DNA of 64,000 nt from Thermoflavimicrobium daqui (GTDB taxonomy: Bacteria > Bacillota > Bacilli > Thermoactinomycetales > Thermoactinomycetaceae): assembly GCF_003313465.1 (NCBI RefSeq), contig NZ_KZ845666.1, positions 310,001-374,000 on the forward strand, read 5' to 3'. Within the stretch, counting starts at the first letter, position 1; the number at the start of each line of letters is the position of its first letter. Below, one piece after another: positions 1-64,000 of the stretch. The notes beneath the pieces are model-generated. The model did no database searches. It saw only the letters and a list, made by a program, of their open reading frames with translations, and was not told the DNA's origin. Position numbers and translations under genes: made by a program.

Positions 1-296
1 TTACCACTTTCAATAAATCGAAGGATCACTTCGAATTGGGAGGGCTTAAAAACCATCCCCTTATTAAATTGGTCAAGCATCTGAGCTACTCCCGACAAAC
101 TGTGTATTGGAACTTGTCCCTTCTTCAAAATGATCTTCGCTTCTGTCGTCTCTTGTATTTGTTGCTCTATAGTTTCCCTGTGATACTGGGGTTTTAGATC
201 ACGAATGTATACCTTTGCTTCATCAGATAGTGTATATTTGCTTAACTCTAATTTCACTATATCAAACTCCAACTTACGTTCAGTTTTTTCTTCCAC
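1..296 (-). CDS. MutS2-like protein, N-terminal part (runs off window)
   Basis: Only the first 98 codons are present; the rest lies beyond base 1. The start is GTG at 296, eight bases after AGGAGG. The visible protein begins MEEKTERKLEFDIVKLELSK and continues with a helical region containing ETTEAKIILKKGQVPIHSL, which resembles the N-terminal clamp and core of MutS2 or MutS-related proteins (compare ETxEA near residue 50 and a following VPL/VPI segment). MutS2 proteins bind branched DNA or, in Bacillus, collided ribosomes. The ATPase and Smr domains cannot be seen here, so the exact subfamily is uncertain. The gene stands apart from the next gene by more than 500 bases. Confidence 0.6.
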   Translation of the reverse strand, partial: MEEKTERKLEFDIVKLELSKYTLSDEAKVYIRDLKPQYHRETIEQQIQETTEAKIILKKGQVPIHSLSGVAQMLDQFNKGMVFKPSQFEVILRFIESG

Positions 297-300
297 TATG

Positions 301-825
301 AATCCCTCCTACATTTAGTAAAACTTGCTATTATAAAATAATTATCCACCTTTATACCGCTTACTCTCTGAACAAATCATGATTACATGAGCAATTTTTA
401 CAAGATCAGGGATACTGAGGTTCATTCGTTCGTCTTAAAAATAAAAAGACCGTAAGTGAACACAAGGATCACTCACGGTCTGAAGATTCAGATCAGCTTT
501 AAATAAACCTGTATACAAAAATATGCAGGTTAGTAGGGCCAGATCAGCTTCATTATCCTGATGTGTTCTTAACGAGCAAACGGAAGAAAGGTCATTTGGG
601 CATACCTCACCCTTAATAACAGGCGTAGTTTTTTTGCCTTCAATTACTTCTCCGTATCCAATTTGCTTTAGTTAAGAGCACACACAGACATCAACATCAT
701 TCCTTATATATGATTATTCATAATTGTAATATAGAATTGTTCCCATGACAAGAGTACTTAATGATCGATTAATAATATGGTTAAGAGAACGTTGTTCATC
801 CAAACATTTCCGTCTTGCTGGGCGC
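301..825. other. Long intergenic gap with possible coding remnant
   Basis: No intact gene is visible. It holds a strong hairpin at 447-481 and a small one at about 507-530 (AACCTG/CAGGTT). On the minus strand about 70 codons stay open from roughly 675 down to 437 but have no start codon or ribosome site and no family I recognise. This may be the tail of a decayed gene ending at the 447-481 terminator. Confidence 0.4.
433..481 (-). terminator. Rho-independent terminator
   Basis: AGACCGTAAGTGA (447-459) pairs with TCACTCACGGTCT (469-481) with one mismatch. On the minus strand the stem is followed by a run of T (446-434). It sits about 360 bases past the protease gene, which has its own terminator, so the transcript it ends is not obvious. 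Confidence 0.7.
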
Positions 826-855
826 ATAAAAAGCCGCTAGACCTACACACGGCTT
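826..855 (-). terminator. Terminator overlapping the stop of the CPBP protease gene
   Basis: AAGCCG (831-836) pairs with CGGCTT (850-855), followed on the minus strand by TTTTTA. The stop codon of the protease gene (843-845) lies in the loop. Confidence 0.65.
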
Positions 856-1688
856 GTTCGAATATAACATTTCAGGGATTTTTCTTCGGTCTTACTATTT
901 TTCCAGATCATCCAAGCTAATAAACTCCAAATAACTAAAGCTACAAGCCCCGATTCTCCAACGATATAAGACCAACCAAACTCTTTTTGATGGAAAAACT
1001 CTGTCATAAAAGATCGTATATGGTTAATGAGCATATGCAATAGAACGACTGGCCAGATACTTTGACTCTTCGTACGAACCCAACCCATCACTAGTCCAAG
1101 CGGCAAGATCGTTACAGTAAAAAGAACCATATTGATCCAAACATTTCCATCTTCATTATACTGATTGAGGTAGAAAGGATAGTGAAAGATAACCCAAACC
1201 ATCGAGGTATAAAGCCACGCTTTTTTCTCTCCTAATTCTTCTGATAAACGCACTTGTAAAAATCCGCGCCAACCGATCTCTTCAGCAAAAGCAAATACGA
1301 GCGGAGTTGTCAAATACATAAAACCCAGGTAAAACTGAATCATCGCAAACAGCCGGCCTACTTGTGTCATTCCTGCTGGAAAGTGTTCTGTCGTTGGTAA
1401 ATCTACGATTCCAACACTCCATGCTACCAAAAAGCTCAATATTACAGGAACACTAGCAAGTATGGCTACCAAGTACCAACGAATTTTTCCTAAACGATGA
1501 ACTCCCATCTTTAAGAAGGTTTCTTTTCTATTTCCAAAAAAGATCAACATTACTATTACTGCTAACATTGGTGCTGCTTGAGCCAACATGATAAAGAGTG
1601 GCGCTTTGATTAAGTTAAAGACTAATGTAATCCCTAATACCACCAAGATAAAAATTCCGATATCCAGCATTCCTTTTTTCTGATTCAT
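843..1688 (-). CDS. CPBP family intramembrane glutamic endopeptidase
   Basis: This is a 281-residue integral membrane protein of the CPBP (CAAX protease and bacteriocin-processing, Abi) family. Its catalytic signature is complete: EEIGWRG at about residues 136-142 (two glutamates and the arginine), a histidine in VIFHYP near 169, and INHIRSF near 221-227. About seven or eight hydrophobic segments surround these motifs. Family members cleave membrane peptides or prenylated proteins, or give immunity to bacteriocins; the substrate here is unknown. The ATG start follows GGAGGG with good spacing. It is monocistronic, with its own terminator and long gaps on both sides. Confidence 0.85.
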   Translation of the reverse strand: MNQKKGMLDIGIFILVVLGITLVFNLIKAPLFIMLAQAAPMLAVIVMLIFFGNRKETFLKMGVHRLGKIRWYLVAILASVPVILSFLVAWSVGIVDLPTTEHFPAGMTQVGRLFAMIQFYLGFMYLTTPLVFAFAEEIGWRGFLQVRLSEELGEKKAWLYTSMVWVIFHYPFYLNQYNEDGNVWINMVLFTVTILPLGLVMGWVRTKSQSIWPVVLLHMLINHIRSFMTEFFHQKEFGWSYIVGESGLVALVIWSLLAWMIWKNSKTEEKSLKCYIRTSRV

Positions 1689-1802
1689 GTTTTTGCCCTC
1701 CGTGTTTCTGTTTTGTTAATCCTAGTTTACATAGGATAAAAGAGGCTTCCCATCGATTTAACTTTCAAAACAGAATATTAACCTTTCACTTTTGCAAGAT
1801 TT

Positions 1803-1955
1803 ACAGAGGGCGCCTTCTTAATCGACCGCTCATCGCTTCCTCTCTCGCTCTCACTAAGTGACTAGCCCATCGAGTTTCGCAGAGCTTTTCTTATGAAACA
1901 CACTTGCCTCTTTGAGGGCAAACATAAGCCATTCAACTAGGTGAAGCATATTTCC
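1803..1955. repeat. Degenerate intergenic repeat, copy R1
   Basis: The core 1828-1857 (GCTCATCGCTTCC followed by a CTC-rich stretch ending CACTAA) matches copy R2 at 6648-6676 at about 24 of 30 positions, and the 25 bases before it also align. It fills most of the gap between the protease and glycosyltransferase genes. Confidence 0.5.
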
Positions 1956-1987
1956 TAATAGCCCTAATATTAACTCTCATAATGGCA

Positions 1988-2024
1988 CAAAAAATAGCAG
2001 GCTTGTTTTACCTGCTATTTTTAC
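1988..2024 (-). terminator. Rho-independent terminator
   Basis: AAATAGCAGG (1992-2001) pairs with CCTGCTATTT (2011-2020), with A and T runs on either side. It ends the polysaccharide block transcribed from 6309 towards 2038. Confidence 0.85.
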
Positions 2025-2037
2025 TCATCGCATCGTT

Positions 2038-3321
2038 TTATTTCTTATCATCATTTGTTTGTGCAGTTTGATCTGTTGAAACAGCTGTTTTCTTACTAGT
2101 AACAGCTTCAACACACTTTTTTAATAAGCCAAAGAAGCGGTGTGCTAACTTTTGACGATCCCCTTCCCGGTCTATATATTCTCGACCGTTTTTCGCTATT
2201 TGTTCTAGTAATTTAGGAGTATAGTTTCGTATCCGTTCAATGGCTTTAGCTAGTCCTTCAGGATCTTCTGCTCCACTATAAATACCAACACCATTTTTTT
2301 CAACGATTTCTCGTACTTCTCCATCAACAGTGGTAATAATCGGTTTCCCAACAAAAGTGTAGTCGAACAATTTATTTGGTCTAGCTCCCTTAAAGATGTC
2401 ATTATTTGCTAATGAAATAATTCCGCAATCAGCAGCATACGTATAATCAAAAATCTCCGCTTTAGGGACGGGATCTAAAAAGTGGATATTTTCGATTCCT
2501 TCTTCTTGCTTGATACGGATTAATTTTTCCTTCTCAGGACCATCACCAATCAGAACAATGTGTGTTCCATCCGGCAAAAACTTCCCTGCCCTTACGACAT
2601 ACTCAAGGGCATTCGCGGGACCGTGTGCTCCTGTATAAATCGCTACAAAGTCATCAACAGGAATACCCATTTTCCTCTTAAATTCCGCTCTCTTGTTCAC
2701 ATTCGGCTTCCAAGATCCTACGACAATGCCATTTGGTATTAACTCGATTTTATCTCGATCAATACCTTTATCCGCAATAAAATTGCGTTGATGCTCTGTT
2801 AGAACGACAATCTGATCTGCTTTTCTATATAATAAGGATTCCATCCATGTCAAAAGGTTAACGATCATCCGATTATTTAAGCCACCCATTTTAATAAGGG
2901 AATCCGGCCATAAGTCTCGTACCTCAAATACAAAAGGACAACTTTTTAGCTTTGCTAATAACCATCCGGCAAAAGCCGTAAACAAATGGGGAGATGAAGC
3001 TACAATAATATCTGGTTTTTTCTCAAATAAACCTCGTAAAAAAAAGACGAGTGCAAAGCTTCCCATATTAAAAATACGGCGAAAATCATTTTGTTTATGT
3101 GGGAAAGACCAAAGCCACTTGAGGTTTAAACGATCCACTTTTTCCAATTCTGCTTTTTCTTCTTGTGATATAAATGTTCGACGTGGATGTATAAAACTAG
3201 ACATCCACAAAGTCACATCAGCATTATTTTCTTCTGCCCACACTTTTGCTAGCTCATAATGACGAGTAATCCCAGCAATATTCGGTGGAACAGCATAATG
3301 ATTTACTAACCATATTCGCAA
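2038..3321 (-). CDS. Glycosyltransferase family 4 (WbuB-like)
   Basis: This 427-residue protein has the two-Rossmann GT-B fold of family GT4. The N-terminal acceptor half starts RIWLVNHYAVPPNIAG. The C-terminal donor half has the nucleotide-sugar region ending GARPNKLFDYTFVGKPI, with IPNGI before it. This resembles WbuB-type transferases that add a sugar (often an N-acetylated one) to a lipid-linked oligosaccharide on the cytoplasmic face. The likely start is TTG at 3321 after AGGAAGTG; no better ATG is near. The C-terminal 25 residues are polar and low in complexity. It lies downstream of a Wzy-like gene and a UDP-GlcNAc 2-epimerase gene, so it probably acts on the same polysaccharide. Confidence 0.85.
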   Translation of the reverse strand: MRIWLVNHYAVPPNIAGITRHYELAKVWAEENNADVTLWMSSFIHPRRTFISQEEKAELEKVDRLNLKWLWSFPHKQNDFRRIFNMGSFALVFFLRGLFEKKPDIIVASSPHLFTAFAGWLLAKLKSCPFVFEVRDLWPDSLIKMGGLNNRMIVNLLTWMESLLYRKADQIVVLTEHQRNFIADKGIDRDKIELIPNGIVVGSWKPNVNKRAEFKRKMGIPVDDFVAIYTGAHGPANALEYVVRAGKFLPDGTHIVLIGDGPEKEKLIRIKQEEGIENIHFLDPVPKAEIFDYTYAADCGIISLANNDIFKGARPNKLFDYTFVGKPIITTVDGEVREIVEKNGVGIYSGAEDPEGLAKAIERIRNYTPKLLEQIAKNGREYIDREGDRQKLAHRFFGLLKKCVEAVTSKKTAVSTDQTAQTNDDKK

Positions 3322-3382
3322 TCTCTTTCACTTCCTTCATTAGAGATCCACAATTCTGATGAATAAAAATAAAGGAATAACC

Positions 3383-3418
3383 TTAGCTGTTAGCCTTTTG
3401 AATACGGCTAACAGCTAA
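3383..3418 (-). terminator. Hairpin after the Wzy-like gene
   Basis: TTAGCTGTTAGCC (3383-3395) pairs perfectly with GGCTAACAGCTAA (3406-3418). The T run that follows on the minus strand is interrupted, so it may terminate weakly or protect the 3' end of the message. Confidence 0.5.
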
Positions 3419-3492
3419 AATGCACCTTTTCAACATACAAAAAGATGATAGTTAGGCTGCTTTTTCATTTTTCTCTAGCTTCTATAGAGAAT

Positions 3493-4869
3493 TTATGCAG
3501 TTTGTCCTTCTGTTCTTTGCTTCTCTCCAATTGCTACAACTGCTAATGCAATGCCAATTACAGACCACATAGGAGTAAAGTGAATACACGAACTTGGAGC
3601 AATCCCTCCAAAAGAAAAGCCAATGAGTGCTAATAAACTAGACAAGGCACTCCATCGAACGAATGAAGAAACATGAGGTGCTTTTTTGATTCGCGAGAGA
3701 TTCCAAAGTTTAACCAGGAGCCATAAATATACAGACATATAAAGAACAAAAACAATGACCCCAAAATTCACCAATACCTCTGCCCACCAGTTATGGATAT
3801 TTACTTTATTAACTCCTTTTTTTCCTTTCATATGTGCTTCTACATTTCCCGCACCTACACCAAGGAAATGACTCTTTTGTAAGAAGTCTAAACCATAAAG
3901 GAGTAGATATTTCCTAACAGTAATACTTTGGCCTCCGGTTCCCTCACCCTTTTCCACCTCATCAAGCTCATGGATATTCATGGTGCCACCTTTGAGATCT
4001 TTAAAAATACCAAAGGTGCTTGCTAACTTATCTCGACCATTTTGCGCAAGTAAAACTTGACTAAGCAAACTAACCAATAATACAACCGATAAGATAACTG
4101 CTATTCCTTTAAATATATACTTTTTAGTTAGTTTTTCTTTCTGAACAGTGAAAGGTAATGCTAATAACCAGATAATAAGAATGAGAGGAAGTGCAAAGAA
4201 GGTATTGCTACGTGATCCTGTGGCTAACAAGCAATATAGAGCAATAACAATTAAGATATAAAGGCAAATCTTCATTTTACGCGACAATTTCAAAGCATAC
4301 ATTGCCGTTGCTAAAAATGGGAAAGCCAATGTTATATAAGTTGCAAAGTCGTTTTGATTTCTAAAAAAAGAAGTAACTGATGCACTATCACTCATATAAT
4401 AGCGTGACGAAGGTAAATGAAAATAAGTGATCGACTCAAAGAAACCAAATAACACCATTATACAGAAAACCGCAAAACCTACAACGAAAGTTCGCCTAAG
4501 CTGTTTTTGACTATGTGCAAAGTATGGAAAAGCTATACAAAATGGGATCATCATAGCTAAAAAGAAGAGATAGCGAATCCCAAATTTTAAATTAATTACC
4601 CAAATAAGTGAAATTGCAGCATAAAGCAGCCAAAACGCAAAAAAAGCGATAGGCCAACGAATTGGCTTTAGATGAGAAGCCTCTAATTGCTTCGTCGAAA
4701 TAAAGCGAACGATCAAAGCGATAAGTAAAACAAAAAATGCAATTCGAAAAAACATTAAATTAAAGTTTGGCAATAGTTTCACACCAAAAGTAGGGCCTAA
4801 TAAAGCGAAGGCCATCATGACATAAAATAGTATTTCAAGACGCGACCTGCTAAATAATTTTTCTATCAC
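3493..4869 (-). CDS. O-antigen ligase/polymerase-like membrane protein (Wzy family), paralogue 1
   Basis: This is a 458-residue polytopic protein with about ten to twelve hydrophobic segments and a large extracytoplasmic loop (around residues 285-345) ending HFLGVGAGNVE. The pattern FLGVGAGN..NIHNWWAEVL is typical of Wzy_C/O-antigen-ligase proteins, which polymerise or transfer undecaprenyl-linked glycans outside the membrane. It is clearly paralogous to the protein at 41085-42491: both begin with AFALLGPT, share LPSS, NQND and ATGSR, and end with a P(M)W(S/V)V.GIALAV segment. The start is GTG at 4869 with GGGG upstream. It sits between the epimerase and the GT4 genes. Confidence 0.8.
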   Translation of the reverse strand: MIEKLFSRSRLEILFYVMMAFALLGPTFGVKLLPNFNLMFFRIAFFVLLIALIVRFISTKQLEASHLKPIRWPIAFFAFWLLYAAISLIWVINLKFGIRYLFFLAMMIPFCIAFPYFAHSQKQLRRTFVVGFAVFCIMVLFGFFESITYFHLPSSRYYMSDSASVTSFFRNQNDFATYITLAFPFLATAMYALKLSRKMKICLYILIVIALYCLLATGSRSNTFFALPLILIIWLLALPFTVQKEKLTKKYIFKGIAVILSVVLLVSLLSQVLLAQNGRDKLASTFGIFKDLKGGTMNIHELDEVEKGEGTGGQSITVRKYLLLYGLDFLQKSHFLGVGAGNVEAHMKGKKGVNKVNIHNWWAEVLVNFGVIVFVLYMSVYLWLLVKLWNLSRIKKAPHVSSFVRWSALSSLLALIGFSFGGIAPSSCIHFTPMWSVIGIALAVVAIGEKQRTEGQTA

Positions 4870-5247
4870 CTTACCCCATCCTTAAAAATACAAAGTTCTA
4901 ATCAACAAAACTAGTTGCTTTCCTTTATCATTGACCTGCAATTAACCCGTTTAGTCTTAAACATAAAGTTGAAGTAAAATCCTTTCCGAAGTACCTAAAA
5001 AGTAATCATAAGTTTTCTTTTATCATATTAACCTATCCTATGCAACCTAAGTACTGGTATTTTCCACAAAAATACACATCCATTATAACAATCTTTGAAC
5101 ATTTAAACATAGATAACCGAAATGGGTCTCTCTTACCAATTAAAGTTATTGAAACAACTTCAAGAGAGACCCATTCTTTGGTAAATCTTTCTTGCTATTG
5201 TTCTTGATTAGCTTCTGATTAATGATAGGCAACGATAAACTCGTATG
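4870..5247. other. Gap between epimerase and Wzy-like gene
   Basis: There is no coding signal. It is AT-rich and contains the long hairpin at 5121-5175. The next gene downstream may start its own transcript within 4870-5110, but no convincing promoter was picked out. Confidence 0.4.
5121..5175. terminator. Long perfect inverted repeat after wecB-like gene
   Basis: AATGGGTCTCTCTT (5121-5134) pairs with AAGAGAGACCCATT (5162-5175), a 14-bp stem with a 27-base loop that contains a second AAGTT/AACTT pairing. It lies 73 bases past the epimerase stop. A terminator is the simplest reading, although the T run after the stem is poor on the minus strand. Confidence 0.5.
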
Positions 5248-6309
5248 TTATTCACCCATCAACTGACTCACAATTTTTTCTGCTGCTTTTCCATCACCAA
5301 AAACAGGTGGAATTTGTGCAAAGTCAACAGTAAAATGACTAACCGCATGCAATATTTCCTTATGACTTGCACCAACTAATCTATTTGTACCTAGTTCAAC
5401 CGTTTCTGTCCACTCCGTCTCATCACGCATGGTAATACATGGGACTTGTGCAAAGAAAGCTTCTTTTTGTACACCACCAGAGTCAGTTAAAATTTTCTTA
5501 GCGTTAACTTCTAATTGAAGCATATCCAAATAGCCCACTGGTTCTATCACCATAACATTTGGATTAGCAATCTCTAGCTGGTACTGTTCTAGTTTTCCAT
5601 AGGTACGTGGGTGAAGAGGTAAGACGGCTTGATCCTCTAGTTGATTTATAGCTTGTACAATCTCTTTAAGTCGCTTAGGATCATCTGTGTTTTCAGCACG
5701 ATGTAGTGTAATTAAAAGAAAAGAGCTAGGTTCTAAATTCAGTCGGCTAAGAATTTTCGACTCTTGCTCAGCTAACTTACGATTATAATTAACTGCATCT
5801 AACATAACATCTCCGCTCAAATGGACGCCTGCTGTAATTCCTTCGTTTTGAAGATGATGTACTGCTGTTTCTGTCGGGCAAAATAACCATTTTGAAACAT
5901 GATCTGTAAGTACTCGATTAATCTCTTCTGGCATACGGCGGTTAAAGCTTCTTAATCCTGCTTCTACATGAGCCACAGGAATATGTAACTTGGCTGCAGC
6001 TAATGCACCTGCTAAAGTGGAATTCGTATCCCCATAAACTAATAAACAATCCGGCTTTTCTTTAAGTAAAACTTCTTCAACCTTAGCCAACATAGCTCCT
6101 GTTTGTTCTCCATGCGATTTGGAGCCAACATGTAAGTGATAGTCAGGTCTTGGAATATTTAATTCTTCAAAAAAGACATCTGACATCACCTTATCATAAT
6201 GTTGCCCTGTGTGAACCAAAATCTCTTGGCCTACTTTTCTCAATACACGAGATACTGGTGCTGCCTTAATAAATTGTGGTCTAGCCCCAACTACTGTCAC
6301 AACTTTCAT
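5248..6309 (-). CDS. wecB: Non-hydrolysing UDP-GlcNAc 2-epimerase
   Basis: This 353-residue enzyme would interconvert UDP-GlcNAc and UDP-ManNAc (or the matching 2,3-diacetamido uronic acid forms, as WbpI does). Family signatures are all present: VGARPQFIKAAPV at the N terminus, HTGQHYD near 35, VYGDTNSTLAGA near 90, HVEAGLRSFNRRMPEE near 115, and DSGGVQKEAFF near 277. The fold is GT-B-like, as in the GT family relatives. The ATG at 6309 follows GGGG. It heads a three-gene block with a Wzy-like protein and a GT4 enzyme. Sequence alone does not decide between WecB/MnaA and WbpI substrate use; the diacetamido-uronic pathway at 44-48.6 kb makes the latter worth considering. Confidence 0.85.
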   Translation of the reverse strand: MKVVTVVGARPQFIKAAPVSRVLRKVGQEILVHTGQHYDKVMSDVFFEELNIPRPDYHLHVGSKSHGEQTGAMLAKVEEVLLKEKPDCLLVYGDTNSTLAGALAAAKLHIPVAHVEAGLRSFNRRMPEEINRVLTDHVSKWLFCPTETAVHHLQNEGITAGVHLSGDVMLDAVNYNRKLAEQESKILSRLNLEPSSFLLITLHRAENTDDPKRLKEIVQAINQLEDQAVLPLHPRTYGKLEQYQLEIANPNVMVIEPVGYLDMLQLEVNAKKILTDSGGVQKEAFFAQVPCITMRDETEWTETVELGTNRLVGASHKEILHAVSHFTVDFAQIPPVFGDGKAAEKIVSQLMGE

Positions 6310-6779
6310 TCCAAAAACCCCTTAGCAAATTAAAATATTTCATCTATAATTCACTCATTTTGGATTCGGTATCTAAAATGTAAATATCTTATACCGATCC
6401 CGCAACACTCCTCCATTAAGCAGGAATGACATTTTCTAATTCATATAAACTACCATACGTAAGCCGATCCCCATACCTTGTTTATCATAACATAGGATCA
6501 TTCATTTCACTAACTACTGAAGCTAGATTTTCATTACATAGTAAAACATTACATTTGAATTAAATTTATATGTATCTATCCTATTCAAGGATAAGTCCAC
6601 TGTTAGACAAACTTTTCTATATAAAGAGGTGCCCCCTGAATTAGCTGCTCATCACTTCCCCACTCACTCCCACTAAAGGTTTGGTACAAAAGCTGATCCT
6701 ACACAAAAACGATGAGTGACTTCCTCTAGGTATGATCTGGATTTTCAATCGAATTATGTATCATGCTGTATAAAAGATT
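6310..6779. other. Gap between hpf and the epimerase gene
   Basis: No gene is seen in about 470 bases. The first part is AT-rich and presumably carries the promoter of the epimerase block. The distal part is repeat copy R2 (6622-6773). Confidence 0.4.
6622..6773. repeat. Degenerate intergenic repeat, copy R2 (best full copy)
   Basis: This is the most complete copy. The order of recognisable blocks is AAAGAGGTGCCCCCT, GCTGCTCATCACTTCCCC, AAAAGCTGATCCTACAC, CGATGAGTGAC and AGGTATGATCTGG. Parts of this order recur at 1803-1955, 10886-11016, 18061-18143 and 36285-36380. Confidence 0.5.
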
Positions 6780-6820
6780 AAAACAATGGACGCCTGTTAA
6801 ATACAGGCGTCCATTGTTTT
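6780..6820 (-). terminator. Rho-independent terminator of hpf
   Basis: AAAACAATGGACGCCTG (6780-6796) pairs perfectly with CAGGCGTCCATTGTTTT (6804-6820), a 17-bp stem with A and T flanks, so it should work in both directions. Confidence 0.9.
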
Positions 6821-6856
6821 AATATCTAATATTTTAGGGTTTACCCCTTTGATCAC

Positions 6857-7411
6857 TTATTCTGCTTCAATCAATCCATACTTTCCATCTTTACGTTTAT
6901 AAATCACATTTACCTGATCTGTTTCTACATTGATATAGACAAAAAAGTTATGACCGAGTAAATCCATTTGTAAAATAGCTTCTTCAGTATCCATAGGCTT
7001 TAATTCAAATTGTTTGCGACGAACTATTTCAAAGTCTTCTTCCTCATCTTTGGTAGCTATTGCTACAGACTGTGTAGTAAAAGCATTCTCAAACTGTATA
7101 GAGCGGAGGCTTCCATCCTGACGAAACTTGCGATTCACTTTTGTTTTGTACTTACGAATCTGCCTTTCAAGCTTCTGAATAACCAGATCGACAGATGCAT
7201 ACATATCTTCACTTACTTCTTCAGCACGTACCAACAAGCCAGGATAAGGAATGGTTACTTCAACTTTATGTCGTTCTTTTTGTACGCTTAATGCAACATG
7301 GGCATCAGTTGGTGTGTCAAAATATTTCTCCAGTCTTGAGAGTTTCTTTTCGATAAACTCTCGTAATGCATCTGTGACTTGTAGATTATTTCCACGGATG
7401 ACATAGTTCAT
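6857..7411 (-). CDS. hpf: Long-form ribosome hibernation promoting factor
   Basis: This 184-residue protein belongs to the long HPF group. It has an N-terminal S30AE domain (about 1-100, starting MNYVIRGNNLQVTDALREF) that binds the small subunit decoding region. A linker follows, then a C-terminal dimerisation domain (about 125-184, VRRKQFELKPMDTEEAILQM) that joins two 70S ribosomes into inactive 100S dimers. It corresponds to Bacillus YvyD, found near the comF/degU region there too. The ATG follows a strong AAGGAGGA. A sigma-H-like promoter lies 35-60 bases upstream. The gene is monocistronic with its own terminator. Confidence 0.95.
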   Translation of the reverse strand: MNYVIRGNNLQVTDALREFIEKKLSRLEKYFDTPTDAHVALSVQKERHKVEVTIPYPGLLVRAEEVSEDMYASVDLVIQKLERQIRKYKTKVNRKFRQDGSLRSIQFENAFTTQSVAIATKDEEEDFEIVRRKQFELKPMDTEEAILQMDLLGHNFFVYINVETDQVNVIYKRKDGKYGLIEAE

Positions 7412-7443
7412 AAGGTGAATCCTCCTTCCGCTTTATAATTTAT

Positions 7444-7473
7444 CTATTCCCGCCCATCTTAAAAAATCCCTGC
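7444..7473 (-). promoter_or_regulatory. Possible sigma-H promoter of hpf
   Basis: Read on the minus strand, GCAGGGATT, a 12-base spacer and CGGGAATAG match the sigma-H pattern RnAGGAwWW-N11-12-RnnGAATww except for two positions. The Bacillus homologue yvyD is known to respond to sigma-H and sigma-B. No SigB site was convincing. Confidence 0.4.
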
Positions 7474-7569
7474 TAAATTATTAACAAATTCCAAAAGAAA
7501 AATTAACCAAAAAATAATATAATCCTCTCTTTTAAAGAGTTGTTCTATTTTTAACTAAATAAATTAAGA

Positions 7570-7602
7570 AACCCACTTCACTTTTTAGAGTGAAATGGGT
7601 AT
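7570..7602 (-). terminator. Terminator after substrate-binding protein gene
   Basis: ACCCACTTCACT (7571-7582) pairs with AGTGAAATGGGT (7589-7600) with one mismatch, followed by T-rich sequence. It separates the amino acid transporter region from hpf. Confidence 0.75.
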
Positions 7603-7699
7603 TTTGTCTTTGTTGGTTTTGACCCTTTTGAGTTAACTTTATACGTAATATGAATTTCAAAAATAAGCAGTATGATAAGCTCCAGTGTTTATCGAGGGT

Positions 7700-8560
7700 T
7701 TATTCTTCTCCAAAATACTTTTTATAAATTTTATCATAAGTACCGTTTGCTCTAATCTTTTGCAATCCATCATTTAATTTTTTTAGCAATTCAGCGTTTC
7801 CTTTTTTCACTACAATACCATAACTTTCTGGTGTAAAAAATGGATCTTCTAGTGCTTTGATTTTTGTACTTCCAACCTTGACAATAAATGTTTGTTCACC
7901 GTTTGAAGAAGAAATCTTCTCTTCTTTTTTTATCTCCGACTTTTCAAGTGTTTTAACATAGTACTTAACAACCCCACTATCGGCTACTACTGCACTTAAG
8001 CGACCTGCTGCTAATTCTTTGACTGCCGTCGGAATATCATCAAATTCCTTTAATTTGGAGTAATTTTCACCAAATTCTTTTTTTACTGTTTTAGATCCTG
8101 TTGAATTAACAAGGGTTCCAATCTTTTGCCCTTTTAAATCTTCCATAGAACTTGCATTTGATTCTACTGGAAGTAAAAGTAACTGCTTAGAAATAAAGTA
8201 TGGATTTGTAAAGTCATATTTACTTTGTCGCTCAGGTGTAATCGAAATTGCTGCAATTGCTGCATCTGCTTTATCTTGTTCTACTTCTTTGAACATGGGT
8301 TCCCAGCCTACATGTTTTAAATCTGCTTCAATCCCTGCTTCTTTAGCTATCGCATTTAAAATATCAGCATCAAACCCCGTGATCATCCCATCTCCTCCAA
8401 GACTTTCAAAAGGAGGAAACTGGGCATCTGTTGCCACCAACAACCTTTTCTCATTTGCCGAACTTTCTTCCCCACCAAAGTCTACCTTAATATTACAGCT
8501 AGTGAGAACAAGAACAGTAGAAACAACAAAAATAATAACCAAACCTAATAACTTTTTCAC
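7700..8560 (-). CDS. Polar amino acid ABC transporter substrate-binding lipoprotein (copy 3)
   Basis: This 286-residue extracellular solute-binding protein of family 3 would capture a polar amino acid. It has a lipoprotein signal (VKKLLGLVII start, LVLTSC lipobox with Cys22), then ATDAQFPPFESLG, FDADILNAI and ERQSKYDFTNPY, the last containing the arginine that normally binds the ligand carboxylate. The start chosen is GTG at 8560, six bases after GGAGGTG; a longer frame to 8623 has no ribosome site. It is very similar to the protein at 12105-12965, including the leader, so the two are recent duplicates. It lies 650 bases past the ATPase gene and has its own terminator. Confidence 0.9.
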   Translation of the reverse strand: MKKLLGLVIIFVVSTVLVLTSCNIKVDFGGEESSANEKRLLVATDAQFPPFESLGGDGMITGFDADILNAIAKEAGIEADLKHVGWEPMFKEVEQDKADAAIAAISITPERQSKYDFTNPYFISKQLLLLPVESNASSMEDLKGQKIGTLVNSTGSKTVKKEFGENYSKLKEFDDIPTAVKELAAGRLSAVVADSGVVKYYVKTLEKSEIKKEEKISSSNGEQTFIVKVGSTKIKALEDPFFTPESYGIVVKKGNAELLKKLNDGLQKIRANGTYDKIYKKYFGEE

Positions 8561-9117
8561 TTTAACACCTCCAATTGGATTTTTAAAAAGAAGTTCCATC
8601 ATGGATAACTTGCAATCGATCACCTAAATGATCCTATTATTTGTAAATAAACAAATAAAGTAAAGACTGACTCAAGAATATTTAATCTAAAAATTTATAT
8701 AACAAATTTACATTGGTAAATGAAGGTAATATTAAATGATATTGGAAGTCGCAAAAATAGGTTTAATCATTCCTCTATTCGGTATAATCACGAAAAGGCA
8801 AATTTATTTTAATAAAAGTTTATGATTTTATTACACATACCTATCCGAGAACCTTTTAGCTTATTTATGAATTCATTCGTATCTCTGTTCTATGTAGTAA
8901 AATAACTTACCCAGATTTTCTTCCTTTGATCATCTTGGTTTTGATTTATAAATATATTAATACTAATTATAAATAAAATTTTATATGTATAAAGATACGA
9001 ATGCAACTGGTTTTTATTTACATTTCTGCACTTTAATATTTATTATATAAATAACCATTCGGGTAATTTATTTATATTTAAACTATTATTCCCATTTTGA
9101 TATACATTTTCAAAACA
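8561..9117. other. AT-rich gap upstream of binding-protein copy 3, partly duplicated
   Basis: No gene is seen. Two patches match the region upstream of the paralogue at 12105-12965: the leader next to the start codon (8561-8592 with 12966-12996) and a patch around 8979-9032 (TATGTATAAAGAT, CAACTGGTT) with 13443-13500. Confidence 0.5.
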
Positions 9118-9167
9118 AAGGGAATGACATCAAAAAGATGTTTTCATCTTTTTCGGGCCATCCCCTT
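9118..9167 (-). terminator. Long hairpin terminating the ABC operon
   Basis: CAAAAAGATG pairs with CATCTTTTT around a TTTT loop, and the outer AAGGG and CCCTT extend the stem. It directly follows the ATPase gene. Confidence 0.75.
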
Positions 9168-9207
9168 CATTATTATCATGTATAATTTCATTTTAAGAAG
9201 TCGTATG

Positions 9208-9936
9208 CTACAACACCTTACTTAAAAACACTTGAGTCCGTTCATGTTTTGGAGAAGTAAAAACTTGTTCTGGTGTACCTTCTTCCAGAATTAAACCCTC
9301 ATCGATAAAAAATACTCGATCTGCTACTTCACGTGCAAATCCCATCTCGTGGGTTACAACCACCATCGTCATTCCCTCTTGTGCTAATTCTTTCATTACC
9401 GCTAAAACCTCACCGACCATCTCAGGATCTAAAGCCGAAGTAGGTTCATCAAATAACATTACTTTTGGTTCCATAGCCAAAGCTCTCGCAATAGCTACCC
9501 GTTGCTTTTGCCCACCAGATAATTCTTCAGGATAAGCTTGTGCTTTCTCTTCTAATCCAACCTTTTGAAGTAATTGAAGCGCTTTCTTTTCTGCTTGCTC
9601 TTGAGAAACCTTTCGTACATGGATCGGAGCAAGCGTAATATTTTCGATGACTCTTTTGTGTGGAAATAGCTCAAATTGTTGAAACACCATTCCTACATTT
9701 GTTCGAACTTGGTTTATATCTGTTTTCGGATCCGTCAGATCAAAGCCATTAATGATAACTTTACCTGAAGTAACCTCCTCCAATAGATTTAAACAACGCA
9801 AAAATGTACTTTTACCTGACCCACTTGGACCAATTACACAAACTACTTCACGCTCATGAATTTCTGTTGTGATACCTTTTAAAACTTGATGTTCTCCATA
9901 GCTTTTTTTTAAATCTTTTACTTGGATCATGGTCAT
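9208..9936 (-). CDS. Polar amino acid ABC transporter ATP-binding protein (GlnQ type)
   Basis: This 242-residue ATPase would drive import through the adjacent permease. It has Walker [10 protein letters not shown] (about 36-44), Q-loop [10 protein letters not shown], signature LSGGQKQR, Walker [13 protein letters not shown] and the switch histidine in VVTHEMGFA. Its length and [18 protein letters not shown] stretch are typical of the PAAT/GlnQ group. Two nearby start codons, ATG at 9936 and ATG at 9930, are possible; the first lies just past the permease stop codon, which implies translational coupling. Substrate specificity cannot be read from the ATPase. Confidence 0.92.
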
Positions 9937-9937
9937 C

Positions 9938-10624
9938 TCACTTCTTTCTCGTTTGCGGTGTAAAATGTTTTTCTAGATAGAAGACAACACGAGATAGTAT
10001 TAATGTGATAATTAAATACATCACGGCTGCTGTAATATATGGACCCATACGCTCGAAAGTAGATTTAGCAGTCGTAAAGGCAGCATAGGTAATATCATTT
10101 ACTGCTATGACTGTCACAAGGGAAGAATCCTTTAATAAAGCGATAAACTCATTACCTAAAGGAGGTAACATCCGTTTGAATGCTTGAGGTAAAATAACTA
10201 ATCTCATTGCCTGTGCATAGTTCATTCCCAAAGAACGAGCCGCTTCCATTTGTCCTTTTTCGATCGACTCAATTCCTCCACGGAAAATCTCCGATATATA
10301 AGCTCCTGCATTTAAAGATAGAGCCACAAAACCGGAGAATAATGCAGACGGTGGAGTTATTTGCAAAATTTCTTCACAAATCGTTGGAATAACCGCAAAA
10401 TGTATGGCTAAAACCTGTAGTAATAAAGGAGTTCCTCGAAATAAATCGACATAAATACGTGCAGGTATCTTTAAGTAAGCTTTACCTGAAATCTGCATTA
10501 GCCCTAAGATCAAACCGATCAAAAGACCAAACCCAATTCCAACAATGGTTAACTCAATAGTAGTAATAAACCCACGAATAAAAAAATCTTTGTATTCGAT
10601 AACTACAGACCAATCAATACTCAT
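9938..10624 (-). CDS. Polar amino acid ABC transporter permease (GlnP/HisM type)
   Basis: This 228-residue inner membrane subunit has about five transmembrane helices. The cytoplasmic EAA loop reads [20 protein letters not shown] and contacts the ATPase. [21 protein letters not shown] near the N terminus is typical of the amino acid permease group. The stop codon is one base from the ATPase start, so the two form one operon. The next gene upstream is the binding protein at 11019-11804, separated by about 390 bases with a terminator-like hairpin. Confidence 0.92.
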
Positions 10625-10746
10625 AGTAATAGTTCCTCCGCCTTTATCCCTTCATCATTAACAAGTTAATCACAAAATTATACACATATCCACAGAATAG
10701 TCCCATCTGACATATAATATCCTTTATTCTAAAAAATAAATTACAT

Positions 10747-10766
10747 CAAAAAGGGGACATCTCCCC
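10747..10766 (-). terminator. Short hairpin between binding protein and permease genes
   Basis: GGGGA and TCCCC enclose a four-base loop, followed on the minus strand by TTTTT. A partial terminator here would keep the binding protein more abundant than the membrane subunits, an arrangement common in ABC importers. Confidence 0.55.
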
Positions 10767-10885
10767 GATACTAATGACAAAGTCATTTCCATGAAACACC
10801 TTTTAATAGGGTATTTCTGGGGAAAGCTACAAACTCGCTTTGTCAAAAGTACGAGGGATCTCCTCTTTTTCATTAAACTTAAAAT

Positions 10886-11016
10886 TAACTAATCAACCTC
10901 GCATCGCTTCCCCACTTTCTCTGCTAATGCATAGTGTAAAAGCTAATCTAGTGAAAAGTGATTTGATACTTTCGTCGAGATGGTACATTTTTTCCTCAAT
11001 CAAGCTACGATGTACA
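10886..11016. repeat. Degenerate intergenic repeat, copy R3
   Basis: GCATCGCTTCCCCACTTTCTC and AAAAGCTAATCTA align with the corresponding blocks of copy R2 at 6622-6773. It occupies the gap after the binding protein gene. Confidence 0.45.
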
Positions 11017-11018
11017 TA

Positions 11019-11804
11019 TTACTTTTTACCAAAATATTTTTCATAAATTTTGTCATATGTACCATCTTGGCGAATTTTCTTTAGACCTTCATTGATTTTA
11101 TTAAGTAATTCTTTATTACCTTTTTTAACCAAAATTCCATATTTCTCAATTTTAATTGATGGATCTTCTACTGTTTCAAATTTGTCTTGTCCTAGCTTTT
11201 TCAAGTAATCAATGGCAACTGCTTTATCGACGACGACAGCATCCAAACGCTTCAATTGGAGATCATCTACAGCACCAGGTACATCATCATATCCCTTTAA
11301 GTTAGCATAAGTTTTTCCAAATGCGTTTTTTACAACTTCTTCACCCGTTGTTCCTGCCATCACACCGATTTTTTTACCATTTAACTCTTTTAATGTTTTC
11401 ACATTTGAACCTTTGGGTAATAGAATCCATTGTTTTGCATCAAAATACGGTTCACTAAAGTCAAACTTTTGTTTACGCTCATCTGTCATTGTAATAGCAG
11501 CGATCGCAACATCTAACTTCCCTCTGCTAATACCATCAAACATAGCATCCCAGCCCATATGCTTTAAATCCGATTCCATACCAGCAGCTTTAGCTACAGC
11601 GGCTATTATATCTGCATCAAAGCCAGTGATTTTCCCATCGGATTCCATTTTTTCAAAAGGCGGAAATTGGGCTTCTGTCCCTACACGGATTTTCTTAGAA
11701 CTAGAAGATGAAGTCTCATTGTTATTTGCTTTTGAACCACAACCTACAAGTACCAAGCTAATCGTCATAAAAACAGTGACTAATAATAAAAGGCCTCTTT
11801 TCAC
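11019..11804 (-). CDS. Polar amino acid ABC transporter substrate-binding lipoprotein (copy 2)
   Basis: This 261-residue family-3 solute-binding lipoprotein has a hydrophobic signal ending LVLVGC (Cys22). Ligand-pocket motifs RVGTEAQFPPFE, FDADIIAAVAKAAG and DERKQKFDFSEPY are present. The start preferred is GTG at 11804, eight bases after AAGGAG; an ATG two codons earlier overlaps the ribosome site. It diverges from the other two binding proteins and is the copy closest to the permease and ATPase genes, so it is the best candidate for the partner of that transporter. Confidence 0.9.
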   Translation of the reverse strand: MKRGLLLLVTVFMTISLVLVGCGSKANNNETSSSSSKKIRVGTEAQFPPFEKMESDGKITGFDADIIAAVAKAAGMESDLKHMGWDAMFDGISRGKLDVAIAAITMTDERKQKFDFSEPYFDAKQWILLPKGSNVKTLKELNGKKIGVMAGTTGEEVVKNAFGKTYANLKGYDDVPGAVDDLQLKRLDAVVVDKAVAIDYLKKLGQDKFETVEDPSIKIEKYGILVKKGNKELLNKINEGLKKIRQDGTYDKIYEKYFGKK

Positions 11805-12104
11805 TATCATCGCTCCTTGCTATCAATTCAGTAACATAGATAAAATCATAAATATCCATTTGTAGTTATAATAACAAATAATAGAAAATTTGTATGCAAT
11901 CAAATTATACAAATTAAACATATTGACATATTTTAATATTAGATTTTTATATAGTTTAGCCATGTATCTTGAGTAGTCGATCTATCAGTGAATGCTCTAT
12001 TAAAATTAGCTACTCACTATTCTAAACGCATGAACTTGTTAGCCAAATAACGGAATATGCCCTAATGTATAATAATGTTATCTATTTTATATACAAAGAA
12101 ATAT
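11805..12104. other. Gap between two binding-protein genes
   Basis: AT-rich and without coding signal. It presumably carries the promoter for the gene at 11019-11804. No clear terminator was found for the gene ending at 12105. Confidence 0.35.
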
Positions 12105-12965
12105 TTATTCTTCTCCAAAGTACTTCTTATAAATTTGGTCATAAGTACCATTGGCTCTAATCTTTTGCAATCCTTCATTAAATTTTTTAATAACTTCTTT
12201 ATTACCTTTTTTCACCATAATGCCATAGCTTTCCGGTGAAAAAAACGGATCTTCTACTGCTTTAATTTTTGTGCTTCCAATCTTGACAACAAATGTATGC
12301 TCACCTTTTTCAGATGAGATTTTTTCTTCTTTTTTGACCTCTGCTTTTTCAAGTGTCTTGACATAGTACTTGACAACACCACTATCTGCTACCACAGCAT
12401 CTAAACGACCCGCAGCCAGTTCCTTTACTGCTGTTGGAGTATCATCGAATTCCTTCAATCTAGAGTAATTTTCTCCAAATTCTTCTTTAACTGTTGCAGC
12501 TCCTGTTGAGTTAACAAGTGCACCAATCTTAAATCCTTTTAAATCCCCTAAGGTTTTAGCATTAGATTCTACTGGAACTAAAAGTAATTGCTTAGAAACG
12601 AAATATGGATTTGTAAAATCATACTTACTTTGTCGCTCAGATGTGATCGATATGGCAGCAATGGCAGCATCTGCTTTCCCTTGATCTATTTCTTTAAACA
12701 TGGGGTCCCAGCCTACATGTTTTAAATCCACCTCAATTCCAGCTGCTTTAGCTGATGCATCCAATATCTCTGCATCAAAGCCTGTAATAATTCCATCAGC
12801 CCCAAGACTTTCAAACGGGGGAAACTGAGCATCTGTGGCTACAACAAGCCTTTTTCCATTTGCTGAACTTTCTTTTCCTCCAAAATCCACCTTGATATTG
12901 CAACTTGTTAGAATCATAGCACTAGCGACAACTGCAACCATAACCAAGCCCAATAATTTTTTCAC
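12105..12965 (-). CDS. Polar amino acid ABC transporter substrate-binding lipoprotein (copy 1)
   Basis: This 286-residue family-3 solute-binding lipoprotein starts with GTG after CGGAGGTG; the lipobox is MILTSC (Cys22). It differs from the protein at 7700-8560 at a minority of positions spread along its length, and both start VKKLLGLV and end with YDxIYKKYFGEE. The duplication includes the ribosome site and short upstream patches. No permease or ATPase is next to either copy except the single pair at 9208-10624, so all three binding proteins may share one membrane complex. Confidence 0.9.
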   Translation of the reverse strand: MKKLLGLVMVAVVASAMILTSCNIKVDFGGKESSANGKRLVVATDAQFPPFESLGADGIITGFDAEILDASAKAAGIEVDLKHVGWDPMFKEIDQGKADAAIAAISITSERQSKYDFTNPYFVSKQLLLVPVESNAKTLGDLKGFKIGALVNSTGAATVKEEFGENYSRLKEFDDTPTAVKELAAGRLDAVVADSGVVKYYVKTLEKAEVKKEEKISSEKGEHTFVVKIGSTKIKAVEDPFFSPESYGIMVKKGNKEVIKKFNEGLQKIRANGTYDQIYKKYFGEE

Positions 12966-13658
12966 TTCAACACCTCCGATAGATTTTTAAAATAAAGAAG
13001 GTTGTATAGTTCAATCACAAATCATTCATAAATGCTTGATCAGCAAGCACTTCCTGAAGGTCCACTTTAAGGTGAATTGTTTTTAGAGTAGAACCTGTTT
13101 GGAATGATTCATAAATATAACTCAGATTTTTGATTGAGCTATACAACATAATTTTATATTTATAATAAATAATCACTTAATTTTATTCATATTGAATAGT
13201 CAATTTTATTTATAGTTACTGATCACATTATGTTGCATCATTTGATTGGATATCTAGATCATCCCAGGCCTTTACGCCATACCTTTTGCGGGAGTAAGTT
13301 AAGTACGAAGAGCGATTGATTAAGAGAGAAACCTCTAATCTACGTTTAGATCAATTAAAATAACTTGTTATGTGGGAAGAGATGACCGATTGGAGTCTTT
13401 TAAAGCGTTTGTGGATAGATCTATAATAATTACATATAAGAATAATTTTACATGTATAAAAATGCAAACTCAACTGGTTATTATTAACAACATACAGAAA
13501 ATAACTTAATTTCATTCTCAAATAACCTATTAATATTTATTCTTATTATAATTTGTTCTTATTTTATAATACTGAAATCAACTGTACTATGAAATTATTT
13601 TTATATTATCTACTATTTTGCGAACACAAATCCTTCCTTTTAAACCTATTTTATCCAT
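12966..13658. other. Long gap between binding protein and HU genes
   Basis: No intact gene was found. The leader next to 12965 and a patch at 13443-13500 resemble the upstream region of the paralogue at 7700-8560. A GC-richer patch at about 13235-13360 contains a minus-strand open stretch of 40 codons (RRLEVSLLINRSSYLTYSRK and beyond, ending at a TAA near 13234) without a start codon. It may be a gene remnant; I do not recognise it. Confidence 0.4.
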
Positions 13659-13699
13659 AAAAAGAAGTGATTCCAGACTGACTGGAACCACTTCTTTTT
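13659..13699 (-). terminator. Rho-independent terminator of the HU gene
   Basis: AAAAAGAAGTG-TTCCAG (13659-13676) pairs with CTGGAA-CACTTCTTTTT (13682-13699), one mismatch, T run on the minus strand. Confidence 0.9.
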
Positions 13700-13711
13700 A
13701 CCATTTTATCT

Positions 13712-13987
13712 TTATGTATTGACTGCTTCTTTAAGCTGCTTACCAGGCTTAAATGATGGAACTTTACTGGCCTCAATATGTATTTTTTCTCCAGTTTGAG
13801 GATTTCGACCAGATCTTGCCGCTCGTTCACGCACTTCAAAATTCCCAAAGCCAATCAACGTTACCTTTTCTCCATTTTTTAATGCATCAGCAATGGATTG
13901 AAAAACAGTATCCACTACCAGTGCTGCTTCTTTTTTAGTTTTCCCAGTACTTTCAGCAACTTTCTCTATTAAATCCGTTTTATTCAT
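13712..13987 (-). CDS. hup: HU-family nucleoid DNA-binding protein
   Basis: This 91-residue histone-like protein bends and compacts DNA as a dimer. It begins [20 protein letters not shown] and has the signature [20 protein letters not shown] for the flexible beta arms, with the conserved proline in RNPQTGE. Length and sequence match Bacillus HBsu. The ATG is at 13987, but the only good ribosome site, AGGAGGTG, ends 36 bases upstream, with a hairpin in between (see separate entry). It is monocistronic, between its terminator and the competence gene comFC. Confidence 0.97.
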
Positions 13988-13994
13988 TCAATTC

Positions 13995-14031
13995 TTCTGC
14001 TACAAAACATGGTAGCAGAAATGCACCTCCT
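13995..14031 (-). promoter_or_regulatory. Hairpin between ribosome binding site and start codon of HU mRNA
   Basis: AGGAGGTG sits at 14031-14024 and the ATG at 13987-13985, far too far apart for normal initiation. Between them, TTCTGCTAC (14020-14012 on the minus strand) pairs perfectly with GTAGCAGAA (14003-13995), a 9-bp stem with an 8-base loop. Removing this hairpin from the count leaves about 10 bases between ribosome site and start, which is a workable spacing. Confidence 0.75.
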
Positions 14032-14106
14032 ATTTAGACTAGTTTGTTAATTTAAAGTCTTGACTACTTTTTCTCTATCTATACATTTGTTTAGATAGAA
14101 ATGACT

Positions 14107-14832
14107 TTACCTAGCAAAAGTAATTGTATAAACTTGCTTAACTCCAATCTCACTAAGTGGCTTTACACACTCACGTAATGTTGAGCCTGTAGTATATACA
14201 TCATCGACAAGTAATACACACTGTCTACTTAACCAAGTTGAATCAAATTCTTCATTTAAGATAAAAGCATGTTGTAAAGCCTGGAGTCTTTCTTTGCGGC
14301 TTCGTTGACTTTGGGAAGAAGTTTCTCTTCTTCGAATCAATAATTTTTGAACAGGAAGTCTTAACTGCCTTCCCATCACTTGGGCCAGAAGCTCTGCTTG
14401 ATTAAACCCTCTTTGTTTTAAGCGGTTTTCATGCAAAGGTACGTACGTAATTAGAGAAAAAGGGACAGAGCGATAATATTGAAAGCAGACTTCAGCCATC
14501 CAACGCCCTAAAGGAACTGCCAGACGCTCCTGTCCCCGATACTTAAAAATTTGAATAATTTTCTTAGCTTGGCCTTGATAAAGTACTACACTGCGATTGG
14601 GCGTAAATGTCGATGAATCTATTTGGCTACAATCTAAACAGGCTGGGTTTTCCTCTTCTACCATGGGTCTTCCACATTTCTGACAGACTGAGCCATTGAT
14701 TCGCATAAAATGCTCTTGACAAGTAAAGCATATTTGCTTCCAAATGCACGCAAAAGGAAGTGAACGAATTGGCGTGGAACAAAACCAGCATGGCTTTGAC
14801 AAAGGAAAGAGAGTCGACCACCACCTCCTCAT
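14107..14832 (-). CDS. comFC: ComFC-type phosphoribosyltransferase-domain protein
   Basis: This 241-residue protein is needed for DNA uptake in competent Bacillus and is thought to assist the ComFA helicase. It has an N-terminal zinc ribbon (CWFCSTP near 15-21, CFTC, and CQKCGRP...CLDC near 50-75) and a C-terminal type I PRTase fold with the PRPP-loop motif VLLVDDVYTTGST (about 207-219). The conserved RGFNQAELLA precedes it. The start codon overlaps the comFA stop as ATGA, so the two are coupled. ComFB is absent between them, unlike in Bacillus subtilis. Confidence 0.9.
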   Translation of the reverse strand: MRRWWSTLFPLSKPCWFCSTPIRSLPFACIWKQICFTCQEHFMRINGSVCQKCGRPMVEEENPACLDCSQIDSSTFTPNRSVVLYQGQAKKIIQIFKYRGQERLAVPLGRWMAEVCFQYYRSVPFSLITYVPLHENRLKQRGFNQAELLAQVMGRQLRLPVQKLLIRRRETSSQSQRSRKERLQALQHAFILNEEFDSTWLSRQCVLLVDDVYTTGSTLRECVKPLSEIGVKQVYTITFAR

Positions 14833-16511
14833 TGGTAATACGCCTCTTTTCTAATAAATCCTTCTTTTTTTGCTAATCGATTTAGATAAGTAATCTGTTT
14901 CTTTGCTTGTAGCTGTCCTTCTGTGCGTTCAGTAGCTAAAAACCAAACTTCGCCATATGGATATGTTGATGATCGACCAACACGCCCTGCCATTTGTATT
15001 AGTGCGGCTTGATCAAATAGAAGGTTATCTGCACCTAGTACCATAACAAAACACTTAGGAACAGTTACACCTCTTTCTAAAATGGTGGTTGTAACCAAGC
15101 AATCAAGCTCAACATTTCGGAACCTTCGAATTACTTCCTCACGGTTAGACATCTGACTGTAAACTCCTGCCATCGCTAAATGCCCATGACCATTTTCCCG
15201 AATCCATTCCAATACTTGCTTTACTCTTCTAATCTCTGGAACAAAAATAAGAGCTTGTCCTTGATAAGTTATAACCTGTTTGATGAAATGATTAAAGGGG
15301 GTAATAGGCTTTCTATTTTCAATCTTATCCCAGAGCCTCCTTTCTTGGATCAGTTTTGGAACGGGTAATGGATGACCATGATAACGAGCTGAAAGAGTAG
15401 CAGATGGAAGTTTTCCTGAACGGCTCCACTCTAGCCATTGACGTGGAGGAGTCGCTGTTAGTAAAATCATTTTTCCACCCGTAGATAAAGCTCGTTCAAT
15501 CCCTTTTTCTAAAGCTATATTTTGGTATAGTGGGAATGCATCCACCTCGTCAACTATTATCAAATCAAATGCTTGAAAATAACGCCAAAGCTGGTGTGCA
15601 GTCGCTATTACAATGTCACCTTCCATCCATAAGTCTGAACTTCCACCATACAACGCCAGTACTCTTTCTTGTGGAAATATTCGCTTTATACGTGGCTGTA
15701 ATTCATGAACAACATCTTTGCGTGGTGTTACCCAACATATCTTTTTCCCCTCGCTCCGTATTTGAGCTATCACGGGTACCATCATTTCTGTTTTCCCAGC
15801 CCCTGTTACTGCCCATAAAAGAAATTGTTTTTCTTCGCTTTGGGTAAACGATAAAATTTGCTCACACACTTTTTGCTGAGCAGCAGTAAGTGAAAGTGGT
15901 TTAACACTGATTAGTTTTTCTTTTTTTATAGAAGATGGAGCAAAGAGGAAGAAAGGAGTACATGTACGTGATCGTCCTAACCATATACATTGCTCACACA
16001 TCGAACATTGCTTACCACAAGTAGCACAGTCCGTCATTCGCAAATATTTTCGATCTGACATACAGCGATGGCATGTCCAACGATATATAACATCGTTACA
16101 TGTGACACCTGGTTTTATTTCCATTCTGTTCTCTAGATATAACAGTTGCAAAATGGGTAATAATGTTAACTTTATATTGATTATATTCTTTTTATGTAGA
16201 AATGAGATTAATTCTGACCAGAGTAGAGCACGTCCTTGCAACAAGTTAAATAATTTTTCTGCTTCCTGCTCGAGACTTGACCAAGATAAAAAGAGTTGAT
16301 GATACTTTGATAAAGCAACTGGCTTTTTACCATTCATGATATATTGGTCTTTTCTATTTTGAATCCATGAATAAGCTTCTCCGATTGATGATGTAGAAAA
16401 CAAAATAGCAATATCAGCCCCTCTTTTTCTCCAATAAACTCGATCTACCTCAATACAGAGACTAAGATAAAGCTGATTACTTTCAATAACTTGGTAGACA
16501 AACATCTCCAA
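14829..16511 (-). CDS. comFA: ComFA-type DNA helicase for competence
   Basis: This 560-residue ATP-dependent helicase would pull single-stranded DNA into the cytoplasm during transformation. A four-cysteine cluster region, CHRCMSD...CATCGKQCSMCEQC (about 160-190), precedes the helicase core. Walker A is AVTGAGKTEM (about 243), the DEAD-box motif is VDEVDAF, motif III TATPP, and motif VI QMAGRVGRS. The start is probably TTG at 16511 (GGGAG nine bases upstream); an in-frame ATG two codons later has an overlapping ribosome site. No other com genes are in the window. Confidence 0.92.
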   Translation of the reverse strand: MEMFVYQVIESNQLYLSLCIEVDRVYWRKRGADIAILFSTSSIGEAYSWIQNRKDQYIMNGKKPVALSKYHQLFLSWSSLEQEAEKLFNLLQGRALLWSELISFLHKKNIINIKLTLLPILQLLYLENRMEIKPGVTCNDVIYRWTCHRCMSDRKYLRMTDCATCGKQCSMCEQCIWLGRSRTCTPFFLFAPSSIKKEKLISVKPLSLTAAQQKVCEQILSFTQSEEKQFLLWAVTGAGKTEMMVPVIAQIRSEGKKICWVTPRKDVVHELQPRIKRIFPQERVLALYGGSSDLWMEGDIVIATAHQLWRYFQAFDLIIVDEVDAFPLYQNIALEKGIERALSTGGKMILLTATPPRQWLEWSRSGKLPSATLSARYHGHPLPVPKLIQERRLWDKIENRKPITPFNHFIKQVITYQGQALIFVPEIRRVKQVLEWIRENGHGHLAMAGVYSQMSNREEVIRRFRNVELDCLVTTTILERGVTVPKCFVMVLGADNLLFDQAALIQMAGRVGRSSTYPYGEVWFLATERTEGQLQAKKQITYLNRLAKKEGFIRKEAYYQ

Positions 16512-16628
16512 AACATCTCACTCCCTGTTCAAGAACATAAGATATAAATCATTAAAATACTAGATCAAAGCTTTATATGGTCAAAGTAAATGAACCCCAT
16601 AGCCATAAGAACAACATATATCAGCACT

Positions 16629-16664
16629 AAAAAGGTCAGGCATCTATACTTGATGCCTGACCTT
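16629..16664 (-). terminator. Rho-independent terminator
   Basis: AAGGTCAGGCATC (16632-16644) pairs with GATGCCTGACCTT (16652-16664). On the minus strand the stem is followed by TTTTAG. It ends the small unknown gene at 16673-17104 and separates it from comFA. Confidence 0.85.
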
Positions 16665-16672
16665 GTCGTCTT

Positions 16673-17104
16673 TTATGCAAGATATCTTTCTTCAGATTTA
16701 TCCATATCTCTTAAATCTATCACTAAAATCTTACCTTTTCCTTTTTGTTGTGATTGAATCCAGTCTGAAATTGCATCTTCAGCGGTTGCATCGATTTTTA
16801 CAATGCGAAGACCTGGATATTTTCGCTTTAATTTTTGCAAAATCACTAATGTATCATCAAGTGAACCCATATCTAAACAAGTAATTTGACCTGGTTTCCC
16901 ACGAAAACGGTTCCAGAAATAATATGACCAGATAACACGTTCAATCGACTGTTGATTATTCCCAGTGATGATAACCAAGTGATCTGCTTTATTGCGATAC
17001 GCTTTTCCAAATCTCTTTCCTAAGTATTTTAAAAGAAGATGGACGATGTATAGCAGTAAAATACCGCCTATCACAAATCCCAAAAAGAGTACCCACTGTT
17101 CCAT
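16673..17104 (-). CDS. Unknown membrane-anchored protein
   Basis: I do not recognise this 143-residue protein. Residues 5-27 form one transmembrane helix (FLGFVIGGILLLYIVHLLL), followed by a basic stretch and a cytoplasmic alpha/beta domain with alternating predicted strands: HLVIITGNN, QITCLDMGSLDD, LRIVKIDA, KILVIDLRDMDK. The pattern suggests a small Rossmann-like or glycosyltransferase-A-like fold, but no catalytic motif is clear. The ATG follows GGAGGGGCCC. It lies between comFA and the DegU-like gene, each with its own ribosome site, and ends at a strong terminator. It could share the DegU-like promoter. Confidence 0.75.
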   Translation of the reverse strand: MEQWVLFLGFVIGGILLLYIVHLLLKYLGKRFGKAYRNKADHLVIITGNNQQSIERVIWSYYFWNRFRGKPGQITCLDMGSLDDTLVILQKLKRKYPGLRIVKIDATAEDAISDWIQSQQKGKGKILVIDLRDMDKSEERYLA

Positions 17105-17185
17105 TAGGGCCCCTCCTTTTATTTCCTTTAATCATATGCAAGTGAATAAAGAAGGTGAACATATATCAATTACATATCCTTTACC

Positions 17186-17926
17186 CTAAATCAGTGGTAC
17201 CCAACCGTATTTAATCGCAAATAGAACTGCTTGGGTACGGTCTCGAACATTTAATTTATACAAAATCTTACTTACATGGTTTTTTACAGTCTTTTCGCTA
17301 ATTTCTAATTGTTCGCTTATCAAACGATTATTTTTTCCTTGTGACATCAAACGAAGTACTTCCATTTCACGATAGGTTAAAATTTCTCGCCATGAAAACG
17401 GTGATACTCTTTCGTACTTTCCATTTTCTCTGCTTAGCCTTCTAAATTCGTTCACCAATCTTCCCATCATGATCGGATGAATATAAACTCCACCGTAAGC
17501 AAGTACTCGAATTGCTTCCATTACATGTTTGTCATCTATATTTTTTAATAAATATCCTGTAGCGCCAGATCGAATTGTTTCCAACACATATGGATCATCT
17601 TGTCGGGATAGGATAAGCACCTTAGTTTGAGGAGTCATTTGGCAAATTCGAAAAGTGACTTCTACACTATTCATGTTGGGTAAATGTAAATCCATCACCA
17701 CGATGTGTGGCATATGCAGTTTACACAATCGCGGGACATCTAATCCTTCACTACACTCCCCAACCACCACCATATCTTTCTCTAATCCAATGGCTGCTCT
17801 AACCTTTGTACGATAATTCAAATCAGAATCAGCAATTAGTATACGGATCAATGTTTTTGTATAAACATGGTGTTGGCTTGGATGATCGTCGTTCACCTCT
17901 ATATGACTCTCAACCAAGGCATCCAC
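17186..17926 (-). CDS. DegU-like response regulator (NarL/LuxR family)
   Basis: This 246-residue regulator has a receiver domain (about 28-145) and a C-terminal LuxR-type helix-turn-helix (about 180-240). The phospho-acceptor aspartate is in VVMDLHLPN; the switch serine is in ILSRQDD and the lysine in YLLKN. The DNA-binding end (SEKTVKNHVSKILYKLNVRD then RTQAVLFAIKYGW) is nearly that of Bacillus DegU, and the comFA neighbourhood agrees. In the first acidic pair, DSD replaces the usual DD. No DegS kinase is beside it, so its kinase is elsewhere or absent. The first 27 residues extend beyond DegU; the start may be GTG 17926 or TTG 17917. Confidence 0.85.
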   Translation of the reverse strand: MDALVESHIEVNDDHPSQHHVYTKTLIRILIADSDLNYRTKVRAAIGLEKDMVVVGECSEGLDVPRLCKLHMPHIVVMDLHLPNMNSVEVTFRICQMTPQTKVLILSRQDDPYVLETIRSGATGYLLKNIDDKHVMEAIRVLAYGGVYIHPIMMGRLVNEFRRLSRENGKYERVSPFSWREILTYREMEVLRLMSQGKNNRLISEQLEISEKTVKNHVSKILYKLNVRDRTQAVLFAIKYGWVPLI

Positions 17927-18060
17927 CTCTTTTCCTTAAAATTGCAAATAGACATACCTCTTATTATATTTTATCATGTCAATTCAGTGTTTAAAATAGG
18001 AAAAATGCCCTTTTGAACTACAATAGTCCTTAATTATTCCATAGAAAGTACCATTCTTGA

Positions 18061-18143
18061 GACACCCCTAGGGTCGAAAAGTTGATCCTATACTGAAACG
18101 ATTTGTGTGTCTTCATATATTGATGATTGAGATAGGAACATAC
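18061..18143. repeat. Degenerate intergenic repeat, copy R4
   Basis: AAAAGTTGATCCTATACTGA and the following ACGATTTGTG align with AAAAGCTGATCCTACACAAA and ACGATGAGTG of copy R2. It lies in the gap downstream of metK. Confidence 0.45.
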
Positions 18144-18149
18144 TTTTTA

Positions 18150-18192
18150 TAAAAAAACGTCGGGCATTCGGAATATCTTCCGAGTACCCGAC
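18150..18192 (-). terminator. Rho-independent terminator of metK
   Basis: GTCGGG plus ATTCGGAA (18159-18173) pairs with TTCCGAGT plus CCCGAC (18178-18192), followed on the minus strand by a seven-base T run. Confidence 0.9.
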
Positions 18193-18222
18193 ATCCATCT
18201 AAATTCCCCTAATCCTTAGGAA

Positions 18223-19428
18223 TTATAACTCACCAGCTTCTTGCTTAAGTACTTCTGCTTTATCCGTTTTCTCCCAAGGCAAGTCAATATCTGTTCGGCC
18301 AAAGTGACCATATGCAGCCGTTTGACGATAGATAGGACGACGTAAATCTAACTCACGAATAATACCAGCTGGACGTAGGTCAAAATGCTTCTCAACCAGC
18401 TCAACTAATTTATCTTCGGATACCTTCCCTGTACCAAAAGTATCGACACGAATCGATACTGGACGCGCTACACCAATCGCATAAGCTAGCTGCACTTCAC
18501 ACTTTTCAGCAAGTCCAGCTGCGACAATATTTTTAGCTACATAACGTGCAGCATAAGCACCTGAGCGGTCTACTTTAGTCGGATCTTTTCCAGAGAATGC
18601 TCCACCACCATGTCGTGCATAACCACCATACGTATCGACAATGATTTTCCGACCTGTAAGCCCTGCATCACCTTGTGGTCCACCAATTACAAACCGGCCT
18701 GTTGGATTAATAAAGTACTTGGTATTTTCATCCAACATCTCTTCTGGAACAATGGGTAGAATGACATGTTGACGAATATCATTTTGAATTTGCTTTAGTT
18801 CAATATGATCAGCATGTTGTGTTGAAACGACGATAGCGTCAATTCGAATAGGACGATTTCCCTCATACTCGATAGTTACCTGTGTTTTACCATCGGGACG
18901 TAGATAATCAAGTGTACCATTTACACGTACTTCATGCAGACGACGTGCCAATCGATGTGCCAAGGAAATAGGGAGTGGCATTAATTCTTCCGTTTCATTG
19001 CAGGCGAAGCCAAACATGAGACCTTGATCCCCGGCACCAATCGTTTCGATCTCCTGATCATTCATTTTACCTTCTTTTTTTTCTAAGGCTTCATCGACAC
19101 CCATCGCAATATCTGATGATTGTTCATCAATGGATGTTATCACAGCACATGTCTCTGAATCAAATCCGAATTTAGCACGGGTGTAACCAATATCCTTAAT
19201 CGTGGAACGTACAATTTTTGGAATATCGACATAGCAGTTTGTAGATATTTCTCCGGCCACTAATACCAGTCCAGTGGTTACAGAAGTTTCACACGCTACA
19301 CGTGCATTTGGATCTTTTGCTAAAATAGCATCTAAAATAGCATCCGAAATTTGGTCGCAAATTTTATCTGGATGACCAACGGTAACAGACTCTGATGTAA
19401 ACAAAGAACGTTTATGATCTAACGCCAT
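18223..19428 (-). CDS. metK: S-adenosylmethionine synthetase
   Basis: This 401-residue enzyme makes SAM from methionine and ATP. Signatures include [20 protein letters not shown] near the N terminus, [12 protein letters not shown] near 120 and [19 protein letters not shown] near 260. The length equals that of Bacillus MetK. The start is ATG at 19428, after GGGGAG with six-base spacing; a frame extending to 19461 lacks that support. It is monocistronic and divergent from the LCP gene. The leader has no S-box riboswitch like the one on metNIQ; it has a terminator-like hairpin instead. Confidence 0.97.
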
Positions 19429-19461
19429 TTGTTTCTCCCCTTTCTTACCTACCATTAACAA

Positions 19462-19506
19462 AGAAAAAGCCTTTCCAAAAGAGGAAAGACCAAATTAAAA
19501 TCCTCT
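19462..19506 (-). promoter_or_regulatory. Possible attenuator in the metK leader
   Basis: On the minus strand GTCTTTCC (19490-19483) pairs with GGAAAGGC (19476-19469), followed by TTTTTCTTT, a terminator shape 30-60 bases before the start codon. An upstream AGAGGA (19506-19501) could instead pair with TCCTCT (19485-19480), which overlaps and would break the terminator stem. The alternative pairing is only 6 bp, so a switch is a suggestion. No GGCAACC, AGAGAGG or other S-box core bases were found. Confidence 0.35.
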
Positions 19507-20068
19507 GATACAAGCTAAAAGTTATTTAGTAAGCAATGTGCTCCCTATTCACCTTTTATATCAACAATAGAATACCCTAAAGCATTTAGAAAAACAACTA
19601 TTTGCATGACTCACCACCAGATATCACCATTTCTATCTTCTTAGTAAATTAAACTATATATGATATAATATTTTTATATATATTGATGTGATATATGAAA
19701 AGTCTTTCATTCACTGCTCAAGTACTCCTAACCATCAATCTTAATTTACTCGTTTATGGCTAAAAAGGGTTGCTAACTTATCAAGTAAATATGTTTGGAA
19801 GTAAGTTCATTATCGTTGAGTGGATGAATATATCTATTGTATTAGGAAAAAATCGGCATTATATCAGTTTATTTCTGAATTGGTAAATCATTCAATCTAA
19901 TTATCTGTTATTGTCATAAAATTTTCGAGCTAAATCAGTGGAACACTTCAACCAAAGATTAAAATAAGGTTAGTTGTAATATATATACACCTCCATATAA
20001 GATATTGATTTTTTAAGTTTATAAGTACAATATATAGTTATTTTGTTTAAGATGAAGGGAGGAAAAAA
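19507..20068. other. Divergent intergenic region between metK and LCP genes
   Basis: About 560 bases, AT-rich, with no coding signal. It must hold the promoters of both genes. GGGAGG lies just before the LCP start at 20069. Confidence 0.4.
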
Positions 20069-21850
20069 ATGGGGAAAAAAAATAAAAAAAAGAAAAGAAA
20101 GCATCTATTAAAAAATTCCGCAATGAATAAGCCTAATATAGATTCTAAAGCAGATTCCAAGCCTTCTATCTCTACAACCGGAGAACTGAATGAACAAAAA
20201 GTCATTTCATCTGTAGAACACTTAACTCATACAGAATCTGAGATAGCCGTGGACGAATTAGAAGTTGACATAATCAATCATAAACAAATGGAGCCATCTC
20301 CAATTATCACAGATCTTTTAAACACAGATCAAGCAATAGACAAAAACACTGCTGAGCAAACTAAAGCAGCTAATGACGGGATGAAAAACAAAGAAGAAAC
20401 AATTGTTGAAAAGGCGGTACCAATGAACGCAAAATCAGATGAAATATTGCAAGAAGAAGAAAAAGTAAGTACGGAAAGTTTAACATTAGTTAATGAAAGT
20501 GTAAAAGATAGTTATATACCAGATAAGAAAGATACGGTAGATTCTAGTTCTGAAGAGCAATCCCAGTCCGAAAATTCCATAGCTCCAAATCAAAATCTAT
20601 CTATTGAAAAACTTAATGAAAACGCACAGGTCGAAGTCTCAGAGGAAATTCAACCGAAAGTAAAAAAAGAAGAAGAAGAGACGACTTCGCTCGATCAAAC
20701 AACAAAGCCTACCAAGAAAAAGAGAAAACGAAAGTGGGTTATCCGGTCCGTTATCGCCGTTTTACTTGTTTTTCTTACTATAGGTATTTATGCTGGAAAT
20801 CAAATTTTTGAAGCCATTGCTTTAGGTCATAACCTAATTGGCAAATCCAAGTTAAGGGAAAACGAAGTTGTCATTGATGAAACCCCATTCACAGTACTCT
20901 TACTCGGAACAGACCAACGTGGACATGAATCCAAAAATTGGCGCCCTGATGTGATTATGGTAGCAGCTGTCAATCCAAAAACAAAATCGATAAAGCTAAT
21001 CAGCCTACCTCGTGACTTAAAAGTACGAATCTCAACCGGTGAAGTTAGTAAGTTAAATCACTCCTCACATATGGGCTATAAGCATAATTTAGACCCAGTA
21101 CAAACCATTCGCGAAACCATCGAAAATTTCTTAAATGTCCCCATCGATTACTATGCTAAAATCAACTTTCAAGGATTTACCGATGTAGTAGATGCATTGG
21201 GCGGCGTAGATGTGGATGTAAAAAAACCTTTCTCTCAGGAGATGATCGGTGGTAAATGGGCTCATTTTAAACCAGGACCTACTCATCTAGACGGAGCACA
21301 TGCCTTAGCATATGTACGAATGAGAAAACAAGATCCACTTGGTGATATGGCACGCAACGAACGACAACGTGAAGTGATTATGAAATTAATGGACAAGCTG
21401 GTTAGTGCCGATGCTCTGTTACAGTTTAATGATGTGGTAAAAGCAGTAGGAGCGAACTTTAGTCACAACTTTAGTACAGGGGATATTCCATCCTTAGCGA
21501 AAATCTATCAAATGTCGAAAGGAAATATTCAACGTTATCAATTTCGTTCCGAGGGAACTTGGATTAACGGCGGTTGGTATGAATTATGGTCCAATAGAGA
21601 AAGGGAAGAAGTTAGTTTTATCTTACAAAAACAATTAGACTATAAAGCTACTAAATCGCTAGAACCATCACCTCTCTCGGATTGGGAAGAAAAATTTGCT
21701 GCCATGCATGATAATGATCCAGAAAGCGTTTATCAAGATAATAAAGAGATCGAAAAAGACCTAAAACTCAACAAGGATCATATGACTCCTGATCAATCCA
21801 ATTTAGATGGCAATGTAAAACAAAATGAAATATCTCAAACAGAAGAATAA
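20069..21850 (+). CDS. LCP-family (LytR-CpsA-Psr) cell wall ligase with long charged tail
   Basis: LCP enzymes move wall teichoic acids or capsular glycans from undecaprenyl phosphate to peptidoglycan. This 593-residue version has an unusual 220-residue cytoplasmic N-terminal region, lysine-rich at first (KKNKKKKRKHLLK) and then acidic and low in complexity. A basic stop (KKKRKRK) and one transmembrane helix (about 224-245) follow. The LCP domain begins near 273 with TPFTVLLLGTDQRG and has the key arginines in DVIMVAA..., ISLPRDLKVRI and YVRMRKQD..GDMARNERQ. The tail after residue 540 is also acidic. GGGAGG precedes the start. A second, compact LCP protein is at 38942-39907. Confidence 0.9.
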   Translation: MGKKNKKKKRKHLLKNSAMNKPNIDSKADSKPSISTTGELNEQKVISSVEHLTHTESEIAVDELEVDIINHKQMEPSPIITDLLNTDQAIDKNTAEQTKAANDGMKNKEETIVEKAVPMNAKSDEILQEEEKVSTESLTLVNESVKDSYIPDKKDTVDSSSEEQSQSENSIAPNQNLSIEKLNENAQVEVSEEIQPKVKKEEEETTSLDQTTKPTKKKRKRKWVIRSVIAVLLVFLTIGIYAGNQIFEAIALGHNLIGKSKLRENEVVIDETPFTVLLLGTDQRGHESKNWRPDVIMVAAVNPKTKSIKLISLPRDLKVRISTGEVSKLNHSSHMGYKHNLDPVQTIRETIENFLNVPIDYYAKINFQGFTDVVDALGGVDVDVKKPFSQEMIGGKWAHFKPGPTHLDGAHALAYVRMRKQDPLGDMARNERQREVIMKLMDKLVSADALLQFNDVVKAVGANFSHNFSTGDIPSLAKIYQMSKGNIQRYQFRSEGTWINGGWYELWSNREREEVSFILQKQLDYKATKSLEPSPLSDWEEKFAAMHDNDPESVYQDNKEIEKDLKLNKDHMTPDQSNLDGNVKQNEISQTEE

Positions 21851-21884
21851 GGAAAGGCTACCTAGCCTTTCCTTATTCTTTTAT
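21849..21884 (+). terminator. Rho-independent terminator of the LCP gene
   Basis: AAGGAAAGGCT (21849-21859) pairs with AGCCTTTCCTT (21864-21874), followed by ATTCTTTT. The next gene begins 38 bases after the stem, so it may be read through or have a separate start. Confidence 0.8.
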
Positions 21885-21912
21885 AATGACAATAGAAGAG
21901 GGTGGAAATTCT

Positions 21913-22551
21913 ATGTCACAGTCATCTTATTTAACCATTGGTGATTATGGTGAAACTGAGATCATTATCCAAAAGTCCCGCTTTATCTGTCGGGCTAAGC
22001 ATGTAAAATCGGAAGAAGAAGCAACCCACTTTGTTGGAGAAATCGCCAAAAAACATTGGGATGCCACACATAATTGCTATGCTTATATGATTACAGATAC
22101 CAAACAAAAATCTTCAGATGATGGAGAGCCAGCCGGAACAGCTGGTAGACCCATTTTAGAAGTAATTCATGCGAAAGACTTATTATATACAGCCATTGTA
22201 GTCACTCGTTACTTTGGAGGAATTAAGCTAGGAGCCGGTGGGTTAGTTCGTGCTTATAGCCAAGGGGCTTCCGCTGCTATTTCTGCAGCCGGCATGGTAA
22301 AACGCCTACTCCATCAAGCTGTTACTTTATCTTTTGACTATCATTTTATGGGTAAAATGGAGTATGAACTACGCCAAACTGGATATATGTTAGACACACC
22401 ACAATTTACTGATCATATTTGTTGGACTGTTTGGGTTCCGGCTGGCGAAGAAAATAAATTGACTGAACAAGTAACGAATTGGACGAATGGACAAGCACGT
22501 ATTAAATATGAGGCAACTGAATACCGTGATGTACCGATCATAGCACCTTAA
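21913..22551 (+). CDS. yvyE: YigZ/IMPACT family protein (YvyE-like)
   Basis: This 212-residue protein has the UPF0029/IMPACT N-terminal domain (about 10-120, with KSRFICRAKHV, THNCYAY, SSDDGEPAGTAGRPIL and VTRYFGGIKLGAGGLVRAY) and a C-terminal DUF1949-like ferredoxin-fold domain. Homologues are linked to translation regulation or act as a proline peptidase-like protein; the exact role is unsettled. The start at 21913 follows GAGGGTGG; an upstream ATG at 21886 has no such site. In Bacillus the homologue lies between degU and comFA; here it is some kilobases away, beside an LCP gene. Its TAA overlaps the stop of the convergent histidine kinase gene. Confidence 0.9.
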   Translation: MSQSSYLTIGDYGETEIIIQKSRFICRAKHVKSEEEATHFVGEIAKKHWDATHNCYAYMITDTKQKSSDDGEPAGTAGRPILEVIHAKDLLYTAIVVTRYFGGIKLGAGGLVRAYSQGASAAISAAGMVKRLLHQAVTLSFDYHFMGKMEYELRQTGYMLDTPQFTDHICWTVWVPAGEENKLTEQVTNWTNGQARIKYEATEYRDVPIIAP

Positions 22552-22566
22552 TGGTGCTCTTTTTCT
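22543..22566. terminator. Terminator at a convergent gene junction
   Basis: AGCACC pairs with GGTGCT around a TTAAT loop that contains both stop codons, followed on the plus strand by CTTTTTCTTTT. It serves mainly the yvyE-like gene. Confidence 0.7.
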
Positions 22567-23969
22567 TTTAAAATAGGTAAAACACCCGTGAAGACAGCTC
22601 CTCCCTCTTCATCATTATAGGCTCTTAAATCGCCTCCATGAGACACAAAAACTCGCTTCGCAATCGTAAGTCCCAGTCCAGCTCCACCTGTTTTACGATT
22701 TCTCGATTTTTCTCCACGATAAAGTGGTGTAAATAGTTTAGGAATCTCCTTGGGATCAAGTCCTTTGCCAGTATTATGTATCCGAATAAAAGCAACATGT
22801 TTCTTGATATGAACACCGAGTTTAATTCGGCCACCTTTAGGAGTATGCTGCTGAGCATTATGTAGCAAATTATGCAACGCCCGAATGAGCCAAGTCGTAT
22901 CTCCATTGATCCAGATCGTTTGCTTAGGATACTCTTCGATTAATTCGATTTCCTTCTGCTCGCTAGCAAAATGAAAGTCCTCTACACTTCGCTTAAGTAT
23001 TGGCAATAATTCGATCCGATTCCATTCTGGCTTTTGCTCCAATAAGTCTAACTTCGTAAATAAGAACAGGTCAGAAATAAGCTGACCAAGTAGATCTGCT
23101 TTCTCTCGACAAATCGTTACATACTTTTCTAATCGCTCTGGGGTATGGGCAATTCCTGTTTGAATCCCTTCCAAATATCCGCGAATCGAAAAAAGTGGAG
23201 TACGTAAATCATGGATAATCGAAGAAATAAATAGTTTCCGCTCTTCTTCCATCTTCGCTTGCTGCTGAATCGAGTGAGTTAAGTCATTTCTCATCACATG
23301 AAAAGCTTGAATCACTTCGTTGATTTCTTTCACTCGTGTTCGTTTCAACTCAAAATCAAACTGTCGTTTCCCAATCCCTCTCGCTGCATCTCCAAGTTTT
23401 TGCAATGGGATAATTAGAGCACGATGGGTGAAGAAAGCAGCTATCGAAAAGCAGAAGATCATCAGGATTCCCCAAGAAAGAAGAGATAGTTCCTCTCGCT
23501 CATCAAAAAAAAGATCTTTTTCAGAAGAAACAAATTGATAATAGCCGTCTAATTGATACAGATGAAGAGTTCCTTTCACTTTTCCATCTTGCCAAATGTA
23601 ATATTCTTCAGAAGTTCCTTTTGATACTCGATACTTCCCTGTTGTATAGGTATCTTTATAGTTAAGGGTAGAAAAAATGGTTCGTCCTTTTTCATCAAGC
23701 AGACGGACTGCCAATTGATGCTTTTGTAACTCGGGAATCAATTTTTTACGCCAATTTGGATCATTCCACGATGGATATTGCCTAATTAGTCGTTGATCAA
23801 TCCAATCCTCCATATTGAAAAATTCCGTTGACTGAATGATCTGCTGATCAAATGCGTCCGATATTTGCCTCAAACTTACTATCGGAAATATGACACAAGC
23901 AACTAAAATTAAAATTAACCATTTCTTCGTTGATAAAGAAAACTCTATCCTCCTCGTGGTCCATTCCAT
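22548..23969 (-). CDS. Sensor histidine kinase
   Basis: This 473-residue kinase has transmembrane helices at about 16-34 and 162-181 flanking a 125-residue extracytoplasmic sensor region. A HAMP domain follows (about 182-235), then the HisKA dimerisation domain with H-box SSIIHDLRTPLFSIRG (His253), and a HATPase domain with N-box HNLLHNAQQHTP, G1 GKGLDP and G2 GGAGLGLTIAKRV. It overlaps the response regulator gene upstream by 25 bases, so the pair is cotranscribed. The divergent ABC transporter next door is the likely target. The signal is unknown; no bacitracin-type short sensor is present. Confidence 0.92.
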   Translation of the reverse strand: MEWTTRRIEFSLSTKKWLILILVACVIFPIVSLRQISDAFDQQIIQSTEFFNMEDWIDQRLIRQYPSWNDPNWRKKLIPELQKHQLAVRLLDEKGRTIFSTLNYKDTYTTGKYRVSKGTSEEYYIWQDGKVKGTLHLYQLDGYYQFVSSEKDLFFDEREELSLLSWGILMIFCFSIAAFFTHRALIIPLQKLGDAARGIGKRQFDFELKRTRVKEINEVIQAFHVMRNDLTHSIQQQAKMEEERKLFISSIIHDLRTPLFSIRGYLEGIQTGIAHTPERLEKYVTICREKADLLGQLISDLFLFTKLDLLEQKPEWNRIELLPILKRSVEDFHFASEQKEIELIEEYPKQTIWINGDTTWLIRALHNLLHNAQQHTPKGGRIKLGVHIKKHVAFIRIHNTGKGLDPKEIPKLFTPLYRGEKSRNRKTGGAGLGLTIAKRVFVSHGGDLRAYNDEEGGAVFTGVLPILKEKEHH

Positions 23970-24640
23970 TTATACCCCATCCCCCAAATTGTTTGAATAT
24001 ATTCCGGATCAGCCGGATTTTTCTCGATCTTATTACGAATCCGCGCAATATAAACACGTACGGTATGATGATCCGAATATACATCTCCCCATACTTGCTC
24101 TAGTAATTGATCATAGGTAAACACTTGCTGAGGATGTTGTAATAAGAAGGTTAACAAGGCGTATTCCTTCGCAGTAAACGGGACTTGTTCCCCCCGAATC
24201 CATACGTCATGAGCTTGTACATCTACTTCAATCTCTCCACTTGTTAGACGTGGTATCTTTTGTCGCTTTAGCTCCCCTTTGGTTCGCCGTAAGACTGCTT
24301 TAATCCGTGCCACTACCTCCCCAGGTGTGGCTGTTTTCACAATATAATCATCCGCTCCTAGACTTAATCCCCGAATCTTATCCGTGTCATGTTCACGTGC
24401 ACTTAGAAAGAGGATGGGAAGATCACTTTCTTCACGAATTTGTCGACACAAAGAAAAGCCTGATTCACCCGGCATCATAATATCGAGAAGCATACAGTCA
24501 ACCGAATGTCTATCTAAAAGCGATTTTGCCTGTATGGCATCCTCAGCCAGTAAAACAGTATAACCTTCTACTTCTAGGAAGTCTCGCATCAGTTCTACAA
24601 TTTCTCTTTCATCATCCACAATTAGAATGGTTTCACTCAT
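23945..24640 (-). CDS. OmpR/PhoB family response regulator
   Basis: This 231-residue regulator has a receiver domain (about 1-120: ILIVDDEREI, phospho-aspartate in MLLDIMMPGESG, lysine in DDYIVKTATPGE) and a winged-helix DNA-binding domain (about 135-231, with FTAKEYALLTFLLQHPQQVF and VYIARIRNKIEKNP). The start is ATG at 24640, after GAGGGG; a longer frame to 24703 lacks a ribosome site. It comes first in the operon with the kinase. The 177-base gap to the divergent ABC genes probably holds its binding site. Confidence 0.93.
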   Translation of the reverse strand: MSETILIVDDEREIVELMRDFLEVEGYTVLLAEDAIQAKSLLDRHSVDCMLLDIMMPGESGFSLCRQIREESDLPILFLSAREHDTDKIRGLSLGADDYIVKTATPGEVVARIKAVLRRTKGELKRQKIPRLTSGEIEVDVQAHDVWIRGEQVPFTAKEYALLTFLLQHPQQVFTYDQLLEQVWGDVYSDHHTVRVYIARIRNKIEKNPADPEYIQTIWGMGYKWNGPRGG

Positions 24641-24817
24641 GGCAAACCCCTCAACTTTATGATTTTTCCCTATATATAACTCTAGCAAAAAGAAATAACC
24701 CAATAAAAATCATTACTACTATTTAATAAAGAATTGATACTTTATTGAGATTTTGCTCATAGGCTATTGAACTTTATCCTCTACCATTAAAAACAGTCAA
24801 CGAAAGGGTGTGAGGAA

Positions 24818-25576
24818 ATGAATGCGGTAATCCAAACCATTTCATTAAATAAAACCTATGGTAAAGGTATCAATCAGTTTCATGCACTAAAAGATATTCA
24901 ACTATCCATCTATGAAGGTGAATTTGTAGCCATTATGGGAACCAGTGGTTCTGGAAAATCAACGTTACTTCATCTTTTGTCTGGACTGGATCAACCAACT
25001 ACTGGTGAAGTTCTTTTTAATGGGAAGGCACTACATCGATTAAATGATAGTCAATTAACAGAGCTTCGTCGTGATCAAATCGGTTTTATCTTTCAATTTT
25101 TTCATCTCATTCCTGTTTTATCAGCTGAAGAAAATGTAACTTTACCTGCTATGCTAGCTGGGAAAACCAATCAACAACTCACCGTCAAAGCAAGACAACT
25201 ACTCCAATTTATGGGGATTGGTCAGTTAGCGAAATCCCTACCATCACAAATGTCTGGAGGTCAACAACAACGTGTCGCTATCGCGCGATCCCTCATCAAT
25301 GATCCGAAATTAATTCTCGCAGATGAACCAACAGGTAGCTTGGACTCTAAAACCAGCAAAGAGATTTTAACGATTTTACAGCGCTTTTGTGCAGAAAGAA
25401 ATCATTCATTGGCCATGGTAACTCATGATCCACATGTAGCTGCGTATGCCGATCGAGTCATTTTTCTCCAAGATGGTCGAATCGTTTATGAACACACCTT
25501 TACTTCTGATCATCCACAAGCCAATGCTTCCTTTTTAATGAAGGTAGTTGAGGAGATCGGGGGTTCGATCTCATGA
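24818..25576 (+). CDS. ABC transporter ATP-binding protein (MacB/LolD/BceA type)
   Basis: This 252-residue ATPase has Walker [17 protein letters not shown] (about 41-56), the Q-loop [18 protein letters not shown] typical of the MacB/LolD/BceA group, signature [16 protein letters not shown], Walker [14 protein letters not shown] and a switch His in MVTHDPHVA. It works with the FtsX-type permease encoded next; the two genes overlap by four bases. Members export peptides or lipoproteins, or sense cell-wall antibiotics. The adjacent two-component system points to induction by an envelope signal. Confidence 0.92.
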
Positions 25577-28155
25577 GGCAGTTAGTTTGGCGTTTTTTTT
25601 ATGGATATAAAAAAAGAACGGGCTTTGCTATCCTTGGTGTTGCCTTAGCCATGATTATTTTAGTCATTTCACAAATTTTACTCGCTACCCTTGAACAGGC
25701 AAGTGAATTAGGAATCAAACAAAAGTATGGTAATTATGATCTAATGGTCGGGTACCAAAAGACGAAGCAATTCTTATCTGAGAGCGATATTGCAAAGATT
25801 AAGAGAATACCCCAAGTGAAAGAGATAGCTCCTTTCTACTATCCTTATATCGATGAGAATCCTATTTTTTTCGATGGCTCACCTATCCCTTTTATCTATA
25901 TTGGAGTTAACAACAACCCATTAGCTAAAGAAATGGATTTAATAAAAAGAATCAAGCAGGGACAACTACCAAGAGCAGGCGAAGTAGTCTTATCCCTTCC
26001 TTATATGAAGAAGAAGGGATTACGTATAGGGGATTCAGTCAAGATACCCTTTGCAAGTCAGAAAAAGAAGAGACTAACTATCTCAGGTATTTTACATGTT
26101 ACAGATGTCAATATTGCGCTATTTGATCTAGCATGGCTACAAGAAACCACCGCTAAACAAGGGCGTATAACCATGATGTTAGTTCAACTAACTGATTTAA
26201 AAAGTAAGGCTGCTGTTATTGAACAAATCCGTAACCAATTCCCTCGGATCCATATCGACAAACGAGATCTGATTGATAAAGAACGAGAAAACCTAGGCGG
26301 CTTAAAACCTGTCGTCTATGGGCTTAATGTTACCATTCTTATCGGCAGTGCACTTCTTATGATCACGATCTTACAAATGTCTCTTCACGAACGCAAAAAG
26401 GAATTAGCTACGATTCGCTTACTTGGCGGGAAGAAAAATCAATTGTTTCGCTTAGTCATTCATGAAGCGATTTTGGTGAGTACCTCAGGGAGTCTTCTTG
26501 GTCTAGGGGGTGGAGTCGGTCTTTCATTTTTACTTCAACAATCGCTAATGAAATGGATGGCTCTCCCTATAGTACCCATTGTAATCCCATGGACACTTAT
26601 TCTTTTATCATTAATGGGGGGGATTCTCTTCATCACACTGGCATCACTGATCCCAGCTTACCGAAGTAGTCAAGTGCCACCTATGGTCGCTTTTCGGCAA
26701 GCTGCACCACAATCTCAAAAGCAGAAGCCAGTGATTAAGTGGGTCTCCCTGCTTTGTATCATTAGTTCAGTCACATTAACAATCTGGAACCTAATGCGTA
26801 CGCCAAGTCAAACGATTTATTTAGTTAGTGGTCTTCTATTTACAATAGGGGTCTTTCTCGCAGTTTCTTGGATTCTTCCCTTATTGGTACGAGGAATTAG
26901 CTGGGTATTCCAATTAGTTCAATCCTCTGATCGCATTCTGTCCAGCCGAAATACGTTACGGCAGCTTCATCGTAGTACTCAACTTGCGAGTGTTCTGATG
27001 TTAGCCATCATTATCGGAAACGTTGGCTTAAGTATTCTTTATCTGTTAAAAGATGAACAAGAAAAGCAGCTCTCAGAAATATATCCGATGGAATATATTT
27101 TGGATGCCAATACTTCACATAGCGAAGCCGGATTTTCCGAACAGATTTATGACTCGATTGCTAAACTGCCTCATATGAAAGCATTCCCTTTATACAATCG
27201 TGGTCATTTTTCTACACAAAATCTAGACATCAAAAAAATCAAGAAAGAGAAACTATCCCTTTTTCCTGAGAATGGTAGCTATCAAACACTGGTTAGCTTA
27301 ATCGGATCGGACCTAGAAACTATTTATAAACAGTTACCTTTTCGTATTATATCTGGACAGATTAATTCATCTGCTCTAAAACAAAATGGTGTCGTGATTA
27401 CGAAAACATTTTCCGAACTGACAGGTTATAAGCTAGGGGATCCAATAGCTCTAAAAGAAGATACACAGCTCAAATGGGGAGACGGTCCTCCTAAACGAAT
27501 CACTCTAAAAATAGTCGGGATTATCGATCCATATCCTTTTGCGCCCAAAGACGACCTTCTACTCATTACCCATACGGACATCACTAAGAAAATCTTCGGA
27601 ATCTCTACGATTGACAAAATTTACTTTGATGTAACTAAATCATCGGCTAAAAAAGAGATCGAAAAACAAATCAATCAAAAACTTAAAGATCCTTCTTTAT
27701 CCAAAGCAATTCTAACGAGCCGAACGGAGGAATTTGGCAAGTTTATTGAGCAATATAAGCAGCGGTTATGGCTTTTAGGGGCCGCTGTATCACTGATTGC
27801 GCTATTTTCTCTTTTAGGTCTACTTAATAATACAGCCAGTAGCTTACAAGAACGACGAGCTGAATTTGCAGTGTTGAGAGCCTTAGGGGGGAAACGTAGG
27901 CAGGTCTTGCGACTCATCCTGTGGGAAGGTATCTTAGTTACCACTGCCGGAGGATTCCTCGGAATGATTGTCAGTATCTTCTTAGGAGCTCATCTCATCG
28001 CTGCCTTAGACAAAACGTTATGGGATTTCCCAATAACAGGAAGCCTTTATTGCCTTGCTTTTAGCCCGATTATCGGTCTAATCGCAAATTTTATACCTGC
28101 TTTTTCAACAGTAAATGGAAAAATTAGCAGGAATCTGACAACTGATGCAGAATAA
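25573..28155 (+). CDS. FtsX-type ABC transporter permease
   Basis: This 860-residue protein has an N-terminal transmembrane helix (about 14-38) and a large extracytoplasmic region (about 40-245). A group of three helices with the FtsX core (about 250-370) comes next, then a connecting membrane segment (about 390-440). A second extracytoplasmic region (about 490-725) and a final three-helix FtsX core (about 735-850) follow. Each core begins with an ERR/ERKxELATIRLLG or AEFAVLRALGG motif that contacts the ATPase. This duplicated 8-to-10-helix layout fits exporters of the YknZ/BceB-like and salX-type groups rather than importers. Substrate unknown. It ends at a strong bidirectional terminator. 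Confidence 0.9.
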   Translation: MRQLVWRFFYGYKKRTGFAILGVALAMIILVISQILLATLEQASELGIKQKYGNYDLMVGYQKTKQFLSESDIAKIKRIPQVKEIAPFYYPYIDENPIFFDGSPIPFIYIGVNNNPLAKEMDLIKRIKQGQLPRAGEVVLSLPYMKKKGLRIGDSVKIPFASQKKKRLTISGILHVTDVNIALFDLAWLQETTAKQGRITMMLVQLTDLKSKAAVIEQIRNQFPRIHIDKRDLIDKERENLGGLKPVVYGLNVTILIGSALLMITILQMSLHERKKELATIRLLGGKKNQLFRLVIHEAILVSTSGSLLGLGGGVGLSFLLQQSLMKWMALPIVPIVIPWTLILLSLMGGILFITLASLIPAYRSSQVPPMVAFRQAAPQSQKQKPVIKWVSLLCIISSVTLTIWNLMRTPSQTIYLVSGLLFTIGVFLAVSWILPLLVRGISWVFQLVQSSDRILSSRNTLRQLHRSTQLASVLMLAIIIGNVGLSILYLLKDEQEKQLSEIYPMEYILDANTSHSEAGFSEQIYDSIAKLPHMKAFPLYNRGHFSTQNLDIKKIKKEKLSLFPENGSYQTLVSLIGSDLETIYKQLPFRIISGQINSSALKQNGVVITKTFSELTGYKLGDPIALKEDTQLKWGDGPPKRITLKIVGIIDPYPFAPKDDLLLITHTDITKKIFGISTIDKIYFDVTKSSAKKEIEKQINQKLKDPSLSKAILTSRTEEFGKFIEQYKQRLWLLGAAVSLIALFSLLGLLNNTASSLQERRAEFAVLRALGGKRRQVLRLILWEGILVTTAGGFLGMIVSIFLGAHLIAALDKTLWDFPITGSLYCLAFSPIIGLIANFIPAFSTVNGKISRNLTTDAE

Positions 28156-28179
28156 TGTATTATACCAGCTCTTATCGTC

Positions 28180-28223
28180 AAGACCAATACCCCATGTACT
28201 TTATGTACTGGGGTATTGGTCTT
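28180..28223. terminator. Bidirectional terminator
   Basis: AAGACCAATACCCCA (28180-28194) pairs with TGGGGTATTGGTCTT (28209-28223), with an inner GTAC/GTAC pairing. It lies between the convergent permease and murP genes. Confidence 0.9.
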
Positions 28224-28229
28224 TTATCA

Positions 28230-29594
28230 TTATTCTTTAAATTCACTTGCCATCTCATCGTTAAAACCAAAGAAATAGGTAAAGACAAAACCAGCGAGAT
28301 ATGCAATAAGCACGCCTATTAAATAATAAACAATCTGTTCAGTATGAACTAGAAACGTGAGTGGTAGTCCAGATACACCGACAGAAATCGTAGCTACTTT
28401 AAAAAAGGCCTGAAATGCTCCTCCTACTCCTGCACCTAAACATGCTGTTAAAAAAGGTCTTCCTAAAGGTAATGTCACTCCAAATATTAGCGGTTCCCCA
28501 ATTCCTAACATTCCAGCTGGTAAAGCTCCTCCCACTGCTCGTTTAAGTCGCTTCTTCTTCGTTTTCACATAAATTGCCAAGGCTGCACCAACTTGTCCTG
28601 CTCCGCTCATGGCTAGAATCGGCAATAGAGGATCATCTCCGATTTGATTAATGAGTTCCAAATGAACAGGGGTTAATCCTTGATGTAATCCAGTTACAAC
28701 AAGAGGTAAAAAAGTAGCTCCTAAAATAAAACCTGCAATAATCCCGCCAATATCTAAAATTTGCAATAATAATTTGGTGATTCCATCAGAGATCCAACCT
28801 CCGAGTGGCATAAAAACAAGATAAGTAAATAATCCTGTAATCAACAAAGAAAGGGTTGGTGTAAACACAATATCAATGGAGGCAGGCATTCGCTTTCGAA
28901 TTAGCCGTTCCATATAAGCTATAAAAATAGCTGCAATCATTACGCCAATCAGTCCACCCCGTCCAGGAACGAGTTTCTGGCCAAACAGAGTTACTTCTGC
29001 AATAGCTGGGTTTATGATCAAGGCTCCTGCTAACCCACCCAAAGCCGGAGAACCCCCAAACTCCTTGGCTGTATTGATCCCGACAAAGATCGCTAAGTAG
29101 ACAAATAAACCTCCACCGATCAGGGTAAGTATTTGAGCTAGTTCCGTTTTTTCATTTAACCATCCTGCTTGGATTGCTGCTTTGGTCATTCCTGTTATAA
29201 GCCCTGATGCAACCAGTGCTGGAATAAGCGGAATGAAGATACTAGCGATTTTTTTTAATATCTGATGGAATGAAGTTTCGCTTTTTGCTCTCGCTTCTTT
29301 TTTTAACTCTTTGGCTCTTTCTTTTAGCTGGGTGCTCTCCTCTTCTTTTAATAACTTCCCAAATGCAGTAGCAACTTTATTTACCTTTCCTGGACCAATG
29401 ACTATTTGAAGGGTGTCCGCTTCAATTACTCCTAATACTCCATCAATTTGCTTTAGTTTTTTTTGATCTATTTGTTTATCGTCTATGGTTTTGACGCGTA
29501 AACGAGTCATACAATGGGTATAAGATTCAATATTACTTGCTCCACCCAATACCTCTAATATCTCACTAGCTAACCTTTTTATATCATCGGACAC
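28230..29594 (-). CDS. murP: PTS N-acetylmuramic acid transporter, EIIBC
   Basis: This 454-residue phosphotransferase permease of the glucose-sucrose superfamily has an EIIB domain (about 1-80, phosphorylated Cys28 in YTHCMTRLRV) followed by an EIIC domain with about ten membrane segments and the GEPLIFGV motif near 378. It lacks its own EIIA domain, as MurP proteins do, and would borrow a general EIIA-Glc. Family identity as MurP rests on its operon with murQ and an RpiR-type regulator; by sequence alone a sucrose- or trehalose-type permease would also fit. It would import MurNAc and deliver MurNAc-6-phosphate. Confidence 0.85.
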   Translation of the reverse strand: MSDDIKRLASEILEVLGGASNIESYTHCMTRLRVKTIDDKQIDQKKLKQIDGVLGVIEADTLQIVIGPGKVNKVATAFGKLLKEEESTQLKERAKELKKEARAKSETSFHQILKKIASIFIPLIPALVASGLITGMTKAAIQAGWLNEKTELAQILTLIGGGLFVYLAIFVGINTAKEFGGSPALGGLAGALIINPAIAEVTLFGQKLVPGRGGLIGVMIAAIFIAYMERLIRKRMPASIDIVFTPTLSLLITGLFTYLVFMPLGGWISDGITKLLLQILDIGGIIAGFILGATFLPLVVTGLHQGLTPVHLELINQIGDDPLLPILAMSGAGQVGAALAIYVKTKKKRLKRAVGGALPAGMLGIGEPLIFGVTLPLGRPFLTACLGAGVGGAFQAFFKVATISVGVSGLPLTFLVHTEQIVYYLIGVLIAYLAGFVFTYFFGFNDEMASEFKE

Positions 29595-29618
29595 GCCGGT
29601 CTCCTCCTTGTGAACGAA

Positions 29619-30485
29619 TTATTTATATGTCCGATCCTTCAGATATTTCACAGCCTGTCTAGTGTGGTCAATATGCTTTATCATTGGTTCGTAATCTTGT
29701 GATATTAAACTAAAAAAGAGTACATCGATACAAAATAGCTGAGCCATTCGAGAAGCCGTCGCTGCACTTCGAAATACGGCTTCATATTCTCCAGATACTT
29801 TTAATGATACATCTACATGATTATCGATCGTTCGAAAACCAAACTTAGACAGACCGATCGTGTTTAATCCATATTTTTTAGCTAAAATTAATAAATCAAT
29901 CACTTCTTTTGTTTCACCTGAGTAAGAAATTCCAAATAAAAGATCAGAAGAGTTGGCATTTGCGAGAAGCATAGCAATCATATGTGTATCTGTAAAAGCA
30001 GTAGCATGCTTATTTAAACGTAAAAATTTATGCTGAGCATCTTGGGCAACTATTCCCGAAGCACCCACACCAAAAACATGAATCGTTTCAGCTTGATTTA
30101 GCAAATAAAGAGCTTGCTTTAATTTAGCTAAATCCAACAAACTAGCAGTATCTTCAATGACTTGAATATGATTTTGAAGCGTTTTGTCGATGATGGATTC
30201 GATCTTATCTTCCGGTTCTATATCTCGATAGCCTAATGGGGTAGGGGTATTCTTGGCCAAATCCCCAGCCAAGCGGACTTTTAAATCGGGTAAGCCCTTT
30301 AAACCAAGAGATTTACATAGACGAACAACTGCAGCACCACTTGTGTTTGTCGATTGTCCCAATTGTTGAGCACTCTGATTTAGGACCTCATGTGGATACT
30401 CCAAAATATATTGGGCGATTTTCCTCTCAGAAATCGGAAGCGCTGTCAAAACAGAATGAATACGTTGAAAAACACCTGTTGTCAT
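29619..30485 (-). CDS. murR: MurR/RpiR family transcriptional regulator
   Basis: This 288-residue regulator has an N-terminal HTH_6 domain (about 1-80, with [16 protein letters not shown] and [15 protein letters not shown]) and a C-terminal sugar isomerase (SIS) domain (about 120-260, [28 protein letters not shown]) expected to bind MurNAc-6-phosphate or a related sugar phosphate. The start codon overlaps the murQ stop (ATGA) and murP begins 24 bases later, so the three form one operon that it probably controls. Confidence 0.88.
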
Positions 30486-31393
30486 CTTTCATCTCCTATT
30501 TTAATAGCAGCTCGTACATCCCCTTGAGCTTGGTTAAGACGCTGTTTTGCTTCTACTATGGAAGTTCCTGTTTGTAACATCACGATTGCTATCTTTACTT
30601 CATTGTTGGCTTGCTCTAAAGCCTGTCTTGCTGTCTGTTCATCTACTTTTGTCAAAGTACGAATGATCCGAATAGCCCGTTCATATAATTTATGATTGGT
30701 TACTTTCACATCGACCATTAAATTTTCATATACCTTTCCTAAGCGAATCATCGCTGTTGTCGAAATCATATTTAAAATCATTTTATGAGCTGTAGCTGCT
30801 TTAAGACGTGTTGAGCCGGTCAATACTTCTGGTCCCACCACCACATCGATCACTTGATCTGCATAATGACCCAACTTAGAGTTGGGATTAGCAGTAAGAG
30901 CAACTGTTTTGGCTCCTATTTTTTTAGCATATTGAAGTGCTCCAATAACATAAGGCGTTCGTCCACTTGCTGCAATACCAATCACCAAATCTCTCTCATT
31001 TAGATCCAATTGAATTAAATCATTTTCTCCAAACGCTTCATGATCTTCTGCCCCTTCAACCGCCTTAGTAAATGCCTCTGTTCCACCTGCTATCAATCCA
31101 ATCACTAAATCAGGTGGCACACTAAAAGTGGGAGGGCATTCAACTGCATCCATCACACCAAGCCGTCCACTTGTGCCAGCTCCTACGTAGATGATCCGTC
31201 CACCAGCTTGCAATGCTTCTAATGCCCTGTTGACAGCGATTTCAACATCGGATAATACTTCTTTTACTGCAAGAGCCACTTTTTGATCTTCCTCATTCAT
31301 CACTTGTAAAATTTCCCTTGTAGAAAATGTATCGATCTTCATCGTTTGCGGATTTCGTGCTTCTGTCGTAAGTGTCGATAAGTCTTCTTTCAT
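30482..31393 (-). CDS. murQ: N-acetylmuramic acid 6-phosphate etherase
   Basis: This 303-residue enzyme cleaves the lactyl ether of MurNAc-6-phosphate to GlcNAc-6-phosphate and lactate. It carries a SIS fold ([35 protein letters not shown]), the catalytic glutamate region [15 protein letters not shown], and the conserved [20 protein letters not shown]. The C-terminal UBA-like tail is present. The ATG at 31393 lies seven bases after AAGGAG and gives the same length as Bacillus MurQ. It is first in the murQRP operon. No NagA, NagZ or amidase gene is adjacent. Confidence 0.95.
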
Positions 31394-31825
31394 CATCCAT
31401 CTCCTTTTCTCTACATAAAAGTTCTTAATTATATAGTATAACATCGAATATTCTAAAACTTGCCATTTTATTATAACCTATTTTAAAACCTTATTTCAAT
31501 AATTTTAACTTCATATCAAAATATTATTTTATATAATCCTTATTGATAATAGTAAGCTTTTTATACTTATCATTAATAGACTCTCTTATTATTCCTTATA
31601 TAAGAAGATCTGCATCAATCATTTGATGATTCAATATCCCCCTATTATATTTTATTTATAAATTATATGATAAATACTTGATTTAATTTTTTATACATAA
31701 AATATTATATATATGCAATCCAGTATCTAGTATTTATATAGATACGATTAGAAATCGCATGTATATAAATACAATACAACACATCACAATACTAGATTCA
31801 TTTATTTATTAAGGGAGGGGAAGAA
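31394..31825. other. Very AT-rich divergent promoter region
   Basis: About 430 bases, mostly A and T, between the mur operon and the secreted protein gene. Several TATAAT-like stretches exist (for example around 31680-31720) but none can be singled out. No coding signal. Confidence 0.4.
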
Positions 31826-32614
31826 ATGACTTTCAGAAAGAAAGGCAAACAAACATTACTAGTTTCAGCACTCACTTCCACATTTATATTCAGTGTATTC
31901 CCAACATTAACACCAAATTTAGTAAGTGCCACAGCTGTATCTAGTAGTGATACAACCTGCCAATATCCTGCATGGAACGCAACGACAGCTTATAGTGGTG
32001 GGAACCGTGTTTCTTATAACGGTAAAAATTATGAAGCCAAATGGTGGACACAAGGAGATCAACCTGATCAAAGCGGTGAATGGGGGCCTTGGAAATATAT
32101 AAGTGATTGTAGTGTCCCAGATCCCGATAAGGAACCACCATCAGCTCCTACTGGCTTAACCGTAACCAAAACAACCAGTTCTAGTGTTACCCTTACCTGG
32201 AAAGCTTCAACTGATAATATTGGTGTAAAAGGTTATGATGTATATCGTGGTACGACTCTTGTCGCTAGTGTAAGCGGTACCACTGCAGAAATAACCGGAT
32301 TAGCATCTGATACAACCTATACATTCACTGTAAAAGCAAAAGATGCAGCTGGAAATGTTTCCTCTGCAAGCAATGAGATCACGGCTAAAACGGAGCCTGG
32401 CAACTCAGTAGAAACTCCACGGAGATATGTTGCTTATGCAAGTACATGGAATACAAGCCTCTATGATTTAAAGACAGAAAATATCCCCAATTATATCACC
32501 AATGTAAAAGATTATGGTGATAAAATCGATTTTATCAATCTCATGTCCTATGACGCTGGTGATTACCACTTAAAGGAGATTGTAACCAAACAATCCCCAA
32601 TCTTCCAAAGCTAA
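31826..32614 (+). CDS. Secreted chitin-binding protein with FnIII domain, collapsed chitinase
   Basis: This 262-residue protein has a Sec signal peptide (about 1-37, ending VSATA), a carbohydrate-binding module of family 5/12 (about 46-93: YPAWNATTAYSGGNRVSYNG, WWTQGDQP, WGPWKYI), a fibronectin type III domain (about 104-190), then only about 65 residues resembling a GH18 chitinase. That last part begins RYVAYASTWNTSLYDL, like a GH18 first strand, and jumps to KIDFINLMSYDAGDYH, like a late strand. The catalytic DxxDxDxE motif is missing, so it cannot hydrolyse chitin by the GH18 mechanism. An in-frame internal deletion is the simplest reading. GGGAGGGG precedes the start; a terminator follows. 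It may persist as a chitin-binding protein. Confidence 0.8.
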   Translation: MTFRKKGKQTLLVSALTSTFIFSVFPTLTPNLVSATAVSSSDTTCQYPAWNATTAYSGGNRVSYNGKNYEAKWWTQGDQPDQSGEWGPWKYISDCSVPDPDKEPPSAPTGLTVTKTTSSSVTLTWKASTDNIGVKGYDVYRGTTLVASVSGTTAEITGLASDTTYTFTVKAKDAAGNVSSASNEITAKTEPGNSVETPRRYVAYASTWNTSLYDLKTENIPNYITNVKDYGDKIDFINLMSYDAGDYHLKEIVTKQSPIFQS

Positions 32615-32640
32615 TACCATAATCAATAGCAAGCTATGAA

Positions 32641-32675
32641 CAAAGCTGCAGAACTAACTACTTCTGCAGCTTTGC
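32641..32675. terminator. Bidirectional terminator
   Basis: CAAAGCTGCAGAA (32641-32653) pairs perfectly with TTCTGCAGCTTTG (32662-32674), between the convergent chitinase-like and bluB genes. Confidence 0.8.
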
Positions 32676-32677
32676 TC

Positions 32678-33343
32678 TTAATTCAATGGATACTCTTTGC
32701 CCCATTGATTTTCGTAAACTAATGTTTGTAAAGAAAGACGTGACTTCCAACCAAGCTTTTCTAACATAGGTTTTTCAGGGAATTCGAGTGGGTAACCCAT
32801 ACATAGGTAGGCGACTAGTTGTACATGAGCGGGTAACCCTAAAATCTGTTCAACTTCTTTTTGATTCATTAAGCTCACCCAACCTATACCAATCCCTTCT
32901 GCCCTAGCTGCTAACCACATATTTTGTATCGCGAGACAGGTACTATATAGATCAGTTTCAGGCATAGGACTTCGACCCAGTACAAACGGTGCATCCCGAT
33001 TCCGATCACAGGTTACAGCTAAATTCAAAGGTGCCTCCATAATTCCCTCTAACTTAAGCATACGATAAAGCTCTTTTCTTTCATCTTGAGAAAGTTTATC
33101 GAGTTGGTCTTGGTTTGTTTCTTCAAAAGATAATTTTACTTTTTGTTTAATTTCATTTTCGGTAATCAAAATAAAATTCCAAGGTTGCATAAACCCAACC
33201 GACGGAGCATAATGTGCTGCTTCCAATATCCTTTGTAGAACATCTTTAGGAATAGGAGAATCAGAAAAATGCCGAATATCCCGACGGGACTGAATTAATC
33301 GGTATATCACAGCGATATCCTGCTGTGAAAAATCCTCACTCAT
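32678..33343 (-). CDS. bluB: 5,6-dimethylbenzimidazole synthase
   Basis: This 221-residue nitroreductase-fold enzyme consumes reduced FMN and oxygen to make 5,6-dimethylbenzimidazole, the lower ligand of vitamin B12. BluB hallmarks are present: RRDIRHFSDSPI, YAPSVGFMQPWNFI, TDLYSTCLAIQNMWLAARAE and GIGWVSL, which distinguish it from ordinary nitroreductases. The start is ATG at 33343 after GGAGTG. It is monocistronic; no other cobalamin gene and no B12 riboswitch were seen nearby, so the product may feed salvage of corrinoids. Confidence 0.9.
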   Translation of the reverse strand: MSEDFSQQDIAVIYRLIQSRRDIRHFSDSPIPKDVLQRILEAAHYAPSVGFMQPWNFILITENEIKQKVKLSFEETNQDQLDKLSQDERKELYRMLKLEGIMEAPLNLAVTCDRNRDAPFVLGRSPMPETDLYSTCLAIQNMWLAARAEGIGIGWVSLMNQKEVEQILGLPAHVQLVAYLCMGYPLEFPEKPMLEKLGWKSRLSLQTLVYENQWGKEYPLN

Positions 33344-33483
33344 GAAATCACTCCATTTCTTAATATAGGGTAAAACAAACACTTCTGATTGTAGATATGG
33401 ATAAGCCTTGGAGGATGTATATTATTTTATATATATTATAAATAATTTTATAATATATTGGGTATCCCAAATAAAAACATAAT

Positions 33484-33525
33484 AAAAAAACAGACTCCCC
33501 AAATGTCCATAACGAGGAGTCTGTT
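33484..33525 (-). terminator. Rho-independent terminator of metNIQ
   Basis: AACAGACTCC (33489-33498) pairs with GGAGTCTGTT (33516-33525), followed on the minus strand by a seven-base T run. Confidence 0.9.
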
Positions 33526-33541
33526 CAGACTTAGTTCAATC

Positions 33542-34348
33542 TTAAAAAGCAGGTACAACAGCACCTTTATACTTATCTTCAATAAACTTCTTAGTATCTG
33601 GTGAATTTAAAGCTTTCACTAATTTTTGAATGGACTCATCTTTTTCTTTACCTTGTTTGGTTGCTAATACGTTTGCATAAGGAGAATCTTTGCCTTCAAT
33701 AAATAAATTATCTTTAACAGGATTTAATTTCGCTTGAATAGCATAGTTAGTATTAATTACTGCTAAATCTATTTGATCTAAAATACGTGGCAAGAGAGCG
33801 GCTTCTACTAGTTTAAATTTAATTTTTTTTGGGTTTTCTTTAATATTTCGTTCTGTCTTATTTCCATCACGATTATCCAGTTTAATTAATTTTTGATCTT
33901 CGAGTAACAATAGGCTACGGGTTAAATTACTTGTATCGTTAGGTAGAGCAATCGTTGCTCCTTCTTTTAGTTCATCTACTTTCTTTATTTTTTTAGAGTA
34001 TGCCGCCATAGGCTCGATGTGTACATTTGCTACTTTTACGATATGGTATTTTTTTTCTTTATTGGTTGCTTCCATGAAAGGAACATGTTGGAAAAAATTT
34101 GCATCCGCTTTACCTTCCTCAACCAATGTATTCGGTGTCACATAATCAGGACGTACTTCTATTTTTAAATCAATCCCCTCTTTCTTCAATTGAGGTTTAA
34201 CATGCTCCAAAATTTCTGAATGAGGGATCTGTGAAGCAGCAACTGTTAATTTTTTTGCATCCGCATCACTTTTACCTCCACCTGCTCCACATGCTGTTCC
34301 AAGAGCAGCTACGATTACCGCTGTAAATAATACTCTTAACTTTTTCAT
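33542..34348 (-). CDS. metQ: Methionine ABC transporter substrate-binding lipoprotein
   Basis: This 268-residue NlpA/MetQ lipoprotein captures methionine outside the membrane. The signal ends ALGTAC (Cys20). NlpA-family landmarks follow: IPHSEILEHVKP, LVEEGKADANFFQHVPFM, VHIEPMAAYSKKI and the hinge IALPNDTSNLTRSLLLLE. The start is ATG at 34348 after AAAGGAGG; frames reaching further upstream overlap metI. It is the last gene of a riboswitch-controlled metN-metI-metQ operon. Confidence 0.95.
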   Translation of the reverse strand: MKKLRVLFTAVIVAALGTACGAGGGKSDADAKKLTVAASQIPHSEILEHVKPQLKKEGIDLKIEVRPDYVTPNTLVEEGKADANFFQHVPFMEATNKEKKYHIVKVANVHIEPMAAYSKKIKKVDELKEGATIALPNDTSNLTRSLLLLEDQKLIKLDNRDGNKTERNIKENPKKIKFKLVEAALLPRILDQIDLAVINTNYAIQAKLNPVKDNLFIEGKDSPYANVLATKQGKEKDESIQKLVKALNSPDTKKFIEDKYKGAVVPAF

Positions 34349-34361
34349 ATTTATTCCTCCT

Positions 34362-35018
34362 TTATCTCTTATCCAATTTTTTACTAACCCAATCACCAAT
34401 TCCTTGCACAATTTGTACCAGTATAATAAGTAGTAAACTACAAACGACAAGCATTTGATCATTAAATGATTGAAAACCAAAACGAAATGCCGAATCTCCT
34501 AAACCACCGCCACCTACAATTCCAGCCATCGCTGAGTAAGAAATTAAGGATACACAAGTGACTGTTAATCCAGAAACGATGGCCGGGAGCGCTTCCGGTA
34601 TGAATACCTTACGAATAATAGCTAACTTACTCGCTCCCATTGCTTGAGCTGCTTCAATCACACCTGAGTCAATCTCGCGGATCGCCGTTTCTACCATTCG
34701 GGCGTAAAAAGGAGCGGCCCCTGCAATTAGCGGCACTGTAGCTGCTGTCGGTCCCAATGAGGTGTTGAGAAGAAACTCTGAAACTGGAAATAACAATAAA
34801 ACTAGTACAATAAACGGAACAGCACGTAAAAAATTCACAATCAGTCCTAAAACACGTTGTAAAGCTATATTTTCCCATAATTGATCTCGATCTGTAATGA
34901 ATAACAATACACCAAGGGGAATCCCAAGTAATACAGTGAAAAGCGTCGAAATACCGACCATATAACATGTTTCTTGAGTGGCTATCCAAACTTGGCCCCA
35001 GTCAACCTGCTCAAGCAT
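34362..35018 (-). CDS. metI: Methionine ABC transporter permease
   Basis: This 218-residue permease has five predicted membrane helices and the EAA loop EAAQAMGASKLAIIRKVFIPEALP. It belongs to the MetI group of the methionine uptake family. The ATG at 35018 lies seven bases after GGAGGTG and overlaps the end of metN by eight bases. Confidence 0.95.
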   Translation of the reverse strand: MLEQVDWGQVWIATQETCYMVGISTLFTVLLGIPLGVLLFITDRDQLWENIALQRVLGLIVNFLRAVPFIVLVLLLFPVSEFLLNTSLGPTAATVPLIAGAAPFYARMVETAIREIDSGVIEAAQAMGASKLAIIRKVFIPEALPAIVSGLTVTCVSLISYSAMAGIVGGGGLGDSAFRFGFQSFNDQMLVVCSLLLIILVQIVQGIGDWVSKKLDKR

Positions 35019-35985
35019 AATCAATCACCTCCTGTTCAGATATGTTTAGTATGATTTTATCCTTTACTTTAGCGACATTTTCAGGCTTACCTAGCAAGCG
35101 GAAGGATAGCGAATGATCATCGGATACAGAGTCAATCCCCCCACCTATAAATTGAATGGATACCTGATAAGTACGAGCGAGTTCAATCCACTCTGCAAAG
35201 TGCACTTGCTTCTTAAAAGGAATCGTAAAAATCTCATGACTATTCTCTTCTTTTTGTAAAAACCTTTTAGTAACAGGATGCTGAGGATTTTCAAATATAT
35301 TCTTAGTTAGACCTTCCTCTACAATATCTCCATCCTCCATTACCGCCATCTTATTACAAATCGACTGAACTACGCTCATTTCATGTGTAATCAAGACCAA
35401 GGTAATGCCTGTTTCTTGGTTGATCTCCTTTAACAAATTTAAAATCGAAGCTGTTGTTTCTGGGTCTAAAGCAGAAGTCGCTTCATCACAGAGAAGAACT
35501 GCCGGATCATTAGCTAATGCTCTAGCAATGCCTACTCGTTGCTTTTGTCCACCTGATAGCTGTGAAGGATAAGAATCAGCGCGATCCATTAATCCAACCC
35601 TCTTCAATAAATGATCTACTTTTTCGGAAATTTCCTCTTTTGGAAGTCTGGCAACTTCTAATGGAAAAGCGACATTTTCTCTTACTGTTCGTGACCACAA
35701 TAGATGAAAATGCTGAAAAATCATCCCGATTTTCTGTCTAGCAAGGCGCAATTCTTTATCACTCAGCTTAGAAATCTCTTGATCATTAATGGTTATGGAT
35801 CCCTTAGTTGGTTTCTCTAATCCATTTAACATCCGTAGTAAAGTACTTTTCCCTGCTCCACTATGACCGACGATTCCAAAAATATCCCCTTGATTAATAT
35901 TTAAAGAAACATTTTTTAATGCTGTTACTTCAGATCCTTTTCCACGTGCAGGGTATATTTTACTCACCTGATTGATTCGGATCAT
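35011..35985 (-). CDS. metN: Methionine ABC transporter ATP-binding protein with NIL domain
   Basis: This 324-residue ATPase has Walker A GHSGAGKSTLLRMLNG, signature [15 protein letters not shown], Walker B VLLCDEATSALDPETT and a switch His in LITHEMSVV. Its C-terminal NIL domain (about 245-324, with VSIQFIGGGIDSVSDDHSLS) binds methionine and allows feedback inhibition of transport, as in other MetN proteins. It is first in the operon, directly after the SAM-I riboswitch terminator. Confidence 0.95.
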   Translation of the reverse strand: MIRINQVSKIYPARGKGSEVTALKNVSLNINQGDIFGIVGHSGAGKSTLLRMLNGLEKPTKGSITINDQEISKLSDKELRLARQKIGMIFQHFHLLWSRTVRENVAFPLEVARLPKEEISEKVDHLLKRVGLMDRADSYPSQLSGGQKQRVGIARALANDPAVLLCDEATSALDPETTASILNLLKEINQETGITLVLITHEMSVVQSICNKMAVMEDGDIVEEGLTKNIFENPQHPVTKRFLQKEENSHEIFTIPFKKQVHFAEWIELARTYQVSIQFIGGGIDSVSDDHSLSFRLLGKPENVAKVKDKIILNISEQEVIDYA

Positions 35986-36003
35986 TTATTACTCACCACC
36001 TTA

Positions 36004-36177
36004 TAAAAAATCCCTTTGCTAAGAGAGCAAAGGGATTACCATAATTTATGATAACACCTTCTCTCATCTCTCAGAACACTTTTTGTTCCGCAGGAATTGG
36101 CACCTTTTCCATCAATCATGGACGGTTGCCGAGGTATCATTGGGCCTGTCCCTACACCTCTCTCGATAAGAGAACGG
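36004..36177 (-). promoter_or_regulatory. SAM-I (S-box) riboswitch with terminator, upstream of metNIQ
   Basis: On the minus strand the aptamer runs from TTCTCTTATCGAGAGAGGTG (about 36175) through GGGACAGGCCC and CTCGGCAACC to GATGAGAGAA (36068-36059), which closes helix P1. All the conserved S-box core elements are present. The expression platform ends with a strong terminator, AATCCCTTTGCT (36037-36026) with AGCAAAGGGATT (36020-36009) and a T run, just before metN. High SAM should stop transcription of the methionine importer. Confidence 0.95.
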
Positions 36178-36208
36178 AAATCGTATTCAATTTTAACCGC
36201 TGTAGGTA

Positions 36209-36238
36209 ATACTAGCATAAAATAATTCATAAAGTCAA
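36209..36238 (-). promoter_or_regulatory. Sigma-A promoter of metNIQ
   Basis: On the minus strand TTGACT, an 18-base spacer, and TAGTAT preceded by TGC (an extended -10). Transcription would begin near 36202, about 25 bases before the riboswitch aptamer. Confidence 0.75.
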
Positions 36239-36284
36239 TACTAATATTTCAATTAATAACATCGGTCTATAATGAGAAGCTATC

Positions 36285-36380
36285 TTCTAAATCAGCTGCT
36301 CTACGTTTTCTTTTGCTAAGCAAATACAATTCATGCTAAATTTAAGTATGATCTGGGTATATCATTGTATAATGTAAACA
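36285..36380. repeat. Degenerate intergenic repeat, copy R5 (internally shortened)
   Basis: CTAAATCAGCTGCTCTAC and AAGTATGATCTGG match the two ends of copy R2 (CTGAATTAGCTGCTCATC and AGGTATGATCTGG), with the middle missing. Confidence 0.45.
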
Positions 36381-36496
36381 TTTAACCCATATAACAGCAA
36401 AACGTGACGCCGTGTAACAAAGTATTTTCAACTATTACCCCTAGATTACATTTCGTTTACATTATGCTTAGAGTTCACTATATCGCCTAATTTTAG

Positions 36497-36505
36497 CATA
36501 TAATA
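36497..36505 (+). promoter_or_regulatory. Candidate -10 element for the micro-ORF
   Basis: CATATAATA lies 34 bases before the micro-ORF start. It fits both a sigma-A -10 (TATAAT) and the sporulation sigma-E/K -10 (CATAnnnTA). The -35 side is poor for sigma-A, and ATA at 36479-36482 could serve sigma-E. Confidence 0.35.
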
Positions 36506-36539
36506 AATGACACCAAGAACTTTACTGGAGGTGCCCCAT

Positions 36540-36650
36540 ATGAACTACACGGTTGTTGGCAAATCTTTCTGGATTGGAATTATCAATGCCATTTTACTAA
36601 GTGTACCGCTGTGGTTTTTACTTTACATTTGCATTCGCAATCTATTTTAG
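36540..36650 (+). CDS. Micro-ORF, 36-residue single-helix membrane protein (A)
   Basis: This 36-residue frame starts with ATG six bases after a strong GGAGGTG. It encodes MNYTVVGKSFWIGIINAILL followed by SVPLWFLLYICIRNLF, almost all one hydrophobic helix. A similar protein is encoded at 50061-50189: both share G-x-x-N-x-x-x-L-S-x-P-x-W-x-L-x-Y-x-C-I-R (11 of 27 aligned residues identical, most others conservative). The conserved pattern plus the ribosome site support a real gene. Both copies are on the plus strand and bracket the minus-strand polysaccharide locus. Function unknown. Confidence 0.7.
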   Translation: MNYTVVGKSFWIGIINAILLSVPLWFLLYICIRNLF

Positions 36651-36705
36651 GATATAATACGGGACACCTGGGATTAATTAGTAAAATATGTAACCTTTTT
36701 CATAT

Positions 36706-36738
36706 AAAAAACGGGTTGCCATTTTATATTGACAACCC
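36706..36738 (-). terminator. Terminator of the sugar transferase gene
   Basis: GGGTTG (36713-36718) pairs with CAACCC (36733-36738), followed on the minus strand by GTTTTTTAT. Confidence 0.7.
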
Positions 36739-36740
36739 AC

Positions 36741-37379
36741 TTATCTTGCACCACTACCTGTAAATACAACCCAAACCGTACGGAATATAATTCTTAAGTC
36801 TAAGGAAAATGACTGATTTTGAATATAATACATGTCAAGCTCAAACTTTTCGGCAGGAGTAGACTCATATCCACCGTTAACTTGAGCCCATCCAGTTAAT
36901 CCTGGTTTAACCATCAGACGTTTTTTAAAGTCTGGAATCTCTTTCGTAAATTCTTCTGTAAATAACGGACGTTCTGGTCTTGGACCAATCAAACTCATAT
37001 CTCCACGCAAGATATTAATAAGCTGTGGAATTTCGTCGATCCGAGTTTTACGAATAAATTTTCCTACACGTGTCACACGCGGATCATTTTTCGCCGCCCA
37101 TTGAGGCCCATTCTTCTCAGCATCAGTGCGCATGGAGCGAAGTTTAATGATAGAGAAAGTTCTACCACCTAATCCAACACGTTCCTGCTTATAAAATACT
37201 GGACCAGGAGATTCCAACTTAATGGCGATCATTGTCAGCAGTAATACTGGTAAAGTAATGATCAGCAAAATGATGGAAAAAACAAGCTCTAATCCGCGCT
37301 TTACGTATGGATATAATGAAAACTCGTCTACTCCTGAATATGCGCTTGAACTGTTTCCATAGGCCAATTTCGAACGCAT
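36741..37379 (-). CDS. Undecaprenyl-phosphate sugar-1-phosphate transferase (initiating enzyme)
   Basis: This 212-residue protein is the bacterial sugar transferase that puts the first sugar phosphate on undecaprenyl phosphate. A membrane helix at about 27-48 is followed by the core motifs [57 protein letters not shown] and [12 protein letters not shown]. The short, single-helix form resembles EpsL/WcaJ catalytic regions. The sugar (often a diNAcBac, galactose or GlcNAc) cannot be told. It has its own terminator, 176 bases from the epimerase gene. Confidence 0.92.
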
Positions 37380-37555
37380 CCGTTATTCACTCCCGCTCTT
37401 TATATTATCAACTGCTTAAGCGCATTCGATTACGAATATGACGTTAATATTACATTTATATTTCATTAGGATTACTGGTTACAAGTATACTCTAGTTCTT
37501 TCAGATTGACAATAGACGATTTGTTACAAAATTAGTTTTGGGAAAAAGACTTGTC

Positions 37556-38497
37556 TTAAATTTCCTTTTTTCCCATTTTACGATACAAGTTGGCATAATA
37601 TTCGTAAGTACGACGAAGTCCATCTTCTAAGGAGATCTTTGCATTCCATGAAAGTTCCAACTTTGCTTTATTAGGGTTAAAATAACTATGCTTAATATCT
37701 CCTGATCGATGATCCCCATATTCTTTTTTTACTTTTTTATTTATTACCATTTCAAAAAGGTTAATCAGATCATTAAGTGAAGTAGAGACTCCTGTACCGA
37801 TGTTTAAGATAGAACCATTTCCTCCATGAATCGCGGCTAAATTCGCCTTGACTACATCTTCGACATAAATGTAATCCCGTGTTTGCTCGCCATCGCCAAA
37901 TATGGTAAAGGTTCGATCTTCCAATATTTGATTAATTAGAATGGAAATAACCCCACCTTCTCCATGTGGCTCTTGTCGTATCCCATAAATATTAGCATAA
38001 CGTAAAGCAGTAAATTCTAGTCCATATAAATCATGATAAGCTGCCAAATAATGCTCAGGTGTATGTTTAGAAATCCCATATCCCGATAATGGTTGAACTG
38101 GATGTTTTTCATCAATTGGCAGATACTGTGGATCGCCATATACAGCTGCAGAGGAGGCATAGACAATTTTCCGAACCCCATATTGTCGACTTGCTTCTAA
38201 TAAATTTAGCGTTCCTAAAATATTTACTTTTGCATCAAAGATTGGATTTTCAACAGACTTAGGAACTAATACCTGCGCAGCTTGATGAATGACGACTTCA
38301 GGCTTCTCCTTCTTAAATACTTCAAACAGCTTGTCATCTGTAATATCTACACGATAAAATCTCGCAGAAGGATGAATATGCTCTTCTTTACCAGTAGATA
38401 TATTGTCCACGATTACAACTTGATCTCCTTGGGCAATTAAGTGATCTGCAATATGCGATCCCACAAAACCAGCGCCACCTGTTACTAATATTTTCAA
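37556..38497 (-). CDS. NAD-dependent nucleotide-sugar epimerase (GalE/UDP-GlcNAc 4-epimerase type)
   Basis: This 313-residue short-chain dehydrogenase binds NAD through GGAGFVGSHI and has the catalytic Ser-Tyr-Lys set (YASSAAVYG, and YGISKHTPEHY). The LRYANIYGIRQEP segment and overall length fit the WbpP/GalE-like epimerases that supply UDP-galactose or UDP-GalNAc to polysaccharide enzymes. Exact substrate is unknown. It shares orientation with the sugar transferase downstream and is separated from the main polysaccharide operon by the plus-strand LCP gene. Confidence 0.88.
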   Translation of the reverse strand: MKILVTGGAGFVGSHIADHLIAQGDQVVIVDNISTGKEEHIHPSARFYRVDITDDKLFEVFKKEKPEVVIHQAAQVLVPKSVENPIFDAKVNILGTLNLLEASRQYGVRKIVYASSAAVYGDPQYLPIDEKHPVQPLSGYGISKHTPEHYLAAYHDLYGLEFTALRYANIYGIRQEPHGEGGVISILINQILEDRTFTIFGDGEQTRDYIYVEDVVKANLAAIHGGNGSILNIGTGVSTSLNDLINLFEMVINKKVKKEYGDHRSGDIKHSYFNPNKAKLELSWNAKISLEDGLRRTYEYYANLYRKMGKKEI

Positions 38498-38914
38498 TTG
38501 TAAACCCCCTTTGTTAGATCAAGCAATTGCTTATTTCTCTATTCGGCATATGTAGTATGCCTGATTTTTCATCATTCTAGATTATCTTACCCCAGTTCGA
38601 AACAGATGCAAAGTAAAAAAGAGGCAAGATTACTGGACGTTAGCTTACTCTACAAAGAGGTACCCAATCCTTATTGCTTCTCTTACATCCCCAATAATCA
38701 GTCAATCGAGTTTCTTAAGGATTTTCTCTTAAAAACTCTTCCCTAACGGGGAATCATTCGTTCCACAAGCGACTCACTGCTTTATTGAAGGATCATCTAG
38801 GTAGAGAGTTATCGCTTACTAATTGTTACCTCTGCATTTTTATACATACAATCATTCACTATACAAATAAATAATAGTAAAAGGTAAGATACAGCTATAA
38901 AGCGACAGTAAATA
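38498..38914. other. Divergent gap with possible repeat R7
   Basis: No gene. It must contain promoters of the epimerase and LCP genes. A weak match to the repeat family lies at about 38650-38810 (CAAAGAGGTACCCAATCC and later CGACTCACTGC). Confidence 0.35.
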
Positions 38915-38941
38915 ATGATAAGAGAATGGGGCAGCAGTATC

Positions 38942-39907
38942 ATGTCAAATTCAAAACCAATTCGTAAAAAAATGTATCGGATACTTACTATTATTGGAGC
39001 CATCTTTTTAGTCATTATCATTTACTATGCTTATGTTTTATACACGACTGCTCATCGTGCATACGAACCTCCCAAGCAAACAAAGTCGGACAAACGTACC
39101 CAAATGGTTGATTTTTCGGAAGACCCAATTTCTTTATTATTACTAGGTGTTGATCAACGTCTTGGAGATATCGGCAGAGCAGACACCATTATTTACCTAG
39201 CATTAAACCCAAAACAAAAAAACATTTATCTCACAAATATCCCACGTGACACCCTTGTTTACATTCCTAAACACGGTCAAGATAAAATCAATCATAGCTA
39301 TGCTTTTGGTGGAGTGGATTTGGCAAAACACACCGTCGAGCATTTCCTCGATTTACCTGTCGATGGTTATGTAAAAATCAATATGCAAGGGCTTGAAAGT
39401 ATGGTAGATGCGTTAGGAGGCATTCAAGTCCATGTTCCATTTAATTTTTCGTATCATGGATCGAGCTTTTATAAAGGAAACATGCATTTGAATGGGAAAC
39501 AAGCGCTTGCCTTTGTACAAATGCGGAAAGAAGATCCAGAAGGAGATATTGGACGGAACAAAAGACAGCAAGAAGTTATTCGTGCCATTATCCATAAAGG
39601 AACACAATTTCGCTCTTTAACAAAATTAGATGATATGATGGAACAGGTTGGAACACAGATTCGAACGGATCTATCCCCATGGAAATTGTTTACTTTACAA
39701 CAGAATTACAAAAACATCTCTGATCAAAATATGACTTCCCTATCTTTCCATACTGTTCCAGTTACACGTCATGGGGTTTTTTATTGGATGATTAAAAAGC
39801 GAGAAGTAGAGAGAGTACGTACCATTTTGGCTAGACAATTAGAGTTAAGTATGTCTTCAACTATTTCTTCAGATATATCGCACAAAAAATCCCTTATAAC
39901 AAAATAA
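38942..39907 (+). CDS. LCP-family cell wall ligase, compact form
   Basis: This 321-residue LytR-CpsA-Psr protein has a basic N terminus and one membrane helix (about residues 14-34), then the LCP domain: ISLLLLGVDQRLGDIGRADT, LTNIPRDTLVYIP (conserved arginine), HSYAFGGVDLAK and FVQMRKEDPEGDIGRNKRQ. It would attach the polysaccharide made by the surrounding genes to peptidoglycan. The start is uncertain: ATG 38942 has a distant GGGG, while ATG 38915 has none. It is the only large plus-strand gene in this locus. Its relative at 20069-21850 has a long cytoplasmic tail which this copy lacks. Confidence 0.88.
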   Translation: MSNSKPIRKKMYRILTIIGAIFLVIIIYYAYVLYTTAHRAYEPPKQTKSDKRTQMVDFSEDPISLLLLGVDQRLGDIGRADTIIYLALNPKQKNIYLTNIPRDTLVYIPKHGQDKINHSYAFGGVDLAKHTVEHFLDLPVDGYVKINMQGLESMVDALGGIQVHVPFNFSYHGSSFYKGNMHLNGKQALAFVQMRKEDPEGDIGRNKRQQEVIRAIIHKGTQFRSLTKLDDMMEQVGTQIRTDLSPWKLFTLQQNYKNISDQNMTSLSFHTVPVTRHGVFYWMIKKREVERVRTILARQLELSMSSTISSDISHKKSLITK

Positions 39908-39930
39908 ACGTACATTATCCTCAAACAAAA

Positions 39931-39951
39931 AGAGACCTTAATGAGGCCTCT
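39931..39951. terminator. Terminator at the convergent LCP/glycosyltransferase junction
   Basis: AGAGACC pairs with GGCCTCT (one mismatch), followed on the plus strand by ATCTTTCTTTT. It overlaps the stop codon of the minus-strand glycosyltransferase. Confidence 0.65.
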
Positions 39952-41065
39952 ATCTTTCTTTTAGCAATTTCCCATATAATGCTAACAATTTCTTTTCTTC
40001 AACTTGCCAATTATAAATCTCTTCATGTGCACGACGACCACTTTCACTCAATTTTTGATGCAATTTTGGTTTACTAAGTAACTGTGTAACCTTCTCTGCT
40101 ATCTCCTCGGGGTTTAGTGGATCAGCGGTAAAACCACACTCGCTTGTCTCAATAATCTCTTTCCACATCGGAAAATCAGAAGCAATTTGAGGCAAACCCG
40201 CTGCCATATATTCAAACATTTTAATAGGTAATGATTCGAGGTAGTTCTGACTTGGATGCAGACAAACTAGTCCTACTTTCCCCTTTGCTAACCATCTTTT
40301 GACATCATCGAATGGTATTCGCCCATGCAAATAAATATTCTTTTGCTTCAACTCTTGTTCATTTTGATCTTGAGGCGCAATATGTTGTAAGGGACCGATA
40401 AAATGTAGTTCAGCTCGTAATTCGGCTGGAATATAGTCCATCATTTGAATCATTTCCCGATAGCCACGTAAGTAGGAAACTCCTCCGACATATAGAATAA
40501 GGTTTCGCTCATTGTCCTCTCGTTCTACTTTTGGCATTGGTAAAGGATAATTTTTAACAACGGTCACATTTTTTGCCCCTCGAAATTGTTCAGCAATCGG
40601 TTCTGTAGCTGTAATTACGGCTGCTAATTGACGGGCAAATCCCTTTTCTACTCGATGGACAATACGGGATAAAGGTCCACGTAACATTTCGGGAATCCAT
40701 GGTTTCGTATGAATTTGTTTAGGCAAGTCTTCATGCGAATCATAAATCACTGGCTTCTTAGTTTTTTTAGCAATGCGAGCACCCCAAGGCAGTAGCTCAG
40801 GATCATGAAAATGAAAAATATCAGCCCCACTGTTTAAAGCTCTCTCAAATAAGATACGACCATTTTCCAGCCTCTTCAGTTTTTTGGCATGCCGTTTGAC
40901 ACCGACTATCCGGACACCTTTCTCCATCTTTTCTTCAAAATCTGCTACCGCATGGAGCTCTACCTCATAACCTGCTTGCACTAATGATACTGCTTGCTTA
41001 TGAAAAATTCGTGTATCATCATACGGATGAACTGAACTAAAAATCATTACTTTCTTTTGCCGCAT
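39950..41065 (-). CDS. Glycosyltransferase family 4
   Basis: This 371-residue GT-B enzyme has acceptor-side DIFHFHDPELLPWG and YDSHEDLPK, and donor-side YVGGVSYLRGYREMI, KMFEYMAAGLPQIASDF (the EX7E-type region). It would add one sugar to the lipid-linked repeat unit. The ATG at 41065, eight bases after GAGGAG, is preferred over an upstream GTG. It follows the Wzy-like gene by about 20 bases, as the last gene of the main polysaccharide operon. Confidence 0.87.
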   Translation of the reverse strand: MRQKKVMIFSSVHPYDDTRIFHKQAVSLVQAGYEVELHAVADFEEKMEKGVRIVGVKRHAKKLKRLENGRILFERALNSGADIFHFHDPELLPWGARIAKKTKKPVIYDSHEDLPKQIHTKPWIPEMLRGPLSRIVHRVEKGFARQLAAVITATEPIAEQFRGAKNVTVVKNYPLPMPKVEREDNERNLILYVGGVSYLRGYREMIQMMDYIPAELRAELHFIGPLQHIAPQDQNEQELKQKNIYLHGRIPFDDVKRWLAKGKVGLVCLHPSQNYLESLPIKMFEYMAAGLPQIASDFPMWKEIIETSECGFTADPLNPEEIAEKVTQLLSKPKLHQKLSESGRRAHEEIYNWQVEEKKLLALYGKLLKER

Positions 41066-41084
41066 CTTACACACTCCTCAGGAG

Positions 41085-42491
41085 CTAAATATTTATTGAT
41101 TCTCTTTTCTTTTGCTGTGTCTCTCCTAAAATAATAACTGCAAGAGCTATACCGTAGACCACCCACATCGGTGTATAATGGATCGCTGTACTCGGTGCCA
41201 CTCCTCCACCAACAAACCCAATCATAGCGATTAAGCTTGATATGGCTCCCCAGCGAATAAGTGGACTAATATAAGGCGAGGATTTTAACCAAGCCAACTT
41301 CCATAAACGCCAGCACAACCAGATATACAGAGAAATATATAGTATAAAAATGATGACCCCAAAGTTAACTAACACTTCTGCCCACCAATTATGCATGTTT
41401 ACTTTATTTACTCTAGGGGCACCTTTCATCAGAGGTTCAATATTCCCCGCCCCTACTCCCATAAAATGACTCTTCTGAAGGAATTTCAGACCATTTAATA
41501 ATAAATTCAAACGAACAGTTATACTTTCTCCCGTTTCCCCACGTACCACCTTTTTATCTTTATTTTTTGCTGCTTCCATAGCAGGCTTTATATCCTGAAT
41601 TGCCTTCCATGAACTAAGAATTTTAGCACGTGGATCATGAACTGATTTCTGTACATGAATCAAAAGTGAACTCATACAAATAGCTAGGAGAACCGCAATG
41701 ATCGCTGCTGTGATCGTTTTGAATACATTCTTCTTAGTTAATTTAGCCCGTTCGATAACAAATGGTATAAGTACAGCAAACAAAATAACCAAGATAGGGA
41801 GTACTAAAGCAGTATTCACCCGCGATCCTGTCGCAATTAAAGTAAATAAAGAAAACACGATCGTGATATAGAGAAACCATTTAACCTTTTTGGTAAGTGA
41901 TAGTATCAGCAAAGCCGCTATAAGAAAGGGTAATGCTAAGGTAATACAAGTTGCTAAGTCGTTCTGATTCGTAAATACAGATGTGATCGTATTGGAAGGA
42001 TAGCTTTTAGCAAAAACTCCTGAAGAAGGAAGGTGAACTCCAGTTATTCCTTCAAATACAGCAAAATATACAATAAACGCAAAAACGCCTAATAGAATAC
42101 GACTTATTTTCCAGTATTTCTCTTCCGAAGTGACAAAATACGGAATCGATAAAGTTAAGGAGAGCATCATCACCAAAAAGATTAAATAATGTACGGCAGC
42201 CCCCATATTAACAGCCCAAGTGATAGAACAAAGCCCATACAAAAACCAAAACACAAAAAATGCCGTATACCATCGAATGGGATACATATAAAATGCTTTA
42301 AAATCCTTATGAATTGTTATTCGCCAGAGTAATCCACCTGATAACAAGATAAATGCAAAGCGAAAAAATGTAAGATTAAAATCCTCTGTAACAGGCACAC
42401 CTAATGTTGGCCCGAGTAAAGCAAAAGCTACCATACAGTAAAAGATCGTTTCCAATCGTTCCTGTCTCAGGAACAATGACAAATTCACCAT
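41085..42491 (-). CDS. O-antigen ligase/polymerase-like membrane protein (Wzy family), paralogue 2
   Basis: This 468-residue polytopic protein has a large loop near 290-350 ending HFMGVGAGNIEPLMKG and the motif VNKVNMHNWWAEVLVNFGV. It polymerises or ligates the repeat unit on the outer face. It aligns along its length with the protein at 3493-4869; both share AFALLGPT, FTNQND/FRNQND and LIATGSR/LLATGSR. It lies in a tight run with the flippase gene (17-base gap) and the GT4 gene, which supports a polymerase role for this copy. Confidence 0.82.
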   Translation of the reverse strand: MVNLSLFLRQERLETIFYCMVAFALLGPTLGVPVTEDFNLTFFRFAFILLSGGLLWRITIHKDFKAFYMYPIRWYTAFFVFWFLYGLCSITWAVNMGAAVHYLIFLVMMLSLTLSIPYFVTSEEKYWKISRILLGVFAFIVYFAVFEGITGVHLPSSGVFAKSYPSNTITSVFTNQNDLATCITLALPFLIAALLILSLTKKVKWFLYITIVFSLFTLIATGSRVNTALVLPILVILFAVLIPFVIERAKLTKKNVFKTITAAIIAVLLAICMSSLLIHVQKSVHDPRAKILSSWKAIQDIKPAMEAAKNKDKKVVRGETGESITVRLNLLLNGLKFLQKSHFMGVGAGNIEPLMKGAPRVNKVNMHNWWAEVLVNFGVIIFILYISLYIWLCWRLWKLAWLKSSPYISPLIRWGAISSLIAMIGFVGGGVAPSTAIHYTPMWVVYGIALAVIILGETQQKKRESINI

Positions 42492-42508
42492 TTCTCACCT
42501 TTTCTCTC

Positions 42509-43972
42509 CTAGTTTAAACGAAAGAGTTTTTTTAGATTTAGGACTTGTTTTACAGAAAATAAGCCGCTTGCAAAAACAGCTATAATCGCTATAAACAAAG
42601 CCAGTAAATCATATAGCCACAAATGCTGCCATTGACTCATCTGAATCCACGTGATCCCCGTCATTAAGGCGAGATAAACTGTTATATAGATTAACATGGA
42701 ACGAAATCGAAAATCCACTGGATAAACTTTTTGATTTTGCCAATACACTAACACTATAATCACTAAATAGGCAAGAATATTCATAACACATACAGCCCAA
42801 ATCTTAAACATGGGTGTTAATAATAAGCAACCTAATAAATATACAATGGCTGCTACCATAAAAGCATGTGATATCGCTTTTGTTTTCTTATGAATTAGAA
42901 GACCAACCCCAATAATTAAATGTAGAACGTTTAATATGGTTCCAAATGATAACATCCACACATATTGATAAGCTTCAAAATACTCTGGTTTATTTTGACT
43001 AGCTACCCATTTAACTAAAGGTTCAATTACAAAGCTAAGACACATAATCGCAAGCGAGCCAATAACCAATCCACTTCTCGCCACAATGCCATACAACCTC
43101 GGAGCATCTTCTCGATCTTTGATAGAAATTGAAAAAGGTCTCCATGCTAACTGAAAGGGTGATGTTAATAATGCAATAACGGAGGCAAACCGTATAGACG
43201 CTTCGTAAATAGCGGCTTTTTCAGGTGATACCATATGATAAACAATCGGTCGCGAAACCATATTCATCACCCAAAATACCATAAGTGTGGGTAAAAGGGG
43301 AAATCCATATTGTAGCAAATTTTTGAAGTATTGAAGTGGAACACGAAAAATAAACTCTCTGCGATACAAAATCAATAATATAATAGAAATGATCCCTTGA
43401 CCTAACAACTGACCATAAAAAACACCATAGAGCCCTTGCTTCAATACCACTACAAAATACATACTTAGTACAGATGAACCAATCACGTAAACCATACTAA
43501 AAAAAGTAAAAAACCATTTTCTTCGCTCATAGCGCGTATAAGCCAGTAAATGTTGAATAATAATCGCGCCGAGTGTAGCCAAAATAGCTATGGGAATTAC
43601 CCACTGATTTTTCATTCCTGACTCATAAAGTATACGAGACAACGGGCCACTAATTCCTAACGAAACAAGAAAATATAAGGTGCAAACCATACAGCTAAAT
43701 ACCATCGTCGCTGTTAAATATCCTCTTTTCTCCTGCTTCGTTTTTACATCATGGTAATAAAAAGCGAGAGCGGCATCTGTCCCTAACATAGACAAATAAG
43801 TAATAATCAAAGTTAGAGTGTTAGTCATTCCCCAGTCCGCGTATTCAACCTGATTCATATTTCTTAAAAAAATAGGGAACAAGAGTAGTCCCACTAACTT
43901 GTTCCCTACATTTGCAATTGCAAAAGCAATAGAATCTGAGAATAATCGCTTAAATAAATATTTCATAGACAC
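42509..43972 (-). CDS. Polysaccharide flippase (Wzx/MATE-like, MOP superfamily)
   Basis: This 487-residue protein has about twelve to fourteen hydrophobic segments spread over its whole length, beginning LFSDSIAFAIANVGNKLVGLLLFPIFL, a start typical of Wzx and related exporters. It would flip the undecaprenyl-linked repeat unit across the membrane for the Wzy-like polymerase encoded next. Wzx proteins are poorly conserved, so the call rests on topology, the N-terminal pattern and context. Confidence 0.85.
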   Translation of the reverse strand: MSMKYLFKRLFSDSIAFAIANVGNKLVGLLLFPIFLRNMNQVEYADWGMTNTLTLIITYLSMLGTDAALAFYYHDVKTKQEKRGYLTATMVFSCMVCTLYFLVSLGISGPLSRILYESGMKNQWVIPIAILATLGAIIIQHLLAYTRYERRKWFFTFFSMVYVIGSSVLSMYFVVVLKQGLYGVFYGQLLGQGIISIILLILYRREFIFRVPLQYFKNLLQYGFPLLPTLMVFWVMNMVSRPIVYHMVSPEKAAIYEASIRFASVIALLTSPFQLAWRPFSISIKDREDAPRLYGIVARSGLVIGSLAIMCLSFVIEPLVKWVASQNKPEYFEAYQYVWMLSFGTILNVLHLIIGVGLLIHKKTKAISHAFMVAAIVYLLGCLLLTPMFKIWAVCVMNILAYLVIIVLVYWQNQKVYPVDFRFRSMLIYITVYLALMTGITWIQMSQWQHLWLYDLLALFIAIIAVFASGLFSVKQVLNLKKLFRLN

Positions 43973-44098
43973 ACCTCAAAAATAAGATCCACAGCTATAA
44001 AAGGCCGATTTATTGATTAGGCTGGCTCATTTCTACTGCTTTAGCCTTTTAGAAGCTCTCAAACACATGGTTTGTCGATTTAAGATTTGACTTCCTGA

Positions 44099-44845
44099 TT
44101 AATCTTGATTTTCCAGCTTTTCTCGATCAGGCACATCACGTAGTACACGTGCTGGCAAACCTACATAAACCTTAGCCTTCTCTGTATCACGGTTTACCAG
44201 AGCACCTGCTGCAATAAAGCTTTCTTCTTCAACTGTGATGCCAGGTAATAAAATAGAGGCTCCACCAATTCGAGCGCCTTTTTTAATATGGGCACCTTTT
44301 ACATATTTAAACCGTTCCTTCGTCCTCCCCATAAAGTTATCATTGGTTGTAGTGACTGTTGGAGCGATAAATACACGTTCTTCAATTGTTGTATAAGCAG
44401 TAATATAAGCGTTGGTTTGGATCTTAGTATAAGAGCCGATTTCGACTTGATTTTCTACAGCTACTCCGCGACCTATCACTACATGATTGCCGATTTGACA
44501 TTTCTCCCGAACAGAAGCTTGATCTCCGATCATTACTTCTTTACCAAAAGTACTGCCGCGATAAAGCACTGCATTTGCACCAATCGTTGAACCATCCCCA
44601 ATTTCCAGTGGTGACAGGTTGGGATCAACCTTTACAGTTGATGCTTTAGCCGGACGTGGCCAACGCCCAAGTACACTATTGTCGGATATATATACATCGG
44701 AACCGATTATCGTTCCAGCATGAATAGTAACATTATTACCAATCGTGACACGATCTCCGATGACAACTCCTTCTTCGATGACAGAAAAATAGCCGATTGA
44801 AACATTTTCACCTAATTTCGCAGTATCATGAACAAAATTTTTCAT
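44099..44845 (-). CDS. Hexapeptide-repeat acyltransferase (WbpD-like)
   Basis: This 248-residue left-handed beta-helix protein has repeats such as IGDRVTIGNNVTIHAGTIIG and IGDQASVREKCQIGNHVVIG, and a C-terminal KKGARIGGASILLPGI. It likely N-acetylates the 3-amino group of a UDP-2-acetamido-3-amino-uronic acid, as WbpD does, given the dehydrogenase, oxidase and aminotransferase genes just upstream. It is somewhat longer than WbpD (about 190 residues), with extra coils at the front as in LpxA/LpxD-like forms. It starts 12 bases after the dehydrogenase stop. Confidence 0.82.
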   Translation of the reverse strand: MKNFVHDTAKLGENVSIGYFSVIEEGVVIGDRVTIGNNVTIHAGTIIGSDVYISDNSVLGRWPRPAKASTVKVDPNLSPLEIGDGSTIGANAVLYRGSTFGKEVMIGDQASVREKCQIGNHVVIGRGVAVENQVEIGSYTKIQTNAYITAYTTIEERVFIAPTVTTTNDNFMGRTKERFKYVKGAHIKKGARIGGASILLPGITVEEESFIAAGALVNRDTEKAKVYVGLPARVLRDVPDREKLENQD

Positions 44846-44857
44846 TTGCTTCCCGCC

Positions 44858-46171
44858 TTATAGTTTCTCGTAATCTGCTCGAATGTCTTTCATTCCTTTT
44901 AAGGCATTACGTGTATCAAAAATCACATTTGCATGATCTGCAATCATTTGATAATCAAAAGCACTATGATCTGTTGCAATTAATACCAAATCTGCTTCTT
45001 TTAATCGCTCTAAGGTTAAGTCAACAGTATGATACATTTTTCCATCCACTTTAAACTCGGAGATATGTGGATCACAAATGGTCATATTTGCTTGATATTT
45101 TTCTAGCATCTGAATAATAGGTAAAACAGGTGATTCACGATAGTCATCAATATCTTTTTTATAAGCTACGCCAAGTACTAAAACATTTGACCCATTTAAA
45201 GCTTTTCCATAGCGGTTTAAGATTTTCATGGAACGGTCAATGACAAACTCTGGCATTTCATTATTGATTTCACCAGCAACCTCGATCAAACGAGTATGAT
45301 AATTGTATTCACGAGCTTTCCAAGTTAGATAAAAAGGATCAATCGGAATACAGTGTCCACCAAGGCCTGGGCCTGGATAAAAAGCCATAAACCCATATGG
45401 TTTCGTTTTTGCAGCATCAATGACTTCCCAAACATCAATTCCCATTTTATTACATAAAATAGCCATTTCATTAGCTAATCCAATATTAATGTTCCGGAAA
45501 GTGTTTTCTAGGATTTTTTCCATTTCCGCTACACGTGGGCTTGATACCTCGTGTACTTCTCCTTCTAAAACGGAACGGTATAAGGCAGCAGCGATTTTTG
45601 TACACTCAGATGTTACACCACCAACTACTTTAGGGGTATTTTTGGTATTGTAAATCTTATTACCCGGATCAACACGTTCAGGGGAATAAGCTAAATAAAA
45701 ATCTTCGCCAACTTTTAAACCGGTTTCTTCTAAAATAGGTTGTACCACTTCTTCAGTGGTTCCAGGGTATGTCGTGCTTTCTAAAACGACAAGTGTACCT
45801 ACCTTTAAATATTTAGCAATACTCTTGGTTGAAGCTTCTACATAAGAAATATTAGGCTGCTGATATTCGTCGAGAGGAGTAGGAACACAGATTGCACATG
45901 CATCTACTTCAGCAATGAGGGAGTAATCCGTAGTCGCTTTTAATTGCCCTTTTTGCACAAGATCTTTTAGATCTTCATCAACAACATCACCAATATAATT
46001 CGTTCCTTCATTGACCATTTCAACTCGATGAGGCAAAATATCAAAACCAATTACTTTATATCCTGCTTTCGCCTTTTCTACAGCCAACGGAAGTCCAACA
46101 TATCCTAAACCAATTACACCGATAACAGCTGTCTTCTCTTCAATTTTTTGCAGCAATGCTTTACTTGTCAC
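44858..46171 (-). CDS. UDP-N-acetylglucosamine 6-dehydrogenase (WbpA-like)
   Basis: This 437-residue NAD enzyme oxidises a UDP-sugar at C6 to the uronic acid. The dinucleotide site is VIGLGYVGLPLAVEKAKAG; the catalytic cysteine is in GPGLGGHCIPIDPFYLTWKA; SPERVDPGN and VLGVAYKKDIDDYRESP are further family marks. By these signatures it belongs to the UDP-GlcNAc/ManNAc group (WbpA, WbpO) rather than UDP-glucose dehydrogenase, and the neighbours agree. It opens the pathway to 2,3-diacetamido uronic acids. Confidence 0.88.
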   Translation of the reverse strand: MTSKALLQKIEEKTAVIGVIGLGYVGLPLAVEKAKAGYKVIGFDILPHRVEMVNEGTNYIGDVVDEDLKDLVQKGQLKATTDYSLIAEVDACAICVPTPLDEYQQPNISYVEASTKSIAKYLKVGTLVVLESTTYPGTTEEVVQPILEETGLKVGEDFYLAYSPERVDPGNKIYNTKNTPKVVGGVTSECTKIAAALYRSVLEGEVHEVSSPRVAEMEKILENTFRNINIGLANEMAILCNKMGIDVWEVIDAAKTKPYGFMAFYPGPGLGGHCIPIDPFYLTWKAREYNYHTRLIEVAGEINNEMPEFVIDRSMKILNRYGKALNGSNVLVLGVAYKKDIDDYRESPVLPIIQMLEKYQANMTICDPHISEFKVDGKMYHTVDLTLERLKEADLVLIATDHSAFDYQMIADHANVIFDTRNALKGMKDIRADYEKL

Positions 46172-46220
46172 GCTACATCCATCCTTTAATTCAGAAATAG
46201 TATATTAGAGATTGCCTTGT

Positions 46221-46268
46221 AAAAATCAGCCGCTCATCGTTTTTAGCTAGAAGATAATCTATCGATTC
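46221..46268. repeat. Degenerate intergenic repeat, copy R6 (fragment)
   Basis: AAATCAGCCGCTCATCG aligns with the GCTGCTCATC block of copy R2. It abuts the long hairpin at 46269-46328. Confidence 0.35.
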
Positions 46269-46328
46269 GTAATTCGTTACTCTTTTATAGCTAAGCATGA
46301 GTGATATCTATTAAGAGTAACGAATTAC
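46269..46328. repeat. 16-bp perfect inverted repeat
   Basis: GTAATTCGTTACTCTT (46269-46284) pairs with AAGAGTAACGAATTAC (46313-46328) around a 28-base loop, between the aminotransferase and dehydrogenase genes. No T run follows on the minus strand. It could act as a weak terminator, an mRNA processing site or the end of a small mobile repeat. Confidence 0.6.
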
Positions 46329-46347
46329 TTGTCAAACTCGTAACAGC

Positions 46348-47454
46348 TTATCCTTGATAAAAACTTTTGACTGCATCTGCAATGTAGTGGATTGTTTCAT
46401 CTTCTAATTCAGCATAAAGCGGTAAAGCAAAGGTTCGTTTTGCCATATATTCTGCATTCGGTAAACTACCTTCTTCATATCCGAGATAATTATATACATC
46501 TTGCTGATGTAATGGAACTGGATAATAAACCCCTGTAGAAATTCCTTTTTCTTTTAGATATTTCATTAGATCGTCACGCTCTGTCGCTTGAATAATATAA
46601 AGGTGATAAATATGACTGCGATTTTCTGCACAATAAGGGGTAACTACTGGAGTATCTTTTAATAATTCATCATAAAGGGAAGCTTTTTGGCGACGAGCCT
46701 CATTCCATTGGTTTAAATAGCGAAGTTTCACCCGTAAAATCGCTGCTTGTAATTCATCTAAACGACTGTTATAACCCACAACACTATGATAGTATTTAGG
46801 ATTGCTACCATGTACACGCAAGATACGGATTTTTTTCGCTAGTTCTTCATCATTGGTTACGACCATTCCACCATCGCCATATCCCCCTAAGTTTTTAGTG
46901 GGAAAGAAGGAGAAAGTGGCAGCATGTCCCCAAGAGCCTATTTTTCTTCCTTTGTATTCAGATCCAATCGCTTGTGCAGCATCTTCAAGCACAAACAAAT
47001 CATGTTCGTTGGCAATCGCTACGACCTCATCCATATTAGCAGGTTGTCCAAAAATATGCACAGGAATAATCGCTTTTGTTTTTTCATTGATTTTCGCTTT
47101 AATTTGAGAAACATCAATATTATAGGTTTTAGGATCAATATCAACGAAAACAGGAGTCGCACCAAGCTGAGAAACGACTTCCGCAGTAGCAAAGAATGTA
47201 AATGGAGTGGTAATCACCTCATCTCCAGGTCCAATCCCTTTTGCATCTAAAGCAAGTAAAAGAGCATCAGTACCATTTGCTACTCCTACAGCATATTTCA
47301 CACCACAAAATGCAGCAATCTCTTCTTCTAATGCTTTTACATCTGGCCCCAAAATATAACGACCATTCTCTAGAACATCATCAATTGCACTACGTACTTC
47401 ATCACGAATTGTTTCATATTGCGCTTTTAAGTCAATTAAAGGAATCTGTTTCAT
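46348..47454 (-). CDS. DegT/DnrJ/EryC1/StrS aminotransferase (WbpE-like)
   Basis: This 368-residue PLP enzyme would transfer an amino group to a 3-keto UDP-sugar uronic acid. Landmarks are GVANGTDALLLAL, the aspartate in VLEDAAQAIGSEYKGRKIG, and the PLP lysine in SFFPTKNLGGYGDGGM. It is most like WbpE in its start (IPLIDLKAQYETIRDEV). The oxidase gene lies 114 bases upstream, the dehydrogenase 176 bases downstream. Confidence 0.9.
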   Translation of the reverse strand: MKQIPLIDLKAQYETIRDEVRSAIDDVLENGRYILGPDVKALEEEIAAFCGVKYAVGVANGTDALLLALDAKGIGPGDEVITTPFTFFATAEVVSQLGATPVFVDIDPKTYNIDVSQIKAKINEKTKAIIPVHIFGQPANMDEVVAIANEHDLFVLEDAAQAIGSEYKGRKIGSWGHAATFSFFPTKNLGGYGDGGMVVTNDEELAKKIRILRVHGSNPKYYHSVVGYNSRLDELQAAILRVKLRYLNQWNEARRQKASLYDELLKDTPVVTPYCAENRSHIYHLYIIQATERDDLMKYLKEKGISTGVYYPVPLHQQDVYNYLGYEEGSLPNAEYMAKRTFALPLYAELEDETIHYIADAVKSFYQG

Positions 47455-47568
47455 ATAAAATTCGCTCCTTATATCATTCGCATTTAGTTATGAGCAGGAT
47501 GGTAAAAATGAAATATGTAAGCACTAAATTCTTACTTACTCTCAAGAATAACTACAGGCTATTACCCT

Positions 47569-48597
47569 TTACTTCTTTCTTGCCAGATCTTCCATTTTTA
47601 CTGCTCTTCCTGTTTCAGCAGACTGTTGACAAGCAATAACCAAGCTCAGTGCTTGTCTTCCCTCTAATCCAGAAACAATAGGCTGACGATTTTCTTTAAC
47701 TGCTTCAGTCATATCCTGAATGATCCATTGATGACCAGGGATGCCAAACGGATCTGTTTCTACTTTTTTTATCGTCTCTTCTTTTTCTGGCTCCGATATA
47801 TCTTCAAAGTTCCATGTTTTAATCCAATTTGCTGTTGGACCTCCTATAACTGCTGTTCCTGTTTCTCCAAAGATACTTAGGGATTCCTCAAGATTTTTGG
47901 GGTAAATGGTGACTGCTGCTTCTAGCACACCAAGTGCTCCACTTTTAAAGCGAATCACGGAAACAGAGGTATCTTCAGCTTCAATCTTACGGATTCTCGT
48001 AGCATGGTAAGAGGAAACTTCCTCTACATCCCCCATCATCCAAAGCAATAAATCCATATTATGGATTGCCTGATTCATCAAAACCCCGCCATCCATTTCT
48101 TTGGTTCCACGCCAAGGAGCTTGATCATAATAGGCTTGATTACGATTCCAACGAACGGTTGCATTTGCATGACCGATTTTTCCGAAACGACCACTCTCTA
48201 GCATATTTCTAAGTTCCCTAATCGCAGGACGGAATCGATTCGGATGAACAACGGCCATTTTTACATGATTTCTTTCACAAGCTTCAATCATCCGATCAGC
48301 AGCTTCAAGTGTTAAAGCCATCGGCTTCTCAACAACCACATGTTTTTTAGCCTCAGCAGCTTGAATGGTTAACTGCGGATGCAATCCGCTTGGTGTACAG
48401 ATGCATATGACATCTACCTCTGTTTTTAATAAATCAGCTATATCAGTAAAACCTCGAACACCATCTACAGCAAACTCAGCTAACCGCTCTTCATTTGTAT
48501 CACAAACTGCAAACAGTTCAGCACCCTCTACCGCCTGGATTGCTGCGACATGCTTTTTGGCTATATGACCACAACCAACGATTCCATACCGTATCAC
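47569..48597 (-). CDS. Gfo/Idh/MocA-family sugar oxidoreductase (WbpB-like)
   Basis: This 342-residue NAD(H)-dependent enzyme has an N-terminal Rossmann domain (YGIVGCGHIAKKHV) and the catalytic EKP motif in KHVVVEKPMAL, then MAVVHPNRFRPAIRELR and GGVLMNQAIHNMDLLLW. Together with the aminotransferase it would form the 3-keto and then 3-amino sugar, as WbpB and WbpE do. The start chosen is GTG at 48597, five bases after GGGGGA. Confidence 0.87.
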   Translation of the reverse strand: MIRYGIVGCGHIAKKHVAAIQAVEGAELFAVCDTNEERLAEFAVDGVRGFTDIADLLKTEVDVICICTPSGLHPQLTIQAAEAKKHVVVEKPMALTLEAADRMIEACERNHVKMAVVHPNRFRPAIRELRNMLESGRFGKIGHANATVRWNRNQAYYDQAPWRGTKEMDGGVLMNQAIHNMDLLLWMMGDVEEVSSYHATRIRKIEAEDTSVSVIRFKSGALGVLEAAVTIYPKNLEESLSIFGETGTAVIGGPTANWIKTWNFEDISEPEKEETIKKVETDPFGIPGHQWIIQDMTEAVKENRQPIVSGLEGRQALSLVIACQQSAETGRAVKMEDLARKK

Positions 48598-48751
48598 AAG
48601 TGTCCCCCATTTCTTCAGATGGTCATCCTTCATGTTAAAAATTTCACAGAGTGAGCTATTTTAGTTCATTCAGTTTATATTACAATAACATTACAATCTA
48701 TCTACAAATGTAACATAACTGAAAAGTTTTGGGTACCCTGCTGCTAAAAAA

Positions 48752-49954
48752 TCACAAAGTGTTCTGATTCACTAATCTTTGATACAAATCCTCCATTTTG
48801 CTCGCATGAGCTTGCCATGTTAAAGATTGTGAAGATTGATAAGCCTGTTGCCCCATCTGGTTCGCTAAATGACTGTCTTCAATCAATAGTTTATGCATTG
48901 CACTAGCTAATCCATCCACATCTTTAGGCTCAACTAAAATTCCTGTCTTTCCATTTTGTAGAATTTCCGGAATTCCTCCTACTGCTGTCGCTATCATCGG
49001 ACGTGCTGATCCCATCGATTCTAATAAGATAGAAGGTAATCCTTCACTTAAGCTAGATAAAACGACGACATCTGAGCTACTGATCCATGTCGGAATTTCG
49101 TCATAAGCTCTTCTGCCTTTAAAAGACACAGAATGGGAGATATTTAGCTCTTTTACTTGCTGTTCTAATGTTGAACGTAATGGACCATCTCCAACTAAAC
49201 ATAAATGCAGCGATGAATCATGTGAACAAATCCGAGCAAACGCTTGGAGTAAAAACTCAATTCCTTTTACTGGATATAAATTTCCTACGAATAAAAGAAT
49301 TTTCCCCTGTTCAGGTAGCTCTAACTTCCTTCTCGCTTCTATTTTATCTTGGACCGTAAACAGACAGGGATCAAATCCATTATAAATCGTTTCACCATGG
49401 ATGCTTGGAACCATTTTTTTTGCCTCATGAAGCAATCTTTCACTTACCGTAACGATATAATCAGCCATTTGTAAAGCTTCCATCGTTTTTCGATAAACGC
49501 CTTGGCTCCGCTTCGGGTATAACATAATATCTGATCCATGAATGGTACAAACCACTGGGACTTGAAATCTTCCCTTCATTTTCCCACCAGCAAAGCCATC
49601 AGGATAAATGGTGTGACAATGAATCAGATCAAAAGAAAATTCGTTATATATTGCCTCTACATGTGAAATCAATGCACGCTCATATCGATCTCCATAAGTA
49701 GAAAAGAACAAACCACCTGGGAACATTCGTGTAGGGACATAGGTAACAGAAATATCATCTATTTTCGTTTTACCCTGTACTTGACGATATTCCTTCCATT
49801 TTGGATAAAATGGAAATTTCGGAATTGGAGAAAGCACTTCAACCTCTATCCCTTGTTCCTTTAATGCTTTTAGCTCATTGTGAACAAAAATACCTGACAT
49901 TGGATTCACAGGATTCGGATACATATGAGAAATAACTAATACTCGCTGACTCAT
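48752..49954 (-). CDS. Glycosyltransferase family 4
   Basis: This 400-residue GT-B enzyme has an acceptor half with HMYPNPVNPMSGIFV and CHTIYPDGFAGG, and a donor half with FVGNLYPVKGIEFLLQAF, FKGRRAYDEIPTWI and SLSEGLPSILLESMGSARPM (EX7E region). It is the first gene of the main polysaccharide operon. The ATG at 49954 follows AAGGGA. Confidence 0.88.
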   Translation of the reverse strand: MSQRVLVISHMYPNPVNPMSGIFVHNELKALKEQGIEVEVLSPIPKFPFYPKWKEYRQVQGKTKIDDISVTYVPTRMFPGGLFFSTYGDRYERALISHVEAIYNEFSFDLIHCHTIYPDGFAGGKMKGRFQVPVVCTIHGSDIMLYPKRSQGVYRKTMEALQMADYIVTVSERLLHEAKKMVPSIHGETIYNGFDPCLFTVQDKIEARRKLELPEQGKILLFVGNLYPVKGIEFLLQAFARICSHDSSLHLCLVGDGPLRSTLEQQVKELNISHSVSFKGRRAYDEIPTWISSSDVVVLSSLSEGLPSILLESMGSARPMIATAVGGIPEILQNGKTGILVEPKDVDGLASAMHKLLIEDSHLANQMGQQAYQSSQSLTWQAHASKMEDLYQRLVNQNTL

Positions 49955-50060
49955 CAAAATAATCCCTTTCTCCCATTCTTTTTTAATAAGAAATGAATGG
50001 ATAATCTTCTACAAACTGGTTAATACTATCCTTATCAAAATGGTGGGTGGGAGGTTTGCT

Positions 50061-50189
50061 ATGAACAAAAAACAACGCGTAGCAGCCGAATCGGTAGATT
50101 GTATGCTTGGCTTACTAAACGGATTTATTCTTAGCTTACCAATTTGGGGGTTAATTTATCTTTGTATTCGCTTTTTTATCTATGGATGA
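50061..50189 (+). CDS. Micro-ORF, 42-residue single-helix membrane protein (B)
   Basis: This 42-residue frame begins ATG after GGGAGG and encodes a short polar start (MNKKQRVAAESVD), then one hydrophobic helix CMLGLLNGFILSLPIW-GLIYLCIRFF. It is a paralogue of the protein at 36540-36650. It is divergent from the polysaccharide operon (107 bases before its first gene) and has its own terminator ten bases after the stop, which supports a real transcript. Confidence 0.75.
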   Translation: MNKKQRVAAESVDCMLGLLNGFILSLPIWGLIYLCIRFFIYG

Positions 50190-50198
50190 TGAAGGAAT

Positions 50199-50233
50199 AA
50201 CAAGGAAGGTCTATTCTGGAGACCTTCCTTGTT
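50199..50233 (+). terminator. Terminator of micro-ORF B
   Basis: AACAAGGAAGGTCT (50199-50212) pairs perfectly with AGACCTTCCTTGTT (50220-50233), then TATG. Confidence 0.8.
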
Positions 50234-50367
50234 TATGTAATACGTTAATCTTAAGCTAATTACTTTTGAATAGTCCATAGAAATTCTTAAACCTTTGCTT
50301 TTTTCATGCTTAAACTTAAGTCCATGAGTGTCCTAAGTTTACACCACACCATACATCATGTTCTATG

Positions 50368-50802
50368 TTAATTTGCATCTACAATCGCGAACATTACTTC
50401 ACCATCTGCGACCACTTTATCTCCTACTTTAGCAGTCCCTTTTCCTTTTCCAATATTTCTTCTTAATTTAATCAATTCTACTTCTAAAGTGAGTACATCA
50501 CCTGGTTTTACTTGTTCTCGGAAGCGAAACTTATCAACTCCAGTTAAAAATCCTAGCTTTCCCTTATATTCGTCCATGGATAATACACACATGGCCCCTA
50601 CTTGAGCTAGTGCTTCCACAATTAATACTCCAGGCATAACAGGGTATTCTGGAAAATGACCTTGAAAAAACGGCTCATTGATCGTTACATTTTTAACTCC
50701 AACGGCCTTTTCTCCTGGAACATGCTCAATAATCTTGTCCACTAATAAAAAAGGATAGCGATGTGGAATGGTTTGTTGAATCTCTCTGATATCAAATACC
50801 AT
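50368..50802 (-). CDS. fabZ: 3-hydroxyacyl-ACP dehydratase
   Basis: This 144-residue hot-dog-fold enzyme dehydrates 3-hydroxyacyl-ACP in fatty acid elongation. The active-site histidine (49) and glutamate (63) are in [16 protein letters not shown] and IVEALAQ. It begins [21 protein letters not shown] as in Bacillus FabZ. It stands alone, between micro-ORF B and the malic enzyme gene. Confidence 0.97.
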
Positions 50803-50889
50803 TAAAAAGGAAACCCCTTTCCTAAATGAACTTGTTCCTATTATAGCGAATCTGAACAGCAGGTGCCATCATCGTACTGATTCCTCCCT

Positions 50890-50933
50890 TAAATAAAGAA
50901 GCACACAGCAATATGCTGAGCGCTCCTTTATTT
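50890..50933 (-). terminator. Terminator of the malic enzyme gene
   Basis: AAATAAAGAAGC (50891-50902) pairs with GCTCCTTTATTT (50922-50933) with one mismatch; inner AGCA/TGCT extends the stem. Confidence 0.7.
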
Positions 50934-52269
50934 AATTTGTATTTTTAATCTCTTTTTGTTCTAATAAAGCAACTTCTTCTACAGCCAGAGCAACAGCTTG
51001 GTGAACACTCATATCAAGTGGATGTGGGATTAATTCACCTTCTTTAGTTGTTTGAGCAATCGCTTCAGCAGCAGCAACCAACATCCGATGAGATATATTT
51101 TTAGCTTGAGCATTAAGAACACCTCGGAATATCCCTGGAAACCCTAATACATTATTGACAGATCTCCCATCCGAAGCAAAAACTGCTCCTGCTTTCATTG
51201 CATCTTCTGGATCAATTTCCGGTTTTGGATTTGAAAGGGCAAGGATCACTTGTCCTTGACGGATCATTTCCGGTTTAATCAGACCTGGTACCCCTGTTGT
51301 CGCTATAACAATATCACATGTTTGCATCAATTCTTCAAGTGAATTTAAGGTGGCTCCTCCATAGGATGCCAAACGATCTAGTGCCTCTTTCCGTCGATCT
51401 ATTCCATAAACCTGCTTAATACCATAAGCTAAAAACATACGACATATTGCCAAACCAGCTGCCCCTAAGCCAATTTGTCCAACAACTGCATTTTTTAAGT
51501 CAACTCCTGCATTTCGACATGCAGATATCACTGCTGCCAATGTAACAACAGCAGTCCCATGTTGGTCATCATGCATCACTGGAATATCTAGCTCTTGCTT
51601 TAATCTTTCTTCAATCTCAAAACAGTGCGGTGAGCCAATATCTTCTAATAAGATCCCACCAAAACCTTGAGCAATATGTTTTATAGTACTTATCATTTCA
51701 TCTGGGTCACTTGTATCCAGTAAAATAGGCACTCCACTAATTCCTGCAAAATGATCAAACAAAGCAGCTTTTCCTTCCATTACTGGCATCCCTGCCAATG
51801 ATCCAATATTTCCTAAACCTAAAATTGCTGTTCCATCTGTGACAATAGCAACTGTGTTTCCTATACTTGTATAGTATCTCGCCTTTTCTGGGTCTTTTAC
51901 TATCGCTTGGCAAACGCTTGCAACCCCGGGTGTATATACTTTTCTTAAGTCTGCAAGACTGCGAATATCCATTTTTTTGGTCATATGAATTTTCCCACCA
52001 ATGTGAGCATGCAACACTTCATCCGAAACAGCACGTACAAAGATGCCGTTTTCCAAAGCCTCAATAGCTTTAATCACTTTTTCTAATTGTTCTTCCGATT
52101 CGCAGTGTACAGTAATCGCACGAACGGTTGATAAGGGACCGACTTGCTCTGTTGTTACATCACCAATATCTCCACCTACAGCCCCGATCGCTGTAGTTAC
52201 TTTTCCTAAATTACCTGGCTTAGAAGGTGTTTCTACAATGAGGGTTCGTATTACATTTCGTGCTGCCAC
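50932..52269 (-). CDS. NAD(P)-dependent malic enzyme with N-terminal ACT domain
   Basis: This 445-residue enzyme decarboxylates malate to pyruvate. Residues 1-80 form an ACT domain (VIRTLIVETPSKPGNLGKVT), a small-ligand sensor found in the YtsJ/MalS-type bacterial malic enzymes. The catalytic part has YTPGVASVCQAI, GTAILGLGNIGSLAGMPVME, LEDIGSPHCFEIE, HDDQHGTAVV and the dinucleotide site GQIGLGAAGLAI. The start is GTG at 52269 after GGGAGG. Confidence 0.93.
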   Translation of the reverse strand: MAARNVIRTLIVETPSKPGNLGKVTTAIGAVGGDIGDVTTEQVGPLSTVRAITVHCESEEQLEKVIKAIEALENGIFVRAVSDEVLHAHIGGKIHMTKKMDIRSLADLRKVYTPGVASVCQAIVKDPEKARYYTSIGNTVAIVTDGTAILGLGNIGSLAGMPVMEGKAALFDHFAGISGVPILLDTSDPDEMISTIKHIAQGFGGILLEDIGSPHCFEIEERLKQELDIPVMHDDQHGTAVVTLAAVISACRNAGVDLKNAVVGQIGLGAAGLAICRMFLAYGIKQVYGIDRRKEALDRLASYGGATLNSLEELMQTCDIVIATTGVPGLIKPEMIRQGQVILALSNPKPEIDPEDAMKAGAVFASDGRSVNNVLGFPGIFRGVLNAQAKNISHRMLVAAAEAIAQTTKEGELIPHPLDMSVHQAVALAVEEVALLEQKEIKNTN

Positions 52270-52445
52270 TATTTAAACCTCCCAACAATATTTACTTGCA
52301 TATGATCTAAAAATTAAAGTCTTAATAAGGAACACCTATAGCTCCGATTTACCCTTCTGATATAGTTAGAAAATATACGTCATCCATTAAAAATCGGCAT
52401 TATAATTATTACAATCGAGTCATTGAACGTCCCCTTCATGCAACA

Positions 52446-52474
52446 AGAAAAATCGGTACTCTTTTATACCGATT
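52446..52474 (-). terminator. Terminator of pgsA
   Basis: AATCGGTA (52451-52458) pairs with TACCGATT (52467-52474), followed on the minus strand by TTTCTTG. Confidence 0.75.
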
Positions 52475-52533
52475 AAGATATATATCCCCTATTTTACATA
52501 TTTGAGTTTTAAAATAAAATTCACCCTTATTCG

Positions 52534-53064
52534 TTACATCCAATGCTCATTAATCCCCTTGACTTGAAACATGTAAATCATTGAAGTGAAGTAGGATATT
52601 CCAATGACAATCCATAAAAATGATTGAGCTATCGCAAAGTCAAACATGAGGAGAAATAAAGCGATATAATATAGAACGGTTGTTATTTTACCAAAAATAT
52701 TAGCTGGAACCGTTTTTAACCCTTGCATATGAAAAACAGCTGAACAAACAATCATTACTACATCTCTAAATACAATAGCTCCTGCTGCCCAAAGTCCTAT
52801 TTTTCCAGAGATTAATAACGAAGCAAATACAGCCATTAACATTAACTTATCAGCAAGCGGGTCTAACAGAGTCCCGAGTTGGGTAACCTGCTTATTTCGT
52901 CTAGCTAGGTAGCCATCAGCCAAATCTGTCAATCCTGCGAAGAGGATAATTCCTAAGGCTAAGAGGATTCTTACTCGGTATGGTTGTATATCTGAAAAAA
53001 ATACGAATAAATAAATAGGTACCATAGCAAATCGTATCAACGTTAGTAGATTGGGTAAATTCAT
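52534..53064 (-). CDS. pgsA: CDP-diacylglycerol-glycerol-3-phosphate 3-phosphatidyltransferase
   Basis: This 176-residue membrane enzyme makes phosphatidylglycerol phosphate. The CDP-alcohol phosphotransferase signature is complete: Asp47, Asp50-Gly51, Ala54-Arg55, Gly64, Asp68 and Asp72 within TDLADGYLARRNKQ and TLLDPLADKL. Four or five membrane helices surround it. The start is ATG at 53064 (MNLPNLLTLIRF, as in Bacillus PgsA), ten bases after GGAGGG. Confidence 0.93.
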   Translation of the reverse strand: MNLPNLLTLIRFAMVPIYLFVFFSDIQPYRVRILLALGIILFAGLTDLADGYLARRNKQVTQLGTLLDPLADKLMLMAVFASLLISGKIGLWAAGAIVFRDVVMIVCSAVFHMQGLKTVPANIFGKITTVLYYIALFLLMFDFAIAQSFLWIVIGISYFTSMIYMFQVKGINEHWM

Positions 53065-53130
53065 ATTTAGGAATCCCTCCTCACATATTGACAATTTTTT
53101 TCTTCTCTACTGGAAATAAACACGAAAGAT

Positions 53131-53166
53131 CCCGTCATAAGGCTATAATTAAAGCCTTATAACGGG
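53131..53166 (-). terminator. Terminator of the EpuA-like gene
   Basis: CCCGT-ATAAGGCT pairs with AGCCTTAT-ACGGG; on the minus strand ATCTTTC follows. It lies just past the stop of the gene at 53168. Confidence 0.7.
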
Positions 53167-53167
53167 T

Positions 53168-53959
53168 TCACTTTGTAAAAATCAGCCTATACAGATGATC
53201 CCACATTTTCATATCAAATATATCACCTATGGGTTGTTTACCCAAAACAGTATGCCCTATTATTAAACCCACTATAAGGATAACAATAAGTATTACAGGT
53301 AACCATAGGATCTTGAATACTTTTTTGGAAGCACTTTTCTTTTCTTGCTGTTGTTCTTCATTAGGCTGGGACTTAGGCTTAGAATAGGGAGCAGACGGTT
53401 GTTGGATTTGCTGTTCGTACTCTTGGTTAAATAAATGAGTATCATCAATTGCTTTCACCTCAGGATCTGAGGGAACAGATGTTTGAACTTTATTTTGTTC
53501 AAAATGGATCTGCTTTGGATTCTCTTCTTTTTCTGTAGACTGAAATAGAGGGTCATCTTCAGTTGCAAATCCATCAAAACGAACAAATGTATTTTCTTCA
53601 AACCCATTTGTTTTTTTCTCTTTGCCTTGTTTCTTAGAGCCCAGTTCCTCTGGTTTATTTCCTGTATCTTTTGGAACCTCTTTTGCTTGTAAGAGTCTTT
53701 CTGTCGATTTATCATGTTTTTCATCATCTGGCTGCTCGTTTTGGCTATTGAATATAACTTCGTCTACTTCTTTATCTTGTATCTCTTCTACTTTTTTATT
53801 CTCTACAGGCTCTTTCTTTTTTTCAACCTCTTGGTCAGATAACTGTCCTTTTTTGTCTTCCTTTTCTTCCTCTTCACTCCACTTTAGTTCTCCAACGGAC
53901 AACAAAGTATCTGTTTGCTTTTTCACTTTATCTTTTGCGCTTTCCATGGAACCACCCAT
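53168..53959 (-). CDS. EpuA-like protein (often named RNA polymerase subunit beta family) with long acidic N-terminal region
   Basis: The last 55 residues of this 263-residue protein contain one membrane helix and the segment KVFKILWLPVILIVILIVGL, then GHTVLGKQPIGDIFDMKMWD, which matches the small EpuA family (IxxGHxVxGxxxxxDxxxxxTWxH). EpuA proteins are usually 60-100 residues. Here about 200 residues of charged, low-complexity, lysine- and glutamate-rich sequence precede it, with EEEEKEDKK, EVEKKKEPVENKK and VEEIQDKEVDEV runs; no catalytic domain is visible. The helix is C-terminal, so the charged part should be cytoplasmic. The start may be ATG 53959 or 53947. Function is unknown. Confidence 0.7.
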   Translation of the reverse strand: MGGSMESAKDKVKKQTDTLLSVGELKWSEEEEKEDKKGQLSDQEVEKKKEPVENKKVEEIQDKEVDEVIFNSQNEQPDDEKHDKSTERLLQAKEVPKDTGNKPEELGSKKQGKEKKTNGFEENTFVRFDGFATEDDPLFQSTEKEENPKQIHFEQNKVQTSVPSDPEVKAIDDTHLFNQEYEQQIQQPSAPYSKPKSQPNEEQQQEKKSASKKVFKILWLPVILIVILIVGLIIGHTVLGKQPIGDIFDMKMWDHLYRLIFTK

Positions 53960-54337
53960 TAACCTCTATTAATCAAACAGACTGACCTTGCCCAAAAAAG
54001 TCTTTTTGATTATCTAGAGAATTTCTCTTTCCTAATGGATTCAAAGCAAAATTTGCTTTAAAAAGAACATCCCTTCATTTTCATAAGGAATCCAAATCAT
54101 TTAAATTCATACGAATCTAAGTTTAACCTCATAAAAAAGAAAAGCTTCTTATCTATTATAAATAGAATATATCGCAAGTAATGTTGTAAGTCTATAACTT
54201 ATTCAACATCATTGTAAACAATCATCGGTTTATATTATGATTTTAACATAAGGGGAGAGTACCGGGGCTCTTTTTTTCCATACTTTTTACATTTCGACCC
54301 CGGGATTTTCAATTAAAATACTTCTAAATATTTAAAC
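53960..54337. other. Gap between spoIIID and EpuA-like gene
   Basis: No gene. At 54261-54304 ACCGGGG and CCCCGGG could form a 7-bp hairpin with a 30-base loop, a weak candidate for the spoIIID terminator. The rest is AT-rich. Confidence 0.4.
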
Positions 54338-54631
54338 TCAAATCGATATAGTTATACCCGATTTATTTTTTTCTGATCCAGGTACTTTACGCTTATATTT
54401 AATTTTTGTCGCTTCTCCTCCTCTTAAGTGACGAATTGACTTATGATATTCTAGGATCTCCTTTACTTTACTTGCTAAGTCTGGATTGATCTCTGGAAGT
54501 CGTTCCGTTAAATCTTTATGAACCGTACTTTTAGAAACCCCAAATTTTTTAGCTATTGTTCTTACCGTATTTCTCGTTTCGACAAAGTAATGGCCAATCT
54601 TTATCGTTCTTTCTTTAATATAATCATGCAT
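54338..54631 (-). CDS. spoIIID: Sporulation transcription factor SpoIIID
   Basis: This 97-residue protein controls the mother-cell gene programme after engulfment starts. It is clearly SpoIIID: MHDYIKERTIKIGHYFVETR, then helix-turn-helix VRTIAKKFGVSKSTVHKDLT and ERLPEINPDLASKVKEIL, with HLRGGEATKIKYK at the C terminus. AAGGAGGAGAGG precedes the ATG. A promoter-like element CATATAAT with an upstream GAATAA lies 30-60 bases upstream. Confidence 0.97.
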   Translation of the reverse strand: MHDYIKERTIKIGHYFVETRNTVRTIAKKFGVSKSTVHKDLTERLPEINPDLASKVKEILEYHKSIRHLRGGEATKIKYKRKVPGSEKNKSGITISI

Positions 54632-54663
54632 TCTTCCTCTCCTCCTTTCTATATGCTTGGTAC

Positions 54664-54692
54664 ATTATATGGAGGGCTTATCAGGGTTATTC
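54664..54692 (-). promoter_or_regulatory. Candidate sigma-E promoter of spoIIID
   Basis: On the minus strand GAATAA, a 15-base spacer and CATATAAT fit the sigma-E pattern (ATA, about 14-15 bases, CATAnnnT). spoIIID is sigma-E dependent in Bacillus. Confidence 0.4.
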
Positions 54693-54737
54693 TTGCTATT
54701 GTTCAAGCAGACAAGCTATATCTCTCCTTTTCTTCTC

Positions 54738-54765
54738 ATAAAAAAAGTCACTCACTTGGAGTGAC
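54738..54765 (-). terminator. Terminator of spoIIQ
   Basis: GTCACTC (54747-54753) pairs with GAGTGAC (54759-54765), followed on the minus strand by a seven-base T run. Confidence 0.85.
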
Positions 54766-54828
54766 CTTAAGAAATGATCCATTTACCACAAATTTCATGG
54801 TTTGTAGTCAAAACAGTCCATCTTTTAT

Positions 54829-55509
54829 TTAGTGAACACTTTTTAAATATGGCTCTGGATTCACAGATTGTTTTCCTTTTCGTAATTCAAAGTGTAGATG
54901 ATTGCCTGCGCTAATCTCAAACTGATTTCGTCCCGCTTTGGCAATCACATCTCCTTTTTTTACTTTCTGTCCTTCTTTCACCTTGACATCTGCTAAGCTT
55001 TGGTAAACAGTGACCATTCCATGATTATGTTGGATTTCTATTTGTGTTCCTACAATAGGGTTTTTCTCTACACGAATTACTTTCCCATCCAAAGTAGCTA
55101 GCACATCAAAGGATTGACCATCTTTCCGTGCAAAATCAATACCAGCGTGAGGCCAATAACTATTCGCATACTTTACAATGGAAGCTTCTCTTTCTTTCGT
55201 TGAGCTCGCTTCATCATAAAAAGTAATGGTTTTTTCGGCTTGAGATTCTTTATTTACAGGTAAAATCATTTCATCGATAGGACTTTTTGTAGGGGTTTCC
55301 ACCGGGAAGATCGTGTCTCCCTCTTTTATTGACTTATTTACCTTTTGTGTTTGTAAACCTTGATACCACCAAGCAAATGAAATAATCAAAGCTGCCGCAA
55401 TCATATATACAGCTGGAAAAAACCATTTTTTCGCTAAAAATCTTTTCCATTTAAAACGACCCTTTGCTTCCTCTAATGAGGATACATTATTTGGTTTTTC
55501 TGTATTCAT
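54829..55509 (-). CDS. spoIIQ: Forespore engulfment protein SpoIIQ (LytM/M23 family)
   Basis: This 226-residue protein has a cytoplasmic start, a membrane helix (about 29-49) and a C-terminal LytM domain (about 110-222). SpoIIQ binds SpoIIIAH to form the channel between forespore and mother cell. The metal ligands of active M23 peptidases appear intact: His121 and Asp125 in HAGIDF, and His204-x-His206 in NHLHFEL. Bacillus SpoIIQ has lost some of these, so this form may retain endopeptidase activity. Position between spoIID and spoIIID matches Bacillus. Confidence 0.9.
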   Translation of the reverse strand: MNTEKPNNVSSLEEAKGRFKWKRFLAKKWFFPAVYMIAAALIISFAWWYQGLQTQKVNKSIKEGDTIFPVETPTKSPIDEMILPVNKESQAEKTITFYDEASSTKEREASIVKYANSYWPHAGIDFARKDGQSFDVLATLDGKVIRVEKNPIVGTQIEIQHNHGMVTVYQSLADVKVKEGQKVKKGDVIAKAGRNQFEISAGNHLHFELRKGKQSVNPEPYLKSVH

Positions 55510-55664
55510 TTTTCTATCACCTCAGGAACCATTTTCGACAGCGAAAACTCTTTTTATACCCAAGGTGGACAATCTTTCGTATATTTCAAACCCACTTATA
55601 TGTATCCCTCTTCAAAGCAAGTACAACAGTCAAAAGGTAACAAATGTAAGACTACAAGAGTAAG

Positions 55665-56738
55665 TTAAAATCGAACAAGTATTTGACTTATATTAACTTG
55701 TTTACGATTTATTACGAGCAAAGCTATTTTCCAGTTATCGGTATTACTAATATGTACACCTTGATAATAATGTAAAATAATTTCTTCCATTTTCTTCCCC
55801 CTTTGTGCCATAATATTAGCTCCCCATTGACTGAGCCCTACTCCATGTCCATAACCATAAACGGTAAAAATAATACGGTTTCTATCCATTTTCAAAGTAA
55901 AATCACTCGATGCCAGCTGAAAAGCTTCGCGAATCTCTCTACCTGTAAACGTTTGATTACCTATTTGTAATTTAGCAATACGCTTGCCACTCGTTTTACC
56001 CAAGACACGTATTTGTTCCTGAGAAAAAGTAGTAATAGCAATCGACTTATTTAACATTTTCCCTAGCTGTTTGATGAAATCTGACCGAGCTACCACTTTT
56101 TGACTCATATATTTTGGCGAAAAGCGATCCCAACTAGAATCAACACTACGGAGATAAGGGTAAGATTTGGAAAAGTATTCTTCCGAGTTCTCTGTTTTCC
56201 CATTACTCGTTGAAAAAAAGGCAGCATAAATCGGCTTTCCCTGAAAGGTGATAATTTGCCCAGCTGTCTCTTTTACAGCTTGGTTAATCTTATCGAGATT
56301 CTTCTTATAGTGTTCTCCCCACTTTACACGTAATTGCTCATCAGTCAAATATGCCTGATGATAAACCGTGTCTGTCACATCAGCATGTTTTGCAGCTTCC
56401 CCCCATTTATCCATATCTGGTAAATGATCTTGTATTAGTCGATTCACTATATATGTTCGTGCAATCAAGGACTGTGACTTTAATGCTTCCATATGAAAGT
56501 TTGCAGGCATTTCTGCAGCAACTACGCCTTGTACATACTTCTCTAAGGGAATTTTAATAACTTGTTTTTTATTATAAAGATAAACAAGGACGTTGGTTGA
56601 AAAACCGGTTTCCTTCGCATTCTCTTCATCTCTTTTCGTCTCTTCTACTCTGGCAAATGACAAAAGGGTAGGAATAAGCAAAATTCCTATAAGGAGGAAA
56701 AGTAGGTATAGCCCCATTTTCTTTTGCACTTGGTTCAT
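55665..56738 (-). CDS. spoIID: Sporulation peptidoglycan hydrolase SpoIID
   Basis: This 357-residue lytic transglycosylase thins the septal wall during engulfment. An N-terminal membrane helix (about 11-30) precedes the catalytic region, with the proposed acid in VVAAEMPANFHMEALKSQSL, ARTYIVNRL, the zinc-site region AAFFSTSNGKTENSEEYF and YGYGHGVGLSQWGANIMAQR. The start is uncertain: ATG 56738 or a GTG four codons later with better-spaced AAAGG. It is part of the murA-spoIID-spoIIQ-spoIIID order. Confidence 0.93.
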   Translation of the reverse strand: MNQVQKKMGLYLLFLLIGILLIPTLLSFARVEETKRDEENAKETGFSTNVLVYLYNKKQVIKIPLEKYVQGVVAAEMPANFHMEALKSQSLIARTYIVNRLIQDHLPDMDKWGEAAKHADVTDTVYHQAYLTDEQLRVKWGEHYKKNLDKINQAVKETAGQIITFQGKPIYAAFFSTSNGKTENSEEYFSKSYPYLRSVDSSWDRFSPKYMSQKVVARSDFIKQLGKMLNKSIAITTFSQEQIRVLGKTSGKRIAKLQIGNQTFTGREIREAFQLASSDFTLKMDRNRIIFTVYGYGHGVGLSQWGANIMAQRGKKMEEIILHYYQGVHISNTDNWKIALLVINRKQVNISQILVRF

Positions 56739-56920
56739 CCTTTCTTCAATCTCCCATTTCTAGTCTATGGAAATTTGAGAGATTTAGAACCATAAGTATT
56801 CCTCCTTTTTCCTATGTAATTTAATAAACCAAAATACCCAAAATCGATAAAGTTACCATAGTGGATATAGGTTTAGAAATAGCTACTTTATTTTTAATAT
56901 GTTTTTTAATAATACTAATA

Positions 56921-56963
56921 TTAACTTGAACTTTATTAAGTGCTATGTTAAAGTTCAAGTTAA
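56921..56963 (+). promoter_or_regulatory. 15-bp inverted repeat upstream of the DUF2089 gene
   Basis: TTAACTTGAACTTTA (56921-56935) and TAAAGTTCAAGTTAA (56949-56963) are perfect inverted copies with a 13-base loop. The right arm reaches into the ribosome binding site AAGGAGGTG (56962-56970). It could be a protein operator of the neighbouring DUF2089 regulator or an RNA hairpin masking the site. Confidence 0.65.
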
Positions 56964-56976
56964 GGAGGTGAAAGAA

Positions 56977-57276
56977 ATGGATTTAAAAGATGTCCCCAAT
57001 TGGGTTTTATCTTTAGATAACGAAGATATTGAGTTCATTAAAAACTTTGTTTTGAATTCAGGTTCGTTAAAAGAAATAGCAAAAATATATGAGGTTTCTT
57101 ACCCTACTGTGCGAATTAGATTAGATCGGTTAATTCAAAAAATAAAACTAAATGATAATCTAGAAAACGAAGAGTTTATTAGTTTTGTTAAGAAACTAGC
57201 CATAGATGATCGTATTAGTTTAGAAGATGCAAAATTGATTATTGATAAATATAAAAGTCAAAGAGGTGATGATTAA
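56977..57276 (+). CDS. DUF2089-family putative regulator
   Basis: This 99-residue protein begins MDLKDVPNWVLSLDNEDIEF and contains a helix-turn-helix: SGSLKEIAKIYEVSYPTVRI then RLDRLIQKIK, resembling sigma-factor region 4 or small DNA-binding regulators. DUF2089 proteins commonly sit next to small membrane protein genes. The start is ATG at 56977 after a perfect AAGGAGGTGA. It overlaps the next gene as TAATG, so the two are coupled. The pair sits on the plus strand between minus-strand spoIID and murA and looks like an inserted cassette. Confidence 0.8.
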   Translation: MDLKDVPNWVLSLDNEDIEFIKNFVLNSGSLKEIAKIYEVSYPTVRIRLDRLIQKIKLNDNLENEEFISFVKKLAIDDRISLEDAKLIIDKYKSQRGDD

Positions 57277-57563
57277 TGTTTCGTATATATGCATTTTTAA
57301 TTGCAATCGTAATACTTGGAGTTCAATATTTTTTATCGAGAAGAGACAATGCTTATTGGGGTGCGATCTTACCCATTTTGTATTTGATGACGATGGGGTA
57401 TCTATGGTTTTTTGGAACACTTTCTGGTAGTACAATCGATTTAGTAATTGCCATTTTTGCTGGATTGATTGCTTTATTAGGAGCTTGGGCTAGTGGAAGA
57501 GAGTCCATGAAGAAGAAAAGAAAAAGAGAGTTAGAAAAGATGAAATCATATGATATTCAATAA
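57276..57563 (+). CDS. Small membrane protein coupled to DUF2089
   Basis: This 95-residue protein has three predicted membrane helices (about 3-20, 28-47, 54-71) and a basic tail (KKKRKRELEKMK). I do not recognise the family. Its start overlaps the stop of the DUF2089 gene; GAGGTGATG lies seven bases ahead. The basic tail may sit in the cytoplasm and interact with the regulator. Confidence 0.8.
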   Translation: MFRIYAFLIAIVILGVQYFLSRRDNAYWGAILPILYLMTMGYLWFFGTLSGSTIDLVIAIFAGLIALLGAWASGRESMKKKRKRELEKMKSYDIQ

Positions 57564-57635
57564 GCGCTCTGACGATCATATTGTTTCAATAAATTATCAA
57601 TTAATATAGATAACAGCACAAAAACATACTTTCAA

Positions 57636-57670
57636 TCAAAAAATCCCTCAACCAATCAAAGTTGAGGGAT
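57636..57670 (-). terminator. Terminator of murA
   Basis: ATCCCTCAAC (57643-57652) pairs with GTTGAGGGAT (57661-57670), followed by a T run on the minus strand. Confidence 0.9.
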
Positions 57671-57681
57671 CAAAAATATCA

Positions 57682-58983
57682 TTATGCATATGAACGATGA
57701 TCAACTGTTGACTCATCATGATCTTCAATGGTTACTCGCTCAATATCTGCTCCAAGTGCCTTTAACTTTTCAACGATGTTGACATATCCACGGTCAATAT
57801 GATGAAGTTCTGTAACTTCGGTTACCCCTTCAGCCACCATTCCAACCAAGATGAGGGATGCACCAGCACGTAAATCCGTAGCTTTTACTTGTGCTCCAGA
57901 TAAAGGATGACCTCCTTCAATTACGGCAGTACGTCCATCAATCTTAATTTTAGCACTCATTCTCTTCATTTCTTCTACATGCATAAAACGATTTTCAAAA
58001 ACGGTTTCAGTGATTAAACTAGTCCCATTTGCCGTAAGTTGAAGAGCCATCATTTGGGATTGAAGATCAGTTGGGAATCCAGGATAAGGAAGAGTTTTGA
58101 CATCAACTGGCTTTAGATCCCCTTCAGCACGAACATGAATTCCATTTTCTCCTTCAAGGACATGGACACCCATCTCTCTCATTTTAGCAATGAGTGGGTT
58201 AAGATGATCACTAATGGCTCCCTCTACAAATACTTCGCCACGTGTAATCGCTGCAGCTACCATATAAGTTCCAGCTTCAATTCGATCAGGAATCACAGTA
58301 TAGTCCGTACCACGTAAAAAGTCCACTCCATCAATACGAATTTCGTCTGTTCCTGCACCACGGATTCTAGCACCCATTGCATTAAGGAAGTTCGCCAAGT
58401 CCACAATCTCTGGCTCACAAGCAGCATTTTCAATAACAGTTCTACCTTCTGCAAGTGTTGCAGCCATCAGAATATTCTGAGTCGCACCTACACTTGGAAA
58501 ATCGAGATAAATGCGAGCACCTCTAAGTTTTTCAGGTACATACCCTTCAACATAGCCTTGCTGAATATCGAGTTTAACTCCTAACGCTTCAAAACCTTTT
58601 AAGTGTTGATCAATAGGGCGTGTACCAATCGCACATCCACCTGGTAGAGGAATACGTGCATGCTTTTTACGTGCTAATAAGGGTCCCATTACCAGAATTG
58701 ATGCTCTCATCTTCCGCACCAAGTCATAAGGTGCTTCAGTTGAATGAATCTTTTCAGCATTGATTTTAACTTGGTCATCTCCTAACTGAGTATTAATACC
58801 AAGCTCATTGAGTAATTTGGTGATGGTTTTTACATCCTCTAACTGTGGGGTATCAAGAATCGTAATCGTCCCTCTCGATGCCAGAATTGAAGCAGCAATC
58901 AGTGGGAGCACAGCATTTTTTGCTCCATAAACCTTTACTCTTCCTTTTAACCTTTTTCCACCACGAACAATGATCTTCTCCAA
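57682..58983 (-). CDS. murA: UDP-N-acetylglucosamine 1-carboxyvinyltransferase
   Basis: This 433-residue enzyme commits UDP-GlcNAc to peptidoglycan synthesis. The catalytic cysteine (about residue 117) is in [34 protein letters not shown] opens the enzyme. Position after ywmB and before spoIID matches the Bacillus murAA locus. The start is TTG at 58983 after GGAGGG; the longer frame reaching 59094 runs through the end of ywmB and would add an unrelated 37 residues. Confidence 0.95.
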
Positions 58984-59000
58984 ATTTCTTCCCTCCACAA

Positions 59001-59729
59001 CTAATATTCTATCGTAATTATGGGTGTTCCCAATGTTAACATAATCCGCTTCGTTTCCGAATTCACCCGGGTGGCAACTTGAATATTCATCCATCCACCT
59101 TTTGTTTGTAAACCTTCCGAAATAATCGGGGAATAAGCAGAAATACTAGCCGTTTTTGTAGTACGCATTGCTTCTACTTCTTTCGCTTTTAGCTTTATTA
59201 ATATCTCATCAATCAACGCTTCGGGGTAAGAAGAATCCATCTCTCGACTACCTTGAATCGTATAATAAAAATGGGGAATAAGTCCATAGCTATTTAAAAC
59301 ATCTTCCAATTTTTTCCTTACCTGGATCCAGTTCAAAGTGGTTTTTCCATTTCCCATTAATTGAAGCGAAATGTAAGGATAAACCCATGTATGATCTAGC
59401 TCATCGTTGATAACGTTAAAACGTATCGTTAGGTTTCGCTTAAGCTTTTTGATCGCTGTATATCGTATTCCATCTTTGCGTGTTTCTTTTTTTATATGTG
59501 TAAACTTAAGCGATTGTCCCAGTTTACTGGCAAATTGGTCCATTTGACTACTTAGCACTGGTTTATCTAACTGAGAACTATACTGTAAACAAATATTCTC
59601 TAACTTTATACCAAGATCATCAAATACTTGTAGCAACCGTTTTTCCTGTGTGGGGCTTTCACCAGCGCCTACTAAGCAAAGCGTATATAAAAGAACTATG
59701 CTAACTTTCCACCAAGATTGCCAGCTCAT
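59001..59729 (-). CDS. ywmB: YwmB-family secreted protein
   Basis: This 242-residue protein has a signal sequence ([18 protein letters not shown]) and the TATA-box-binding-like fold reported for the YwmB (DUF1779) family. Recognisable stretches are [20 protein letters not shown] and [20 protein letters not shown]. Its place just upstream of murA, 17 bases away, is the same as in Bacillus. Function is unknown. Confidence 0.85.
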
Positions 59730-59797
59730 CTTATTTCTCTCCCTATCAGTCTATTTACTATCATTTTTGACTGATAGGATGGGAAATATACTAGAGA

Positions 59798-60040
59798 TCA
59801 AATGAATAGCTGGCTGATTAAGCGCGTCCAGTCTAAATAATCGATAAAAAAAGTCGCTAACTGATGACCAAGCACAATCGATAAGATTAACATCAATATT
59901 CTCATCTGAAACGGCTTTTTGGCTTGAATCCATTTTCCAATTGTTATGTTTGATAGAATCGACCAACAAAAGACAATACATGATAGAGATAAAATAATAT
60001 TGATGAGTGCTGTCACACCGAGATGGGTTACTCCATCCAT
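59798..60040 (-). CDS. ywzB: DUF1146 small membrane protein (YwzB-like)
   Basis: This 80-residue protein has two membrane helices (about 8-30 and 46-68) and the QMRILMLILSIVLGHQLATF core of the DUF1146 family. The start is ATG at 60040, eight bases after AGGAG. It follows the respiratory genes and precedes ywmB as in Bacillus, where it lies after the ATP synthase operon. Confidence 0.85.
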   Translation of the reverse strand: MDGVTHLGVTALINIILSLSCIVFCWSILSNITIGKWIQAKKPFQMRILMLILSIVLGHQLATFFIDYLDWTRLISQLFI

Positions 60041-60183
60041 TATATGCACTCCTTTAATCTAAGGTTCCTTACCAAGAACCATGTTACATCAAAATAAACT
60101 TAGACGCAAAAGTTTTACACTCTCGTTCACAATAGTTTCAATGAATTTTCATAAAAATAGACTTTAGGACTATAAAATGTGTA

Positions 60184-60745
60184 TTATAATACTCTCTTAA
60201 AAAAGTCATGCCGCGCATTTACTATCTTTTCATGGATTTTAGCCACTTTCATTCTAGCTTTGTTCCAATTGGAACCGCCTTTGGCCCGTCTAGGCATGAT
60301 TCGTTGGGCTTTCGCTAGTTGTTTCTCGTACTTTCTGAAAAACTTAGATGCGTTTTCATTCGCGCCATTGGAAAGAATAGCAAAATCCTTTAGTCCCAAA
60401 TCGATCTTACTGCTTTTTCCTTGTTTACTGGAACATAAGGACAAGTATTCATTTCACAAAGGATGGAAACAAAGTATTTTCCCGATGGTTTTCTACTAAT
60501 GATAGTTGAAAGAACGCATCCTTCTACTTCTCTGGACTTTACAAAACGAACCCAACCTAGTTTAGATTTAAGTTTGTTCCTGAATACTAACTTTTAGAAG
60601 CTGATTTTGTTTCTCCATCAGGGTTTTGTAGGATTGTACTGGGTTCCGTTTGCTTTTGAAGCGGGGGCGATCATTTTATTTCTTGAAGAAAGTGGGCAAA
60701 CGCATCCACTAAGTTTTCCAACGAGGATTGTAACCCAAAATGGAC
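60184..60745 (-). pseudogene. Decayed IS605-family TnpB
   Basis: Reading from about 60740 down, pieces of a TnpB (OrfB) protein appear in different frames: ENLVDAFAHFLQ, PRFKSKRNPVQSYKT, LGWVRFVKSREVEGCVLSTI, and finally KIDLGLKDFAILSNGANENA with KFFRKYEKQLAKAQR and KVAKIHEKIVNARHDF (60444-60184). The RuvC-I aspartate in IDLGL is present, but at least three frameshifts occur, and the N terminus and the RuvC-II/III and zinc-finger regions are gone. It lies in the gap between nuoN and ywzB. No TnpA or clear insertion ends were found. Confidence 0.85.
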
Positions 60746-60775
60746 GACATTTTATAACCAAAACTAAATGATAAA

Positions 60776-60832
60776 TAGAAAAAGACCGTACTAAAATGAT
60801 TTAACCCAACGGCCTTTTTCTATTGATATCAA
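60776..60832 (-). terminator. Terminator of the nuo operon
   Basis: TAGAAAAAGACCGT (60776-60789) pairs with ACGGCCTTTTTCTA (60819-60832), one mismatch, with a T run after the stem on the minus strand. Confidence 0.8.
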
Positions 60833-60844
60833 TCATTGATTCTA

Positions 60845-62302
60845 CTATTTGAATAATAGGGATTCCACGAGGTTTAATATCCACTCTGGAAAAACGCCAA
60901 ATCCAATTGTGGCAATTGCACTCATACTAATTGCGATTCCTATCGGCCATGAAGTACGAATTCGTCGGGTTGTGTTCGCTTTCCGGAAGTACATCTGACG
61001 AATAATCGAAAAATAGTAGTAGTAAGAAACAATCGTTGTAATCACCATGATCACAATAAGCCATAGGTGCTCCATACCCAGAGCCCCCATAATGATTAAC
61101 ATTTTACCAAAAAAACCGGCTGTAAGCGGAATTCCCGCTAGAGAAATAAGGAAGATGGTCATGGCAAGTGCAAGCCAAGGTGAACGTTGATGTAAGCCTG
61201 CAAAAGCTTTCATGTCCTCATTTTTTTCCTGCCTCATCACAAGCATAATCACTGCAAAAGCCCCTATGGTCATAAAAAGGTATACAAACAAATAAAAAAA
61301 GGTGCTTGGAAAATACAATTTATTAAGAGTAGCGATTGGTATTAGAATATAGCCAGCTTGAGCAATACTGGAGTATGCCATTAAGCGCTTCATGTTTTTT
61401 TGTCTTAAAGCAGCTGTATTTCCTATAATCATCGATAAAGCCGCCATAATCATTAAAGTGGGTAGGAAAATACTTTCCCAACCTTCATCAATTCCATCAA
61501 ATACTCCAATCATAATAAATAGAAGAGCAAAAGCTAATGACTTAGAAACTACAGACAAAAATGATGTAATCGGTGTAGCAGCTCCTTGATAAACATCTGG
61601 GACCCAAGTATGAAAAGGAGCCGAGGCCAGTTTAAATCCAAAACCTACGATCATTAAGAAAAAAGATAGATAAATGATCCAGTCATAGGTTCCTTGCGCT
61701 TTAACTATATACTGTTGAATGTTAGCAAGATTCGTACTGCCCGATAGCCCATAGAGGAATGACATACCATACAAAATAAAAGCGGATGACATACCTCCAA
61801 GCACTACATACTTCCATGCTGCTTCGTTCGAATCCCCACGTCTTTTACGAATCCCTACCAAAACATAGGAAGACAAGCTAAAAAGCTCAAGTCCTACATA
61901 CAAAGTAATTAAGTCAGCAGAAGATACCATGAACATGCCACCCAGCACTGCTGCGAGTAATAAGTAATAATACTCGCCACTATTCGGAGCAAACTCTTCC
62001 TGATCTTCTCCTAACGAAATAAGTAGTACTAGAAAAGTACCGCTTAATAGAATTAACTTCCATATCAAGGTGACTGGTGTAAGTCTATATGTATTTTCCA
62101 ATAAAGCAACAGGAGAGTGCCCAAATTGGGTTACAATCCAAACACCAGCCGTAACCACTGCTACTAGACTAAATAAGCCAATCCATCGTCTAGAAATCAT
62201 GCTTGGCAATACTAAATCCAATATCACCAAGAGGGCGCAAGCAATCATAATAATTAATTCTGGCGCCAATATGTCCCAATCTATTTCTGTTACTTGTTGC
62301 AT
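60845..62302 (-). CDS. nuoN: NADH-quinone oxidoreductase subunit N
   Basis: This 485-residue antiporter-like proton-pumping subunit of complex I has about fourteen helices. Conserved pieces are LFSLSSYVLVGIRK, EAAWKYVVLGGMSSAFILYG, KLASAPFHTWVPDVYQGA (the lysine-histidine pump region) and LMAYSSIAQAGYIL. GGAGGG precedes the ATG. It is last in the nuo operon. Confidence 0.95.
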   Translation of the reverse strand: MQQVTEIDWDILAPELIIMIACALLVILDLVLPSMISRRWIGLFSLVAVVTAGVWIVTQFGHSPVALLENTYRLTPVTLIWKLILLSGTFLVLLISLGEDQEEFAPNSGEYYYLLLAAVLGGMFMVSSADLITLYVGLELFSLSSYVLVGIRKRRGDSNEAAWKYVVLGGMSSAFILYGMSFLYGLSGSTNLANIQQYIVKAQGTYDWIIYLSFFLMIVGFGFKLASAPFHTWVPDVYQGAATPITSFLSVVSKSLAFALLFIMIGVFDGIDEGWESIFLPTLMIMAALSMIIGNTAALRQKNMKRLMAYSSIAQAGYILIPIATLNKLYFPSTFFYLFVYLFMTIGAFAVIMLVMRQEKNEDMKAFAGLHQRSPWLALAMTIFLISLAGIPLTAGFFGKMLIIMGALGMEHLWLIVIMVITTIVSYYYYFSIIRQMYFRKANTTRRIRTSWPIGIAISMSAIATIGFGVFPEWILNLVESLLFK

Positions 62303-62306
62303 GACT

Positions 62307-63803
62307 TTACCCTCCGATCCTTAACACCATCTGGTAAAGTGTCAATTGAATAGAATCATCAACAATTTTCGGATAAACTCCAATCAGAGTAATTAAACCG
62401 ACTAAAATAAGCATAGGAATTGACTCATTCAGACGGATATCTCTTAAACCTTGAAATGACTCACGCATCGGTCCAAAAGTCGTTTTAAGTACAGCTCGAA
62501 GTGTATAAGCTGCAGCAAGGATTAAGCCAATTGTACCCACCGCCGCAAAGATGGGTTGCACTTGAAAAAGACCAAGAAAAGCTAAAAATTCACTAATAAA
62601 TCCTGATAGTCCTGGCAAACCAAGTAATGCGAGTCCTGCAACTAATAGAAGACCAGATAAAATAGGCATTCTTCTCGCTAGCCCTCCCAGCATTGCCAGT
62701 TCAGTTGTTTTGGTTCGTTCATATAAGCTGCCTACAATATAAAACAGTAGGGCTGAAATTAATCCATGTGAGATGGCTTGAAATAAAGCCCCTTTTAAAC
62801 CTATTTGATTTAATGAAGCAATTCCAAGCAAAATAATTCCCATATGGCTGACACTTGAATAGGCTAGTACTCGCTTTAATTCTTTTTGTACAAAAGCTAG
62901 AATCGCTCCATATATGATATTGATCAAGCCAAGGGCGATCAGAATCCAAGTCATTTCTTTCATGTAATCAGGGAACATCCCCACTCCAAATCTCATCAAG
63001 CCGTAAGCACCCATTTTCAGTAAAATTCCCGAGTGAACCATAACAACTGGAGTTGGTGCTTCCACATGTGTACGTAACATCCAAGAGTGAAAAGGAAAAA
63101 TAGGTAGCTTGATCGCAAAAGCGATAAATAAACAAATAAAAATCACCCAGAGAAGGACCGGTTGCTCTGCTAAATTCAACCACATGACTAAACGCTCTTG
63201 CATATCATGATATTCCCATGTTTTGGTACTTAGAAAAAGCCCAATCATCGCTATTAGCATAAAAGCAGAGCCGATTCCGTTATAAATTAAAAATAAGTTG
63301 GCTGCTCTCTCCTTCTCTAAGTAACCCCAAATTCCGATAAGGAAAAAAGCAGCTACCAATGTAATCTCAAAGAAAATAAAGAATAAGAAAAAGGTACTAC
63401 TTAAGAACACTCCAAGCATTCCGGTTTGCAAGAGAAGAAATAACATATAATACTGTTTTGTACGCCTACGGATATATAAAGAAGCGATCACAGCTAACGT
63501 ACTGATAACACATGTTAAAAGGGTTAAAGGCATCGAAATCCCATCGACTCCCATACTGTATGAAATTTTCGCATCATCAAATAATCGAATCCAATCAAAA
63601 GATTGTTTCATCTGAAATCCTACTAGTTTCTGATTAAAACTGTTATACATCCACACAGATAAAACAAGGGGTGGAAGTGTAGCTAGAATCCCTATACTTC
63701 GATGCACTCTCTCTTTTTCGCGTGGGATAAAGAGCAAAATAATAATACCTAAAAGAGGAGAAAAGGTGATAAGAGTAGGCAACCATTGGTTAAGCGCTGT
63801 CAC
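62307..63803 (-). CDS. nuoM: NADH-quinone oxidoreductase subunit M
   Basis: This 498-residue membrane subunit of complex I has YSMGVDGISMPLTLLT, FIFFEITLVAAFFLIGIWG, AIKLPIFPFHSWMLRTHVEAPT and LAYSSVSHMGIILLG, all typical of NuoM. The start is GTG at 63803, overlapping the nuoL stop. It belongs to the same operon as nuoL and nuoN. Confidence 0.95.
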   Translation of the reverse strand: MTALNQWLPTLITFSPLLGIIILLFIPREKERVHRSIGILATLPPLVLSVWMYNSFNQKLVGFQMKQSFDWIRLFDDAKISYSMGVDGISMPLTLLTCVISTLAVIASLYIRRRTKQYYMLFLLLQTGMLGVFLSSTFFLFFIFFEITLVAAFFLIGIWGYLEKERAANLFLIYNGIGSAFMLIAMIGLFLSTKTWEYHDMQERLVMWLNLAEQPVLLWVIFICLFIAFAIKLPIFPFHSWMLRTHVEAPTPVVMVHSGILLKMGAYGLMRFGVGMFPDYMKEMTWILIALGLINIIYGAILAFVQKELKRVLAYSSVSHMGIILLGIASLNQIGLKGALFQAISHGLISALLFYIVGSLYERTKTTELAMLGGLARRMPILSGLLLVAGLALLGLPGLSGFISEFLAFLGLFQVQPIFAAVGTIGLILAAAYTLRAVLKTTFGPMRESFQGLRDIRLNESIPMLILVGLITLIGVYPKIVDDSIQLTLYQMVLRIGG

Positions 63804-64000
63804 TTTAGTATCCTCCCTGCTAACAAGCTAACAATTAGAATGACAAATCCAAACACACTAATAAGCGCATAGGTTTGTGCCTGGCCATTTTGTAAAGCCG
63901 TACCCATTCTTCCTAGAATCTGCATGATTCCTCCACCTAATCGAACCAAGCCGCCAATAATCACACGGTCAAAGATCTGTAGCAACCAGCCTATACCTTT
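63800..64000 (-). CDS. nuoL: NADH-quinone oxidoreductase subunit L, C-terminal end
   Basis: The last 66 residues of NuoL are in the window; the rest lies beyond 64000. The tail has a final transmembrane helix (ALISVFGFVILIVSLLAG). Identity rests on position directly before nuoM and the typical C-terminal LGRMGTALQNGQAQTYAL. Confidence 0.85.
   Translation of the reverse strand, partial: KGIGWLLQIFDRVIIGGLVRLGGGIMQILGRMGTALQNGQAQTYALISVFGFVILIVSLLAGRILK

Follow-up and report, generated by a model that had tools for sequence, protein, structure and literature searches.

We analysed a 64,000-nt stretch of the Thermoflavimicrobium daqui genome (the window), and found that the HU gene hup is preceded by a strong Shine-Dalgarno sequence (SD) that lies far from the start codon, with a perfect hairpin between the two. 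The hup leader is probably a split (accommodated) ribosome binding site, with the hairpin as a minimal relic of IS607/RAGATH-18 (TnpB) elements. The same SD-hairpin-start arrangement stands before dozens of unrelated Thermoactinomycetaceae genes.

The hup leader in the window and in relatives

The hup coding sequence (91 aa) occupies 13712-13987 on the minus strand, as given by the open reading frame listing and a match to Pfam PF00216 (Bac_DNA_binding, E 1.9e-38). Its ATG (13985-13987) is the MNK start common to relatives. Reading 5' to 3' on the minus strand, we found the SD AGGAGGTG (14024-14031), the 5' stem arm TTCTGCTAC (14012-14020), the loop CATGTTTT (14004-14011), the 3' arm GTAGCAGAA (13995-14003) and then the ATG. 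The SD is separated from the ATG by a 36-nt spacer (13988-14023), and a near SD is absent. The arms form nine Watson-Crick pairs with no mismatch, and a tenth pair, U.G between 14021 and 13994, is possible. When the 26-nt hairpin is folded out, 3 nt after the SD and the 7 nt between stem and ATG (13988-13994) remain, which makes 10 nt. These positions and this complementarity, described in the first-pass annotation, were confirmed in the sequence.

Further upstream, a TATAGA-containing stretch (14073-14083, minus strand) was picked by eye as a candidate hup -10 element. Similar TATAGA sequences lie upstream of hup in several relatives, and the stretch was not among the output of the promoter consensus scan. 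A hairpin-forming stretch (TTCTATCTA...TAGATAGAG, 14070-14100) overlaps this candidate region. The Rfam scan at hup found no known RNA family and no RAGATH-18, and tnpB is also absent there. Elsewhere in the window, a SAM riboswitch (RF00162, 97.6 bits) lies at 36061-36172 on the minus strand.

Chance is an unlikely source of the hup stem. Only 2 of 5000 dinucleotide shuffles of the hup spacer reached a 9-bp stem, and 4 of 1000 folded as well as the spacer itself (MFE -12.3 kcal/mol). The stability of a wider 81-nt stretch was unexceptional (z -0.93; 36/200 shuffles as good), so the evidence consists of the length and place of the stem; a 171-nt stretch gave z -2.25. We scanned 464 kb of the window's genome (the window and 20 stretches) for candidates with a distant SD, a hairpin and a start. 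Among 605 ORF-like frames, hup had the longest stem, with 10 pairs counting G.U. The runner-up had 9 pairs, but its frame has a near SD too, and stems of 7-8 pairs were found at three further frames without a near SD.

HU leaders were compared in 33 of 41 genomes, the window's own (G000) included. The bridging hairpin was found in four: G000, two genomes of the same genus (G001 and G002, the latter Thermoflavimicrobium dichotomicum DSM 44778) and G007 (Seinonella peptonophila DSM 44666; both strains recognised from identical sequences). By eye, the hairpin is absent from the other 29 leaders, which have an SD-like sequence near the start instead, and among 80 named HU loci the bridge occurs in Seinonella only. 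The distant SD AGGAGGTG is kept in G000, G002 and G007, and G001 has GGGAGGTG. GGAGGTG lies 36, 39, 88 and 54 nt from the ATG in G000, G002, G001 and G007, respectively; with the hairpin folded out, the distance from GGAGG is about 10-14 nt in all four.

The loops of the relatives are entirely different in length and sequence, with the stem kept. In Seinonella the arms read CTATTAC/GTAATAG, against CTGCTAC/GTAGCAG in the others, which amounts to two compensatory pair changes; its SD is nearly fully paired in the model. The longest Watson-Crick stem of G001 is 6 bp, a length frequent by chance (1364/5000 shuffles), and its fold energy is unusual (15/1000 shuffles as good). The interpretation in the first-pass annotation was thus partly supported: the stem recurs at hup in four genomes, with two compensatory changes in Seinonella; the covariation score, in which three sequences counted, was equalled by 46 of 500 shuffles.

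In G001, both HU genes are interrupted near codon 48/49 by inserts (L031 2089-2928 and L032 about 1970-6134) that start with GTGCGCCCG, end with CCCTAC and contain Rfam Intron_gpII matches. Group II introns are thus present in both paralogues, which are housekeeping genes, at one shared position.

A dispersed family and its long members

A covariance model built from three hup leaders also matched before other genes, for example an Asp23-like gene (G000, G002) and pyrG (G002). Across a 398-genome sample of the class, only G000, G002 and G007 gave hits with E up to 0.01, and this first model scored the G001 hup leader poorly (E 0.059). Gene names other than HU and TnpB (dnaN, pyrG, Asp23-like, aminotransferase-like) were assigned by eye from N-terminal sequences and are presumptive. 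The pattern GGAGGTG-gap-CTRYTAC occurred 12 times in G000 against once in the reversed control, with 11 vs 2 in G007, 7 vs 3 in G002 and 5 vs 0 in G001; in many other genomes of the order it was not above the control. In G000, 10 of the 12 hits, hup included, are followed by a 3' arm that matches, with a start codon after it.

We found the right-end pattern ATGTTTN{1,4}GTARCAG, which holds no SD, at 107 places in 23 family genomes (control 27). Inspection of 100 places (7 were left out) placed a gene start at most 15 nt downstream in 53; 20 are 5' arms in reverse beside an anti-SD, and 27 belong to neither class. For 43 of the 53 right ends that precede a gene start, an SD-adjacent partner beat all 20 shuffles.

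Leaders with a strong partner within 420 nt (cut -17 kcal/mol) formed a set of 37. Here AGGAG (or GAGGG, GGGGG) lies 75-371 nt from the start (median 207), and 3-18 nt when folded out (median 13), which is longer than the 8 nt between AGGAG and ATG in ordinary genes (n=114). The right end stands a median of 7 nt before the start, the same as the gap at hup. In the full modelled leader, the arms pair in 32/37 and are unpaired in 5/37, and the SD is mostly unpaired in only 19/37. The arm pair counts (C-G 24, U.G 8, U-A 5, C-A none; n=37) are biased, since the cut selects for pairing, and are not used as proof.

Two loci of the family were noticed in passing. L155 of Seinonella (about 1500-1610) holds a complete SD-hairpin-ATG unit, after which only 12 codons are read before a stop; the gene there is short or decayed. 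At L215, a Guanidine-I riboswitch-like match (406-515; 56.6 bits, under the gathering score of 63) precedes, at short distance, an element and an aminotransferase-like gene.

The long members of the family carry transposon features. RAGATH-18 scored above the gathering score in seven of the eight tested and below it in the eighth, and several long members also contain an IS607-type tnpB. One TnpB, from T. dichotomicum (n=1), has the expected Pfam domains and matches 8IAZ (ISFba1 TnpB) at E 1.5e-118; its element has a broken tnpA. With RAGATH-18 near the right end and a TnpB of the ISFba1 kind, the long members appear from their sequences to be IS607/RAGATH-18 TnpB elements. IS607 elements are described as having imperfect repeats near their ends and no terminal inverted repeats (PMC6188088). 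Because RAGATH-18 and tnpB are absent at hup, we term the hup hairpin a relic and not a member.

AGGAG stands immediately 5' of the left end in at least eight members by eye. This is also the published target-adjacent motif (TAM) of IS607/RAGATH-18 TnpBs, reported as AGGAG for 18 of 22 strains and as GAGGG for 4 (PMC11061315), and it is present within AGGAGGTG at hup (14027-14031, minus strand). AGGAG is the Shine-Dalgarno core; the words "ribosome" and "Shine" do not occur in the main text of PMC11061315, and none of the matches listed for the open-licence literature linked TnpB or IS607 to Shine-Dalgarno sequences or ribosome binding.

At least eight members of 200-240 nt (L236, L242, L248, L256, L258, L268, L270 and L272, read by eye) share one anatomy. 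AGGAG comes first and is followed by a left end that spans about 80 nt, then by an SD that belongs to the element, by CTGCTAC or a sequence close to it, by RAGATH-18 (tested in L242, L256 and L270) and by a right end finishing in GTAGCAG; the start codon comes after a further 6-10 nt in most. Other members, hup among them, have a single SD with the arm immediately after it. For 10 copies that carry tnpB, the right end has its best partner next to an SD within tnpB itself, 587-615 nt before the end; this partner beats all 20 shuffles in 6/10. At L290, L293, L297 and L298, for example, an SD-like GAGGTG and then CTGCTAC, complementary to the element's right end, are found within tnpB about 600 nt before that end. 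We therefore rejected the assumption that the SD ahead of a hairpin always comes from the host: many 200-240-nt members carry an SD about 80 nt inside the left end, and the SD-like site and arm within tnpB contradict it as well. Putative "left ends" in other Bacilli were likewise discarded, being largely tnpB-internal sites. One further entry, L354, was set aside for faulty coordinates.

An empty site was found at dnaN. In G022, the dnaN leader carries an element whose right end is followed by GATATC-ATG, and the AGGAG beside its left end reads AGGAAG. Two genomes of the same genus, with a 95% identical dnaN protein, have the empty site: G020 reads contiguous GAGGAG-GGTATT-ATG, and G013 contiguous GAGGGGATAAT-ATG. 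The element right end is absent from the other 22 dnaN leaders. Both dnaN and hup are essential in Bacillus subtilis, which means that translation must tolerate insertions of this kind.

RAGATH-18 was found in 40/398 genomes of the class sample and in 17/398 of a phylum sample, the window's genome included. A gene start lies 30-85 nt downstream on the same strand in 43 of 57 RAGATH-18 loci examined across the phylum, compared with 336 of 4560 random positions (7%), and is absent from that place in the remaining 14. For loci outside the window's family the count is 39/50. For 34 of these 43 loci the start follows the right-end motif by 5-15 nt; in nine it lies before or farther from the motif, or the motif was not recognised. 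A tnpB-internal SD and arm at the expected distance were found in 12 of 19 loci of other families, an interval that shuffled right ends also chose in 246/863 cases. The site beats all 50 shuffles in only four of the 19, two of which are L349 (same order) and L350 (family-type ends). With 43/57 starts in place and only 4/19 arms above shuffles, the sequences indicate that the insertion place is general, and that support for the paired arms is good within Thermoactinomycetaceae and weak outside it.

Origin of the hup hairpin and rival explanations

We propose that the elements insert between the Shine-Dalgarno sequence of a gene and its start codon, oriented as the gene, at a TAM that equals the SD core. 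In the mRNA, the host SD and the paired ends of the element would then give SD-hairpin-start, and the host gene would stay translatable. Alternatively, the same order may come from an SD carried by the element, together with an arm that pairs with the right end. At hup, the interior of the element would have been lost by decay, and the stem retained because hup translation came to depend on it. The 30S subunit would pair with AGGAGGTG while the hairpin remains folded out, so the effective SD-AUG distance would be about 10 nt.

We infer folding in the cell, ribosome use of the distant SD and the hairpin's descent from an element. The descent is suggested by the arms, the SD, the place and the company of the hairpin: the 5' arm includes CTGCTAC, the arm sequence of the dispersed family, and the 3' arm includes GTAGCAG, with which the family right end terminates. 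Since arms persist in decayed copies and a compensatory change occurred at hup, the sequences point to selection on the RNA.

The best-surviving rival, to which we allow a small but real chance, is that the hup split site arose independently by point changes or a small insertion and merely resembles the family. RAGATH-18 and tnpB are indeed absent at hup, the Seinonella stem differs in sequence, and T4 gene 25 is such a site arising in a lineage without transposons (PMC3014915). Against this, the same arm sequence at the same SD-arm distance precedes many other genes of the same genome, and the hup loop and 3' arm together (ATGTTTTGTAGCAG; G000:C4:323997-324010:-) match the family right-end pattern.

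A regulatory switch, with the hairpin opened or closed by a protein, a ligand or temperature so as to regulate HU, is improbable. In its favour, the stem is kept though the loops differ; against it, the loops are wholly different in length and sequence, the modelled stem stays folded up to 65 C, and the same device precedes unrelated genes. Membership in a dispersed, transposon-derived family argues that the hairpin is by origin no HU-specific regulator. The temperature control of HU suggested in the first-pass annotation found no support, as in the model the window stem keeps a pairing of 0.97-1.00 from 25 to 65 C (0.97 at 65 C). An RNA thermometer at hup was accordingly rejected, with no melting in the model up to 65 C.

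It is equally doubtful that the elements are cut out of the mRNA by intron-like removal or processing, joining the distant SD to the start without folding. The long members are structured and sited in important genes, and IS607/IS605 relatives with introns (IStrons) are known. However, Rfam found no intron in the eight long members tested, giving RAGATH-18 instead, and the 26-nt hup hairpin and other short members are too small for self-splicing introns. It is very improbable that the loop ATG opens a short upstream frame (M-F-C-S-R-R-I-E, read off the window by eye) and couples it translationally to hup through a stop that overlaps the start of hup, because this ATG is missing in the closest relative, G002, and lies inside the stem-loop in the window.

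Beyond hup, we lean towards a wider reading, with less assurance than for hup itself: RAGATH-18/IS607 TnpB transposons may be specialised settlers of ribosome binding sites that bring a portable split site, and their decayed copies may become permanent host sites, as at hup. The portable site would consist of an SD and a hairpin, with the right end of the transposon itself forming the 3' foot of the hairpin. It would rebuild the translation start of the interrupted gene, an RNA-level alternative to splicing, and would let the elements live in essential genes.

Relation to known systems

Known examples of split ribosome sites include a few phage genes and thrS. The hup leader would be one serving a core chromosomal gene, with dozens of others likewise, and it would have a concrete origin. 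This origin would also account for the Shine-Dalgarno-like TAM of this large TnpB family, as such a TAM sets the element down at gene starts, together with the guide from its right flank. The many natural variants, with loops of 6 to over 200 nt, offer a test range for 30S accommodation of folded RNA between SD and AUG. Genes with split sites would also tend to escape start-site prediction.

A parallel with Bacillus hbs, raised in the earlier annotation, was not supported. The Bacillus hbs leader has a strong SD, as does hup in the window, and both are HU genes. However, in the Bacillus-group HU loci compared (which include B. halotolerans, B. glycinifermentans and B. paralicheniformis, and not B. 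subtilis), the SD lies immediately 5' of the ATG without a bridge. An hbs-type leader was rejected for hup, which has no SD directly upstream of its start.

In T4 genes 38 and 25, structure between SD and AUG shortens the distance from 22 to 5 nt and from 27 to 11 nt, and these sites are lineage-restricted and work without a factor (PMC3014915). As at hup, the intervening structure brings SD and AUG to a working distance, and by analogy the hup site may work in the same way. Unlike the T4 genes, hup is a chromosomal HU gene known here from sequence; copies of its leader arrangement are dispersed upstream of many genes, and its hairpin appears to originate from a transposon. In E. coli thrS, the ribosome accommodates a folded leader domain with no unfolding, in a model of standby modules (PMC3936740); the proposal for hup likewise has a folded leader domain accommodated, and differs in origin and layout.

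The ISFba1-type IS607 TnpB elements (PMC11061315) resemble the long members in having RAGATH-18, a tnpB near 8IAZ and AGGAG by the left end, features that, AGGAG apart, distinguish them from the hup hairpin. Described here in addition are the place of insertion, between Shine-Dalgarno sequence and start codon, and the pairing of the arms.
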